A stretch of DNA of 44,590 nt from a virus. The notes under the pieces are model-generated. The model saw only the letters and a list, made by a program, of their open reading frames with translations. It was not told where the DNA came from and did no database searches. The stretch lies in IMG/VR virus record IMGVR_UViG_3300035670_000411, positions 1 to 44,590 of that record; one strand, given 5' to 3'. Numbering within the stretch: the first letter of the stretch is position 1; every line of letters starts with the position of its first letter. The position numbers and the translations under genes were made by a program. Of the stretch, positions 1 through 44,590 are shown one piece after another.

Positions 1-1
1 A

Positions 2-928
2 AACAACCCCGAACATTCGGCCCAGTTGAAAAAGGCGGTTTTAGGTCAAAAGGACATTCAGCGGGCAGTCAAGAAAGACCTTCCGGTTATGGCGGTCGCC
101 AATCCAATGGGTCCGGCCTCCATCGACAGCTCCAAGAATATGATGGATCTTTATTTGAGCGCTGTTGAAGGTGGGGCAATACCTACTGCAAATCTTGAAA
201 AAGCTACTCAGATTATTCGCTCCGGCGCGTTCGGCGATAGCCCAAAAGCAAAAGAAGCTCTGCGCACCAAACTTGCCAATTTCCCCGGCTTTGAAGATAT
301 GGGCAAGGCGCGCGCATTTTTGTTGGACAACCCCGACATTGTCGGGACAACCCGCGCAGCCATCATCAAAGGCCTTGAACGCGCAGATTGGGTGAAACAG
401 GGCTTTCCAGAAGTGGGGCAGCTCCGCGCCGCAGCAACCAATCGCAAGTTTATGATGGCCCCGGGCAACATGATGGGAGGGCGCATGGTTGAACTCGATC
501 CGCGCCTGTTCCATCAAGCTGAGGCGAACAGGTACTTCGACCATTTCACCTACGGCGGCGACACGCCGGGCAAGTATTACGCGGATGTTCCTCTGATCCA
601 TCGTCAGTATGGAGCGCCCGACGCGACCGACATGCTGTTGGCTAAATATAATCAGGTCCGCCCGGGTGCTACAAAGAGCGCGCCGCCAAAAGCCCCCATG
701 ACAGTTCACCCGTTCTCGACTGACCAAGTTGGTCGCGACACATGGCGCAAGCTGTTTGAAGAGCAGCGCATGGTGCAAGAGATCAATGACCGCATGATGG
801 AAAGCATCAAGCGGGGCGAAAAGCTTCGCCCCTTGTACGGCTTCAAGCGTGGAGGTGATGTGTCACATCGCGCTCTAATGGCTGCCAAAGAACTCGCTTC
901 GTCGCCGCGCGAAACGACCAACCCTTAA
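2..928 (+). CDS. Phage head-region protein of unknown function, 5' end cut by window
   Basis: The frame is open from the first bases of the window, so the true start lies upstream; a TTG at 26 is only an internal possibility. About 308 residues are visible. I do not recognise the fold. The sequence is mixed charged and soluble, without membrane segments or a signal peptide. The C-terminal tail (codons around 833-925) carries a basic Gly-Gly motif, FKRGGDVSHRAL, followed by an Ala/Lys helix. This resembles the C-terminal tail of the internal protein at 27691-30045 (GGAVNLHALAKAAKK). It sits directly upstream of the head-assembly genes, where portal or portal-associated genes are usual, but nothing in it looks like a portal core. 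Its AT content is higher than that of the next gene. The coding call is strong; the function is unknown. Confidence 0.8.
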   Translation, partial: NNPEHSAQLKKAVLGQKDIQRAVKKDLPVMAVANPMGPASIDSSKNMMDLYLSAVEGGAIPTANLEKATQIIRSGAFGDSPKAKEALRTKLANFPGFEDMGKARAFLLDNPDIVGTTRAAIIKGLERADWVKQGFPEVGQLRAAATNRKFMMAPGNMMGGRMVELDPRLFHQAEANRYFDHFTYGGDTPGKYYADVPLIHRQYGAPDATDMLLAKYNQVRPGATKSAPPKAPMTVHPFSTDQVGRDTWRKLFEEQRMVQEINDRMMESIKRGEKLRPLYGFKRGGDVSHRALMAAKELASSPRETTNP

Positions 929-971
929 CCCAGCGGCACGGGGGACGCCCCGAGAACTCCGGAGTAAGCGC

Positions 972-2174
972 ATGTACGAAATGGCAAAGAAGGCTCGCGA
1001 GGCGATGAAGGGCAAGGCCCGCAAGCTCGCGGCCGGCAGCAGCAAGAAGGTCGACAGCTCCGACTGGACGCCGCCCGAGCCCCTCAACGCAGACGTGAAG
1101 ACGGGCATGCGCCCGATCTCGCGCCGCGCGTACAAGAAGGGCGGCAAGGTCGAGGGCGAGGCCTGCGGGCCGATGCACTTGGGCCGCAAGGCCCGCAAGG
1201 CTGGCGGCAAGGTCGAGAGCGAGAAGGCTGAGGCCAAGGTCTACTCGAAGGCCAAGACCAACCGCGACGTGAAGGCGGCCAACGAGGACCGCGAGGGCGT
1301 CAAGCACATCGGCGGCCTGAAGAAGGGTGGCCGCGCCGAGAAGATGGACGGTGGCCAGCTCAACAAGATGGTCTCGCCGGAGATGCGTCGCCGCATCGAG
1401 GCGGGGGCCAAGGCCCCGACCGAGATGCCGAAGAACCCGCCGATGCCTCCCCGTCGCCCGGCGGAGACCGTCGGCGCGCCGGGCACCAAGCCCGTCGACC
1501 TCGACAAGGATCAGGCCGAACGCCTCGAGGCTGGCCGCAAGGCCGGCGGCCGCACGAAGAAGATGATGGGCGGCGCGATGGATCCGCGCATGAGCATCGT
1601 CAAGAAGAAGGCCATGGACTTTGGTTCCGGCGCGCAGGGCACGCCCTACAAGAAGGGCGGCAAGGCGCGTCCGGGCAAGTTCTACGGCGGCGCGATGGGC
1701 GGTGGCATGCCGGCGATCGACCCTCAGGTCGCGCAGCAGGCGCTGGGCGCTCTTGGCGTTGGCGCTCCCCCGCAGGCCATGGCCGGCGCGCCTGCGCTCC
1801 CCCAGAGCATGGCGATGCCCGTCCCCCGCAAGTCGGGCGGGCGCACGAAGTCCAAGGGCAAGACGAACATCAACATCGTCATCGCCGCGGGGAAGCCGGC
1901 TATGCCTGAACAGGCGCAGTCTCCGGGCCCCGCGGTACCGCCGCCGGGCGTCCCCGTTCCTCTCCCGGGCGGCCCCGGCGGCGGAGCGCCCATGCCTCCG
2001 GGCGGCGGCATGCCCATGCCTCCCGCTGCTCCGGCGATGGGCGGCATGCCCATGCCCATGCCCCGTAAGTCTGGAGGCCGGGCGGTCTTCAAGAGCTACA
2101 AGGACATGAAGGCTGGGGCCGGATCCGGCGAGGGTCGGTTGGAGAAGACTGCGATCCAAGCCGCCAAGCGATAA
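972..2174 (+). CDS. Basic Gly/Pro-rich protein with seven KGG motifs
   Basis: This 400-residue protein starts at an ATG preceded by GGAG (960s). It is very rich in Lys, Arg, Gly, Pro and Met and probably largely disordered. Seven short basic double-glycine motifs recur through it: KKGGKV, KAGGKV, KKGGRA, KAGGRT, KKGGKA, KSGGRT and KSGGRA, often followed by a GGAM or GGxM stretch. The last third is Pro/Gly/Met low-complexity. It lies between the truncated first gene and the co-chaperonin and scaffold genes, so a head-associated or DNA-associated role is plausible. That rests on position and charge only. A long antisense frame also exists here, but it is a GC-rich shadow. The same motif family recurs in genes at 6666, 22395, 23474 and 27691. 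Confidence 0.8.
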   Translation: MYEMAKKAREAMKGKARKLAAGSSKKVDSSDWTPPEPLNADVKTGMRPISRRAYKKGGKVEGEACGPMHLGRKARKAGGKVESEKAEAKVYSKAKTNRDVKAANEDREGVKHIGGLKKGGRAEKMDGGQLNKMVSPEMRRRIEAGAKAPTEMPKNPPMPPRRPAETVGAPGTKPVDLDKDQAERLEAGRKAGGRTKKMMGGAMDPRMSIVKKKAMDFGSGAQGTPYKKGGKARPGKFYGGAMGGGMPAIDPQVAQQALGALGVGAPPQAMAGAPALPQSMAMPVPRKSGGRTKSKGKTNINIVIAAGKPAMPEQAQSPGPAVPPPGVPVPLPGGPGGGAPMPPGGGMPMPPAAPAMGGMPMPMPRKSGGRAVFKSYKDMKAGAGSGEGRLEKTAIQAAKR

Positions 2175-2175
2175 C

Positions 2176-2199
2176 TCGCCAAATAAATCGCCAAATAAA
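2176..2199. repeat. Two perfect tandem 12-bp repeats
   Basis: TCGCCAAATAAA occurs twice in perfect tandem immediately after the stop codon of the KGG-repeat gene. A third, diverged start (TCGCCGGG) forms the left arm of the terminator that follows. Confidence 0.85.
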
Positions 2200-2230
2200 T
2201 CGCCGGGAGATCAGTCTTCCGGCGATTTTT
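2198..2230 (+). terminator. Rho-independent terminator after KGG-repeat gene
   Basis: The arms AATCGCCGG and CCGGCGATT enclose a short loop region and are followed by a run of T. The T-run merges into the ribosome-binding site (AAGGTGG) of the next gene, so termination is probably partial. Confidence 0.65.
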
Positions 2231-2245
2231 ATAAGGTGGACGACT

Positions 2246-2464
2246 ATGCAGACGTACAACGCATTTTTCGCGAGGGAACTCCTGAAGCTTCTCGAGGAGC
2301 AGATAAACGAGAGGACAAAAATTCTCGGAAACGGGCACGGCGTCACGGATTTCACAGATTACAGACATAAAGTCGGCATTATTACTGGGCTTCGCCTTGT
2401 AATCGACGAGCTGTTTCCCCAAGCTCAAGAGAACTGCGACCGTAATCAACGCGGGAGGCAGTAA
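2246..2464 (+). CDS. Small conserved phage protein, unknown function
   Basis: This 72-residue protein starts at an ATG 7 bases after AAGGTGG. It is predicted mostly helical, with an amphipathic N-terminal stretch (FFARELLKLLEEQINERTK) and a second helix around GLRLVIDELF. It has no cysteines, signal peptide or membrane segment. It sits just after a terminator hairpin and 14 bases before the co-chaperonin gene, in the head-assembly module. Small helical proteins of this kind are common next to phage head genes; I do not know a function. Confidence 0.7.
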   Translation: MQTYNAFFARELLKLLEEQINERTKILGNGHGVTDFTDYRHKVGIITGLRLVIDELFPQAQENCDRNQRGRQ

Positions 2465-2472
2465 AAAGGGGA

Positions 2473-2483
2473 GACAAAATGTC
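2473..2483. promoter_or_regulatory. GACA-N3-TGTC palindrome over the GroES-like start codon
   Basis: GACAAAATGTC is identical to the site at 33575-33585 in front of the phage HTH regulator. Here the ATG of the co-chaperonin gene lies inside it. It may be an operator or chance similarity; see findings. Confidence 0.3.
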
Positions 2484-2871
2484 TAACATTACTATGCTGC
2501 ACGAGAGGGACCCCAAGGATGTCCTTCTCGAGCAAGTCGGGGACACTTCGTCTATCGAAGTTTTCAACATGCAGGTGCTGGTCGCGGTCTACATCCGACC
2601 AGAAAAGACCAAAAGCGGCCTCTATCTGTCTGATAAGTCGAGAGAAGAAGACCGCTACCAGTCCAAAGTCGGCCTCATAATCAAGAAGGGGCCGACCGCA
2701 TTCGTCGACAAGGACGGAGAATGGTTCTCCGGCCTCGACATTTCAGAGGGCGACTGGATTGTCTTCCGTCCGTCGGACGGCTGGAACATCACAGTGAACG
2801 GGACATTGTGTCGAATGCTGGACGACATGTCCGTTCGGGCGCGAATTTCCCACCCCGATCAGGTTTGGTGA
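2479..2871 (+). CDS. GroES-like co-chaperonin
   Basis: At 130 residues it is slightly longer than host GroES (about 97). The central part fits the Cpn10 fold: a first strand with VLVAVYIRPEKTKSGLYL, a mobile-loop-like charged segment (SDKSREEDRYQS), then VGLIIKKGP and a later DWIVFRPSDGW strand. In the family this protein caps GroEL and helps fold the capsid protein; T4 gp31 is the classic phage case. A GGGGAG ribosome-binding site precedes the start. Position directly before the scaffold-like and capsid genes fits a role in capsid folding. No GroEL is present, so it would work with the host chaperonin. The assignment is from fold-pattern reading only. Confidence 0.75.
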   Translation: MSNITMLHERDPKDVLLEQVGDTSSIEVFNMQVLVAVYIRPEKTKSGLYLSDKSREEDRYQSKVGLIIKKGPTAFVDKDGEWFSGLDISEGDWIVFRPSDGWNITVNGTLCRMLDDMSVRARISHPDQVW

Positions 2872-2880
2872 GGACTTTCC

Positions 2881-3783
2881 ATGTCAGATAACGACGAAAA
2901 GCTCGAAATCGAGATCGAAAACGACCCCGAGGTCGTTGAAGAGCCCGTAATCGTCCAAAAAGACGAGCCAGAGGCCAAAGAAGACGAAAAGTCCCCGGAC
3001 GAGGGCATACAAAGCCTCCGCCTGAAGCTTGAACAAGAAAAAATTGCTCGTTTAGAGGCCGAAAAGCAGGCCAGACTGTCGGCCGAGCACGCTCACCGTG
3101 CCTCGAGCGAGGTCTACGACAGCAATTTGCAGCTTGTGAAGAGCGCAATTGAGACCGTGAAGAGTACGAGCGACAATCTCAAGCGCGCGTACGCCGAGGC
3201 CCTCTCTGTCGGGGACTACGCCAAGGGCGCGGAGCTTCAGGAGGCCATGTCGCTGAACGCGGCGAGGCTCATGGAGCTCGAGAGGGGCCGGGCGGCCATG
3301 GAAAACGCCCCGCCTCCCCAGCAGAGGGTTCCGGAGCCGCCCGCGGATCCGGTGGAGGCGCTCGCCTCGCAGCTCTCGCCCCGGTCGGCGGACTGGGTGC
3401 GGCGCAATCCGCAGTGCGTGACGGACCCGAGGCTCTACCAGAAGATGGTGGCGGCCCACAATCTGGCCGTCGCCGACGGCTACGAGCCCGACAGCGACGA
3501 CTACTTCGGCTTTATCGAGGACACGATAAAGATCAACCGCCGCCAAGCGCCCCAGCGCGAGGTCTCCGACGAGGAAGACAACTTCTCGTCGGCCGCCAAG
3601 CCCGTCCAGCGCCGCTCTGCGCCCCCGTCGGCCCCCGTGACACGTTCCGGGACGGCGACTGGTCAGCGACCCAATCAGGTGCGTCTGAGCCCCGCTGAGG
3701 CGGAGACGGCGCGCGACTTGGGGATGACGCCGGAAGAATACGCCCGCAACAAGCTGCTCCTTCAGAAGGAAGGCCGGCTCTAA
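2881..3783 (+). CDS. Probable capsid scaffolding protein
   Basis: This 300-residue protein has a strongly acidic N-terminus (residues 1-45), a long coiled-coil-prone stretch (about 45-135, rich in Leu, Glu, Lys and Ala), a Pro-rich linker and a small C-terminal helix-turn-helix-like segment (LSPAEAETARDLGMTPEEYA). This layout, acidic and helical with a short ordered C-terminus, is typical of phage scaffolding proteins, which bind the coat protein through the C-terminal helices and leave before DNA packaging. It follows the co-chaperonin by 9 bases and precedes the capsid genes. No protease domain is seen. The scaffold call rests on architecture and place, not on recognised homology. Confidence 0.6.
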   Translation: MSDNDEKLEIEIENDPEVVEEPVIVQKDEPEAKEDEKSPDEGIQSLRLKLEQEKIARLEAEKQARLSAEHAHRASSEVYDSNLQLVKSAIETVKSTSDNLKRAYAEALSVGDYAKGAELQEAMSLNAARLMELERGRAAMENAPPPQQRVPEPPADPVEALASQLSPRSADWVRRNPQCVTDPRLYQKMVAAHNLAVADGYEPDSDDYFGFIEDTIKINRRQAPQREVSDEEDNFSSAAKPVQRRSAPPSAPVTRSGTATGQRPNQVRLSPAEAETARDLGMTPEEYARNKLLLQKEGRL

Positions 3784-3798
3784 TTTTAGGGGTAAAGA

Positions 3799-4356
3799 AT
3801 GCCAAAGCAGAGTGAATTTCGCAAAGCCATGGCAGCCGATGCGGCTGTCGATCGTCCCCCGCTGCGTTCGTCTCCGAAGGAGGAGGACCCGAGGGACCGC
3901 GCCCGGCGCAGGGCCGAGCAGATCCGTGAGCACTTGGGCGGCCTCGACGAGGGGACGGACGAGTTCTTCATCCCCCCGTCCATGATCCCGGACGGTTGGA
4001 CGTACGAGTGGAAGCGCCACACGATCTACAATCAGGAGGATCCGGCCTACACCGTGCAGCTCGCGCGCGAGGGCTGGGAGGCGGTTCCGGTCGACCGGGA
4101 TGCCGACCACCTCGCCATGATGCCGGCGGGCTGGGGCAAGAAGACGATCGAGCGCAAGGGCATGGTCCTGATGGAGCGTCCGATCGAGATCACCGAGGAG
4201 GTCCGCGCCATTGAGTTTCGCCGGGCGCGCAGTCAGGTGCGGATGAAGGAGCAGCAGCTCTCCGCCACGCCGGAGGGGACCCTCACCCGCGACGACCCGC
4301 GAGTGGCCCCGAAGATTAAGAAAGCATACGAAGCGATGCCCATTCCCGAAGACTGA
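3799..4356 (+). CDS. Conserved phage head-region protein, unknown function
   Basis: This 185-residue protein has a basic, disordered N-terminus (to about residue 45) and a more ordered middle (IPPSMIPDGWTYEWKRHTIY) rich in Trp and Tyr. It ends in a charged helix (IEFRRARSQVRMKEQQ). There is no signal peptide, membrane segment or catalytic motif that I recognise. It lies 15 bases after the scaffold-like gene and is followed by a terminator, so it closes the early head operon before the capsid promoter. A structural or assembly role is inferred from position only. Confidence 0.7.
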   Translation: MPKQSEFRKAMAADAAVDRPPLRSSPKEEDPRDRARRRAEQIREHLGGLDEGTDEFFIPPSMIPDGWTYEWKRHTIYNQEDPAYTVQLAREGWEAVPVDRDADHLAMMPAGWGKKTIERKGMVLMERPIEITEEVRAIEFRRARSQVRMKEQQLSATPEGTLTRDDPRVAPKIKKAYEAMPIPED

Positions 4357-4381
4357 TTTGGGGCTGAGTTCTTGTGGTTTT

Positions 4382-4405
4382 GGGCCGCCTTCGGGCGGCC
4401 CTTTA
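4382..4405 (+). terminator. Rho-independent terminator before capsid genes
   Basis: GGGCCGCC and GGCGGCCC form an 8-bp perfect stem with a stable TTCG tetraloop, followed by TTT then A and C. It lies 26 bases after the stop of the preceding gene. Confidence 0.8.
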
Positions 4406-4429
4406 CTTTTAAGAACTTGTCCGTATTAT
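4402..4429 (+). promoter_or_regulatory. Candidate sigma70-type promoter for the capsid pair
   Basis: TTTACT (4402-4407) and TATTAT (4424-4429) are separated by 16 bases; they match the -35 and -10 consensus at 4 and 5 of 6 positions. The element begins within the T-run of the terminator and gives a leader of roughly 105 bases before the ATG at 4542. Confidence 0.4.
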
Positions 4430-4452
4430 TCAGGAAGGCATTTCTGCTCACT

Positions 4453-4510
4453 CTCCCCCGGTGTGGAGGGTTAAAATCACCCCGCTTCCCGAGCCTCCCC
4501 GGTGTGAGGC
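4453..4510 (+). other. Two related short hairpins in the capsid leader
   Basis: Segments 4453-4470 and 4493-4510 share the core CTCCCC(C)GGTGTG(G)AGG, each able to form a short stem (CTCC/GGAG and GCCTC/GAGGC). They lie in the untranslated leader of the decoration-protein gene and could affect mRNA stability or translation. The role is unknown. Confidence 0.4.
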
Positions 4511-4541
4511 GACGGAGCTTCCTAGAATAGGAGGAGCCGTC

Positions 4542-5150
4542 ATGGCGAATACTAACGCGCCTTTCGGTTTTCGACAGATTAAGGGCACGGGTTCTGTCCC
4601 GACCTACGAGCAAAGCGTTCGCAAGATCGCCTCAAACAACACGACTGCGATTTTCTCTGGCGACGCAGTCATCCCGCTGACGACTGGCTACATTGCTCAG
4701 GCGACCGCCTCGACGGTCCGCGTTGAGGGCATTTTCGTCGGCTGCAAGTACCTCTCGGTTTCGCAGAAGCGCACGGTTTGGTCCAACTATTGGCCCGGCT
4801 CCGACGCGTCTGGCGACGTTGAGGCCTACATCATCGACGACCCGAACGCTCAGTTTGAGGTCCAGTCCAGCGACAGCGGCGGCTCTTCGCCCGTGGCGTT
4901 CGCGAACATCGGCGAGTACATCAACATCGCCGTCGGCACGGGCAACACGGCCACTGGCCAGTCCGGCATGTCGGTCAATGTTGCGACCCTCAACACGACT
5001 GTCACTCTTCCCTTCCGCATCGTCGGTCTCGTTCAGGATCCCCCGGGAGCCAATGGCACTGACATCGCGTCGGAATACAACCGAGTGATTGTCGCCTTCA
5101 ACAACGCCTCGACCCGCACCAATGGTGCCGGCCCGACTGGCATCGCCTAA
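4542..5150 (+). CDS. Probable head decoration or minor capsid protein
   Basis: I chose the ATG at 4542 because GGAGGAG stands just before it; the frame is open further upstream. The 202-residue product starts MANTNAPFGFRQIKGTGS and is rich in Ser, Thr, Gly, Asn and Val with alternating hydrophobic residues, so mainly beta. It lacks signal or membrane segments. It is transcribed as a pair with the major capsid gene 13 bases downstream, behind its own terminator and promoter. That is the classic position of a decoration or capsid-stabilising protein made at high copy. The call is from context and composition; it could instead be another abundant head protein. Confidence 0.6.
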   Translation: MANTNAPFGFRQIKGTGSVPTYEQSVRKIASNNTTAIFSGDAVIPLTTGYIAQATASTVRVEGIFVGCKYLSVSQKRTVWSNYWPGSDASGDVEAYIIDDPNAQFEVQSSDSGGSSPVAFANIGEYINIAVGTGNTATGQSGMSVNVATLNTTVTLPFRIVGLVQDPPGANGTDIASEYNRVIVAFNNASTRTNGAGPTGIA

Positions 5151-5163
5151 GGAGTAAGGACCA

Positions 5164-6075
5164 ATGGCTGTCAATCTTTCAGCAATTAAGGACCTTCTCC
5201 TGCCCGGTCTCCGTGGCATTGAAGGCAAGTACGAGCAGATCCCGTCGCAGTACGACAAGATCTTCACGAAGCATGACTCGAAGATGGCCCTCGAGCGCAC
5301 CGCTGAGATGCGCTTCCTCGGCTATGCTCAGTTGAAGACGGAAGGCGGCCAGACGTCGTTTGATAACGGCGCTGGCGAGCGTTACGTCTACAACCAAGAG
5401 CACGTCGAGATCGGCCTTGGTTACGCGATCACCCGCAAGGCGATCGACGACAACCTCTACAAGAGCCAGTTCGCTCCCTCGAACCTCGGCCTGATGGAGA
5501 GCTTCCAGCAGACCAAGGAAATCTACGGCGCGAACGTGCTCAACACGGCCACGACCTACAATGCCAACATCGGCGGCGACGGCAAGGCGCTCATTGCGAC
5601 TGACCATCCCATCGACGGCGGCACGGTCGCCAACCGGCCCACCACGGACGTCGATCTGAACGAGGCCACGCTGCTCAACGGCATGATCTCGATCCGCACG
5701 AACTTCCGCGATCAGGCCGGCCTGAAGGTGTTCGCCCGTGGGCGTCGCCTCGTGGTTCCGCCCGCCCTCGAGCCGGTTGCAATCCGTCTCACGAAGACGG
5801 AGCTGCGTCCCGGCACGGCCGACAACGACGTCAACGCGATCATGATGACCGCCGGCGGCCTGCCGGAGGGCTACATGGTCAACGACTACCTGACGTCGGC
5901 CCGCGCGTGGTTCCTGCTCACGAACATCGACGGCCTGTCCTACATGCAGCGCATCGGCTTCGAGACGGACATGCAAGTGGATTTCGTGACCGACAATCTT
6001 CTCGTAAAGGGTTACGAACGTTACTCTTTCGGTTACTACAACTGGCGTTCGATCTTCGGCTCGTTCCCGACCTGA
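5164..6075 (+). CDS. Major capsid protein, Mu gpT-like (HK97 fold)
   Basis: This 303-residue protein has the pattern of the Mu gpT-like major head subunit family. It has an N-terminal helix region followed by an E-loop-like segment (TSFDNGAGERYVYNQEHVEIG), a central LIATDHPIDGGTV segment resembling the conserved HP-containing loop of that family, and a C-terminal P-domain-like part ending in YGYYNWRSIFGSFPT-like aromatics. No N-terminal delta domain of HK97 size is evident, which fits the separate scaffold-like gene upstream. The ribosome-binding site is AAGGAG. A strong terminator follows immediately. Hundreds of copies would form the icosahedral shell. It is among the more confident structural calls in the window. 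Confidence 0.8.
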   Translation: MAVNLSAIKDLLLPGLRGIEGKYEQIPSQYDKIFTKHDSKMALERTAEMRFLGYAQLKTEGGQTSFDNGAGERYVYNQEHVEIGLGYAITRKAIDDNLYKSQFAPSNLGLMESFQQTKEIYGANVLNTATTYNANIGGDGKALIATDHPIDGGTVANRPTTDVDLNEATLLNGMISIRTNFRDQAGLKVFARGRRLVVPPALEPVAIRLTKTELRPGTADNDVNAIMMTAGGLPEGYMVNDYLTSARAWFLLTNIDGLSYMQRIGFETDMQVDFVTDNLLVKGYERYSFGYYNWRSIFGSFPT

Positions 6076-6081
6076 TTGACG

Positions 6082-6109
6082 GAGGCGGGGAGAAATCCCC
6101 GCCTCTTTT
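6082..6109 (+). terminator. Strong rho-independent terminator after major capsid gene
   Basis: GAGGCGGGG and CCCCGCCTC form a perfect 9-bp stem with loop AGAAAT, followed by TTTT. It starts 7 bases after the capsid stop codon. Confidence 0.9.
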
Positions 6110-6185
6110 CTAGGTTTCTGATCGCGTTGACCGGCCTAGCGGACGCTGCACAGACAACGTGATCCAACTCGTGCAGGAGGTTCCA

Positions 6186-6653
6186 ATGGGAACAACCACG
6201 TTCTCCGGCCCCGTAAAGGCTGGCGATATTTTTAACACCACGGGCACGACGCTCGGTCAGGACGTCGCCAACGTCGGCTTCGTCAAGATGTCCCAGTCGT
6301 CCGCCCTCACGCAGGCGACGAACGGGTCGACGCCCGGTCTCTACACGACCGACATCATCGTCCCGGCCAACTCCATGATCACGGCCATTCGCGTTTACGT
6401 GAACGTGGTTTGGAACGGGGCCGCGACGACCTTCGGCGTAGGCACGTCGGCGGCGGGCAACGAGCTTGCGGTGACGCAGGCCGGCGGCACCCTCGGCATC
6501 GTAAACGTCGCTCCGGGTGCGAGCGCGACGCTCGTCAACGCTTGGGCTGACGTCGGCACGTCTGACGTTCGCATTTACGTGTTGTCTGCAAACACCGGCA
6601 CTGGCGTGGGCTTCATCGAAGTCGAATACGTCCAGAACCGCAACATCGCCTGA
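6186..6653 (+). CDS. Beta-rich virion structural protein
   Basis: The ATG at 6186 is preferred over an upstream in-frame GTG at 6159 because AGGAGG lies 5 bases before it. The 155-residue product (MGTTTFSGPVKAGDIFNTTG) is Gly/Thr/Val/Ala-rich and predicted beta-sandwich-like, with no enzymatic motif. Its position right after the major capsid protein suggests an external head or neck protein. I cannot name the family. Confidence 0.65.
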   Translation: MGTTTFSGPVKAGDIFNTTGTTLGQDVANVGFVKMSQSSALTQATNGSTPGLYTTDIIVPANSMITAIRVYVNVVWNGAATTFGVGTSAAGNELAVTQAGGTLGIVNVAPGASATLVNAWADVGTSDVRIYVLSANTGTGVGFIEVEYVQNRNIA

Positions 6654-6665
6654 TAGGAGGCTTCC

Positions 6666-6860
6666 ATGGGTGCATACGAAGGTAAGGCTTCTACGATCAA
6701 GGAAGCCAAGGGCAAGACGGGTGGTTTCAAGAAGGGCGGCATGGCCAAGAAGGTCATGTCGCACGCAGAGAAGGAGGAGCGTCCGGCGCGCAAGAGCGGC
6801 GGCGCGGTCTTCTCGTCCGCGGCCTCGGGCACGCCCCGCGGTAAGGCTTCTCACTATTGA
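6666..6860 (+). CDS. Small basic KGG-motif protein
   Basis: This 64-residue protein starts 7 bases after AGGAGG. It is strongly basic and contains two double-glycine motifs, FKKGGMAKK and RKSGGAVF, matching those of the 400-residue protein at 972-2174. It is probably disordered and may bind DNA or another virion protein. The function is not known. Confidence 0.7.
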   Translation: MGAYEGKASTIKEAKGKTGGFKKGGMAKKVMSHAEKEERPARKSGGAVFSSAASGTPRGKASHY

Positions 6861-6863
6861 TCT

Positions 6864-6905
6864 AGGCCCCCTTCCTTGGGTCGATGGTGGGAGCGGGGGC
6901 CTTTG
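6864..6905 (+). terminator. Weak terminator-like hairpin
   Basis: AGGCCCCC (6864-6871) pairs with GGGGGCCT (6895-6902) across a 23-base loop and is followed by TTT. The long loop makes efficiency doubtful. Confidence 0.4.
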
Positions 6906-6932
6906 CGCCCCCGCACTTGCGTGGAGAGTACG

Positions 6933-7178
6933 ATGGCAAAGTCACCTGCTTGGACCCGCAAGGAGGGTAAGAGCCCCTCCGGGGGCCTGAATGAGAAGGG
7001 CCGCGCCTCTTTGCGCGCCGCGGGCCAAGACATTAAGCGCCCCCAGCCCGAGGGGGGTTCGCGAAAGAAGTCGTTCTGTGCTAGGATGACAGGCATGAAG
7101 CGAAAGCTGACCGGCTCTGCGAAGGCCGCGGATCCTGACAGCCGCATCAACAAAGCGCTGAGAAAGTGGGACTGCTGA
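6933..7178 (+). CDS. DUF6321-type small basic phage protein
   Basis: The start at 6933 follows GGAG; an upstream in-frame ATG at 6876 has no ribosome-binding site and lies in the hairpin region. The 81-residue product, MAKSPAWTRKEGKSPSGGLN to the end at RINKALRKWDC, fits a pattern I know from many phages (DUF6321). Conserved elements are W-T-R-KEGK near the start, RPQPEGGSRKKSFCARM in the middle and a C-terminal SRINKALRKWxC. It is highly basic and contains two Cys. No function is established for the family; association with DNA or with the virion is plausible from charge and from its position among structural genes. Confidence 0.8.
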   Translation: MAKSPAWTRKEGKSPSGGLNEKGRASLRAAGQDIKRPQPEGGSRKKSFCARMTGMKRKLTGSAKAADPDSRINKALRKWDC

Positions 7179-7179
7179 C

Positions 7180-7350
7180 ATGGCGCAGAAACCTTTTTGG
7201 GAGAAAGACGCTCCCTCGGACGCCAAGGACAAAAACATGAGCCGCCAGCAGGTGAAGTCTGCGAAGGCGCGGGCTCGGTCCGCCGGCCGCCCTTACCCAA
7301 ATCTCGTGGATAACGTGACGGCCATGCGCGCGTCCAAGAAAGGCAAGTGA
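7180..7350 (+). CDS. 56-residue conserved basic phage protein
   Basis: A short gene starting one base after the stop of the DUF6321-type gene (TGACATG). It begins MAQKPFWEKDAPSDAKDK, continues with a basic helix (QQVKSAKARARSAGRPYPNL) and ends VTAMRASKKGK. The pair of this protein with the preceding one is a recurring arrangement in phage genomes that I recognise, which supports it as a real gene despite its size. It contains no enzymatic motif. Function unknown; tight coupling suggests a shared role with the upstream gene. Confidence 0.75.
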   Translation: MAQKPFWEKDAPSDAKDKNMSRQQVKSAKARARSAGRPYPNLVDNVTAMRASKKGK

Positions 7351-7351
7351 G

Positions 7352-8293
7352 ATGCAGGCGAAGACAGTTAGCGTCGGCCCCGTTACGGCCGCAGTGACCA
7401 ATCAGGTGGCTCTGTCTCAGACGCCGAACGCTGGCCAGTTGGTGATCAACGGGGCGGGGTCCACGTCCAGCGCCAACAACATTGCAGGGTCGCAGGATCC
7501 GGGCGGCGCGAGCAACCTCACGCTCACGGCGAGCGTCGTCTCGTTCCCGCCCAGCTATGTCTACGTGACGAGCACCAACAACGACACGGGCATCAATTTC
7601 ACGGTCACGGGCTTCGATGTGAAGGGCAGGCCCCTGACTGAGGTGATCCCGGGCGCGAACGCGAAGGCCGCGGTGAGCGTCAATCGCTTCACGTCCGTGT
7701 CCAACGTCGCGGTGAGCGGCAACTCCGGCCCCGTGACGGTCGGCTCCTTCGAGGACGCGACGTTCACCGGATCCACCGCCCGGCAGGTGACGATCACGTC
7801 GGCCGCCGACGACAGCGGCAAGACGTTTGTCGTCAGCGGCTTTGGGGTCAACGGCGAGGTGATCTCGGAGACGATCACGGGGCCCAATACGACGACAGTC
7901 ACGACGGTCTCGTACTTCAGCTCGGTGACGAGCGTCACGATCTCGGCCAATGCTGCGGGCGCGATCACTGTCGGCATGACGGCGACGGCGACGTCCCCGT
8001 GGGTGCGCTTCGACGACTTCGCTCCCTCGAACATCTCGATCCAGTGCAATGCGATCGGCTCCGTCACCTACTCGGTGCAGAGCACGCTCGACGACCCGAA
8101 CGACCCGTTCACGCCGGCCTCGACGTCGGCGATGAGCTGGGTGGACACGTCGGACACGCTCGCGGTCACCGCAACGACGACGGTGCAGTCGAACTTCCTG
8201 TTTGCTCCGCGCTACGCTCGCGTGGTCGTGACGAATGTCAGCACGGGCTCGGTGACTGCGACCTTCCTCCAAAGCTCGAACGGGCCGAAGTAA
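7352..8293 (+). CDS. Beta-rich structural protein with internal domain duplication
   Basis: Starts 1 base after the preceding stop (TGAGATG). The 313-residue product is Ser/Thr/Val-rich and predicted all-beta. Two consecutive copies of a domain of about 65 residues can be aligned: the first begins around YVYVTSTNNDTGINFTVTGF and the second around RQVTITSAADDSGKTFVVSG. Each has the pattern TGF-V-G-x-x-x-T-E-x-I-x-G-P/A-N, then an FxSVxxVxxSxN segment and a V-x-x-G-T/S end. An extended C-terminal domain follows. This is typical of phage neck, baseplate or fibre-base proteins, but the precise role is not seen. Confidence 0.7.
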   Translation: MQAKTVSVGPVTAAVTNQVALSQTPNAGQLVINGAGSTSSANNIAGSQDPGGASNLTLTASVVSFPPSYVYVTSTNNDTGINFTVTGFDVKGRPLTEVIPGANAKAAVSVNRFTSVSNVAVSGNSGPVTVGSFEDATFTGSTARQVTITSAADDSGKTFVVSGFGVNGEVISETITGPNTTTVTTVSYFSSVTSVTISANAAGAITVGMTATATSPWVRFDDFAPSNISIQCNAIGSVTYSVQSTLDDPNDPFTPASTSAMSWVDTSDTLAVTATTTVQSNFLFAPRYARVVVTNVSTGSVTATFLQSSNGPK

Positions 8294-8458
8294 ATGGGCG
8301 GCCTTTCGTCTCCATCTGGTCTCACGCAGACCTCTGGTCTGGCCGTCAGCAGCAGCTCTGGGCCCCCGGGGCCTCCGGGAGGCGAAGGCATTTTGCTCGA
8401 GAACACCACCGATTTTTTGATGCTGGAGGACGGCCTGTCCTTCCTCTTGCAGGAGTAA
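8294..8458 (+). CDS. 54-residue tail-associated peptide gene
   Basis: The ATG directly follows the previous stop codon (TAAATG). The product is Ser/Gly/Pro-rich at the N-terminus (GLAVSSSSGPPGPPGGEG) and ends in a short amphipathic repeat, ILLENTTDFLMLEDGLSFLL, in which LLE/MLEDG/LLQE units recur. Such LLEDG-type repeats are common in short phage tail proteins. It is followed 5 bases later by the fibre gene. Function unknown, but codon phase and tight packing support a real gene. Confidence 0.6.
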   Translation: MGGLSSPSGLTQTSGLAVSSSSGPPGPPGGEGILLENTTDFLMLEDGLSFLLQE

Positions 8459-8463
8459 CTTGA

Positions 8464-10050
8464 ATGGCTAACACAGCGATCTCCGGCCTCACCGCCTCGG
8501 CTGCTGATCTTGCGGCGACAGACATCCTCCCAGTCGTCCAGACCACCGGCATCGGGCCGGTCAAGATGACGGGCCAGCAGCTTGCTGGCGGCTTGCTGGG
8601 CTCCACGACGCTCTCGGGCGCTACGGTCACTGCCAACGCGCCGGTCTTGAACTTGGAGCAGACGTGGAACAATAGCGGCGTCACGTTCACGGGGTTGAAA
8701 TTTAACGCGACCGACACCGCGAGCAATGCGAACTCCCTGCTGATGGATTTGCAGACGACCGTTAGCGGGACGACGACGAGTAGGTTTAAGGTTTTAAAAG
8801 GAGGAGCTGTCGTCTCGGCAGGAAGCATTACTTCGCTGTCATCATCTGGCGACGCTGTTTTGCAAGTGGCTAACAGCCCTACTTATGGCTACCATATGGC
8901 GAGCGGTTACGCTGTGTCGTGGGGGAGTAGTGTTTTTCTAAACGGCTCGATTGACCTCACCCTCCGCCGCCGTGACGCCGCCAATTTAGCCCTCGGCGCA
9001 GTGGACTCCGGCACGCCTGTAGCGCAGACCCTGAGCGTTCAGGGCGGCTCCGGCACGAACATCGCAGGCGCGAACTTCACCATCGCAGGCTCGCAGTCCA
9101 CCGGATCGGGCAAGGGTGGGTCGATCATACTTAGTCAATCTGCGTCGGGGTCGTCAGGAATTAATCAAAATGCGTTGGTTAATGCCTATGTATTTGAGTC
9201 TCTCGCCAGCGGTCAGACCAATGGAATTCTATTTAGGTGGAACAGTGCCACGGAAGTAGAACTTTTGCGTACTGACAGCGCCGCAACGAGCAACATGTTA
9301 CGCTTAATAACAAACGGCGGTGGCATTACTGCTCCTAGAAATTTCAGAACTGCTCGTGTTGGGTTTGGCGCGTCAGTTCAAGCTAGTGTTGCCTTTGTAG
9401 AAGATTTGGCGCTTGAGCGCGACGCCGCCAACACCCTCGCGCTGCGCAACGGCGCGGCTGCGCAGACGTTCCGGGTTTACAATACGTGGGCAAACGCTGG
9501 CGCTGATTATGAGCGACTTAGCTTTATCTGGAGCAGCAACCTTGCAATAATCAGAACAGAAAGTGCCGGAACGGGCGTTGCGCGCGAGTTGGTTTTTGGA
9601 ACTGGCGGCGGCGCGCAGTGGTTTATCAACACATCCGGCCACTTTGGAACTTACGGTTCTAATAACGTCTACGACATCGGCGCGTCCGGCGGGAACAGGC
9701 CGCGCAATGTGTACGTTGGGACCAGTGTTTTTACAGGAACAGGCGGTATAAATTTTGATATAAACAGCAGGCTTCGTAGCCCGGCTGATGGGCAAATCAC
9801 TTTGTTTAATGCTGCTCTAAATGATTTTGGCAGACTTAATTTCGGCGGCACCACCTCTAGCTTCCCCGCCCTGAAGCGCAGCACCACGACGCTGCAAGCC
9901 CGCCTTGCCGACGACAGCGACTTCGGCTCCATCCAAGGCAAGCTGACGACCGAGACCGCCTACACGGCTGGCGCACCGACAGCGACCGGCTACATTGTTC
10001 TGTACGACAGCACCGGCACTGCTTACAAAGTTCCGGCTGAAGCACTCTAA
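8464..10050 (+). CDS. Tail fibre-like protein
   Basis: This 528-residue protein has the composition of a trimeric phage fibre: Gly/Ser/Thr/Ala-rich with many short beta repeats. Several repeated patterns are visible: LNLEQTWNNSGVTFTGLKFN and VYNTWANAGADYERLSFIWS; LRRRDAANLAL and LERDAANTLAL; NAAxQTLSVQG and AAAQTFRVYN. The N-terminal 45 residues (MANTAISGLTASAADLAATD) look like the virion-anchoring segment seen in related fibres. The C-terminus (KLTTETAYTAGAPTATGYIV) matches a common fibre tail. Bases 8760-8960 and 9120-9840 are visibly AT-richer than the flanks, a sign of module exchange. Receptor binding is inferred, not shown. Confidence 0.7.
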   Translation: MANTAISGLTASAADLAATDILPVVQTTGIGPVKMTGQQLAGGLLGSTTLSGATVTANAPVLNLEQTWNNSGVTFTGLKFNATDTASNANSLLMDLQTTVSGTTTSRFKVLKGGAVVSAGSITSLSSSGDAVLQVANSPTYGYHMASGYAVSWGSSVFLNGSIDLTLRRRDAANLALGAVDSGTPVAQTLSVQGGSGTNIAGANFTIAGSQSTGSGKGGSIILSQSASGSSGINQNALVNAYVFESLASGQTNGILFRWNSATEVELLRTDSAATSNMLRLITNGGGITAPRNFRTARVGFGASVQASVAFVEDLALERDAANTLALRNGAAAQTFRVYNTWANAGADYERLSFIWSSNLAIIRTESAGTGVARELVFGTGGGAQWFINTSGHFGTYGSNNVYDIGASGGNRPRNVYVGTSVFTGTGGINFDINSRLRSPADGQITLFNAALNDFGRLNFGGTTSSFPALKRSTTTLQARLADDSDFGSIQGKLTTETAYTAGAPTATGYIVLYDSTGTAYKVPAEAL

Positions 10051-10060
10051 GGGGAGAACC

Positions 10061-10258
10061 ATGGAACCTACGATCACGTTGACGCTCAATTCCGCAGAAG
10101 TGCAGGCGCTCGGCGCGCTGCTGGATGCAGCCGTTAAGGCGTCCGGCATTCAGGGCGCAAAGGCGGCTGTGCCGCTGTTTGAGAAGCTCGAACAAGCCGT
10201 CGCTGAGGCGAACAAGACAACCCCGGCTCCCGTGGCCGACATTCAGGAGGCCGCATAA
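10061..10258 (+). CDS. Small acidic helical protein
   Basis: Start chosen at the ATG after GGGGAGAACC; 65 residues. It begins with a short beta strand (TITLTLNSAEVQ) followed by a helix rich in Ala and Leu. No motif is recognised. It lies between fibre genes and abuts the next gene (TAAATG), suggesting translational coupling; a tail-fibre accessory or assembly role is possible. Confidence 0.65.
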   Translation: MEPTITLTLNSAEVQALGALLDAAVKASGIQGAKAAVPLFEKLEQAVAEANKTTPAPVADIQEAA

Positions 10259-10657
10259 ATGGCTAAAGTTCACTATGGGGTCATCAGCCCTGACCTGACG
10301 CTCGATGTCGAGATGGAGCTGTCCGATGCCGACAGTGCCCGCGTTGTCGAGTATCTCATCGCCGCAACGCCCTACGGCACGGTCACCGAGAACGTTCAGA
10401 AGGAAGTCCCGAACCCGGCCTACAGCCCGGATCAGGAAGACCCGAACGACCCGCCTCCGACGATCCTCGTGCAAGAGTGGGTGTCTCGTCCCGCTACGCC
10501 GGAGGAGGCCCTCACGGCCTACGCGGAGGCTGTCATGAACGACATCCTCAATCAGGCATTCCAGTGGGATCAGACCAAGGCGGCGCAGCAAGCTGCGGCT
10601 GGCGTGCCTCCCATCACGCCGATCAAGCCGCCTACGCCTGTTCCGGGTCAAGGATAA
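10259..10657 (+). CDS. Small tail-region protein of unknown function
   Basis: This 132-residue protein starts directly after the preceding stop. It is acidic at the N-terminus, has a central Pro/Asp loop (YSPDQEDPNDPPPTILVQEW), then a helix (EEALTAYAEAVMNDIL) and a Pro-rich tail. No catalytic or membrane features are visible. It is part of the fibre block and may be a fibre chaperone or connector, by position only. Confidence 0.65.
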   Translation: MAKVHYGVISPDLTLDVEMELSDADSARVVEYLIAATPYGTVTENVQKEVPNPAYSPDQEDPNDPPPTILVQEWVSRPATPEEALTAYAEAVMNDILNQAFQWDQTKAAQQAAAGVPPITPIKPPTPVPGQG

Positions 10658-10663
10658 GTCAGT

Positions 10664-10867
10664 ATGGGCCTCTCGCTCGGAAATGGTTTGGCCTTCTTGG
10701 GGTTTGGGAGCTCCCGGCCCATTACCGACTGGTTCCTCGCCACTGGCGTCTGGGATCCGAGCGGCATTTGGATTGATAGCATTGCCTACCCGACTTCCCC
10801 GTTCTTCTTAGACACGGGCGTTTGGAACCCCAGCGGCTTCTGGATTGATGACGAGGTTTACCCGTGA
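10664..10867 (+). CDS. Small protein with two copies of a 24-residue WID peptide
   Basis: The 67-residue product is hydrophobic and aromatic-rich. Two copies of one unit occur 72 bases apart: FLATGVWDPSGIWIDSIAYP and FLDTGVWNPSGFWIDDEVYP. The start has no strong ribosome-binding site. Its end overlaps the GTG start of the large fibre gene by 4 bases (GTGA), so the two are probably translationally coupled. Function unknown; perhaps a fibre tip or assembly partner. Confidence 0.65.
   Translation: MGLSLGNGLAFLGFGSSRPITDWFLATGVWDPSGIWIDSIAYPTSPFFLDTGVWNPSGFWIDDEVYP
10730..10863 (+). repeat. Direct repeat of 72 bp within the WID-peptide gene
   Basis: Two diverged copies of the segment coding FL-[AD]-TGVW-[DN]-PSG-[IF]-WID are offset by exactly 72 bases, starting at 10733 and 10805. 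Confidence 0.7.
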
Positions 10868-13617
10868 CCAACATTACCACTCCCTTCGCTGGCACTGATA
10901 CGACGGCGCAGACGCAGACCAAACTGTCGTCCATTGCGAATTACTGGGCGGGCTCCAGCACGGCGCTGTCCGGCGCGGGGAGCTGGGGCGCTGTTCGCGC
11001 GATCCTCAACAACTACGCCAACGCCGCGAACCAGATCAACAACTACGAGCTGGCGTCGTCGTTCATTGACAAGCTGAACTGGCTGAACGACAGCGACAAC
11101 ATGTTCTCCGACCTGTTCGCGTTGGGCGAGGACGGGTTCTGGTACGACCCTGCTGATGCGGCGACGGTGTTTACGGACACCACGGGTTCGACCGCTGCTG
11201 TTCCGGGTAATGCGCTTGCGCTGATCTTGGACAAGCATGATGACTTGGCGCTTGGTCCTGAGCTTGTGACGAATGGCACGTTTGATAGCGGGACGACTGG
11301 TTGGAGTAGCGCAAGATCGAATTCAACCTTGTCTGTTGTTAGCGGGTCTTTGCAAGCAGAGGCTACTACCGCCTCCGCTTACGGGCCTGTAGCATCGCTG
11401 GGTGTGTTAAGTGTTGGCGTCTATAAATTATCTTTTGATTATACTATTGGATCTGGAAATTCTGATAGTTTCTTTAGGATTGCGGACGATAGCACTCTGC
11501 AAACCTCCGGAGGATTTATAGCGCCGGTTAACACAAACCTCGGAGCAGGCCCAAATAGTGGGGCCTTTGAAATAATATTTACGGTAACATCGGAAAAACA
11601 ATACTATATCGGTTTAATTGCTGCCGCAACTTCCGCTGGGAATATCATTTCTCTAGACAACGTCTCCGTCAAGGAGCTTTCCAGCTACCCCGCCACCCAA
11701 GCCACGCTCGCCGCGCGTCCTATTCTCCGCCGCGTGCCGGAGGGCGGCGTGCGGAACTTGCTGCTGTATACGGAGCAGTTTGATAATGCGGTGTGGGTTA
11801 AGAGTAGCAGTGCTGTATCTGCAAATGCAGTTATAGCTCCAGATGGTTTATTAACGGCTGACAAGCTGGAAACAAATGGCGTTCTCACCACTCACAGGAT
11901 TAGTTATGTATTATCCTTGTCGTTAGCCACATACACATTTACGCTTTACGCGCAGGCCGACGAATATGAAATTATGCTTGGTGTTTTGAAAACATCCCCA
12001 ACGGCTTTTGCAACATACGGATTTAGTCTTACCGGCTCTGGTTCTGTTGCGTGGACTAACAACAACCTAGGCGGTCGTATCTCTAGCCCAACAGCAACCA
12101 TCGAAGATGTTGGTGGTGGGTGGTATCGTTGCAGATTGACTTTTACTTCTTTAGACGCTGGGGGCTCCCTTATTATAGATTTGCAAAATGGCACAACCAA
12201 CAACTTTGCAGGGACAGCAGGTGACGGATGCTACATCTGGGGAGCGCAGCTAGAGGTCGGCTCAACCGCCACCGCCTACCAGAAGGTTACCAACGCCAAC
12301 GACGTGACCGAGGCTGGCAAGCTGTCGTTCTACAGCGCGCTGATGGATCGGATTGACGACCGTTGGTCCGTTACGCTCCCGACGATCAGCGGGACGATGG
12401 TGCTCTCGACGCCAGAGGGCACGGCTGCGTATGGCTATAGCAAGTCCTCCGGCTCGCTGGAGATTGGCGGGCACACCAACGGGCTGTACTTCCCCGGCAC
12501 TGCGCTTGTGGGCCAGATCGTGCGCGATGGCGCGATGACCAACGACGAGATCAATCGCACCGTGCAGTTCTGGAAAGCCAAGGGCGGCGGGGACGACTAC
12601 GGGACGGTGACGAACTTCAGCAATTATTGGAATAGCTGGACGGAGATTACGAGCTTCCCTGATGACATAGACACAAGCGCGGGGACGAATTTCACAGGCA
12701 CATGGTTGAACTGCACCGGCCTCACCAGCTTTCCGCTGATCGACACAAGCGCGGGGACGAATTTCACAACCACATGGTATACCTGCTCCGGCCTCACCAG
12801 CTTCCCGGCGCTTGACACAAGCTCGGGGACGAACTTCACACGCACGTGGCAGGGCTGCTCCAGTCTCACCAGTTTCCCTGTTCTCGATACGAGTGCAGGA
12901 ACAACCTTTTTTTTCGCGTGGCAGGGCTGCTCCAGTCTCACCAGTTTCCCGTTTATTGACACAGGCGCTGGGGCGACCTTCCAAAGCGCATGGCAGGGCT
13001 GCACCGGCCTCACCAGCTTCTCGGCGCTTGACACAGGCTCGGGGACAAATTTTGTTAATTCTTGGAATGGCTGCGTTGGCCTCACCAGCTTCCCGCTTAT
13101 CGACACGAGCGCGGGGACTAACTTCGGAACTACATGGTATAACTGCACCGGCCTCACTAGCTTTCCGGCGCTTGACATGAGCGCAGGGACGAGCTTCTCA
13201 GGCGCATGGCAGAACTGCACCAACCTTGCCAGCTTCCCTGTTGTTGATGTAAGCGCAGGGCAAATTTTCAACAACACATGGAATAATTGCTCTAGCCTCA
13301 CCAGCTTCCCTGCGCTTGACATAAGCTCGGGAACGAGCTTCCAAGCCACTTGGTTTAATTGCACCAGCCTCACTACGTTCCCCGCGAACATGTTCGACAC
13401 ATGCTTAGGGACAGACTTCACCAACGCTTTTACAAACACCAATCTCAGCCAAACCAGCATCGACAACATTTTGGTGAGCCTTGCAACGTCTGGTCAGTCT
13501 ACTGGCACGCGGGTGTTCAATCAGTCCGGCGGCAGCGCGCCTTCCGCCACTGGCGAGGCTGCAATCGACACGCTGCGCGGTCTCGGTTGGACTGTCACTG
13601 TAACGGGAGGCTACTAA
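10864..13617 (+). CDS. Giant tail fibre with carbohydrate-binding-like domains and ten 24-residue repeats
   Basis: A GTG start overlaps the preceding stop, with GAGG about 8 bases ahead. The 917-residue product reads as a modular fibre. Residues 1-130 look like an anchor. Around 135-270 is a jelly-roll-like module (LVTNGTFDSGTTGWSS) and around 295-470 a second (NLLLYTEQFDNAVW to YIWGAQLEVGSTATAYQ), both patterns known from phage fibres and carbohydrate-binding modules. Around 480-590 is a concanavalin-like segment ending GQIVRDGAMTNDEINRTVQF. Residues 601-840 are ten repeats of 24 residues with consensus xxDTSAGTNFxxxWxxCxxLTSFP, resembling the BspA/DUF285 type leucine-rich surface repeats. 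A cap domain follows. The two jelly-roll blocks are AT-richer than the repeats. It probably binds the host surface. Confidence 0.75.
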   Translation: MTNITTPFAGTDTTAQTQTKLSSIANYWAGSSTALSGAGSWGAVRAILNNYANAANQINNYELASSFIDKLNWLNDSDNMFSDLFALGEDGFWYDPADAATVFTDTTGSTAAVPGNALALILDKHDDLALGPELVTNGTFDSGTTGWSSARSNSTLSVVSGSLQAEATTASAYGPVASLGVLSVGVYKLSFDYTIGSGNSDSFFRIADDSTLQTSGGFIAPVNTNLGAGPNSGAFEIIFTVTSEKQYYIGLIAAATSAGNIISLDNVSVKELSSYPATQATLAARPILRRVPEGGVRNLLLYTEQFDNAVWVKSSSAVSANAVIAPDGLLTADKLETNGVLTTHRISYVLSLSLATYTFTLYAQADEYEIMLGVLKTSPTAFATYGFSLTGSGSVAWTNNNLGGRISSPTATIEDVGGGWYRCRLTFTSLDAGGSLIIDLQNGTTNNFAGTAGDGCYIWGAQLEVGSTATAYQKVTNANDVTEAGKLSFYSALMDRIDDRWSVTLPTISGTMVLSTPEGTAAYGYSKSSGSLEIGGHTNGLYFPGTALVGQIVRDGAMTNDEINRTVQFWKAKGGGDDYGTVTNFSNYWNSWTEITSFPDDIDTSAGTNFTGTWLNCTGLTSFPLIDTSAGTNFTTTWYTCSGLTSFPALDTSSGTNFTRTWQGCSSLTSFPVLDTSAGTTFFFAWQGCSSLTSFPFIDTGAGATFQSAWQGCTGLTSFSALDTGSGTNFVNSWNGCVGLTSFPLIDTSAGTNFGTTWYNCTGLTSFPALDMSAGTSFSGAWQNCTNLASFPVVDVSAGQIFNNTWNNCSSLTSFPALDISSGTSFQATWFNCTSLTTFPANMFDTCLGTDFTNAFTNTNLSQTSIDNILVSLATSGQSTGTRVFNQSGGSAPSATGEAAIDTLRGLGWTVTVTGGY
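12664..13383 (+). repeat. Ten in-frame 72-bp repeats in fibre gene
   Basis: Ten copies of exactly 72 bases, without indels, encode 24-residue units. GT-N/S-F, W, C, LTSFP and the D of the DTSAG turn are nearly invariant. The residues between F and W and between W and C differ in nearly every copy. An eleventh degenerate unit follows. Confidence 0.9.
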
Positions 13618-13618
13618 C

Positions 13619-14062
13619 ATGCGGATCACAGCAGCCTGCCCAGAGGCGATGATGTATGAGGCGAACAACCTCGCTATGTGCCTCGGCCAGTCCGCAGCGG
13701 ACGGGCTGACGTTCGTCAACATCGCGTGGCAGGACGACGACGGGAACCTCTACTCCTGCGCGTCGTTCGAGGCCAGCGAGGCTTGGATTGAGACCGCGCA
13801 GTCGCCGCTTGTGCGGCCCGAGTGGGACGTGGACGACATCATCGACATGGACGCGGCCAACGCGGCTCAGGCGGCCCTGATCTTCTGGACGCCAACCGAA
13901 GACGAGCCTGTCGCGCCGCTTGCGACGCCGGATCACCTGACGGCGATCACCGGGAACGACCCGCAGGCGTCGCTTGTTGCGATGGGGCTGAAGGCGAAGG
14001 AGGAGACGCCTCCCGAGCCAGAGCCAGAGCCCGTCGACCCATTTGACGACGAGGCACCCTGA
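13619..14062 (+). CDS. Tail-region protein of unknown function
   Basis: This 147-residue protein starts 1 base after the fibre stop codon. Its N-terminal part (MRITAACPEAMMYEANNLAM) has two Cys and a Trp/Asp-rich centre (WQDDDGNLYSCASFEASEAW). The C-terminal part is low-complexity Pro/Glu. It overlaps the adaptor gene (TGATG). I recognise it as a frequently seen neighbour of fibre genes in similar phages, but without an established role; a fibre assembly chaperone would fit. Confidence 0.65.
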   Translation: MRITAACPEAMMYEANNLAMCLGQSAADGLTFVNIAWQDDDGNLYSCASFEASEAWIETAQSPLVRPEWDVDDIIDMDAANAAQAALIFWTPTEDEPVAPLATPDHLTAITGNDPQASLVAMGLKAKEETPPEPEPEPVDPFDDEAP

Positions 14063-14757
14063 TGGCGACGAGCAACACGTACTCCTACAACCCGTCGCTT
14101 GGCGAGATTGTCCTCTACGCGTACAATCTCATCGGCATTCGCCCGACTTCGCTTCTTCAGGAGCACTTCGAGGCCGCGCGCATGGCGTCGAACATGCTCT
14201 GCGCGAGCTTCTCAAATCAGGGCGTGAACCTCTGGGCGGTGGATCTGGTCACCGTCCCGCTCGTCAATGACCAGTCGACCTACCCGGTCGACGCCAACAC
14301 CGTCATGATCCTCGACGCCTACATCCAGAGCAACGTGACCGGCGAGGACATCGACCGGATCATCATGCCCGTGAGCCGCACGGAGTACGCGTCCTACCCC
14401 AACAAGGACCGCCGGGGCTTCCCCACGGTCTACTGGTTCGATCGCCTCATCTCCCCCACCGTGACCCTGTGGCCCGTGCCCTTCGCGACGTCGGGCAACC
14501 AGACGCTGAAATATTACCGGGTGCGCCGCATACAGGACGCGAACCTGCAGAACGGCGAGCAGGTCGAAGTGCCCTACCTCTGGCTCGACGCGTTCGCCAC
14601 GAACCTCGCGTCCCGCCTCGCGCTCATCTGGTCGCCGGACAAGGTCGCCATGCTGAAGCCGCTGGCCGACGAGGCGTACAAGATCGCCGCGTCTCAGAAC
14701 GTGGAGAACGCGCAGCAGTACATTTCCCCGATGCTCTCGGGCTACTGGAGGCCCTGA
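14062..14757 (+). CDS. Head-to-tail adaptor, P22 gp4-like
   Basis: This 231-residue protein has the pattern of the gp4-type adaptor of short-tailed phages. It has N-terminal helices (GEIVLYAYNLIGIR, EHFEAARMASNMLC), a beta part with YPVDANTVMILDAYI, the RIIMPVSRTEYASYPNK segment, FPTVYWFDRL and WPVPF, and a C-terminal helical stretch (LASRLALIW, LADEAYKIAA). The family forms a dodecameric ring below the portal. P22 gp4 also has muramidase activity; no such motif is evident here. It is unusual that it lies among fibre genes and that a second adaptor-like gene lies at 19015. Confidence 0.7.
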   Translation: MATSNTYSYNPSLGEIVLYAYNLIGIRPTSLLQEHFEAARMASNMLCASFSNQGVNLWAVDLVTVPLVNDQSTYPVDANTVMILDAYIQSNVTGEDIDRIIMPVSRTEYASYPNKDRRGFPTVYWFDRLISPTVTLWPVPFATSGNQTLKYYRVRRIQDANLQNGEQVEVPYLWLDAFATNLASRLALIWSPDKVAMLKPLADEAYKIAASQNVENAQQYISPMLSGYWRP

Positions 14758-14843
14758 TCAGACATTTATTTGAAACGGAGCATTGAATAAAAACCTGAAA
14801 CTTTTAGTCTCTGACAAGAACGTAACGCCAAGGACGCAGTGTA

Positions 14844-15338
14844 ATGGGCTACGCCAGTCGACAAGGCCGCGCCAGAATAAGCTCCCGCAATCCACAGGCT
14901 GCGGGGCAATGTGATCGCTGTGGTTTTTTGTACAATCACATTAATTTGAGATGGCAGCACGACTGGGCCGGCGGGTCTCTGATCAACCGCCGAATTTTAG
15001 TGTGCTACAGATGCAATGATGTGCCTCAACAACAACTTCGCGCGATTGTCATACCCGCGGATCCTGTGCCGATCTTAAATCCCCGTGTTCCAGACTACGT
15101 GCAGTCGGCGAGCAATACACGGGTGACGTCGGGACTAGACAGTGTCGATCCTACGACTGGAATTTCAATTCCGGGCGGAGACGTTCGCACTACCGAAGAC
15201 GACGGCGTTCGCGTGACGCAGCAGACCGGAGTTCCTTCGGGCAGCTTCAATGAAACTCCGGGCACTGACCCAAATGCCCCGGGTTTGATTGGCGTGCCGC
15301 CCGATAACGTCGACGTTCCTAACACAGGACCGCTTTGA
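14844..15338 (+). CDS. Zinc-ribbon-like virion protein
   Basis: This 164-residue protein starts at an ATG after AAGGA. Residues 1-70 hold a probable zinc site: CDRCGF and, about 30 residues later, CYRCND. WQHDWAGGSL and QQQLRAIVIPADPVPI between and after them are recognisable as a conserved phage family. The C-terminal half is disordered, rich in Gly, Pro and Thr. Such proteins occur next to adaptor genes in podovirus-like genomes, suggesting a connector or neck role. The 86-base gap before it is AT-rich with no clear promoter. Confidence 0.7.
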   Translation: MGYASRQGRARISSRNPQAAGQCDRCGFLYNHINLRWQHDWAGGSLINRRILVCYRCNDVPQQQLRAIVIPADPVPILNPRVPDYVQSASNTRVTSGLDSVDPTTGISIPGGDVRTTEDDGVRVTQQTGVPSGSFNETPGTDPNAPGLIGVPPDNVDVPNTGPL

Positions 15339-16306
15339 TGGCTTTTCAACAGATCCCGAACCTCCCTGTCGCCATCGCCCTCAACGGCACCGAACAGCTT
15401 GAGGCTGTTCAGGCCGGCACGTCTGTGCGCACGACTACCGAAGACGTTGGAAACGCCGCCTCGAACTGGGCCGCGAAGGGCGCAAATTCCGACATCACCT
15501 CGATGTCCGGCGTGACTGGCGACATCGCAACGCCAAACTCAATCAAGTTCGACACTGCCGCCGGGATCACGCCCGTCGAGGGGCAGGTCGCGTGGGACGC
15601 GGTGGACGACACCCTCTTCGTCGGCATGAACGGCGGGGGCGTAAGCCAGAAGGTCGGCTTCCAGACGTTCTACCGCGTCAAGGCCTCCGGGGCCATCACC
15701 AAGGGCCAAGTCGTCATGGCCGTCGGGTCAGTCGGCAACTCGGGCGTCATTCTCGCGTCTGCCGCGGCGGGCTTGGGCGTGAACGATGGGCAGTACATTA
15801 TGGGCGTCGCCGCCCAGACGCTTTCAAACAATCAATTCGGATATGTGACGGCCTTCGGCCTCGTCGAGGGTATCCAGACCAACGGCGCAAATTACGGCGA
15901 GACGTGGGTCGACGGCACAATCCTCTGGTATGACCCGACCGCCACCGGCGCACTCTCCGACACCGCGCCGACCGCCCCGAACCCGAAAGTTCTGATGGCG
16001 ATCGTCATCAACGCCAATCCCTCGAACGGCTCCATCTTCGTTCGCGTCAGCGCCGGATCCGTGCTTGGCGGCACGGACGGCAACGTCAGTCTCGCCGCTC
16101 CGATAAACGGCGAAGTGATCACCTACAACGCGTCGACGCAGGTCTGGACGGACTCCGGCGTTCGCATGTTCTCGGGCGCGGGGTCGCCCGAGGGCGTTCT
16201 CACTGCGCCCGTTGGGGCTCTCTACACTCGCTCCGACGGCGGGGCGAACACCACGCTGTACGTGAAGGAAAGCGGCGTCGGGAACACGGGCTGGGTTGCG
16301 AAGTAA
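15338..16306 (+). CDS. Tail fibre or tail spike-associated structural protein
   Basis: The ATG at 15338 overlaps the previous stop (TGATG). The 322-residue product starts MAFQQIPNLPVAIALNGTEQL, a virion-anchor type N-terminus. A central beta domain (FYRVKASGAITKGQVVMAVG, YIMGVAAQTLSNNQFGYVTA) follows. The C-terminus, SPEGVLTAPVGALYTRSDGG then TLYVKESG, is a common fibre end. No enzymatic motif is seen. It is probably a baseplate or fibre-base component. Confidence 0.7.
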   Translation: MAFQQIPNLPVAIALNGTEQLEAVQAGTSVRTTTEDVGNAASNWAAKGANSDITSMSGVTGDIATPNSIKFDTAAGITPVEGQVAWDAVDDTLFVGMNGGGVSQKVGFQTFYRVKASGAITKGQVVMAVGSVGNSGVILASAAAGLGVNDGQYIMGVAAQTLSNNQFGYVTAFGLVEGIQTNGANYGETWVDGTILWYDPTATGALSDTAPTAPNPKVLMAIVINANPSNGSIFVRVSAGSVLGGTDGNVSLAAPINGEVITYNASTQVWTDSGVRMFSGAGSPEGVLTAPVGALYTRSDGGANTTLYVKESGVGNTGWVAK

Positions 16307-16317
16307 GGAATGCCGGA

Positions 16318-16551
16318 ATGGATTTGCAGACGATCATCAATGGGCTTCTCGCCATCATAATCGCCGGCATTGGGTGGGCCGCGAGAGAGCTCTGGGGCGC
16401 GGTGAAGCGCCTGCGGGACGACCTGCAGAGAATTGAGATCAGTCTGCCGACAAATTACGTCCGGAAGGATGAGTTCGCGGACGGCATAAAGGAGATCAAG
16501 GACATGCTTGGCAAGATTTTTGACCGCCTCGACAACAAGGCCGACAAGTAA
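16318..16551 (+). CDS. Membrane-anchored coiled-coil protein
   Basis: This 77-residue protein has one N-terminal hydrophobic segment ([16 protein letters not shown], residues about 7-22) followed by a charged helix ([12 protein letters not shown]) and a second helix ([20 protein letters not shown]). This layout resembles small phage membrane proteins near lysis genes and could be a holin accessory or a spanin-like anchor. It sits between fibre genes about 900 bases before the lysis cassette. Its stop overlaps the next start (TAATG). Confidence 0.6.
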
Positions 16552-17402
16552 TGGCCGACGACAAAGTCACCATCTGGGGCGGCGGCCTGAAGTTTGGCAG
16601 GAAACCTGCCGACGGCGAGCTCTTGGTGGGCGACGGCGCGTCTTTTGAGATGACTACCCTGACGGCCGGATCCGGCGTCACAATTTTGAACACGCCCGGC
16701 GCAATCCAAATATCCGCGACGGGCAGCGGCGGCACGGTGACTGATGTCACGGCCACGTCTCCGCTGGCCTCCTCTGGCGGCGCGACGCCCGACATCTCCC
16801 TGACCGGCGCAGTCGCCGTCGCCAATGGGGGCACTGGCGCGTCCACGCTCACCGCCGAAAACGTCATTCTTGGTGACGGCACGAACCCCGTGAAATTCGT
16901 TGCTCCGGGCGCGTCGGGCAATGTCCTGACATCCAACGGCACGACGTGGGCGAGCGCCGCGCCGCCTGTCCAGTGGGAATTTCTCTACAAGACGGCCGAT
17001 CAGTCCGTCACCTCGAACAACACGACCTACGTGGACATAACCGACTTACAGTTCACCATGGCCGCGAACGAGAATTATCTCATCAGGGGCTGCCTGATCA
17101 TCAATCATTCCAGCGGCGGCTTTGAGTTTTCCTTTGATGGGCCGGCGTCTCCGACCCAGATTAACGGCACGGCGTACACGTCGAACTTGGCCGGCTTCAC
17201 GTCTCTGACCGGCGCTTACGGCAGCCTTGTCGCCGAGGCCACGGTGACAGCGGCCCAGACGTGGATGTTCAACTTCAACTTTTTTATCAAGAATGGCTCA
17301 AACACCACTCCTGACTTCACTCTCCAATTTCGGCAGAATGCTTCGTCTGCCCTTGCGACAACTGTTCGCGAGGGCTCTTGGCTGGAATGGAAACAAGTCT
17401 GA
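16551..17402 (+). CDS. Tail fibre-like protein
   Basis: The 283-residue product starts with [19 protein letters not shown]. The motif [20 protein letters not shown], widespread in phage fibres, lies near residue 90 and is followed by [17 protein letters not shown]. The C-terminal half is a beta-sandwich-like globular domain that may contact the receptor. No chaperone or protease end is seen. It is the last fibre gene before the lysis cassette. Confidence 0.7.
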
Positions 17403-17427
17403 GGGTTCTCACGAGAAGGAGCAGCAG

Positions 17428-17796
17428 ATGATGGACGCAAGAAGTGAACGCAATCTCAAGGGCGTTCACCCGCACCTCGTGAAGGTCGTGCGGCGGGCGG
17501 CAAAGAAGTCGAGCTTCATCGTGACTGAGGGGCTGCGCACGCTTGCTCGCCAGAAGCAGCTCAAGGCCGCCGGCGCGTCTCGCACTCTCAACAGCCGCCA
17601 CATCACCGGGCACGCGATCGACGTCGCCGCGCTCGTCAACGGCAAGGTGCGTTGGGATTGGCCCCTGTATCACGCCATCGCTAAGGAAATGAAGCAGGCG
17701 GCCGCTGATCTGGGCGTGCCGATCGTCTGGGGCGGCGATTGGCGCAGCTTCAAGGACGGCCCGCACTTTGAGCTGGACAGGAGGAAGTACCCATGA
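17428..17796 (+). CDS. Endolysin, M15-family peptidase
   Basis: The ATG at 17428 is chosen for AAGGAG 6 bases ahead; longer frames upstream overlap the fibre gene. The 122-residue product is a single-domain zinc peptidase of the M15/VanY type. The zinc and catalytic residues can be seen as SRHITGHAIDV (His58, Asp65) and DGPHFELD (His113). Such phage enzymes cut peptide cross-links of peptidoglycan (L-Ala-D-Glu or D-Ala bonds). There is no signal peptide, so it needs the downstream holin for release. The stop overlaps the start of the small lipoprotein gene (ATGA). Confidence 0.85.
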   Translation: MMDARSERNLKGVHPHLVKVVRRAAKKSSFIVTEGLRTLARQKQLKAAGASRTLNSRHITGHAIDVAALVNGKVRWDWPLYHAIAKEMKQAAADLGVPIVWGGDWRSFKDGPHFELDRRKYP

Positions 17797-17873
17797 AACT
17801 GTTTCTGATCTCACTGCTTCCGCTGGCGCTTGCAGGCTGCGGCGTCCTCCGCGATCTTCCGAAGTACTGGTAA
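17793..17873 (+). CDS. 26-residue lipoprotein in the lysis cassette
   Basis: A very short gene overlapping the endolysin stop by 4 bases, with GGAGG just ahead. The product starts MKLFLISLLPLALAGCGVLR; LAGC is a clear lipobox, leaving a mature lipopeptide of 11 residues (CGVLRDLPKYW). It is far too short for a usual o-spanin, and a spanin pair already follows. It could be a minimal outer-membrane lysis factor or an entericidin-like peptide. The coding call is supported by overlap, ribosome-binding site and signal sequence. Confidence 0.65.
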   Translation: MKLFLISLLPLALAGCGVLRDLPKYW

Positions 17874-17884
17874 GGAGAAAGACT

Positions 17885-18061
17885 ATGGACAAAGACCTTT
17901 TTGAACGCCTCTTCCGCACGGCTTTGCAGGTTATCGGCGCGGTCATCGCCACGAGCTACGTAGGCGAGGAGAACTGGGCGGCGATCTCCGGCGCTTTGCT
18001 GACGCTGGGCACGACCGGCTGGACGATCTACGCGGCGAAGAAGCTCCCCGCCAATGGCTGA
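17885..18061 (+). CDS. Holin candidate
   Basis: Start chosen at the ATG after AAGGAG; 58 residues. A charged N-terminus (MDKDLFERLFR) is followed by two hydrophobic stretches (TALQVIGAVIATSYV, and ISGALLTLGTTGWTIYAA) separated by GEENWA, and a basic end (KKLPANG). Size, two-segment topology and location between the endolysin and spanins fit a class II-like holin that would make the inner-membrane lesion. No holin family signature is certain from reading alone. Confidence 0.65.
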   Translation: MDKDLFERLFRTALQVIGAVIATSYVGEENWAAISGALLTLGTTGWTIYAAKKLPANG

Positions 18062-18275
18062 GCTTATCGCAATCGGAGGCTTCGTCGCCGCCATCGCGGG
18101 CCTCTTCTGGGGGCTCATGTGGACAGTCGACCGTAAGGCCAAAACCGAACTGGAGCTGGAGCGACATGCCTACGAACTTGATCGGCTTCGCGCTGTTATC
18201 GAGGCTGACGCTCGTGGTCGCGAGCGGATTGCTCGTGGCGAGTTGCTCCAAAACGACGGGCACCGTCGAGACTAG
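18054..18275 (+). CDS. i-spanin (Rz-like)
   Basis: This 73-residue protein overlaps the holin stop by 8 bases. Residues about 4-24 form one membrane segment (LIAIGGFVAAIAGLFWGLMW), followed by a long charged helix (DRKAKTELELERHAYELDRL) extending to the C-terminus. This is the layout of an inner-membrane spanin subunit with a periplasmic coiled coil. It is shorter than lambda Rz (153 residues). The o-spanin gene starts inside it in another frame, as in Rz/Rz1, which strongly supports the call. Confidence 0.7.
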   Translation: MAELIAIGGFVAAIAGLFWGLMWTVDRKAKTELELERHAYELDRLRAVIEADARGRERIARGELLQNDGHRRD

Positions 18276-18384
18276 CTGTCTCGTGTGGCGTCCTATCTCA
18301 TGGTCTGCGAAGGACACTCCGCAGACCATTGAGGAAGTCAAACTGAACAATATTCGTCGGGGAGCATGGTGCAAAGCTCCCTGA
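18166..18384 (+). CDS. o-spanin lipoprotein (Rz1-like), overlapping the i-spanin gene
   Basis: This 72-residue protein lies in a different frame from the i-spanin and overlaps it by 110 bases. A GGAG motif precedes the ATG. The N-terminus is a lipoprotein signal (TLVVASGLLVASC), with LVASC as lipobox. The mature part (CSKTTGTVETSCLVWRPISW, then SAKDTPQTIEEVK and a C-terminal RRGAWC) matches small phage outer-membrane lysis lipoproteins. With the i-spanin it would fuse the two membranes at the end of lysis. Two inverted repeats lie in its 3' half. Confidence 0.75.
   Translation: MPTNLIGFALLSRLTLVVASGLLVASCSKTTGTVETSCLVWRPISWSAKDTPQTIEEVKLNNIRRGAWCKAP
18300..18329 (+). other. 10-bp inverted repeat inside the o-spanin gene
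   Basis: ATGGTCTGCG and CGCAGACCAT form a perfect 10-bp stem with a 10-base loop, within coding sequence. Confidence 0.8.
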
Positions 18385-18386
18385 CG
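18355..18386 (+). other. 11-bp stem-loop over the o-spanin stop codon
   Basis: CGTCGGGGAGC pairs with GCTCCCTGACG (one G-T pair), loop of 10 bases. No T-run follows, so it is not a standard terminator; it could slow ribosomes or stabilise the lysis mRNA 3' end. Confidence 0.6.
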
Positions 18387-18418
18387 GTGTAAACTGTTCG
18401 AAATTTTCGAGGCTGTCC

Positions 18419-19018
18419 ATGACTACAGGTCTGTCGAAGAATTCAAAACTCAAGACATGTTCTTTGTGCTTAAAAGCCAAAGAAGAGGTTGAGTTTAATG
18501 TTTTGAGGGCAGCAAAAGACGGTCGCGCATATTATTGTCGTGAGTGTAGTAAACTTAAGATGACCAAATGGCGGTCTAAAAACCGAACTAAAGACCGTGA
18601 GATTAAACTTAAATGGGCTGAAAAAAATCGAGATAAGATTAAAGAAAAATCGAAAAAATACTACGAGGCGAACAAAGAAGCCCACATTGAGCGATGCGCC
18701 GACTGGGCGCGCCGGAACCCTACGCTTCGCGCGTGTCACTTCGCCCGCCGCCGCGCTTCAAAAAGAAACGCTACACCTCCTTGGCTTTCCGCGATTGAAA
18801 TTGCGAAAATTCAAGAAATGTATGATGTTTCTGCTGCCCTGTCTGTTCAAACAGGAATACCCCATCACGTCGACCATATTCATCCTCTTCAGGGAAGAGG
18901 ATTTAACGGACTTCACGTTCCGTGGAATTTGCAAATCATTGTTGCCGAAGAAAATCAAAAGAAACTCAACAAAATTCCAGAAGAAGAAACCCATTTACTG
19001 TGGGGTAGGATTATATGA
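18419..19018 (+). CDS. Free-standing HNH homing endonuclease
   Basis: This 199-residue protein has an N-terminal zinc-finger-like region (CSLC at 14-17, CREC at 40-43), a very basic helical centre with several KxxxREK repeats, and a C-terminal HNH core: HHVDHIHPL (Asp152-His153) and GLHVPWNLQII (Asn170). HNH enzymes nick or cut DNA at long target sites and spread by repair-directed copying. The gene is clearly AT-richer than both neighbours and sits between the lysis cassette and the adaptor-like gene, overlapping the next start by 4 bases. It is a probable recent insertion. Confidence 0.85.
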   Translation: MTTGLSKNSKLKTCSLCLKAKEEVEFNVLRAAKDGRAYYCRECSKLKMTKWRSKNRTKDREIKLKWAEKNRDKIKEKSKKYYEANKEAHIERCADWARRNPTLRACHFARRRASKRNATPPWLSAIEIAKIQEMYDVSAALSVQTGIPHHVDHIHPLQGRGFNGLHVPWNLQIIVAEENQKKLNKIPEEETHLLWGRII

Positions 19019-19764
19019 CCACAGCCTTGTCATATGACGGATCTGTTCCGGGGACAATTAGCTACATCGATCAGATTGCTACGATGGCGGTTGTTGAGCC
19101 GACTGATCCAAATTTTTTAACCGTTCTCCCGGCCATGATCGTGTACGCAGAGAACAGGATATACCGCGACCTCGACTTTTTGAACACTTCGACGTCCGTC
19201 ACGGGCTACTCGTTGAGCGCCGGGCTGCGCACTCTTACAATTCCCGAGGGCACAATCGTCGTCTCGGAGCAGATGAACATCCTCACGCCGGCCGGGCAGA
19301 CAGATCCGAACGACGGCTCCGTCACGCGCAACGCGTGCCTGCCGGCGACGAAAGAGTTTCTCGACGCTGTCTGGGGCTCAAACCTGAACGCGAACCGCGG
19401 AATGCCGCGCTACTTCGCCCCCTTCAACGACAACGTCTTCCTCTTTGGCCCCGTGCCAGATCAGGCCTACGGCGTTGAAATCGTTGGGACATATAGGCCT
19501 GCGAGCCTGTCTGGCACCAACACTTCTACGTTCATCAGCAAGTTCCTGCCCGACCTCCTCATCATGGCGAGCATGATCTACGTGTCGGCGTACCAGCGCA
19601 ACTTCGGGCGAGCGAACGACGATCCGCAGATGGCTGTCACTTACGAGAGCCAGTACAATGCCCTCCTGAAGGGTGCGCTGATTGAAGAGGCTCGCAAGAA
19701 ATTTGAGTCCTCTGGTTGGGCCTCGCAGAGCCCGACGCCCGCCGCAACGCCGTCGCGGGGGTAA
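19015..19764 (+). CDS. Adaptor-like virion protein (SU10 adaptor type)
   Basis: The ATG overlaps the HNH stop (ATGA). The 249-residue product has N-terminal helices with LTVLPAMIVYAENRIYRDLD, then beta segments with TLTIPEGTIVVSEQMNILTP and PRYFAPFNDNVFLFGPVPDQ, and a C-terminal helical part (PDLLIMASMIYVSAYQRNFG). The pattern resembles the phage SU10-type adaptor family of head-tail connectors. Its place directly before the nozzle protein supports a connector role. It would be the second adaptor-like protein besides the one at 14062; they may form successive rings. Confidence 0.65.
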   Translation: MTTALSYDGSVPGTISYIDQIATMAVVEPTDPNFLTVLPAMIVYAENRIYRDLDFLNTSTSVTGYSLSAGLRTLTIPEGTIVVSEQMNILTPAGQTDPNDGSVTRNACLPATKEFLDAVWGSNLNANRGMPRYFAPFNDNVFLFGPVPDQAYGVEIVGTYRPASLSGTNTSTFISKFLPDLLIMASMIYVSAYQRNFGRANDDPQMAVTYESQYNALLKGALIEEARKKFESSGWASQSPTPAATPSRG

Positions 19765-19767
19765 GGC

Positions 19768-22038
19768 ATGCCCCACAGCTCCCTGAAACTCGTCCCGGGC
19801 GTCGACCAGAACAAAACTCTGGCGCTCAACGAGGCCGCGATCTCAAGCACGAGCCTCGTCCGGTTCATTCCGGACCGGAACGGGATTGGCCTCGTCCAGA
19901 AGCTCGGGGGTTGGACAAAATTTTTCCCAAACCAGATTGGCTCGACCGTTCGCGCCCTGTGGGCGTGGGAGGACATCAACAGCACTTCGTGGCTGGGCGT
20001 CGGGGCCACCCAGTCTCTCTCGGTTATAGCCGACGGGGGCCAGAGGATTATCACCCCGGAGGTGACCGTCGAGGCCTCGGTCCCGGTTTCCTTCACGACA
20101 ACTGTCGGCAGCTCCACAGTCATCATTGACGACACGGGCAGCGCGCTTGACGCTTTCGACGTCGTCGACATTAAGACGCAGGTGAGCGTCGGGGGCTTGG
20201 TCCTTTTCGGCCTTTATCGCGTCACGCCAATCACAGTCGACCAATATTCCATCCAAGCCCGCGACCCGCTGGGGAACCTCGCCTACGCCACTGCAAACGT
20301 GAGCGCCGGCGGGGCCGTGCCCGAGTTCACTTTCACGTCCGGGTCCTCAGTCGTTGAGGTGGCCCTCGACGACCACGGACTTCAGGTCGGAGACACGTTC
20401 CCGATCCTTATGTCGACGACCGCCGGCACGGTCACTTTATCCGGAAATTATTTCGTTGTTTCGCTGGATAGCGGATCCCCCGCGGACATTTTCACCATTC
20501 AGGCGGCGTCGTCGGCTTCCGAGGCCGCGGTCACGGGCGCGTCGGGCACCGGCGTCACGGCGACCCTGACGCTCCCGACCAATTACGTGATCCCAGTGGG
20601 CAGCACGATCGTCGTCGCGGGAGTGTCGCCTGCAGGCTACAATGGCACGCACACAGTCACTGCGTCCTCCGCCGGTAGCGTCTCGTTCGCCAGCGCCGAG
20701 ACGGGGGCGTTTGTCTCCGGCGGCACTGTCTTCGTCAGCGTGGCGTCTGAGAACGGCGGAAACGCCTCGTTCGTCTACTACAACGGCGTCGGCCCCCTGA
20801 TCGCCAATTCCGGCTACGGCGTCGGCGGATACGGTTCGGGCGGCTACGGATCCGGCGTCCCGCCGACGTCTGGCAGTGGGACGCCCATAACGAACATCAC
20901 CGACTGGTCCCTCGACAATTGGGGCGAGACTTTCATTTCTAGTCCATTGAATGGACCAATTTACGAGTGGAACCCGTCGGCCAACAGCCCGACCGCGACG
21001 ATTATTCCCGAAGCGCCGCAGGTCAACGAGGGCTGCTTCGTCGCCATGCCGCAGCGCCAGATCATCGCCTACGGCAGCACGTTCAATGGCGTGAAGGATC
21101 CGCTGCTCGTGCGCTGGTGCGACGTGGCGAACTACAATTCTTGGATCGGCCTCGTCACCAATCAGGCGGGCTCGTACCGCATCCCCAAGGGCTCGAAGAT
21201 CGTCCAAGGCATTCAGGGCCCCCAGCAGGCCCTCCTGTGGACGGACATCGCCGTCTGGGCCATGCAATACGTCGGGCCGCCCTACGTCTACCAGTTCAAC
21301 GAGATCGGCACGGGCTGCGGCCTGATCGGCCGCAAGGCCGCGGCCTCGGTGAATGGCGTGGTCTACTGGATGGGCCAGAGCCAGTTCTTCCGACTGGCCG
21401 GCAGCGGCGTCGAGCCGATACGCTGCCCGGTCTGGGACGTCATCTTTCAGGACCTCGACACGACCAATCTCGACAAGATCCGCGTCGCGCCGAACTCGCG
21501 TTTTGGCGAGATCTCATGGTTCTACCCGACCAGCAGCAACGGCGGCGAAGTCAGCCACTACGTAAAGTACAACTTCATCCTCGACCAGTGGGACTTTGGC
21601 GCTCTGGCGCGCACGGCGTGGATCAATGAGAGCGTGCTCGGGCCGCCGATCGGCGCTGCGCCCAACCAATTTATCTACCAGCACGAGACGTCTCCCGACG
21701 CAGACGGTCAGGCGATGCTCTCGAGTTTCCAAACTGGTTACTTTGTCCTGACCGAGGCGAACGTGAAAATGTTCGTCGATCAAATTTGGCCCGACATGAA
21801 GTGGGGCTACTATGGCGGCTCGCAGAACGCTCAGGTCAAGCTGACATTCTACGTCACCGACTACCCGGGCCAGACGCCTCTCGTCTATGGTCCCTATACA
21901 ATGACGCAGGCGACGACGTTCATCACGCCGCGCTTCCGCGGCCGCCTCGTCTCCATCAAGATGAAAAGCGAAGACATCGGCTCGTTCTGGCGCATCGGCA
22001 ACATGCGCTACCGATACCAAGAAGACGGGAAGTTCTGA
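19768..22038 (+). CDS. Tail nozzle / P22 gp10-like hub protein
   Basis: The 756-residue product starts MPHSSLKLVPGVDQNKTLAL, a conserved beginning of phage proteins related to P22 gp10 and podovirus nozzle proteins. The N-terminal 120 residues read ISSTSLVRFIPDRNGIGLVQKLGGW. A long Ser/Thr/Val-rich beta insertion follows (about 120-345). From about 400 on come WSLDNWGETFISSP, WCDVANYNSW and GSYRIPKGSKIV, and then a beta-propeller-like region with ALLWTDIAVWAMQYVGPPY and SQFFRLAGSGV. Six copies would close the DNA channel below the adaptors. The family is recognised by pattern; the inserted domains are unassigned. Confidence 0.7.
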   Translation: MPHSSLKLVPGVDQNKTLALNEAAISSTSLVRFIPDRNGIGLVQKLGGWTKFFPNQIGSTVRALWAWEDINSTSWLGVGATQSLSVIADGGQRIITPEVTVEASVPVSFTTTVGSSTVIIDDTGSALDAFDVVDIKTQVSVGGLVLFGLYRVTPITVDQYSIQARDPLGNLAYATANVSAGGAVPEFTFTSGSSVVEVALDDHGLQVGDTFPILMSTTAGTVTLSGNYFVVSLDSGSPADIFTIQAASSASEAAVTGASGTGVTATLTLPTNYVIPVGSTIVVAGVSPAGYNGTHTVTASSAGSVSFASAETGAFVSGGTVFVSVASENGGNASFVYYNGVGPLIANSGYGVGGYGSGGYGSGVPPTSGSGTPITNITDWSLDNWGETFISSPLNGPIYEWNPSANSPTATIIPEAPQVNEGCFVAMPQRQIIAYGSTFNGVKDPLLVRWCDVANYNSWIGLVTNQAGSYRIPKGSKIVQGIQGPQQALLWTDIAVWAMQYVGPPYVYQFNEIGTGCGLIGRKAAASVNGVVYWMGQSQFFRLAGSGVEPIRCPVWDVIFQDLDTTNLDKIRVAPNSRFGEISWFYPTSSNGGEVSHYVKYNFILDQWDFGALARTAWINESVLGPPIGAAPNQFIYQHETSPDADGQAMLSSFQTGYFVLTEANVKMFVDQIWPDMKWGYYGGSQNAQVKLTFYVTDYPGQTPLVYGPYTMTQATTFITPRFRGRLVSIKMKSEDIGSFWRIGNMRYRYQEDGKF

Positions 22039-22391
22039 TGGCGTCTCTCGACGACATTCTCACTACGCAGAAGAACGGCGTTGTCGCTCTCAACAACGTC
22101 TTTCAGGCGTTGAGCGTTCTGAACCCGACGGCCACGTCGGCCACTGTCACGTCCTCCGCCCTCATCGTCTCCGGCAGGGGGCGCTTGATCAGCTTCTCAG
22201 TCGTCGTGGCCGGGTCCGCTTCGGGCACAATCCACAACGCGAACTCGCCGACCGGCAACACGGCGGCGAACGCTCTCGTCGCGACGCCAAACACCATCGG
22301 CGTCTACGAGGCGAATGTCGTGTTCTCCGACGGGCTCTTGATCGTCCCGGGCACTGGCCAGTCGATCAATGTAACCTACTCGCAGGGGTAA
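22038..22391 (+). CDS. Small beta-rich virion protein
   Basis: The ATG overlaps the nozzle stop (TGATG), so I prefer it to longer frames. The 117-residue product MASLDDILTTQKNGVVALNN has a short N-terminal helix and an all-beta remainder (LIVSGRGRLISFSVVVAGSA, GVYEANVVFSDGLLIVPGTG). It resembles small tail proteins found next to nozzle genes. No enzymatic motif is seen. Confidence 0.7.
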   Translation: MASLDDILTTQKNGVVALNNVFQALSVLNPTATSATVTSSALIVSGRGRLISFSVVVAGSASGTIHNANSPTGNTAANALVATPNTIGVYEANVVFSDGLLIVPGTGQSINVTYSQG

Positions 22392-22394
22392 GCC

Positions 22395-22949
22395 ATGCCT
22401 CTCCATCACGGCAAAAGCAAAGAGACCGTCTCCCGCAACATCAGCGAGATGGTCCACGCCGGCCACCCCCAAAAGCAGGCCATCGCCGCCGCGCTGAGGA
22501 CGGCGCGCGAGACGCGCGCGGCCGGGGGCCTCGGCCCCGCCAAGCCTGCAGCGCCCAAGGCCGCCAGCAAGGTCCACGTCGGGCCCATCCACAGCCCCGT
22601 CGCCGGCCGCACGGACCACTTGCCGATGCACGTACCGTCAGGGGCCTACGTCATCCCGGCCGACATCGTATCCTCGCTTGGCGAGGGCAACACGATGGCT
22701 GGGTTCCGGGCCGTGAAAACAATGTTCGCCAATGCGCCGGCTGGCGCGTTTGCTGAGGGCGGCGCAGTGGGCGAGCCGGTCGCGATCGTGGCGGCGGGCG
22801 GCGAGTATGTGTTGACGCCGGATGAGGTGATGTGGGCGGGCAACGGCGACATGGACGCTGGGCACCGGGCGCTGGACGAGTGGATCAAGAGCACCCGGGC
22901 CGAGACCATCCAGACGCTGAAGAAGCTGCCGGGGCCGAAGAAAGATTGA
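22395..22949 (+). CDS. DUF6496-type virion protein with KGG-like motif
   Basis: The N-terminal 35 residues (MPLHHGKSKETVSRNISEMV, then HAGHPQKQAIAAAL) match the DUF6496 pattern. After a basic linker comes a conserved phage segment (GRTDHLPMHVPSGAYVIPAD, IVSSLGEGNTMAGF). A FAEGGAVGEPVAIVAAGGEY motif links it to the other double-glycine proteins. The 184-residue product ends in a helix with basic residues. Its function is unknown. It lies between small tail genes and the acetyltransferase. Confidence 0.75.
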   Translation: MPLHHGKSKETVSRNISEMVHAGHPQKQAIAAALRTARETRAAGGLGPAKPAAPKAASKVHVGPIHSPVAGRTDHLPMHVPSGAYVIPADIVSSLGEGNTMAGFRAVKTMFANAPAGAFAEGGAVGEPVAIVAAGGEYVLTPDEVMWAGNGDMDAGHRALDEWIKSTRAETIQTLKKLPGPKKD

Positions 22950-22966
22950 TCTAGAAGGGGAAAGAC

Positions 22967-23458
22967 ATGAGCGAAGAACTGAAGGTTTGGGTCGGAAACC
23001 CGGAGGACGTGGACGACATCATGGAATTGGCCATGTCCGCGTGCGAGGAGAACGGCTTCGTCGAGCCAAACCCTATGAAGCTTCTGGCCGAAATCTGGCC
23101 GGCCCTAAACAAAGACCGCGGCATCATTGGCCTCGTCGGAGTGCCCGGGGAGAAACCTCAGGGGGCTATTCTTTTGAGAATTGGAAACATCTGGTATAGT
23201 GATGAGGAAATACTTGAGGAACGTGCTGTTTTCATTCACCCCAGTTACAGAGCCGCCAAGGGGGGCCGCGCCCGGAAACTGTGTGAATTTGGTAAAAAGG
23301 TTTCCGATGAACTGGGCATTCCGCTGACGATCGGCGTCCTGTCCAACCATCGAACAGAGGGCAAAATTCGCATGTACGAGCGAATTTTTGGAAAGCCTTC
23401 GGGAGCTTACTTCCTCTACGGCGTTCGCACCGGAGAGTGGCGAGCGGCGGCAGAATGA
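22967..23458 (+). CDS. GNAT-family N-acetyltransferase
   Basis: This 163-residue protein starts after AAGGGGAAAG. The fold pattern is GNAT: an N-terminal strand-helix (VWVGNPEDVDDIMELAM), a central beta sheet with PQGAILLRIGNIWY, then ERAVFIHPSYRAAKGGRARK, where the R/KGGxA segment suits the acetyl-CoA pyrophosphate loop. A C-terminal strand-helix (IPLTIGVLSNH, YERIFGKPSGAYFLYG) follows. It would transfer an acetyl group; the substrate is unknown. Phage GNATs in structural modules are frequent, and modification of a virion or host protein is possible. Confidence 0.75.
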   Translation: MSEELKVWVGNPEDVDDIMELAMSACEENGFVEPNPMKLLAEIWPALNKDRGIIGLVGVPGEKPQGAILLRIGNIWYSDEEILEERAVFIHPSYRAAKGGRARKLCEFGKKVSDELGIPLTIGVLSNHRTEGKIRMYERIFGKPSGAYFLYGVRTGEWRAAAE

Positions 23459-23473
23459 TGCTGAGGAGCTGAG

Positions 23474-26400
23474 ATGAGCGGCGGAAAGACCCAAACATCC
23501 ACACAGAAGGTCACGATCCCCCCGGAGGTCATGGCGCGCTACAACGCCGTGAACGCTCGAGCGGAGCAGGTAGCTGATCAGCCGTTCCAAGCCTACAGCT
23601 ACAACCCGAACGCCTTCGTCGCTCCCCTCACTCCAACACAAATTTCCGGCATCCAGAACGTCAATCAGACGGCCGGAATGGCGCAGCCCTATTTCAACGC
23701 CGCCTCCGCCATGACGCTCGGCGGGGCGCAGGGCGTCGGCCCCCTCACGCAGGGGCAGATTGGCTACTACCAGAGCCCGTTCACGCAGGCCGTGGTCGGC
23801 TCCACGCTGGCCGGGCTCCAGCAACAGCAGGGCCAGCAGCTCTCTCAGCAGCAGGCGGAGGCCATCAAGGCCAAGGCCTTCGGCGGCGACCGCGCCGGCA
23901 TCCAGCGCGCCCAGCTTATGGGCCAGCAGAACCTCGCGACGGTGCAGGCCATCGCGCCACTGTACCAGCAGGGCTACCAGCAGGCGGTGCAGACGGCCGC
24001 CGGGCAGCAGGGCGTCTTGGCGCAGGATCTCCAGCGCCAGCTCGCGGCTGGCCAGCAGCTCGGCGGGCTCGGTGCGAGCGCGCAGCAGGCGGCGCTTGCC
24101 GGCGCGCAGGCGCAGCTCGGCGCTGGCACCGCGGAGCAGCAGACGCAGCAGGCGGGCCTGCAGGCCCTCTACAACCAGTTCCTGCAAGAGCGCGGGTATC
24201 CCTTCCAAGTGGCGCAGTTCCTCGCGAACATCGCCATGGGGACGGGCGCGTTGTCGGGCTCGACGACAACGACAACGCAGCCTGCCCCCTTCTTCTCGGA
24301 CGAGGACAACAAGCGCAACATCCGCCAACTGGGCAAGGATTTGAACACCGGCCTCAACGTCATCGCCTACGACGACGCGGACGACCTGCGCAATGCGCGC
24401 GAGACCGGCGAGCCCATGCCGCCCAAGCGCGTCTCCTACTCCGCTCAGGAGATCGAGGAGCGCGCTCCCGGCCTCGTGAGCGAGGTCGGCGGCAACAAGG
24501 TCGTCGGCATGGCCCGCGGCGGCCTCTCGCCCTTGCAGTCCATGGGCGGGTATGTTGACCGGCCCGGCGCGTACGCGTCGGGCGGCGCGATTGTCGCCCC
24601 CGAGGAGATGCGCGCCATCTTGGCCGCGATCGGAGCCCCCTTGGAGTTCTACGGCGGCAAGGGCCTGTACGGCGGATCCCCAAAGGGCGGCGTCGGCTCG
24701 GCGGGCTACGTGCCCGCGTCGCAGATGGCGACGCCGAAGCTCGTTACGGCCGGCGGCCTCCCCCGCCCCGCGGCGAGCGGCCTGTCGCAGGCCGCCGAGA
24801 CCGGCTCCCAGATCGCTGAACTGGCCAAGATGGGCCGGTCGGCGCTTGTTGGCTCTGAAGGTGTGGGCGGCAAGAAGGGCAGCACCGGCCTGATCGGCAG
24901 CGAGGGCAGTCTTAATCAGAAGGGTTGGCTATCCTCAGGCCTTGGTGGTGGTCGGCCCGGCCCATCGAGGAGCGAGCCCCCTGCCCCGAAGGGGTCTGAC
25001 AAGATCGCTGAGATGATGCCGCAGGCCGAGTGGGACCCCAATCGCCTCTACGGCTATCGTGGCGGCCTGATGCGCGCCGGCTATGACCTTGGCGGGTCTC
25101 TGCCCTATGGGACTGACGATCAGGGCGAAGACCCCCTGAAGGAAGTCGTGAAGGAGGGCTCCAGCCAAAAGTACCAGCTCGCAACGCCCGGCAAGCCCCC
25201 GTCTCCGACACCGGGCCTCGGCTCTGAACTGTTGGGCGCGGCCAATCTGGCGAAGGCGGGGTCCAATCTCTACAGCATGCTCCCCGCCGGCCTTACTGAG
25301 GGTCTCGGGGCGGCGGCGTCGGGCCTCGGCAGCAGCCTTGCCGGGGCGGGCTCCGCAGCGGCGAGCGGGCTCGCCGGGGCCGGATCGGCTTTGGCCGCCG
25401 GCGGCGCAGAGCTTCTGGCGTTCCTGCCCTTCATATTCTCCGACGAGCGCATGAAGGAGAACGCGGAGCCGGTGGGCAAACTGTACGACGGGCAGCAAAT
25501 CTATCGCTACAACATGAAGGGCTCGCCCAAGACGCAGCTCGGCTTGATGGCGCAGGACGTCGAGCGCGACGGCCACGGCGACGCGGTGGCGGGTCTGGGC
25601 GGCCTGAAGATGGTCGACTACAAGCGCGCCACGGACGTGGCCGCGGGCCTTGCTGGGCGCAACCGTGCGTACCGCGGGGGCTATCAAGAGGGCGGCCTCG
25701 CCGAGGAGGATCTGCCGGCGCTTGGCGCAATTGAAGTCAAGCGAAGAGACCCCTCCGAGTTTGCGGAAACCATAAATTCTGCCGCGAAACAGTACGGTGT
25801 TGATCCACGCATTCTTCGGGCGCTTATCCAGCGCGAGAGCGGCTTCGACCCAGAGGCAGTTGGCACGGTCGGCGAGATTGGTTTGGGTCAGATCAAGCCG
25901 TCAACGGCGAGGGACCCGGGCTATGGGGTTCGGCCAGTGGCGGTTGAAGACCTTCGTAAGCCGGAAGTTAACATTCCGTTTGCGGCTGAATATTTGTCTA
26001 AGAAAGCACGCCATCTCGGGCACGACCCGAATAGCATGGAAGCCTTGATGGCTTACAACGCGGGGTCCAAGGCAAGAGAATATGCGCAAGCCGTAATGAA
26101 TACTGCTGGCCTTGGTGGGGGTAGACTGCCCCCAAGAACTCCAACAACAAGCCCGGAAAGATCGACTGCCGGCGTTGCCGGTGCCCAACGTTTTGAAGGT
26201 GTACGCAGTCCTTCGCGGCAAGGTCTCTCAGCCAGACCGGGCGTGTTGTCCGAGACACCAGAGAATGCGCCCATAAGACAACTTTTTGGGCCTCTATTTG
26301 GCGGGATGTCGCCGGAAACACGGCAGGCATTAACGTCCGAGAACTTCTGGGTCCCGGCGCTGGCCGGCATCGGCTCGATGCTGGCGTCGCGCTCTCCGTT

Positions 26401-27691
26401 CCTCGGCAGCGCGATCGGCGAGGGCCTTGTCGGCGGCACGAGAGCATACACTGACCTGCAAAAGCAGCAGGCCGAAGTTGAAAGCAAGAAAGCTGGGATC
26501 GAAAACGTCGGCGCGCAGACCATTAAGACTGAGCAAGAAACTTTGCAGTCGAGCCTGCAGTCGCTTCCGAACGGCATGGCTATTGTGTGGACGGCGGATG
26601 GTAATCCGGTCCCGCTTGGCGACTACATGGATCTCAAGAAGAACAATCGCGCCCCGCCGCTGCTTGGTCGCGTGCCGCGAAATGCAGAACAGATACTTTT
26701 TGAGAAGTTTCCGGAGCTCAAGAAAACTCGGCTGCCCGAAGGAGCCGGCTCAGGCACATCATCTCAGTTGATTGAGCAACCCAAGACAAGAAAGGACACA
26801 ATCGTTCCACCTGCTACTGACAAAATCGTTCCACCTGCTACTGACACAACCGTTCCACCTGCTACTGACACAACCGTTCCACCTGCTACTGACACAACCG
26901 TTCCACCTGCGCAGAAGCAGACGCCTGTCATGCCGAGCGGCATATATTTTGACGAGAAGTCTCAAGAGACCGCGAGAGAAGAGCGCAACACCATCCTGAA
27001 TGGGGGCCCCGGGGCCCAGACGCTCCAAGCCGCGTCGAAGGATTATGTCGATAAAGTTACATCCGCCGGAACCGCTGCGAGAGACACTTCGCGTTTCTTG
27101 AGTGCGCTGGCTGAAAACCTCTCTAACGCGGCGCAGGGCAAGGGTCTTGACGTTGCGGGCTTTGGTTTCAACCCTAGAGCCGAAATTATCAATGCCCTTA
27201 ACACGTTCTCGAGAGCCTTTGGTGGTCCAGAATTTGGAAACGCTGAGGGGATTAAACAAATCAACGAGAAAATTTCTGCTCTGCAAGCGGCGGCGGCGAC
27301 AAAAAGCGTTGGGCAAGAAAGCTATGCTGCGCTTGAGTTGATGAAGAATGCGATCGCAAACCCCTCAATGAAGCCCCGCGTATTCGCAAAATTGTCGGGA
27401 GATCTCATGGCGCAGAACCAGCGCATGATTGACCGCTATAACCACTTTGAGGCCTATACGAAAGCTTCTACAGTTGGCGCTGGCAAGGCTCAAAGCGACT
27501 TCTCGCGCCTACACAACGACGCGAAATATGAGAAAGAAGCACAAGCAATCGCCAATCTTGTTTTGACTTCGCCCGGGCTGCTCAAAGATTTCCGTTCGGG
27601 CAAATACACGGCAGAGGAGATTGATGAAGCTTTCAAGAAGTCGAAATACAAGCTTGAAGGCATGAGCCGTTACTTCTTGGGAGGCCGCTGA
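23474..27691 (+). CDS. Very large internal/ejection protein with lytic transglycosylase and two S74-like segments
   Basis: The 1405-residue product is probably ejected with the DNA. Residues 1-270 are Gln/Ala-rich helices. An S74-like segment begins at FSDEDNKRNI (Ser275). A second begins at FSDERMKENA (Ser656) and includes QIYRYNMKGSPKTQLGLMAQ, the usual pattern of the intramolecular chaperone of endosialidase. Residues about 768-885 are a lytic transglycosylase domain (catalytic Glu788 in QRESGF, then GEIGLGQIKPS and LMAYNAGSK), which would open peptidoglycan. Beyond 900 are helical regions, an 8-residue VPPATD repeat and a coiled coil. Several GG motifs (MARGGL, YASGGAI, YQEGGLA) are present. 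The stop overlaps the next start. Confidence 0.8.
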   Translation: MSGGKTQTSTQKVTIPPEVMARYNAVNARAEQVADQPFQAYSYNPNAFVAPLTPTQISGIQNVNQTAGMAQPYFNAASAMTLGGAQGVGPLTQGQIGYYQSPFTQAVVGSTLAGLQQQQGQQLSQQQAEAIKAKAFGGDRAGIQRAQLMGQQNLATVQAIAPLYQQGYQQAVQTAAGQQGVLAQDLQRQLAAGQQLGGLGASAQQAALAGAQAQLGAGTAEQQTQQAGLQALYNQFLQERGYPFQVAQFLANIAMGTGALSGSTTTTTQPAPFFSDEDNKRNIRQLGKDLNTGLNVIAYDDADDLRNARETGEPMPPKRVSYSAQEIEERAPGLVSEVGGNKVVGMARGGLSPLQSMGGYVDRPGAYASGGAIVAPEEMRAILAAIGAPLEFYGGKGLYGGSPKGGVGSAGYVPASQMATPKLVTAGGLPRPAASGLSQAAETGSQIAELAKMGRSALVGSEGVGGKKGSTGLIGSEGSLNQKGWLSSGLGGGRPGPSRSEPPAPKGSDKIAEMMPQAEWDPNRLYGYRGGLMRAGYDLGGSLPYGTDDQGEDPLKEVVKEGSSQKYQLATPGKPPSPTPGLGSELLGAANLAKAGSNLYSMLPAGLTEGLGAAASGLGSSLAGAGSAAASGLAGAGSALAAGGAELLAFLPFIFSDERMKENAEPVGKLYDGQQIYRYNMKGSPKTQLGLMAQDVERDGHGDAVAGLGGLKMVDYKRATDVAAGLAGRNRAYRGGYQEGGLAEEDLPALGAIEVKRRDPSEFAETINSAAKQYGVDPRILRALIQRESGFDPEAVGTVGEIGLGQIKPSTARDPGYGVRPVAVEDLRKPEVNIPFAAEYLSKKARHLGHDPNSMEALMAYNAGSKAREYAQAVMNTAGLGGGRLPPRTPTTSPERSTAGVAGAQRFEGVRSPSRQGLSARPGVLSETPENAPIRQLFGPLFGGMSPETRQALTSENFWVPALAGIGSMLASRSPFLGSAIGEGLVGGTRAYTDLQKQQAEVESKKAGIENVGAQTIKTEQETLQSSLQSLPNGMAIVWTADGNPVPLGDYMDLKKNNRAPPLLGRVPRNAEQILFEKFPELKKTRLPEGAGSGTSSQLIEQPKTRKDTIVPPATDKIVPPATDTTVPPATDTTVPPATDTTVPPAQKQTPVMPSGIYFDEKSQETAREERNTILNGGPGAQTLQAASKDYVDKVTSAGTAARDTSRFLSALAENLSNAAQGKGLDVAGFGFNPRAEIINALNTFSRAFGGPEFGNAEGIKQINEKISALQAAAATKSVGQESYAALELMKNAIANPSMKPRVFAKLSGDLMAQNQRMIDRYNHFEAYTKASTVGAGKAQSDFSRLHNDAKYEKEAQAIANLVLTSPGLLKDFRSGKYTAEEIDEAFKKSKYKLEGMSRYFLGGR
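26798..26911 (+). repeat. 24-bp tandem repeat (VPPATD minisatellite)
   Basis: Four full copies and one partial copy of a 24-base unit encode [TK]-[TI]-VPPATD inside the ejection-protein gene. Copies three and four are identical; copies one and two differ by a few bases. Expansion or loss by slippage would keep the frame. Confidence 0.9.
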
Positions 27692-30045
27692 TGGCTAACG
27701 AAAACTCGTTGTCGTCTCACCCCTTCTTTTCAGATACGCAACAATCTGAAGAGCCTACCACCGGCGCGCGAGCAAGGGATCTGACTATTCCTCTGAACGA
27801 GAGCGCCAAAATTCCCCCCGTCCCAACAGGCACGGAAGTATTCAAAGACGTTTTTAAATCTATTGTTTCGGAAGGAGCGAAAGGCGCGGCCGGCGCGCTC
27901 GGCGGCGGCATTGGTTCCCTTGAAACATTTGCAGTTAAAGACCTTCCAGAAATGGCTCGGGGCGCGGCCCTCTCGGTTGGAGAGAAGTTAGACCTGCTCT
28001 CCCCTCAAGAACGTGACATCATGGGTGCTCAACCACTGCCATGGTTGCGGCAGGAAGAAGACCCAAACGCACCTAAATTCATGCGTGACCGGCAGGAGAT
28101 GACGCGCCGCGGTTACCTCTCTCCGTTGTCAGGCAACCCAACCTATAAGGGCGTCACCGAGGTATTCAAGCCGCTTATGGAAAAGGCGGGAATGTCCGCA
28201 CTTTCCTACAAGCCTCAAACGACGCCGGGAAAGGTAACGGGAGCTGCTGCAGAGTTCGCTGGGCAAAGCATTCTTGGCCCCCTCTCCACTACTGTTGGCC
28301 GCATGGCCACAGGGGCGGGAGCCGGTGCCGGTGCCGAAACGTTGGCCCTCAGCGCCGATAAAGATAATGAAGCGATAGCGCGCCTCACCGGGTCTCTTGC
28401 GGGAGGTGTCGGCGCATCTATCGCTGCTGGCGTGGTTGGAAAACTTGTCTCTGGTCTGCGCACTGCTGTTAGCCCCGGATCCGTTGCAGAGCGTGAAATA
28501 CTAAATGCGCTGTCAGAGGACATACGGCGCGGCAAAACTAAGATGAGCTTCGAAGATCTAGCTATTGCTCATGAGCGCGGCGCACCCCTCAGCATCGCAG
28601 ACATAGCTGGCGACGAGACGCGACTTGTCATTGGTCGCTATGCAGAAAAAACCCCCAAGGCCAGTGAAAAGCTAGGTGATTTTAATAAGGCCATAGACCC
28701 TTTAAAGAACGCTACAGCAACGCGTTTGACACAAAGCCTCGAAGACGTCATGGGTGCGCCGATAGACGCCCCGGGGGTAAAGGCCGCAACTGAAGCCTCT
28801 GGAAAAATAACGCTAAACAACATCTATGACCTTGTACGCAGTCAACCCAAGGCGCAAGCCATAGACCAGCGCCCGTTCACGTCTTTATTGGATCGACCTC
28901 TTTTTCAGGAGGCGATGAAACGCGCGGAAAAAACTGCTCTAAATGATCCACAATTGAACATCGTCGCGCCGAAAATTACGCCCGCAAAACCGCCGACAGA
29001 AGAACGCATAATTCAAACGCCGCAAGGTTTTCGAACTTTTGCCGCAGAACCCGGTCAGCCTCAACAAATTGTTCCCGGCAATCTCTCTTATTGGGATCAG
29101 GTTCAGCGCGAAATGCGCCAGATGGCTGAAGTAAAGAGGCGCGCTGGAGAAAATTTGGACGCGGCTTCAATCGAAAAAGCCCGTATTCAACTTCTCACTC
29201 AACTTGACCTCGTCCCCGGTTATAAATCGGCGCGTGGCGCTGCTTTTGAGACTTTCAAATCAAACAACGCTCCGGAGGCCGGCTATAATTTTTTCAAAAA
29301 CACAAATGCTTTCAAACGAAAAGAAATCATCAATTCTGTAAATCAGATGTCGCCGGAACAGCGTGACCTTTTTTCTGTCGGATTTGCTAACGCCATTAGC
29401 GAAGCGGCAGCCGGGGGTAATCTGAGCAGTCTTGTGAAGAAGTTTGCTAAAGACAACAACTTCAAAGAACGTGCTGTTTTGGCTTTGGGTCAAAACCGTT
29501 TTGATCAGATGGCCGGCCACATTTTATCTGAAAATTTGATTTCGAAGTTAAAGCCAGTTCCTTTTGTTAAGGAGCAGGGGCAGATGACTAAGGCTGCAGC
29601 AGCCGGAGCTGTTGGGGCGACTGCGATCGACGCTGCGTTCTTGGGGGGTCAACTCTCTCCGAGCATGGCAATCAGTGCTGCAATTGGTGCCGCCGCTCTT
29701 GGTTCCGGGCGTCTTGCATTAAACTCTATGGAACGCAAGGTAGCTGACAGGTTGGTTGACCTTGCGTTGTCCAGAGACCCGGAGAAAATTGCACGACTTG
29801 GTACGATGGTCCGGCAAAACCGAGCTGTCGGAACCTTGATGGATAAGATTGCTGCTATTGCTGCTGCGGCTGGGTCGTCGTCCACCGTCGCCGAGCGCCC
29901 CGCTCGCGCGACGGGCGGCGCGGTGAACTTGCACGCGCTGGCCAAGGCGGCCAAAAAGCACGTCACGACGAGCACTGAGCAGCTCTTGAACGAACACGAC
30001 GACACGGTCGCCAAGGCGCTGGAAGTCGCCAACAAGCACATCTGA
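27691..30045 (+). CDS. Large internal virion (DNA-ejection) protein
   Basis: The start ATG overlaps the upstream stop (TGATG). The 784-residue product is mainly helical and has Gly/Ala-rich hydrophobic stretches that could cross a membrane: around residues 60-75 (GAKGAAGALGGGIGSL), 240-260 (LAGGVGASIAAGVVGKLV) and 650-690 (AAAAGAVGATAIDAAFLGGQ). Such features are typical of podovirus internal core proteins that form a channel through the host envelope. The C-terminus carries ATGGAVNLHALAKAAKK, then LLNEHDDTVAKALEVANKHI, a recurring phage tail motif resembling that of the first gene. No catalytic domain is seen; it probably partners the transglycosylase protein. Confidence 0.7.
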   Translation: MANENSLSSHPFFSDTQQSEEPTTGARARDLTIPLNESAKIPPVPTGTEVFKDVFKSIVSEGAKGAAGALGGGIGSLETFAVKDLPEMARGAALSVGEKLDLLSPQERDIMGAQPLPWLRQEEDPNAPKFMRDRQEMTRRGYLSPLSGNPTYKGVTEVFKPLMEKAGMSALSYKPQTTPGKVTGAAAEFAGQSILGPLSTTVGRMATGAGAGAGAETLALSADKDNEAIARLTGSLAGGVGASIAAGVVGKLVSGLRTAVSPGSVAEREILNALSEDIRRGKTKMSFEDLAIAHERGAPLSIADIAGDETRLVIGRYAEKTPKASEKLGDFNKAIDPLKNATATRLTQSLEDVMGAPIDAPGVKAATEASGKITLNNIYDLVRSQPKAQAIDQRPFTSLLDRPLFQEAMKRAEKTALNDPQLNIVAPKITPAKPPTEERIIQTPQGFRTFAAEPGQPQQIVPGNLSYWDQVQREMRQMAEVKRRAGENLDAASIEKARIQLLTQLDLVPGYKSARGAAFETFKSNNAPEAGYNFFKNTNAFKRKEIINSVNQMSPEQRDLFSVGFANAISEAAAGGNLSSLVKKFAKDNNFKERAVLALGQNRFDQMAGHILSENLISKLKPVPFVKEQGQMTKAAAAGAVGATAIDAAFLGGQLSPSMAISAAIGAAALGSGRLALNSMERKVADRLVDLALSRDPEKIARLGTMVRQNRAVGTLMDKIAAIAAAAGSSSTVAERPARATGGAVNLHALAKAAKKHVTTSTEQLLNEHDDTVAKALEVANKHI

Positions 30046-30055
30046 GGGCAGGACG

Positions 30056-30973
30056 ATGGCATCCACGTTTACCACCAACAAGAACATCGAGAAGCCCGCC
30101 TACAACGACTACGCGTCGGATCCGACGGGCTGGACGACGCCGGTCAACAACGACTGGGACGTCATCGACAAGGGCTTCGGGGGCGTCCTCAGCCTCAACG
30201 CCACGGGGTCCGTCGGCACAGTCAATCTGTCGATCACGCAGACCCAGAACCTCATCATCAAGATCACCGGCCTGATGACCGGGAACGCCATCTACACGCT
30301 CCCCCTCAACGCTGCGTCCAGCGCCGTCGTGGCCGGCCAGTGGATCATCAACAACGCGACCACTGGCGCGTTCACGATCGAGATCGAGCCAGTGTCCGGC
30401 GGCGGGACCACCGTCCTCATCCCCCAAGGTGAGACGGTCTGCGTCTACTGCGACGGCACGGACGTCAAGCTGGCCGACAATCCCACGCTGTTCATTGACA
30501 CGGCTCTGGCGTCGCGCAGCGTCATCGCCGGCACGGCGCTCACCGGCGGCGGCACGCTCGCCACCAACGTGACGCTCAACGCTGATCAGGCGACGGCCGC
30601 CAACTGGCGTCAGAACGTCGCCAACAAGCTCCTCAACCCGAACGCCGTCTGGACGGCGATGTCGGAGACGACGCTCACTGACGGCGCGACAGTCTCGTGG
30701 GACATGCAGACTGGCTTCGACTTCATCCTGACGCTGGGCGGCAACCGGACGCTCGCCAACCCGACGAACATCAAGGTCGGCCAGAAGGGGCGGCTCGTCG
30801 TCGTTCAAGACGGCACGGGGTCCCGCACCCTGACGTGGGGCAACTACTACAAGTTCGCCAACGGCACTGCGCCGACGCTGTCGACGACCGCGGGGGCGAC
30901 GGACATCTTCTACTACGACGTGCGCTCGTCGACCTATATCATCGTGACGTTCGCCGGAAGGTCCTTCGCATGA
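30056..30973 (+). CDS. Tail fibre/tail protein of a widespread phage family
   Basis: This 305-residue protein starts after GAGGGCAGGACG. The N-terminus, MASTFTTNKNIEKPAYNDYA then GWTTPVNNDWDVIDKGFGG, is a widely conserved phage tail-protein beginning that I recognise. The remainder is beta-rich, with LIIKITGLMTGNAIYTLPLN, GTALTGGGTLATNVTLNADQ and a C-terminal domain of about 100 residues (FDFILTLGGNRTLANPTNIK). It overlaps the next gene by 4 bases. It is probably a tail spike or fibre component. Confidence 0.75.
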   Translation: MASTFTTNKNIEKPAYNDYASDPTGWTTPVNNDWDVIDKGFGGVLSLNATGSVGTVNLSITQTQNLIIKITGLMTGNAIYTLPLNAASSAVVAGQWIINNATTGAFTIEIEPVSGGGTTVLIPQGETVCVYCDGTDVKLADNPTLFIDTALASRSVIAGTALTGGGTLATNVTLNADQATAANWRQNVANKLLNPNAVWTAMSETTLTDGATVSWDMQTGFDFILTLGGNRTLANPTNIKVGQKGRLVVVQDGTGSRTLTWGNYYKFANGTAPTLSTTAGATDIFYYDVRSSTYIIVTFAGRSFA

Positions 30974-31620
30974 TCCCCGGCATGATCCCGGGCATGGCGG
31001 GGCAGTCCGGTCCGGCGCTTGAGTACAGGACCAATTTGGCGACGACCTTTGCGGCGTCTTCCTTCACTTTCAGCAGTGCAATCGGACCGCCGTCTCCAAC
31101 AAGACTAGTCGTCGTGACGATCAGCGGAGTTCTCGGCGATTTCTTCTCGTTTAATTCAGCGACAATTGGCGGCGTGTCTGCAACAGTCGTCACAAGCGCC
31201 TACGGCGTGTCCGGAAGCGCCAACATCAATTGCGTGATGGTTCAAGCAGTCGTGCCCACGGGGACGACTGCGAATGTCGTGGTCAATTGGAGCCGCTCGA
31301 TGGCCAGATGCGCGGTCGGCGTCTGGACAATTGACGGCGTAATTTCAAATACGGCTGTCACGTCTGCGTCGGGGACTGGAAACAGTTCCACCGTCGACCT
31401 GTCGATGAACGTCCAACCAAACGACGCGGTCATCGGTGGGAGCCTGTCGTTCAGTAATCAACCGACCACTTGGGCCGGCTTGACAGAGGACTTTGATATA
31501 GCGTTTTCAACCAGTCGCCACTCTGGCGCGTCTGACGTAATGCTCACTGCGCAAAGCCCCCGAACGATCTCGGCGACATCGACGCAACTTTTCGCATCTG
31601 TCGCCGCTGTCTGGCGATAA
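30970..31620 (+). CDS. Beta-rich tail protein
   Basis: I take the ATG at 30970, overlapping the previous stop by 4 bases, rather than the longer frame. The 216-residue product starts MIPGMIPGMAGQSGPALEYR and is then all-beta with Ser, Thr, Val and Asn: RLVVVTISGVLGDFFSFNSA, ANVVVNWSRSMARCAVGVWT and a C-terminal TISATSTQLFASVAAVWR. This resembles small jelly-roll tail proteins that decorate fibre tips. It is the last gene of the late block. Confidence 0.65.
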   Translation: MIPGMIPGMAGQSGPALEYRTNLATTFAASSFTFSSAIGPPSPTRLVVVTISGVLGDFFSFNSATIGGVSATVVTSAYGVSGSANINCVMVQAVVPTGTTANVVVNWSRSMARCAVGVWTIDGVISNTAVTSASGTGNSSTVDLSMNVQPNDAVIGGSLSFSNQPTTWAGLTEDFDIAFSTSRHSGASDVMLTAQSPRTISATSTQLFASVAAVWR

Positions 31621-31709
31621 AAATAGAGACAACAGATTTCAGTTCGACTATTATCAAAAGGTCTCGTCGTTTTGTAATCCTGTACGGCGAGGCTCCTGAA
31701 CAAATGACT

Positions 31710-31737
31710 GACCCCGCCTCTTGGGCGGGGTCTTTTT
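31710..31737 (+). terminator. Strong terminator ending the late region
   Basis: GACCCCGCC and GGCGGGGTC form a 9-bp stem with a 5-base loop followed by TTTTT. It lies between the convergent late (+) and early (-) operons. The - strand side has no T-run, so it mainly stops rightward transcription. Confidence 0.9.
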
Positions 31738-32158
31738 ATTGCTCGGGCTTGTAGTTTTCCATCACGTACATGATGGTGGTATGATCCCGACCGCCCATCC
31801 ATTTGCCTAACGCTTGATGCGAGATTTTGACTGTCGTTTTGATACGATAGATCGCCTCCCAGCGTGCGGCTAAGACTTTATGTTTTTTACTATGTCCAAA
31901 TATATCGTTAACTTCAACGCCATGCTTGCGAGCGCACTCCTTGACGATCAGCATTTTCGGATCAGCGTACTGCGCCAGTGCGGCGCGGATGGCATCCTCT
32001 TGGCGCTGTAATTTGGCCTGCCTGATCGCTTCCTTGCGCTCTGCCTCACGCGCTGCGGCTTCCTTGCGCTGCTGCTCCCGCTGCTCTTGCACTAGATGCG
32101 CCGTGGCGATGCGACCGCGAACGGCCTTGTAGTGTGCGATCTGTTCATCAAGTGTCAT
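31736..32158 (-). CDS. DnaA domain IV-like DNA-binding protein
   Basis: The ATG at 32158 is preferred for GGAGG upstream. The 140-residue product has an N-terminal charged helical stretch (EQREQQRKEAAAREAERKEA) and a C-terminal half that matches the DnaA DNA-binding domain: VKECARKHGVEVNDIFGHSK, ARWEAIYRI and the signature KWMGGRDHTTIMYVM. The GGRDHTTI loop contacts DnaA boxes in the host protein. No AAA+ ATPase part is present. It could bind DnaA boxes of the host or a phage origin. It is the last gene of the leftward operon and overlaps the previous gene by 11 bases. Confidence 0.8.
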   Translation of the reverse strand: MTLDEQIAHYKAVRGRIATAHLVQEQREQQRKEAAAREAERKEAIRQAKLQRQEDAIRAALAQYADPKMLIVKECARKHGVEVNDIFGHSKKHKVLAARWEAIYRIKTTVKISHQALGKWMGGRDHTTIMYVMENYKPEQ

Positions 32159-32357
32159 GGTGTTTTGCCTCCTCAAGTGCTTCGCGTTGTGCTTCGCGCT
32201 GTGCGTCGCTTAGTGGCTTACCTGATGCGACCTTATCCGCGACGACGCACTCCGTGCAGCGCACCACGAAACGCCTAGCGCGTCGTTCAAAGTACCCCTT
32301 GGATGCGGGGACATGCTTGCTGCAATCGGCGCAAACGCCGGGGTATGCGTTCCTCAT
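32148..32357 (-). CDS. Small zinc-finger-like protein
   Basis: This 69-residue protein has two Cys pairs, CADCSK and, about 25 residues later, CTEC, with a His between. The C-terminal helix is charged (DAQREAQREALEEAKHHD). It overlaps both neighbours by a few bases, typical of a coupled early operon. A DNA- or protein-binding role is possible; none is established. Confidence 0.7.
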   Translation of the reverse strand: MRNAYPGVCADCSKHVPASKGYFERRARRFVVRCTECVVADKVASGKPLSDAQREAQREALEEAKHHDT

Positions 32358-32677
32358 TCCCCATCCTCCATCTTGTTCAGGATCGAAACCATCTCCTGCG
32401 AGGTTGGCACCCCTTTCGTTGCACCCGACAGCAGCATGGCGAACGCACGGTAGTTGATACCGTCAATGTGGCTGTCCCAATGCTCCGGCGACGTGGCGCG
32501 GCGTGCATCCTTGACGCTCTCAAGGATGATGGCGACCTCGTAAGGGGTGATCGTCCGGTCGAGTTTCAAAGAGGCCAGTTTCGCAGCACGGTCGAAATTC
32601 GCTTCGATGCCGCCGTAGTTCACGCCGCGCTGATCGATCAATGATGCGGCTTCGTTGAGAATGATTTTCGGGTTCAC
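32354..32677 (-). CDS. DUF6378-type phage protein
   Basis: GTG at 32677 follows GGAG by 8 bases and overlaps the previous stop, so I choose it over a long upstream extension. The 107-residue product has the pattern of the DUF6378 family: NPKIILNEAASLIDQRGVNY near the start, RTITPYEVAIILESVKDARR in the middle and EHWDSHIDGINYRAFAMLL towards the end. The charged residues and the HWDS/DGINY elements are the conserved part. The molecular role is not known to me. It is common in early phage operons. Confidence 0.8.
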   Translation of the reverse strand: MNPKIILNEAASLIDQRGVNYGGIEANFDRAAKLASLKLDRTITPYEVAIILESVKDARRATSPEHWDSHIDGINYRAFAMLLSGATKGVPTSQEMVSILNKMEDGE

Positions 32678-32943
32678 GAGTACATCTCCAATAGTTGAGC
32701 CCTTACGGCTGTTTCGGTGCGGCCGTACACGATCGCGCCGGCGCGCGTGACGCCGCGCCAGAGCGGGCCGTCTAGGCGGTGCGTCTTGGCGCGCTGGTAG
32801 TGGCCGACGACGTTTTCGCAATAGCGCAAAGTGCGCACGCCAGCGTCGTCGATCGTGGTGCGCAGCGCGGCCGTTAGGGCCGGGGGCGCGTCAATTGATA
32901 GATCAGCAGCAATATCGTCGAAATAATTGATCTCACGTCTCAT
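32674..32943 (-). CDS. Small early phage protein, unknown function
   Basis: I take the ATG at 32943, which overlaps the previous stop (ATGA); the frame is open well upstream but lacks coding character. The 89-residue product MRREINYFDDIAADLSIDAP continues with a helical part and LRYCENVVGHYQRAKTHRLD, GPLWRGVTRAGAIVYGRTET. This is a pattern I have seen in other phages' early regions. It has one Cys and no enzymatic motif. Confidence 0.7.
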   Translation of the reverse strand: MRREINYFDDIAADLSIDAPPALTAALRTTIDDAGVRTLRYCENVVGHYQRAKTHRLDGPLWRGVTRAGAIVYGRTETAVRAQLLEMYS

Positions 32944-33245
32944 TCTCCGGCCCCTGTGTTGCGCGCGCCGACGGCGTAGCCTTCCGAATATCCCTTGTCG
33001 TACCCTTCGCCCAAGCCTTCCGCGCGGCCGTCCTCGTAGGCCGCTTGCAGTTCGTTTGCGTGCTCGTCCTCCATTTCCTTGCGCTCGCGTTCGACGTCCG
33101 CGTTTGGCGTCACATCGCAGGGCAGACCGTTCAAGAACGTCTCCACCTCGTCGCGTAGGCTCCCCCATGCGGTAGGGTTAAACGTGGCGATGCGCTGGCC
33201 GTCAAAATAAAGATCGTCTCCCATGACGCTGAATATGCGGCTCAT
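32940..33245 (-). CDS. Small early protein with Gly/Tyr-rich C-terminal repeats
   Basis: This 101-residue protein starts after GAGTAG-type purines. The first half (MSRIFSVMGDDLYFDGQRIA) is a small beta segment; the second half is a charged helix followed by GRAEGLGEGYDKGYSEGYAV, a repeated G-x-x-x-G-Y pattern. No family is recognised. It overlaps the next gene by 4 bases. Confidence 0.65.
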   Translation of the reverse strand: MSRIFSVMGDDLYFDGQRIATFNPTAWGSLRDEVETFLNGLPCDVTPNADVERERKEMEDEHANELQAAYEDGRAEGLGEGYDKGYSEGYAVGARNTGAGE

Positions 33246-33258
33246 GCTCTACTCCTCT

Positions 33259-33522
33259 TCAATAGTTCAAATCTTTAATTTCTTTGGCTTCTTTGACTTT
33301 GCCAATATGCTCTGTGTTTATTAGGATGGGTATTTGCTTAACATACTCTCCCGGTTCATCTTTATTTCTAATGAAGTAGTACTCTTCAACCCAAATAAAG
33401 GCCTGTTCGTTTAACTTTCGATAAACGTCGGCTAAGCAATTACACTTGTTTATTTCTCCGATTATCTGGTGGACCATGTTCCCTTTATTTGAGGGCATAT
33501 TCATCGTGATCAAAAACTTCAT
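33259..33522 (-). CDS. First gene of the leftward 33-kb operon, unknown function
   Basis: ATG at 33522 follows AGGAGG by 4 bases, a strong start, so the extra upstream residues are not used. The 87-residue product MKFLITMNMPSNKGNMVHQI is followed by acidic and basic residues (FIWVEEYYFIRNKDEPGEYV). I recognise this as a small protein often found in phage early regions, without known function. It is AT-richer than neighbouring genes. It is divergent from the HTH regulator at 33641, with operator-like sites between them. Confidence 0.75.
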   Translation of the reverse strand: MKFLITMNMPSNKGNMVHQIIGEINKCNCLADVYRKLNEQAFIWVEEYYFIRNKDEPGEYVKQIPILINTEHIGKVKEAKEIKDLNY

Positions 33523-33574
33523 AGTGCCTCCTATATTGCGCCCGCAGTCTGGCACAGGCGTCCGAAACGTCAAG

Positions 33575-33611
33575 GACAAAATGTCTTCATTGACCCGGGA
33601 GACATTTTGTC
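33575..33611. promoter_or_regulatory. Pair of inverted operator-like sites
   Basis: GACAAAATGTC (33575-33585) and its exact reverse complement GACATTTTGTC (33601-33611) lie 26 bases apart, centre to centre, in the divergent region between the leftward operon and the HTH regulator. Each is itself a GACA-N3-TGTC palindrome, as expected for a dimeric phage repressor. Confidence 0.6.
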
Positions 33612-33618
33612 AGATTGT
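33590..33618 (+). promoter_or_regulatory. Candidate promoter of the HTH regulator
   Basis: TTGACC (33590-33595) is followed, after 17 bases, by GATTGT (33613-33618). The right operator-like site occupies the spacer, which would suit autorepression. The -10 match is weak. Confidence 0.3.
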
Positions 33619-33640
33619 CCGCGGAGAAAGGGACAAGTCC

Positions 33641-33856
33641 ATGGACCAAATCAACTGGGATCTGATTGAGAAGCTTGCGCAAGAGCTGGGGCTCACGAAG
33701 TACGCGACTGCGAAGTGGCGGCAGAGAAAGAGCGTGCCCCACAAGTGGCGGCTGCCGATCGTCCTCAAATCCAACGGCCTGATCCGGTGGGATCATTACC
33801 GGCAGCTCGACAACAGTCGCCCGGTCAGGCGACCTTCAGCGCCCTCAATAAATTGA
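33641..33856 (+). CDS. Small HTH regulator, Cro-like
   Basis: A 71-residue protein if it starts at ATG 33641; an in-frame ATG at 33581 with AAGGA is possible and would give 91 residues, but lies within the operator-like site. The core MDQINWDLIEKLAQELGLTK, then YATAKWRQRKSVPHKWRLPI, reads as a helix-turn-helix of a Cro/YdaS-like phage regulator; the W-R-Q-R-x-x-V-P-H-K-W-R segment is the family's recognisable part. It is the only + strand gene among the leftward early genes and overlaps the end of the SNF2 gene. It probably represses the divergent operon and itself. Confidence 0.75.
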   Translation: MDQINWDLIEKLAQELGLTKYATAKWRQRKSVPHKWRLPIVLKSNGLIRWDHYRQLDNSRPVRRPSAPSIN

Positions 33857-35165
33857 CCTGCGTCTTGTCCTTCTTCCCGAGTTCCTCGATCACGCGCAAG
33901 TCGATCGTGCCCTCGGCCAGCAGGTGGATGACGCGGACGGGCTTGGTCTGGCCCTGCCTGTGCAGGCGCGCGTTGAACTGCAGGTAGTTCTCGAGCGACC
34001 ACGTCAGGCCGAACCATACGATGAGGGAGCCGCCGCTCTGGATGTTGAGCCCGTGGCCGGCGGAGGCTGGGTGGGCCAGCAGGAGACGCGTCTCCCCCCG
34101 GTTCCAACGGTCGATCGTGTCCTGCTGCTTGTCCAAGACGACGGCCTGCGGAAAGCGTTTGAGCAGCCTCTCGAGATCCGAGCGATAATTGTACGCGACG
34201 AGCACGTTCTCGCCGGCGTTGTCCTCGATGATCTCGGCGAGGGCGTCGAGCTTCGACGCGTGGGTCTCTGACCAGTTGTGCTTCTCGTCGGTGTACATCG
34301 CGCCGTTGGCGAACTGCAGCAACTTGTTGGCGAGGACGGCGGCCGTCATGGCCTCAATGACCTCCCCGTCCTCCAGCTCCGCGAGGAGCGTGCGCTCGAA
34401 GTCCGCGTAACGCTTCAGCGCGGCGTCAGGCATTGGCACCTTGACGTTCACGTCAATGCGCGGCGGCAGATCTAGGTAGTCCTCGGCGCTCATATGTACC
34501 GTGAAGGGCGCGATGAGGTTTTGGATTGTCTTGTCCGCGCCCTGCCGCGGCTCGAAATTGTACCCCATGTAGTCGGGCTCAAAGAACCGATGCTTGTAGG
34601 ACGTCATCGTGCGCCCCAAGGCCTGCCCAAAGTCGATCAGGTATATCTGAGACCACAAGTCGATCAGCCCATTGGGCGACGGCGTGCCCGTCAGGAGGAC
34701 CATGTAGCTCGTGTAGGGAAGGACCTTGCGCAGCGCCTTGAAGCGCTTGCTGGACGCGTTCTTGAACGAGCTGCTCTCGTCAATCACGACCATGTCGAAG
34801 GGCCAGCGTGTTCCGTACTGCTCAACGAGCCACTCGACATTCTCGCGGTTGATCACGTAGACGTCCGCGTCCATTTGCAGCCCGGCCAGACGGCGCTTGC
34901 TTGGGCCTGTGCAGACCGACACGCGCAGGGGCTCGAGGTGGGCCCACTTCTCGACCTCCTGCGCCCACACGCTGTTGGCGACGCGCAGGGGCGCGATGAC
35001 GAGGATTTTGTGGACCGAGAACGACTGGACGAGATCCAGCACGGCGGTGAGCGTCGAGACGCTCTTGCCTAGACCCATATCGAGGAACAGGCCGCAGCGC
35101 TGGCGGCTCTTGATGAACTCAACAGCGCGGCGCTGATACGGATGCAGATGCTCACGGGAAAGCAT
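33825..35165 (-). CDS. SNF2-family DNA helicase/translocase
   Basis: The ATG at 35165 gives 446 residues. Motifs in order: HPYQRRAVEF (Q-motif-like), Walker A GLGKS (31-35), VIAPLRVANSVW (Ia), Walker B VIDESSSFKN (Asp129-Glu130), LLTGTPSPN (III), a C-terminal RecA-like domain with VLVAYNYRSDLERL, and motif VI LHRQGQTKPVRVIHL. ATP-driven translocation along duplex DNA is the family activity. Such genes accompany DUF2800/DUF2815/VRR-NUC replication cassettes in many phages, where they probably help replication or recombination. It overlaps the methylase gene by 14 bases. Confidence 0.85.
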   Translation of the reverse strand: MLSREHLHPYQRRAVEFIKSRQRCGLFLDMGLGKSVSTLTAVLDLVQSFSVHKILVIAPLRVANSVWAQEVEKWAHLEPLRVSVCTGPSKRRLAGLQMDADVYVINRENVEWLVEQYGTRWPFDMVVIDESSSFKNASSKRFKALRKVLPYTSYMVLLTGTPSPNGLIDLWSQIYLIDFGQALGRTMTSYKHRFFEPDYMGYNFEPRQGADKTIQNLIAPFTVHMSAEDYLDLPPRIDVNVKVPMPDAALKRYADFERTLLAELEDGEVIEAMTAAVLANKLLQFANGAMYTDEKHNWSETHASKLDALAEIIEDNAGENVLVAYNYRSDLERLLKRFPQAVVLDKQQDTIDRWNRGETRLLLAHPASAGHGLNIQSGGSLIVWFGLTWSLENYLQFNARLHRQGQTKPVRVIHLLAEGTIDLRVIEELGKKDKTQVNLLRALKVA

Positions 35166-35634
35166 TTTGCACCAACAGACCAAGGGATTTGGCATTTCTC
35201 AAAGCAAGCATTCCTCTTTCTCCTGAAGAGAGCAAAGCTGTTCCGGAACCGGGCGATTTTCCTATAGAACCATCAGGTTTCTCGAATTTTACTTTTGGAG
35301 ATAAAAACAAAATTGAGTCGGCCTTTCTAGCGTTCTTCTGGAACCAAGGTGCGCTAGTCCGATCAGGGACAAGCGCTATACCATTTCCATGGTTAAAAAA
35401 TTTTTTGAGCCACGGATCGATCGCATTTTTTCCCCCAAAAGGCGGGTTCATCCAAACAAATCCAAACCAATCAGAATTGAGACTGTTTTTGCTTATCCAT
35501 CTAAAACAAGGAACGTGACGTGGCCCCTCAGTAGGCGAGGCAACATCAATATCAAAGCGACAATCGAGAGCATCGAAGATATATTTTGGAGTATACCATT
35601 CGTCGCTCTTTCCGATGTTTTCCCATTCAGACAT
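35152..35634 (-). CDS. Phage DNA N6-adenine methyltransferase
   Basis: This 160-residue protein starts after GGGGGA. Visible motifs are DEWYTPKYIFDAL near the N-terminus, FDIDVAS, and the catalytic NPPF in VWMNPPFGG (residues about 62-65); ALVPDRTSAPWFQKN follows. This is the compact phage Dam-type family. It would methylate adenines in phage DNA, perhaps against host restriction or to mark replicated DNA. The gene is AT-richer than its neighbours, suggesting separate acquisition. No cognate restriction enzyme is seen. Confidence 0.8.
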   Translation of the reverse strand: MSEWENIGKSDEWYTPKYIFDALDCRFDIDVASPTEGPRHVPCFRWISKNSLNSDWFGFVWMNPPFGGKNAIDPWLKKFFNHGNGIALVPDRTSAPWFQKNARKADSILFLSPKVKFEKPDGSIGKSPGSGTALLSSGERGMLALRNAKSLGLLVQNAFP

Positions 35635-35646
35635 CTATATCCCCCG

Positions 35647-35922
35647 TCATGGAAAACTATGCACGGCATCAAGGCTGTCAATCACGCGCACGTCGCAGCC
35701 CAGCAGGCGGCGGCGCTCGTGGTCGAACTGCTGCATAACCGTCGGCTTTTTGCCGGGGCTTTTGCACTCAACAAAAATGATCCTCGCGGGCCCCCCGGCG
35801 ACGGGCAGCGTCACGATGCGGTCGGGCACGGCCCTGCGGCCGGGCGACGTGAACTTCTCGCACGTCCCGCCCAGCTCCTTCACGCGCTTCACCAGAGCCT
35901 GCTCAATTTGCTTCTCAAGCAC
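35647..35922 (-). CDS. VRR-NUC domain nuclease
   Basis: The 91-residue single-domain protein carries the VRR-NUC pattern: a first helix (EKQIEQALVKRVKELGG), CEKFTSPGRRAVPDRIVTLP with the metal-binding Asp in PDRIV, then IIFVECKSPGKKPT with E-x-K, and a final helix-strand (FDHERRRLLGCDVRVIDSLD). These enzymes cut branched DNA or act as resolvases. It overlaps the polymerase stop by 8 bases and is a standard partner in this replication cassette. Confidence 0.85.
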   Translation of the reverse strand: MLEKQIEQALVKRVKELGGTCEKFTSPGRRAVPDRIVTLPVAGGPARIIFVECKSPGKKPTVMQQFDHERRRLLGCDVRVIDSLDAVHSFP

Positions 35923-37696
35923 TCGTCACCCCCATGTCCTTCAGCGCCTCGCGCGCCATCTCGATGTAACGGGCGTAGTTCACGTCGCCGGGCATCTCCG
36001 CCGGCAGCGTCATGGCCGGGCGCGCGCCGTCAGACCGGGCGACCTTGTTCCGGTTCTTGGCGTAGGTGATGCACTCGCCCTGCCCCACCTCGGTCGAATA
36101 ATAGAACCGCACCGCCTTGCCGAGGTACTGCTCGCGCCACACTCCGCCCCCGTCGACGCGGCGGATGGCGATGAACTTCGTGATGTCCCGGCATAACCGG
36201 ACCGTCTCCTTGACAGGTTTTGCGGTGGCCAAATACGCCGCCACGGCCTCCGAGACGATGGTGAACTCTGGGTTCTTCATCAGGCCCGGCTCCGCGAACA
36301 CCCCCTTGCGCTTCGTCGAACCGTCTAGCTTGACCGCTATGTAGTTGTTCACGTCCCGCGAGTAGAGGGCCCGGTAGTCGGCGCGCTCCAGCTCGAAGGA
36401 CGTGTCGAGCATCCACTCGAAGCAGACCTCGTCGACGACGCGCTCCTGCGCCTTCTTGAACAGGACCACGATGCCGTCGGTGTTCGCACTCACGACGCGG
36501 CAGCCGGCGGCCTCGAGGCGCTCGATCAGCATGAGCAGGCAGAGCTGGCCGGTCAGCGTGACCTGCATCAGGAGCTGGGGCGCGTAGAGCGCGCTGAACA
36601 TGCTGCCCAGCTTGCCGAACGACCCATTGACGCAGATCTTGAGCGTGTCGGCCGTCAGCTTGTCGCCGCGCTTCTTCGCCTCCAGACGACGCGTCACGAT
36701 GCTCTGGTAGACCTTCAGGAAGTCCTTGCCCATCTTCTCGGGCCACAGGCGCAGCTTCAGGATGATGTTGGGGTAGTAGCTGGCGACGTCGAAGTCGGCG
36801 AGGGCCTCGTCCTCCGCGGCCACGACGGCCCGGGCCTTCTCGCACGAGTGGAGGCCCCCGATCCCCATCTGGTAGTCCGTCTCGCCAATGCGGATCTTCG
36901 TGTTGGCCAGCCACTCGGGCATGCGCACTGACCCGTTGGTCCAGATCGGGAACCCGCTCTTGAGAATGCGCCAGTAGATGTCCTTCAGTTGCTGCTGCTC
37001 GAACGTCAAAATGCCCGGGCTGGCGTAGCGCACAACGCTGCCGGGCTCGACCTTCTGGGGCCGGTAGCTCTTGCCGGTCAGGCCCTCCAGCTCGTGCTTG
37101 ATGATGGCCTCGGCCATCTGCGCGTCGCTCTTCGACCGCAGGTCAATGTCGTACTGCTTGCTCATCAAGGCGCGCAGGTCGACGGCCCCCTCCAGCTTGC
37201 GGTACAGCAGCTCGGTCGTGTCCACGTCGTTTCGGCAGTAACGCTTCAGCTCCAGCCGCTGCTCGGGCGCGATGCGGGCGTCGGGCTCAATGGGCAGGTC
37301 CTGCATGGTCGGGGCGTGCATGCGGCCCCCGTAGACCTTCAGGCTCGCCTGCCCGGGCGCGACCTCGATCAAATCAATGTGATCCCAGTGGCGCGGGACC
37401 GAGACCCCCATGTCGCGCGCCACGCGCCACGCCGGCAGCTTGCTGCGGATGATCTCGTCAGAGATGGCCTTGAGCCTCGCGCAGTCCGCGCCGTCGATCG
37501 CCGCGGCGATGATGATCAGGTCGTAGGAGAGGCCGTTGAAGCTGACAGTCGTGGCCCGGCCCATCAGGTGCTTCAGCGCCGCCGCGTCGAGCGGCTGACC
37601 CTCGAACATTTCAAACGAGCGGTACTTGCCGCTGGACAGGTCTTTGAAGAGCGCGAGAAAATAATTCCGATAAACCTCGGTATCGACGATAATCAT
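35915..37696 (-). CDS. Family B DNA polymerase with proofreading domain
   Basis: The start ATG at 37696 has AGGA about 10 bases ahead; an ATG at 37705 is also possible. 593 residues, close to phi29 polymerase. Exonuclease motifs: IIVDTE (Asp5, Glu7), SFNGLSYD, and YCRNDVDTTE. Palm: motif A DVASYYPNII (Asp303), motif B KICVNGSFGKLGS, motif C SANTDGIVV (Asp407). Motif B is like the phi29 group. In motif C the first Asp of the usual DTD is Asn405, while the key second Asp is kept. In similar phage cassettes this place is usually taken by a family A polymerase. It copies the phage genome with the helicase-primase at 41692. Confidence 0.85.
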   Translation of the reverse strand: MIIVDTEVYRNYFLALFKDLSSGKYRSFEMFEGQPLDAAALKHLMGRATTVSFNGLSYDLIIIAAAIDGADCARLKAISDEIIRSKLPAWRVARDMGVSVPRHWDHIDLIEVAPGQASLKVYGGRMHAPTMQDLPIEPDARIAPEQRLELKRYCRNDVDTTELLYRKLEGAVDLRALMSKQYDIDLRSKSDAQMAEAIIKHELEGLTGKSYRPQKVEPGSVVRYASPGILTFEQQQLKDIYWRILKSGFPIWTNGSVRMPEWLANTKIRIGETDYQMGIGGLHSCEKARAVVAAEDEALADFDVASYYPNIILKLRLWPEKMGKDFLKVYQSIVTRRLEAKKRGDKLTADTLKICVNGSFGKLGSMFSALYAPQLLMQVTLTGQLCLLMLIERLEAAGCRVVSANTDGIVVLFKKAQERVVDEVCFEWMLDTSFELERADYRALYSRDVNNYIAVKLDGSTKRKGVFAEPGLMKNPEFTIVSEAVAAYLATAKPVKETVRLCRDITKFIAIRRVDGGGVWREQYLGKAVRFYYSTEVGQGECITYAKNRNKVARSDGARPAMTLPAEMPGDVNYARYIEMAREALKDMGVTSA

Positions 37697-37731
37697 TAGA
37701 AACATTATCCTGTGAGGAGTGGCCTCAAATG

Positions 37732-37773
37732 AAAACGCCCCGGCCAAACGGAACCGATTGTTTGGCCGGGGCG
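37732..37773 (-). terminator. Perfect 14-bp terminator between SSB and polymerase genes
   Basis: CGCCCCGGCCAAAC and GTTTGGCCGGGGCG pair perfectly with a 10-base loop. On the - strand the stem is followed by TTTT. It stands 60 bases before the polymerase start. Confidence 0.85.
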
Positions 37774-37795
37774 CAAAAGTTCCTGTGGTTTCCGA

Positions 37796-38317
37796 CTACA
37801 GGAACTCTTCCTCGTCGTCGAACGCCTCGAAGTCGTCGACGGATCCCTTCTCGCCGTCTGCGAACGGCTCGTCGTCCTTGTAGAACTGCACGGCCAGCAG
37901 GTTCGCGTTGATGCGCTTGCCGTACGTGTTGTTCTGCGCCCACAGCTCAATCGTGGCGTTCACCCGGCAGCCCGCGTACAGGCGGCCGTCTTCCTCAGTG
38001 AGCTGGCTCTTGTCGCGGTCGATCACGAGCGGCCGCTTGTTGCTGGACGCCTTGATCGACATGTTGCCGGCGTAGCCGACATACTCGAAGTCGTCCCCGT
38101 CCTTGAGGCACTTCTTGTCGTCGCCTAGCTTCGCGCCCTTCAAGTTCTCCTTGATCATGGACGCAATGGCGTCCTGAATTTCCTTGATCTTGTCGGCCTG
38201 CGTCTTCTTGTTCAGGAGAAACGTGGCCTCGAACTTGGTCTCTTCTCCGTTGTACACGGACTTGCGGAAGAGGCTGGGGAACGAGAGGCGGACGTTGTTC
38301 AGTTTGATCTTTGCCAT
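37796..38317 (-). CDS. DUF2815 single-stranded DNA-binding protein
   Basis: This 173-residue protein begins MAKIKLNNVRLSFPSLFRKS, the characteristic start of the DUF2815 family. EATFLLNKKTQADKIKEIQD, RPLVIDRDKSQLTEEDGRLY, AGCRVNATIELWAQNNTYGK and RINANLLAVQFYKDDEPFA follow. The C-terminus is strongly acidic (DDFEAFDDEEEFL), as in phage SSBs, where it contacts partner proteins. It would coat single-stranded DNA in replication and recombination. A GACATTATGTC site lies about 55 bases ahead of the start, and a strong terminator follows the gene, which fits high, separate expression. Confidence 0.85.
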   Translation of the reverse strand: MAKIKLNNVRLSFPSLFRKSVYNGEETKFEATFLLNKKTQADKIKEIQDAIASMIKENLKGAKLGDDKKCLKDGDDFEYVGYAGNMSIKASSNKRPLVIDRDKSQLTEEDGRLYAGCRVNATIELWAQNNTYGKRINANLLAVQFYKDDEPFADGEKGSVDDFEAFDDEEEFL

Positions 38318-38356
38318 TCTACTTTTCCTTTGCAGTCTGCGTTTATCGCCAGCAAA

Positions 38357-39154
38357 TCAGCCGGCGCTTTGGACATTATGTCCATCTTCACTCGTCGTCA
38401 ACCTGTCGCTCTTCGCGGAATTGTACGATCCACTAAATTTGTAGGTCTTTTGTTTTTCGATCCACTCCTTGTCGGCGTTCACAAAGACCGGCTGGATGAA
38501 TATCTTTTTGACCTCCTTGAAACCTTCTCCGTAACGCTGCAAACGAATGTGCCCCCTGCGCAAATGCGCGCGAACGGGGCCACTTGAAGATACGCTGTTG
38601 CCTCGACAGGTCTCGGTGATCTTTCCAATGTTAAGGTACGTTGTCGTGCTGAAATGTTTTGCGTCGTCTCTCGCACGTTTGCTGGTGGCCCGTGCATCGT
38701 TCTTTACGACCCGTCGTTCGATGTTCTTTGTCGCCAAAAGCACTATTAATATGGCGAAAGCATAGTTACCAATAGCGCCCAGTTCTTCTTCATTAAGATT
38801 GGAGAAAAAATTTTGCAGATTATGGTCGCTGTTTTCTTTTAATTCAAAATCCATTTTGCAACCAAGTATTCCATTTTTCTTACGAAAATCACTATATTCT
38901 ATTATAAAAATTTTATCTCTACTTATTTCACAAAGTTCTTCTAAGAGTTTATCAATAGAGCGATCATAAAGTCCCTTGTTAATTGCAAAACCTATTTTGA
39001 AGCACGAACAAATAGAAATTCGTATTGATAGTTTTTCAAAAGGCGGAATAAAAATACCGGCCTGACGCATGTCTTTTGCTGTTTCCAAAATAGTTTTGAC
39101 ATCAACACTGTCTATTAGCTTCTCCGGCATATCAAACAGTGGCGGCTTCATCAT
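38357..39154 (-). CDS. AT-rich inserted gene, unknown function
   Basis: ATG at 39154 has GAGGAGG ahead and overlaps the upstream stop. The 265-residue product has a helical N-terminal two-thirds with a hydrophobic stretch (YAFAILIVLLATK, about residues 152-164). The more typical phage-like C-terminal part contains SSSGPVRAHLRRGHIRLQRY and VKKIFIQPVFVNADKEWIEK. The latter is a segment I have seen at the end of several phage proteins. Bases 38700-39150 are strikingly AT-rich compared with both sides. It interrupts the DUF2800-DUF2815 pair, which are usually adjacent. Probably an acquired gene; function unknown. Confidence 0.7.
   Translation of the reverse strand: MMKPPLFDMPEKLIDSVDVKTILETAKDMRQAGIFIPPFEKLSIRISICSCFKIGFAINKGLYDRSIDKLLEELCEISRDKIFIIEYSDFRKKNGILGCKMDFELKENSDHNLQNFFSNLNEEELGAIGNYAFAILIVLLATKNIERRVVKNDARATSKRARDDAKHFSTTTYLNIGKITETCRGNSVSSSGPVRAHLRRGHIRLQRYGEGFKEVKKIFIQPVFVNADKEWIEKQKTYKFSGSYNSAKSDRLTTSEDGHNVQSAG
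38372..38382. promoter_or_regulatory. GACA-N3-TGTC palindrome upstream of SSB gene
   Basis: GACATTATGTC, extended to GGACATTATGTCC (38371-38383), lies about 55 bases before the SSB start within the 3' end of the upstream gene. Same arms and spacer as the sites at 33.6 kb. Confidence 0.35.
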
Positions 39155-40275
39155 CAATCCTCCTCGCTGACATCATCAAAGTCATCCACCGACGCGACGA
39201 TCGACGGCCTCGGGTCGCTCGCCGGAGCCAGCGCGGCCTTGCCCTGCGGCTTGTATGCGAGGCTCTCGACGACCATCTTGTGGGCCTTGCCCAGCGCCTT
39301 CTCGGCCTGCGCTGGGGTGATCAACTTGCGTACAAACGCCTTGTCGCCAACGAGCCACTCGAGCTCCTTGGCGGCGTCCTCCTCGTCGATCCACGCGCGG
39401 TTGGCGCGACCCTCGACAAGCTTCCAGCCGGAAAACTGGTCGCCAGTTGACAAGCGCTGCTTGACAAGTGTCTCGACCGCATTGAGCCAAGCCTCGATGA
39501 CGGGCCGGGCCTTCAGCGCCTCCGCGAGTTGCTCGTCGGTGAGCTTGTTGGGCGCGACTGGCTCGTCGTGCTCCTCAAAGTCCATCAGGAGGGTCTGCTC
39601 AGTCAGCTTGTAGAGGGCCGGGCAGTCCGCCTTGGCCTTGCAGAACCGGCACTGCTTCTCGCCCGGCACCCGCTTGGCCTTCGGGTTCGCCGTTTCTTCG
39701 GCCGCTGCGCGGGCGATCTCTCCCCACTTCAAAAGATCGTGAACGGAGATCTCCCACTCGCTGATGTTGTCAATGCGCGGCTGGACGATCGCGATCTTCA
39801 CCCGCTCGACGTTGTGGATGAAGCCGAACATGCTGTACGCGCCCAAAGCGTACAGCATCGCCTGCGGGTTGTTCTGCGCGTCAACGCGAACGCCTTTTCC
39901 GAACTTCAGGTCGGCAATGTGGAGAGTGGCAGTCTCCTCGTCGATGACGATGGCGTCGGCGGTGCCGAAGCCTCCCGGCACCCACTCGCTGAAGTCGACG
40001 CGGGTCTCGATGAACCTGTGCCTGCCCGGCAGGGCCCGCACGTAGTCCACATAAATTTGCGCTGGCTCGGGAATGTGCGCGAGGTCGGCCCGGTCGCATA
40101 CCGTGTCACAATTGACGCCAAGACGCAGGGCGCGCTCGGCGATGTCGTGGGCGATGGTGCCCTCCTCCGCGAAGGGGGAGGTCCTGTCGGGCAGGCCCTC
40201 CTCCGCCTTCACGCTGCCGGGGCAGGCGATCCAGCGGTGTGCGCCAGAGGCGCTGAGTTTTGCGTGGGCGGTCAT
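39154..40275 (-). CDS. DUF2800 family PD-(D/E)XK nuclease-like protein
   Basis: This 373-residue protein has the DUF2800 pattern: LSASGAHRWIACPGSVKAEE at the N-terminus, FAEEGTIAHDIAERAL, then GTADAIVIDEETATLHIADL followed by KFGKGVRVDAQNNPQAMLYA. The GTAD and DLKFGKG elements supply the D-x(n)-D-x-K of a PD-(D/E)XK nuclease. CRFCKAKADCPAL suggests an iron-sulphur or zinc site as in Cas4/AddB relatives. The C-terminal part is helical and binds unknown partners. In phage replication cassettes this gene is a steady neighbour of DUF2815 SSB and probably acts in recombination or end processing. Confidence 0.85.
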   Translation of the reverse strand: MTAHAKLSASGAHRWIACPGSVKAEEGLPDRTSPFAEEGTIAHDIAERALRLGVNCDTVCDRADLAHIPEPAQIYVDYVRALPGRHRFIETRVDFSEWVPGGFGTADAIVIDEETATLHIADLKFGKGVRVDAQNNPQAMLYALGAYSMFGFIHNVERVKIAIVQPRIDNISEWEISVHDLLKWGEIARAAAEETANPKAKRVPGEKQCRFCKAKADCPALYKLTEQTLLMDFEEHDEPVAPNKLTDEQLAEALKARPVIEAWLNAVETLVKQRLSTGDQFSGWKLVEGRANRAWIDEEDAAKELEWLVGDKAFVRKLITPAQAEKALGKAHKMVVESLAYKPQGKAALAPASDPRPSIVASVDDFDDVSEED

Positions 40276-40508
40276 TGCTCGGCCACCTTCGATCTGTGAA
40301 GCTCTTTTAAGCGTTCCGTCTCCCTTTGATAGGCAGCAAGAAATCCATCGTATTCACCATCTGCAATCCTTTCCATTAAATAAAACATATCGGACATCGA
40401 CATCGAATTGATATGGTCATCAAATTGAGCGTGAGTCTCTTTTACATCAGCGTCGTATAAAGCCATATTCTCAAGCCACCATATTCTATATGCAGTGTAA
40501 CCGTTCAT
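40272..40508 (-). CDS. Small early protein, unknown function
   Basis: This 78-residue protein, with GAGGAG ahead of the start, begins MNGYTAYRIWWLENMALYDA and has acidic helices. It overlaps the DUF2800 start and the preceding gene's stop by 4 bases each (ATGA). No motif is recognised. AT-richer than DUF2800. Confidence 0.65.
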   Translation of the reverse strand: MNGYTAYRIWWLENMALYDADVKETHAQFDDHINSMSMSDMFYLMERIADGEYDGFLAAYQRETERLKELHRSKVAEQ

Positions 40509-40774
40509 CGCTTCTTCTCCTCAAGGACGTCTCGAATAAGTTCTAACCTTCTGGTATATTCGTACTTATCTTTGAAATAATCACTTGCATAAGCGCTCCA
40601 GAACTCAATCTCCTCGATCGCTTCTTTTAGGACACCCCGCAGCAAATCAATTTCAGCACGAAGATCTTCGATCTCGTCGGCGGCGTCAGAAATTAAATGC
40701 TCTGGGGGATAGACCCCAAAGCCTTTTTTGTCATCGAAATCATAGTCTCGCAATCTTTTCACTGTGTCGCTCAT
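40505..40774 (-). CDS. Small coiled-coil early protein
   Basis: The ATG at 40774 overlaps the previous stop (TGATG). The 89-residue product MSDTVKRLRDYDFDDKKGFG has a heptad-like helix (DAADEIEDLRAEIDLLRGVL) and a second helix with EEIEFWSAYASDYF. It resembles small phage proteins of the Ea8.5 or 'ATP-binding' label only in size; no function can be assigned. Confidence 0.65.
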   Translation of the reverse strand: MSDTVKRLRDYDFDDKKGFGVYPPEHLISDAADEIEDLRAEIDLLRGVLKEAIEEIEFWSAYASDYFKDKYEYTRRLELIRDVLEEKKR

Positions 40775-41205
40775 CACTCCGCCTCCCTCGCGATTTGAGC
40801 GAGAATGTTCGACAGGCCGGTGAATACGTCAAAGAGGACGTCCGGATCCTCCGGCAGCAACGTGATGGTCTTCGCGTTGTGCTTACCGAGAACGGCCAGT
40901 ATCTCGCCCTTCTTGCCGCTGTCGGCCTTGCTGATCTCCATGGCAAGATCCCTCAAATTGTCCTTGGAGACGCTCGGCTTCGGGTCTTCAGGGGCGACCT
41001 CAGGCTCAGGCTCGGGGCCCTTGGCTGCGCGAGCCGGAGACTTCTTGGCGGCCTTCTGGGGTGCGGGCTCAGGTTCAGGCTCGACCTTTGAACCCAAATC
41101 AGCATTTCGGCTCAGTCTCTCGGGCTCGTCTTCGGTGAACACTTTCAGTTGCGCGGTCAGGGCCTCGACGGCGGCGGTCAACTTCTGGATTTCTGCTTCT
41201 AGCAT
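40774..41205 (-). CDS. First gene of the leftward replication operon; coiled-coil plus helical C-terminal domain
   Basis: This 143-residue protein follows AAGGAA. An N-terminal helix (MLEAEIQKLTAAVEALTAQL) looks like a short coiled coil. A Pro/Glu/Lys linker of about 50 residues (EPEPEPAPQKAAKKSPARA) follows, then a C-terminal helical domain (VSKDNLRDLAMEISKADSGK, then KGEILAVLGKHNAKTITLLP). This end resembles rII-like or SAP-like small DNA-associated domains and recurs in phage early regions. Role unknown; perhaps a scaffold for the replication proteins. Confidence 0.7.
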   Translation of the reverse strand: MLEAEIQKLTAAVEALTAQLKVFTEDEPERLSRNADLGSKVEPEPEPAPQKAAKKSPARAAKGPEPEPEVAPEDPKPSVSKDNLRDLAMEISKADSGKKGEILAVLGKHNAKTITLLPEDPDVLFDVFTGLSNILAQIAREAE

Positions 41206-41244
41206 TTGCGTGTTCCTTGTCTGATTTGCCTTGTGGTAAATCGT

Positions 41245-41273
41245 TTGTTACGTTATCGACCATCTGATGTCAA
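41245..41273 (-). promoter_or_regulatory. Candidate promoter of the leftward replication operon
   Basis: On the - strand TTGACA (41273-41268), a perfect -35, is followed after 17 bases by TAACAA (41250-41245), a weak -10. It lies in the 92-base divergent region before the gene ending at 41205. The repeats ATCGTT/TTACG near it could bind the adjacent MerR-type protein. Confidence 0.4.
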
Positions 41274-41297
41274 TCGTTACGAAAGGGCACCCCCAAA

Positions 41298-41669
41298 ATG
41301 TTGACGAGTTCCGCTTTGGCTCAAGAGCTTGGCATTTCCAAGCAGACAATTTCTCGGCTGGCGCAGGAGAGACGCATCCCATTTTTTCAATTGCCGTCGG
41401 GTCATCGGAGGTTTGATCTGGAGGCGGTTAAAGAGGCTTTGTTTTTTGACGCCGGAGGTCCGCCATTTATTGCTTACAGAGACGCGAGAAAAGGAAAAGA
41501 GCGAGAGGCGGTGATTTTGTGGAGATCCCAACGGAAGAAAATCGAGAGCATCCCGGACCCTGAGGAGCGTCGCAGGCTCTATGAAATTTTAGATGATGAA
41601 TTTGAAAAAAGGGGGAAGAAATTTTGGCCAATAGACGCGTGTGATGTCGACAAAAACAAAGGCGGCTGA
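41298..41669 (+). CDS. MerR/excisionase-type DNA-binding protein
   Basis: The 123-residue product starts MLTSSALAQELGISKQTISR, LAQERRIPFFQLPSGHRRFD, the winged helix-turn-helix pattern of MerR or excisionase-like proteins, with the wing GHRRFD. The C-terminal part is charged and helical (FDAGGPPFIAYRDARKGKER, RRLYEILDDEFEKRGKKFWP) with no metal-binding domain visible. It is divergent from the leftward replication operon and precedes the primase gene, overlapping no neighbour if the latter starts at 41692. It probably controls this divergent region. Confidence 0.8.
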   Translation: MLTSSALAQELGISKQTISRLAQERRIPFFQLPSGHRRFDLEAVKEALFFDAGGPPFIAYRDARKGKEREAVILWRSQRKKIESIPDPEERRRLYEILDDEFEKRGKKFWPIDACDVDKNKGG

Positions 41670-41691
41670 CCCTCTGTGGCGGGAAACTAAA

Positions 41692-44169
41692 ATGATGATC
41701 AAATTCACCTACTGCAAAAACTTCGCCTCCGCGGTGACGAAGGAGGTGGAGTGGGACGACTTCGCGCGGCCCCTGACGCGCAGCGTCGAGTTCCCCACCA
41801 AGGAGGCGTCTGTCCGGCGCGGCGCGTTCATCGGAGGCGTCCGCGAGGACGAGAGCCGGGGCCGCGAGGCGAACGTCAAGTGTCGGACGGTCGCGACTAT
41901 CGACTACGACGCATTGTCGATCGGCATCGGCGACGTGGAGTTCGCGCTGCAGATCACGCTCGACTGCGCCTTCGTGAGCTACTCGACGTTCCGGCACACC
42001 CCAGACGCGCCCCGCGTGCGCCTGTGCGTGCCCCTGTCGCGTCCAGCGAACGAGGCCGAGTACAAGGCGACCGTCGACGAGATCGTGCGCACGGTCGGGC
42101 TGGGGACGCCCGACAAGTGCTCTTACGTCATGAACCAGATCATGTTCCTCCCCTCCCACCAGCCCGGCGTCGAGCCGTGGAGCCTGCGCAATGACGGGGA
42201 GCCGTGGCAGGTGGTCGAGGCAGCGCCAGTCGTCGAGGCGGCGGGGACCGGCGACGCGGAGGGCGAGGATGACGGCGAGGAGCTCCTGCGCCTCGTGGCG
42301 GCGCGGCCTCTGGACCTCACTGAGGACGAGGTCGACGCGGCCCTCGACGCGTACCCGGCGGAGGGGCTGGAGTACGACGACTGGCTGCGCGTGGGCATGG
42401 CGCTCTTCCACCAGTTCGAGGGCGCTGACGCCGGATGGCGGCGCTGGCTGGCGTGGTCCGAGAAGAGCTCGAAGCATGACCCGCGTCAGATGAAGACCAA
42501 GTGGCGGTCGTTCGACGGCGGCCTGCGCGAGCGGCCCGTGACATTCGCCTCGGTCATCAAGCTCGCCGGCGGATTGCGTCAGGCGATCGAGATCCGGCCC
42601 GACAGTCAGACCTTCGAGGCCCTCCGGCAGCGCGCTGAGGCGGTGTCTTCGATGGAGGACTACAAGGCCCTGCGCAATGAGGTGCGGGCCCTGAGCGACA
42701 TGCGCCTGCCCAAGGACATGCGCTCGATCGTCGTGGGCACCGTCCACGAGGTCTGGGGCAAGGGCGCGAAGATCGGCAAGAGGGAGATGGCCGCGGCCTT
42801 CAAGTTCTCGGGCGGTGAGCGCCCTTTGCCCGGAGGGGGAGGCGATGACGGGAGCGTCGCCTGCCCGACGTGGCTGGAGGACTGGGTGTTCTGTCAGGCC
42901 ACCAACACCTATGAGCGCATCTCAGTGCGCCACTCCATCAAGCGGGAGGCCTTCCGCACGACCTACGACAGCGAGCCGGAGGTTGTTGCGGCGGAGACCG
43001 ACGCCGTCACCTTTGCGCGGCGTCACTGCAAGATGCCGGTGGTCGCGGCCCTGATGTTCTGGCCGGGCGAGCCGTCGTTCTTCGAGATGAACGGCCTGCG
43101 CTACCTGAACACCTACGTCGCAAGCGGGCAGGAGCCATGCGAGACGCTCGAGGGCGACGAGGACGGGCAGAGCGTCGTGGAATTGTTCATGGCCCACGTC
43201 CGCAACCTTATCCCTTCAGAACGGGAGCAGCGCATTCTGCTGAACTTTATGGCCTACGTGTACCAGAACCCCGGCAAGCGGGTCCGGTGGGCAGTGCTGA
43301 TCCATGGCATTGAGGGCGCGGGCAAGACGTTCTTCTTCACCATTATGCAGCTCTTGCTCGGCCATAACGCTAAGTCCGTCTCGACGACGGCGATCAATTC
43401 GGAGTTCACCGGGTGGGCCGCCGGGGCCGTCCTGATCAATGTGGACGAGATCCGCATCGCGGGCACGAACAAGTACGCCATCCTCGACAAAATGAAGCCG
43501 ATGATCACGGACGACACCATCACTGTCATTTATAAGAAGGAGAACGAGCGAACCGTCCCAAATTTTTCGTCCTACATCATGTCCACCAATCACGCGGACG
43601 CCATCCCGGTCGGGGACAACGATCGGCGCTATTGCGTGATCTCGACCCGGTACACGCGCAAGGAGGACCTGTACGAGCAGCTCGGTGGGCCGGAAGCTGT
43701 GGCGGCGTATTTCGATCGGCTGTTTTCGGAGTGCCAGAGGCGTGTCGACGCCTTGGGTCGGATGCTTCTGGACTGGAAGATTGACGCAGATTTCAAGCCG
43801 GAGGGGCGGGCCCCGGAGACTGATGGCCTTGTGGCGATGCGCAGTTTGAATGTCTCCGAGGAGCGGGACGGCATCGAGGTCCTTTTAGAGAAGCATTCGT
43901 GCCGGGTCATTGGGCCCGACATCATCGACGTCACAGAGCTCCGGAAGTTCGCCCTGATTGACGGCGATGACGTGCCAAAGGGTCGGGCGCTGGGCCATAT
44001 TCTGAGCGACATGGGGTACACGCAGATCCCCAACAGGCGCGTCAAACTCAAGGATCGCGTCGATCATTACGTCTGGTTCAGGAAGGGGCGCATTACACCC
44101 CAAGAGGCTGTCGAGGTAGTTCGCCAGTTCAACGAAAAGGGCGACGGGTTCGATGACATTCCGTTTTGA
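41692..44169 (+). CDS. Primase-helicase (AEP-type primase, PriCT, SF3/DUF5906 helicase)
   Basis: The ATG at 41692 has GGGA about 9 bases ahead; an in-frame ATG at 41644 lacks a ribosome-binding site. 825 residues. The N-terminal 190 residues look like an archaeo-eukaryotic primase (TVATIDYDALSIG, STFRHTPDAPRVRLCVPLSR). Residues about 225-300 match PriCT-2 (EDEVDAALDAYPAEGLEYDD, WRRWLAWSEKSSKHD). The C-terminal SF3 helicase has Walker A GIEGAGKT (Lys545), Walker B VLINVDEI (Asp585-Glu586) and sensor STNHADAIPVGDNDRRY (Asn633). Its product would prime and unwind at the origin. An origin-like region follows immediately downstream. Confidence 0.85.
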   Translation: MMIKFTYCKNFASAVTKEVEWDDFARPLTRSVEFPTKEASVRRGAFIGGVREDESRGREANVKCRTVATIDYDALSIGIGDVEFALQITLDCAFVSYSTFRHTPDAPRVRLCVPLSRPANEAEYKATVDEIVRTVGLGTPDKCSYVMNQIMFLPSHQPGVEPWSLRNDGEPWQVVEAAPVVEAAGTGDAEGEDDGEELLRLVAARPLDLTEDEVDAALDAYPAEGLEYDDWLRVGMALFHQFEGADAGWRRWLAWSEKSSKHDPRQMKTKWRSFDGGLRERPVTFASVIKLAGGLRQAIEIRPDSQTFEALRQRAEAVSSMEDYKALRNEVRALSDMRLPKDMRSIVVGTVHEVWGKGAKIGKREMAAAFKFSGGERPLPGGGGDDGSVACPTWLEDWVFCQATNTYERISVRHSIKREAFRTTYDSEPEVVAAETDAVTFARRHCKMPVVAALMFWPGEPSFFEMNGLRYLNTYVASGQEPCETLEGDEDGQSVVELFMAHVRNLIPSEREQRILLNFMAYVYQNPGKRVRWAVLIHGIEGAGKTFFFTIMQLLLGHNAKSVSTTAINSEFTGWAAGAVLINVDEIRIAGTNKYAILDKMKPMITDDTITVIYKKENERTVPNFSSYIMSTNHADAIPVGDNDRRYCVISTRYTRKEDLYEQLGGPEAVAAYFDRLFSECQRRVDALGRMLLDWKIDADFKPEGRAPETDGLVAMRSLNVSEERDGIEVLLEKHSCRVIGPDIIDVTELRKFALIDGDDVPKGRALGHILSDMGYTQIPNRRVKLKDRVDHYVWFRKGRITPQEAVEVVRQFNEKGDGFDDIPF

Positions 44170-44176
44170 CACGCAT

Positions 44177-44197
44177 GGGGCGCAAACTCTGCGCCCC
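44177..44197. other. 8-bp hairpin after the primase gene
   Basis: GGGGCGCA and TGCGCCCC pair with a 5-base loop, 8 bases after the primase stop. No T-run follows, so it is not an ordinary terminator. Its right arm is the first of the CCCC repeats. Confidence 0.6.
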
Positions 44198-44417
44198 AAA
44201 ACACTTTGCACCCCAACAATGCACCCCAAGCTAACCCTTTATTTTTTATATGTTTTTTATTTTTTGGGGTGATGGTGTTCAATAAATATATAAAAAGAGA
44301 TATAAGGAATTTTTAATTTTAAATTTAAAAATTCAGTTCAAGAACCGGGGAAAAAATTAAATTAAATATATAGGCTACTGAGGTAAAACGAATGCACCCC
44401 ACACCCCATCACCCCAA
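44191..44417. other. Origin-like region: GCACCCCAA repeats around an AT-rich tract
   Basis: This stretch has no gene. TGCACCCCAA occurs at 44207-44216 and 44220-44229; GCGCCCCAAA at 44191-44200; an inverted copy TTTTGGGGTG at 44262-44271; TGCACCCC at 44393-44400; CACCCC at 44402-44407; and CACCCCAA at 44410-44417. Between them (about 44238-44380) is a stretch of almost only A and T, unlike the GC-rich genome. Iteron-like repeats beside an easily melted tract, next to the primase-helicase gene, are typical of a replication origin. The assignment is inference. Confidence 0.5.
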
Positions 44418-44437
44418 GCCCCCTGACGGCCGACAAT

Positions 44438-44460
44438 AAAAAAGGCCCCCGTGGGGGCCT
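44438..44460 (-). terminator. Rho-independent terminator after the right-edge HTH gene
   Basis: AGGCCCCC (44443-44450) and GGGGGCCT (44453-44460) pair; on the - strand they are followed by six T. It closes the - strand gene ending at 44466. Confidence 0.85.
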
Positions 44461-44465
44461 CCTCG

Positions 44466-44590
44466 TCACGCCTTGGTCGCGAGCCAACTGAGACTGATGC
44501 GGCCCTCGTTCAGGGCCGTCAGGAGCAGGCTGAGGGGCTTGGGCACGCGTTTGCGGCCGGAGGCCCAGTTGCCCACGGTGCGAGGCGTCA
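44466..44590 (-). CDS. HTH DNA-binding protein, 5' end cut by window
   Basis: The last 41 codons of a - strand gene: TPRTVGNWASGRKRVPKPLS, then LLLTALNEGRISLSWLATKA. TPRTVGNWASGRKRVP is the recognition helix part of a Cro/CI-type helix-turn-helix; the same V-x-N-W-x-x-G-R-x-x-x-P pattern is common in small phage and bacterial regulators. The start lies beyond the window. It converges on the origin-like region, with a terminator directly after it. Confidence 0.75.
   Translation of the reverse strand, partial: TPRTVGNWASGRKRVPKPLSLLLTALNEGRISLSWLATKA

Follow-up and report, generated by a model that had tools for sequence, protein, structure and literature searches.

A phage fibre-like gene carries a leucine-rich-repeat array whose hypervariable strip may contact a host receptor

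The window, that is, the whole stretch of DNA analysed here, comprises 44,590 nt of the virus record IMGVR_UViG_3300035670_000411, and a fibre-like open reading frame lies inside it at 10864-13617 on the plus strand. It starts with GTG and encodes a fibre-like, putative virion protein of 917 aa, with N-terminal modules and a C-terminal leucine-rich-repeat (LRR) array. A capsid gene (5164-6075) lies upstream and an endolysin gene (17293-17796) downstream. PHROG 34853 matches the protein at E 4.4e-81, best over residues 296-686, and PHROG 5939, 'tail protein', matches residues 298-478 at E 2e-24. The latter segment (11755-12297, plus strand) is a tail-protein module common to tail and fibre proteins of other phages, including Azospirillum Cd, RcapMu, P106B and Nonlabens P12024S/L. 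In relatives (P12024S/L, S-CBWM1, S-SKS1, MedDCM) the array genes sit among virion genes. A tail fibre or receptor-binding protein is recognised by a virion-gene setting and tail-protein homology, and the window gene has both; its context and homology indicate that the product is probably located in the virion.

Ten LRRs of 72 bp (24 residues) occupy 12670-13389 on the plus strand (residues 603-842), with codons 9, 10 and 13 of the unit hypervariable and codon 14 less so. They are followed by a degenerate last turn and a C-terminal cap (13390-13614, plus strand; 75 aa together), which can be aligned among relatives. In the AF2 model of residues 587-917 the cap region has helices at 277-289 and 309-320 and strands at 265-270, 297-301 and 323-326 (model numbering). 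Right after the fibre stop starts the gene of a 147-aa protein (13619-14062, plus strand). Its homologues lie 3' of the array gene elsewhere, with 49-56% identity in the rows seen, and it belongs to a connected cluster of 15 among 90 ORFs downstream of array genes. It has no PHROG family at E<=0.01, and its only Pfam match is far below the cut-off.

The in-frame units confirm what an earlier note on this DNA had claimed, namely ten repeats of exactly 72 bp in a large fibre gene, though its coordinates (12664-13383) were 6 nt early. TRF scores for the array are 374 at period 72 and 522 at period 216, and the DNA pattern for W-x2-C-x2-L-T-S-F-P has eight exact matches in the window vs none in each of 100 shuffles. 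D1, G5, F8, W12, C15, L18 and F21 are invariant in all ten copies. Seven distinct residues are found at each of positions 9 and 10 and five at position 13, followed by four each at 2, 7, 23 and 24, three each at 6, 11, 14, 16 and 17, and two each at 3, 4, 19, 20 and 22. The ten variable strings around the Trp had been listed correctly. The claim that four or five positions vary in almost all copies holds strongly for 9, 10 and 13 but is overstated, since 11 and 14 vary only moderately; the D-T-S-A-G-T-N-F frame, described as almost fixed, is invariant at D1, G5 and F8 and less fixed than stated elsewhere.

From structural models we are confident that the array is an LRR solenoid related to BspA/TpLRR/DUF285 (PARCEL) repeats. 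AF2 models were made for residues 587-917 (30 sequences; pLDDT 90.9, pTM 0.87) and for a fragment from F8 of unit 3 to C15 of unit 9 (33 sequences; pLDDT 93.0, pTM 0.87). In the VIA comparison with the PDB, the longer model matches the RPP1 LRR with Z 23.5 and an rmsd of 2.9 over 299 residues, and the fragment matches RPP1 (Z 16.5), SHOC2 (15.5), 4h09 (Z 14.6) and 4fs7 (Z 13.6). The TpLRR crystal structure 6mlx (6mlx_B) superposes on the fragment with Z 15.1 and an rmsd of 2.4 over 146 of 152 residues. As other LRR classes also match, this model superposition shows the LRR fold rather than the TpLRR class; the match appears to be in phase with the A-F-x-x-C of 6mlx, judging from its end points and the cysteine spacing. 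Foldseek against the PDB returned only three matches at E<=0.001, whose TM-scores are about 0.3. Similar viral models include S-SKS1, S-CAM8 and phage proteins of the BspA family.

The TpLRR class is defined by repeats of 23-25 residues with the consensus LxxLxLxxxLxxIgxxAFxx(C/N)xx, according to PMC2946307. All ten units of the window have 24 residues, and the consensus fits in part, at L18-x-x-F21 and A/T/S11-W12-x-x-C15. The array is like the TpLRR/BspA type (LRR_5, PF13306) in unit length, the A-F/W-x-x-C/N motif and the LRR fold. It differs in that the F8-to-A11 spacing is one residue shorter than I-to-A, Trp replaces Phe and no hydrophobic residue stands at the L10 position. Neither LRR_5, DUF285 nor TIGR02167 matches the window protein or its array, and no Pfam family does at E<=1. 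Among 30 relatives at E<=1, however, TIGR02167 matches nine (best 9e-6), LRR_5 four (best 3.6e-7) and DUF285 (PF03382) two (best 2.9e-5). Together with the AF2 models and the PDB matches, these relatives bear out the BspA/DUF285-like solenoid suggested by the earlier note. Other names also occur among the 30 relatives, in Pfam Periviscerokin (4), Dit_C (4) and BppU-like_C (3; best 1.2e-7), and in NCBIfam VPEID-CTERM (8) and others; we read these matches as repeats or other modules.

Charged, polar and aromatic residues mix freely at the variable positions, which speaks against a place in the solenoid core, and we infer that these positions point outward. Two registers disagree on the face that they occupy. 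The register of the TpLRR literature has the strand at 18-23, F8, A11, W12 and C15 at i, i+3, i+4 and i+7, and the variable residues on the convex side. The RPP1/VLR profile register, together with the end point of the RPP1 match, sets C15 on the C of LxxLxLxxC and puts the variable residues on the concave face or next to it. DSSP assigns E at unit position 7 in all ten turns of the longer model and in six of the fragment, and also at 20-21, 24, 1 and, twice, 4, with none at 9-14; in these models the pattern decides neither for the convex nor for the concave face.

At least 120 viral stretches carry the 24-residue unit. The pattern by which arrays were collected fixes T6, F8, W12, C15, L18, T19, F21 and P22, so that conservation there is partly by construction, and the unit finder extends in steps of 24. 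Among the matches listed (939 units from 128 scanned sequences, with the window copies L001 and L002 left out), entropy is 3.66, 3.56 and 3.47 bits at positions 9, 10 and 13, and the next-highest value is 2.80 bits at position 14. The same positions are hypervariable when one unit is taken from each of the 99 arrays of at least three units among the matches listed, window excluded. The fixed core and variable strip described for the window therefore recur elsewhere. Relatives are not identical at the variable positions regardless of host; as the comparison proposed in the earlier note shows, both unit number and variable codons differ among them. For the window array itself there is no population comparison, because the sole near relative found, L001, is the same virus (identical over 12.8 kb); a search with the N-terminal neighbourhood for population relatives returned only the same contig again.

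Selection was assessed by pN/pS in 59 arrays, with first and last units and arrays of fewer than six units dropped and identical arrays counted once. Among the matches listed, pN at 9/10/13 exceeds framework pS in 51 of the 59 arrays (medians 0.682 and 0.495; framework pN 0.185). In the 11 arrays whose framework pS is 0.03-0.19, pN at 9/10/13 is 0.32-0.70, and in the youngest, L117 (four units), it is 0.32 vs 0.03, about tenfold. Because the excess is found in 51 arrays and is strongest in young ones, diversifying selection at 9/10/13 is supported by sequence comparison across the family. The earlier note had proposed such selection for the window, where it is weak: in this older array pN is 0.65 and framework pS 0.54, a small excess, and the window gene by itself does not demonstrate positive selection. 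In the collinear pair L011/L072, differences affect 23 of 27 residues at 9/10/13 vs 21 of 180 framework residues, and 60 of 159 unchanged framework codons carry a synonymous change. Three close pairs have no differences at variable positions (L047/L062, 0/21; L072/L096, 0/27; L021/L055, 0/6) and are near-identical throughout the array. Nonlabens phages P12024S and P12024L were isolated on a single host strain and have different residues at the variable positions, and therefore the variation does not simply follow host; synonymous changes, too, are numerous in their array gene, which forms a divergent tract, so that the pair is no clean test.

Arrays also change by whole units. L130 and L132 are 99.5% identical over 4.5 kb, and 20 of the 22 units of L130 are exactly common to both, with a difference of +3/-1 unit. 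L130 and L133 are 99.6% identical over the same upstream 4.5 kb and yet have no unit in common, which is best read as exchange of the array by recombination. The expectation that recombination would alter array length and content is thus realised in near-identical phages. In L040/L121 each of the 14 codons that differ within the first 197 changes the amino acid, with the L121 array seen only in part as its contig ends inside it. Hypermutation was considered for this pair and rejected, since at a similar distance the array is unchanged between L040 (L130) and L131/L132; array replacement probably explains it better.

We place a probability of roughly 0.68 on the following reading. The gene product would be a tail-fibre-like virion adhesin that attaches to the particle by its N-terminal modules, and its C-terminus a BspA/TpLRR/DUF285-kind LRR solenoid of ten regular turns. 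F8, A/T11, W12, C15, L18, F21 and I/L24 would form the core of each turn, and residues 9, 10, 13 and 14 would face outward as one continuous strip over the ten stacked turns. This strip would contact the host receptor under diversifying selection, while purifying selection keeps the frame. Amino-acid change at the 9/10/13/14 codons may give rise to new specificities, as may the addition or removal of complete 72-bp units and homologous recombination that swaps entire arrays among related phages. A search for binding or virion proteomics data on the protein found none.

Other accounts of the strip have to be weighed against this reading. The variable residues could be exposed and unconstrained, drifting neutrally with neither diversifying selection nor a binding role, as the closeness of pN and pS in the window and the eight of 59 arrays lacking an excess might suggest. 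We regard such drift as unlikely given the excess in the other 51 arrays and its size in L117, and a star simulation also argues against it: with omega 1, first- and second-base diversity stays at or below 0.28 up to a neutral divergence of 0.31, and the observed 0.6-0.7 needs omega of about 3 to 10. Selection of that strength yields the mean base pattern of the variable codons as well, which bears on a further proposal, a diversity-generating retroelement (DGR) or similar targeted mutator that rewrites these codons. The idea arose from the fixed-looking third bases: the codons are near saturation at the first two bases, and the third varies less than expected from codon usage (mean 0.36-0.41 vs 0.67-0.69 in 25 arrays). 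Third-base diversity falls to 0-0.15 in L125, L106, L070, L089 and L040 position 9, compared with about 0.4 in the selection simulation, which matches the mean and leaves these lowest arrays unexplained. However, 93 of the 94 records yielded no reverse transcriptase; these include the window and its longer contig, and many are fragments. The one record that has it, L045, was the only one searched for a template repeat, and there the template pairs with a gene other than the array gene (template adenines account for 18 of the 20 differences). The 20 units common to L130 and L132 are, moreover, identical in DNA. On this sequence evidence the proposal was dropped, and a mutator seems very unlikely.

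The strip could also bind something other than the adsorption receptor, either as a particle decoration sticking to cells, mucus or debris, or as part of an intracellular protein acting against varying host targets. LRR domains bind many things, the S-SKS1 gene lies between the capsid assembly and prohead protease genes, and that of P12024S lies four genes after the portal gene. However, tail sheath and tube are also found among the neighbours of the S-SKS1 gene, the tail-protein module is common to the window and P12024, and tail fibre genes lie near the S-CBWM1 homologue, which is annotated as a putative tail protein. We therefore consider a non-receptor target rather improbable and retain receptor contact as the preferred reading.

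Phage host range is usually framed in terms of trimeric beta-helical fibres or C-type-lectin tips with retroelement mutators. DGRs of phages place hypervariable residues on a fixed scaffold; the arrays differ in that they consist of repeats, not of one variable region, that whole units are gained and lost, and that no mutator was found. More tentatively, the arrays could be a widespread LRR binding platform and the phage counterpart to the variable lymphocyte receptor (VLR), in which three or four residues per turn would recognise the target and specificity shifts by point selection, unit duplication and whole-array swaps, in the absence of a dedicated mutator. The VLRs of jawless fish and plant NLR LRRs also have variable residues beside a fixed LRR core, and in profile alignments the variable positions of the window would lie near x2, x3, x7 and x8 of LxxLxLxxN/C. 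VLRs are assembled somatically, unlike the phage arrays, and we do not claim homology. The family includes 99 distinct arrays apart from that of the window, in which a constant frame leaves a few positions free in every turn, and it allows the binding surface to be read off the sequence. If it is the strip that touches the receptor, differences in host range would be directly searchable in environmental sequence and the scaffold would be a natural modular binder.

That hydrophilic residues vary on conserved DUF285 repeats was known before, outside phages. PARCEL repeats (2010; DUF285, TIGR02167) are tandem units of about 25 residues in surface proteins of bacteria and eukaryotes; their hydrophobic residues are conserved and their hydrophilic ones variable, and they undergo block duplication and spread horizontally (PMC2996958). 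A palindromic (dyad-symmetric) coding sequence is a further criterion for PARCEL repeats. The phage arrays share the tandem repeats and variable hydrophilic residues and differ in lying in virion genes, in the 24-residue unit with Trp and L-T-S-F-P, and in variability concentrated at 9/10/13; the window array, in addition, matches neither PARCEL model. What is new is the phage version, its sharply placed variable strip, the selection test and the array exchange. Tandem LRRs annotated as BspA family LRR, DUF285 or 26-residue repeat occur in other phage genomes, such as ORFs 200 and 287 of Vibrio phage pir03 (PMC7765460) and BFVD entries, e.g., Klebsiella phage N1M2 and Aeromonas phage D3. Compared by annotation only, these proteins have no variable strip in the descriptions available. 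FGxxFN (FNIP) repeat proteins of CroV and Dictyostelium were likened to VLRs by their authors (PMC9525666, available part); they differ from the window array in their 22-residue unit, their giant-virus and amoeba setting and a function that is little known. Full-text searching, covering titles and abstract openings, returned no description of the 24-residue repeat or the variable strip in phages.

A scan of genome contigs found 13 stretches, eight of which have at least one clear unit by regular expression (L136, L137, L138, L140, L142, L143, L144 and L146, with L136 and L144 on one contig). These stretches may be of prophage or cellular origin, and six of the eight are from Planctomycetota, counting Kuenenia among them.

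The fibre-like gene (10864-13617) encodes a protein of 917 residues. Ten 24-residue units lie head-to-tail within it (12670-13389, residues 603-842), and directly C-terminal to this array come a degenerate turn and a cap that make up 75 residues in all. The unit reads D1 T2 S3 A4 G5 T6 N7 F8 x9 x10 A/T11 W12 x13 x14 C15 x x L18 T19 S20 F21 P22 x I24. D1, G5, F8, W12, C15, L18 and F21 are invariant in all ten units, and positions 9, 10 and 13 hold seven, seven and five kinds of residue, respectively. Chance is excluded as the origin of these repeats. The earlier note had described ten exact-length repeats with variable positions on both sides of the Trp; the ten 24-residue units, the seven fixed positions and the variable positions 9, 10 and 13 bear this out, but the array starts six bases later than it had placed it.

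This pattern of variability is a property of the family. Using a DNA pattern for T-x-F-x3-W-x2-C-x2-L-T-S-F-P to collect units, we found at least 120 matching viral-contig stretches. Together with phage loci these gave 939 units, of which 836 are distinct, arranged in 146 runs that are 1 to 25 units long; the spacing is 24 residues in 762 of 798 neighbouring pairs, a figure favoured by a finder that extends in steps of 24. Entropy is highest at positions 9 (3.66 bits), 10 (3.56) and 13 (3.47), followed by 14 (2.80), 7 (2.64) and 4 (2.52). Conservation at the pattern-fixed positions is partly by construction; variability at the remaining positions is not. Since 99 other arrays, sampled at one unit each with the window left out, rank the same positions highest (3.50, 3.50, 3.35, 2.72, 2.61 and 2.39 for 9, 10, 13, 14, 7 and 4), the window is not a special case. 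Some MAG contigs of bacteria and archaea, mostly Planctomycetota, contain the same 24-residue units too (L136-L138, L140, L142-L144, L146).

An AF2 model of residues 587-917, built with 29 viral-contig relatives, has a pLDDT of 90.9 and a pTM of 0.87. Foldseek against the PDB was weak (three matches at E<=0.001, TM near 0.3); VIA realignment was strong, with RPP1 reaching Z 23.5 at an rmsd of 2.9 across 299 residues. The PDB matches listed, as far as recognised, we take to be leucine-rich-repeat proteins. A second model, which runs from an F8 (its residue 1) to the C15 six turns further on (its residue 152), reached a pLDDT of 93.0. Its best matches include plant RPP1 (Z 16.5), SHOC2 (15.5), BspA-like 4h09 and 4fs7, and it fits the Treponema TpLRR crystal structure 6mlx with Z 15.1 (146 of 152 residues, 2.4 A). 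The end points of the 6mlx match (81-226) are compatible with F-x-x-A-W-x-x-C lying in phase with x-x-x-A-F-x-x-C of 6mlx, a reading that uses the 23-residue spacing of the 6mlx cysteines, counted by hand with an assumed numbering offset. The phage unit shares its length and part of its consensus with the TpLRR unit, as given in PMC2946307. In profile searches at E<=1, Pfam LRR_5 matched 4, DUF285 2 and TIGR02167 9 of 30 relatives, and none of the three matched the window protein. On these models, the prediction that the phage fibre carries a solenoid of the BspA/TpLRR kind holds up. The turns of a solenoid stack in register, so residues 9, 10, 13 and 14 are expected to line up from turn to turn into one continuous strip, whichever the face; the literature register and the profile/structure register disagree on that face.

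The gene sits between those for the major capsid protein (5164-6075) and an endolysin (17293-17796), and its homologues in Nonlabens phage P12024S, Synechococcus phages S-CBWM1 and S-SKS1 and a Mediterranean fosmid phage are likewise among virion genes. PHROG matches relate residues 298-478 to tail proteins and residues 296-686 to phage proteins without known function. In phage records, tblastn finds the tail module also in Azospirillum, Rhodobacter and Rhizobium phages, the repeats in P12024S, P12024L, S-CBWM1, S-SKS1 and the fosmid phage, and weaker repeat matches (27-35% identity) in Klebsiella, Listeria and Butyrivibrio phages. Given this placement among virion genes and the tail-protein homology, the array protein is likely a virion adhesin. 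A second record of 58,558 bases (L001) is identical to the 44,590-base window wherever the two were compared (12,795 bases), which makes it probable that the window belongs to a larger phage genome. Just past the fibre stop starts a 147-aa gene (13619-14062), whose homologues in other phages likewise come right after the array gene. Of 90 places downstream of array genes, 16 have a naively called start that shares one base with the fibre stop. The product of the 147-aa gene is possibly a dedicated chaperone or partner. Elsewhere, a 1405-aa gene (23474-27691) with SLT lysozyme-like and endosialidase-chaperone (S74) domains carries a 24-bp tandem repeat (26795-26910, 4.8 copies, 96% matches).

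Within arrays, nonsynonymous difference at positions 9, 10 and 13 exceeds synonymous difference in the framework in 51 of 59 distinct arrays (medians 0.682 and 0.495; framework nonsynonymous, 0.185). The excess is greatest at low synonymous divergence, and values are 0.32 vs 0.03 in L117, 0.40 vs 0.10 in L126, 0.59 vs 0.11 in L098 and 0.70 vs 0.15 in L123. The window, at 0.65 vs 0.54, is an old array with a nearly saturated signal. Between the collinear nine-unit arrays of L011 and L072, 23 of 27 residues at these positions differ, against 21 of 180 at the other unit positions with 14 set aside; three closer pairs (L047/L062, L072/L096, L021/L055) show zero difference at 9, 10 and 13. In a star simulation of single codons, the observed first- and second-base diversity was reached only with omega about 3 to 10, where third-base diversity was near the observed mean; the near-zero third-base diversity of some arrays was not reproduced. 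In L125, L106, L070, L089 and L040, some hypervariable codons have the first two bases randomised and the third almost constant, beyond what codon usage and the selection simulation predict. That selection across the family keeps the free positions of the solenoid diverse holds up, and with it the earlier note's interpretation of a BspA-like solenoid with a diversified surface. Receptor binding by the strip is inferred as the best explanation, given the setting among virion genes, a strip that recurs in every turn and the pattern of selection.

Whole arrays also change between near-identical phages. Contig stretches L130 (from the L040 contig) and L132 share 99.5% identity over 4.5 kb, of which 4 kb lie upstream of the array gene and 500 bases are its beginning, and 20 of the 22 units of L130 recur exactly in L132. 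At one site L132 has four units where L130 has one, the last of the four being one synonymous base away from that unit, and one unit is missing. L133 (from the L121 contig) matches L130 at 99.6% identity across this 4.5 kb, yet the 10 regular units that precede its contig end are all absent from the 22 of L130, and the two have a single 9/10/13 residue triplet in common. Replacement of the array through homologous recombination accounts for this difference. Rapid mutation does so less well, since L132 is about as distant from L130 and has kept the L130 codons. In L047 and L062, 815 residues including the array are identical and 24 of 101 cap residues differ, which places a putative recombination breakpoint at the array end. 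The phages P12024S and P12024L were isolated on a single Nonlabens strain; one 23-residue unit and many of the variable positions distinguish them, in a tract that is divergent overall.

That repeats of this kind combine a fixed frame with variable polar residues is already known. DUF285/TIGR02167 repeats of bacteria and eukaryotes (PARCELs) conserve hydrophobic residues and vary extensively in hydrophilic ones, with occasional block duplications and horizontal spread (PMC2996958); giant-virus FGxxFN repeats have two most-variable positions per turn, likened to variable lymphocyte receptors (PMC9525666); and DUF285 and BspA-family ORFs are tabulated for a jumbo Vibrio phage (PMC7765460). The literature searched gave us no description of the 24-residue form in phages, of a restriction of the variability to positions 9, 10 and 13, of a test that takes synonymous change as its reference or of near-identical phages exchanging arrays.

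Of the 94 virus and phage records searched with Pfam RVT_1, many of which are fragments, 93 gave no reverse transcriptase. The exception, contig stretch L045, has a reverse-transcriptase region at 1530-2513 (E 1.6e-24) and a template at 1256-1376 that pairs with a variable region at 725-845, where 18 of 20 differences fall at template adenines. This variable region is the end of a neighbouring gene and not part of the array gene (4965-7103), so a retroelement mutator of the arrays is unlikely. L045 thus has two diversification routes next to each other, a diversity-generating retroelement and a separate 18-unit leucine-rich-repeat array gene.
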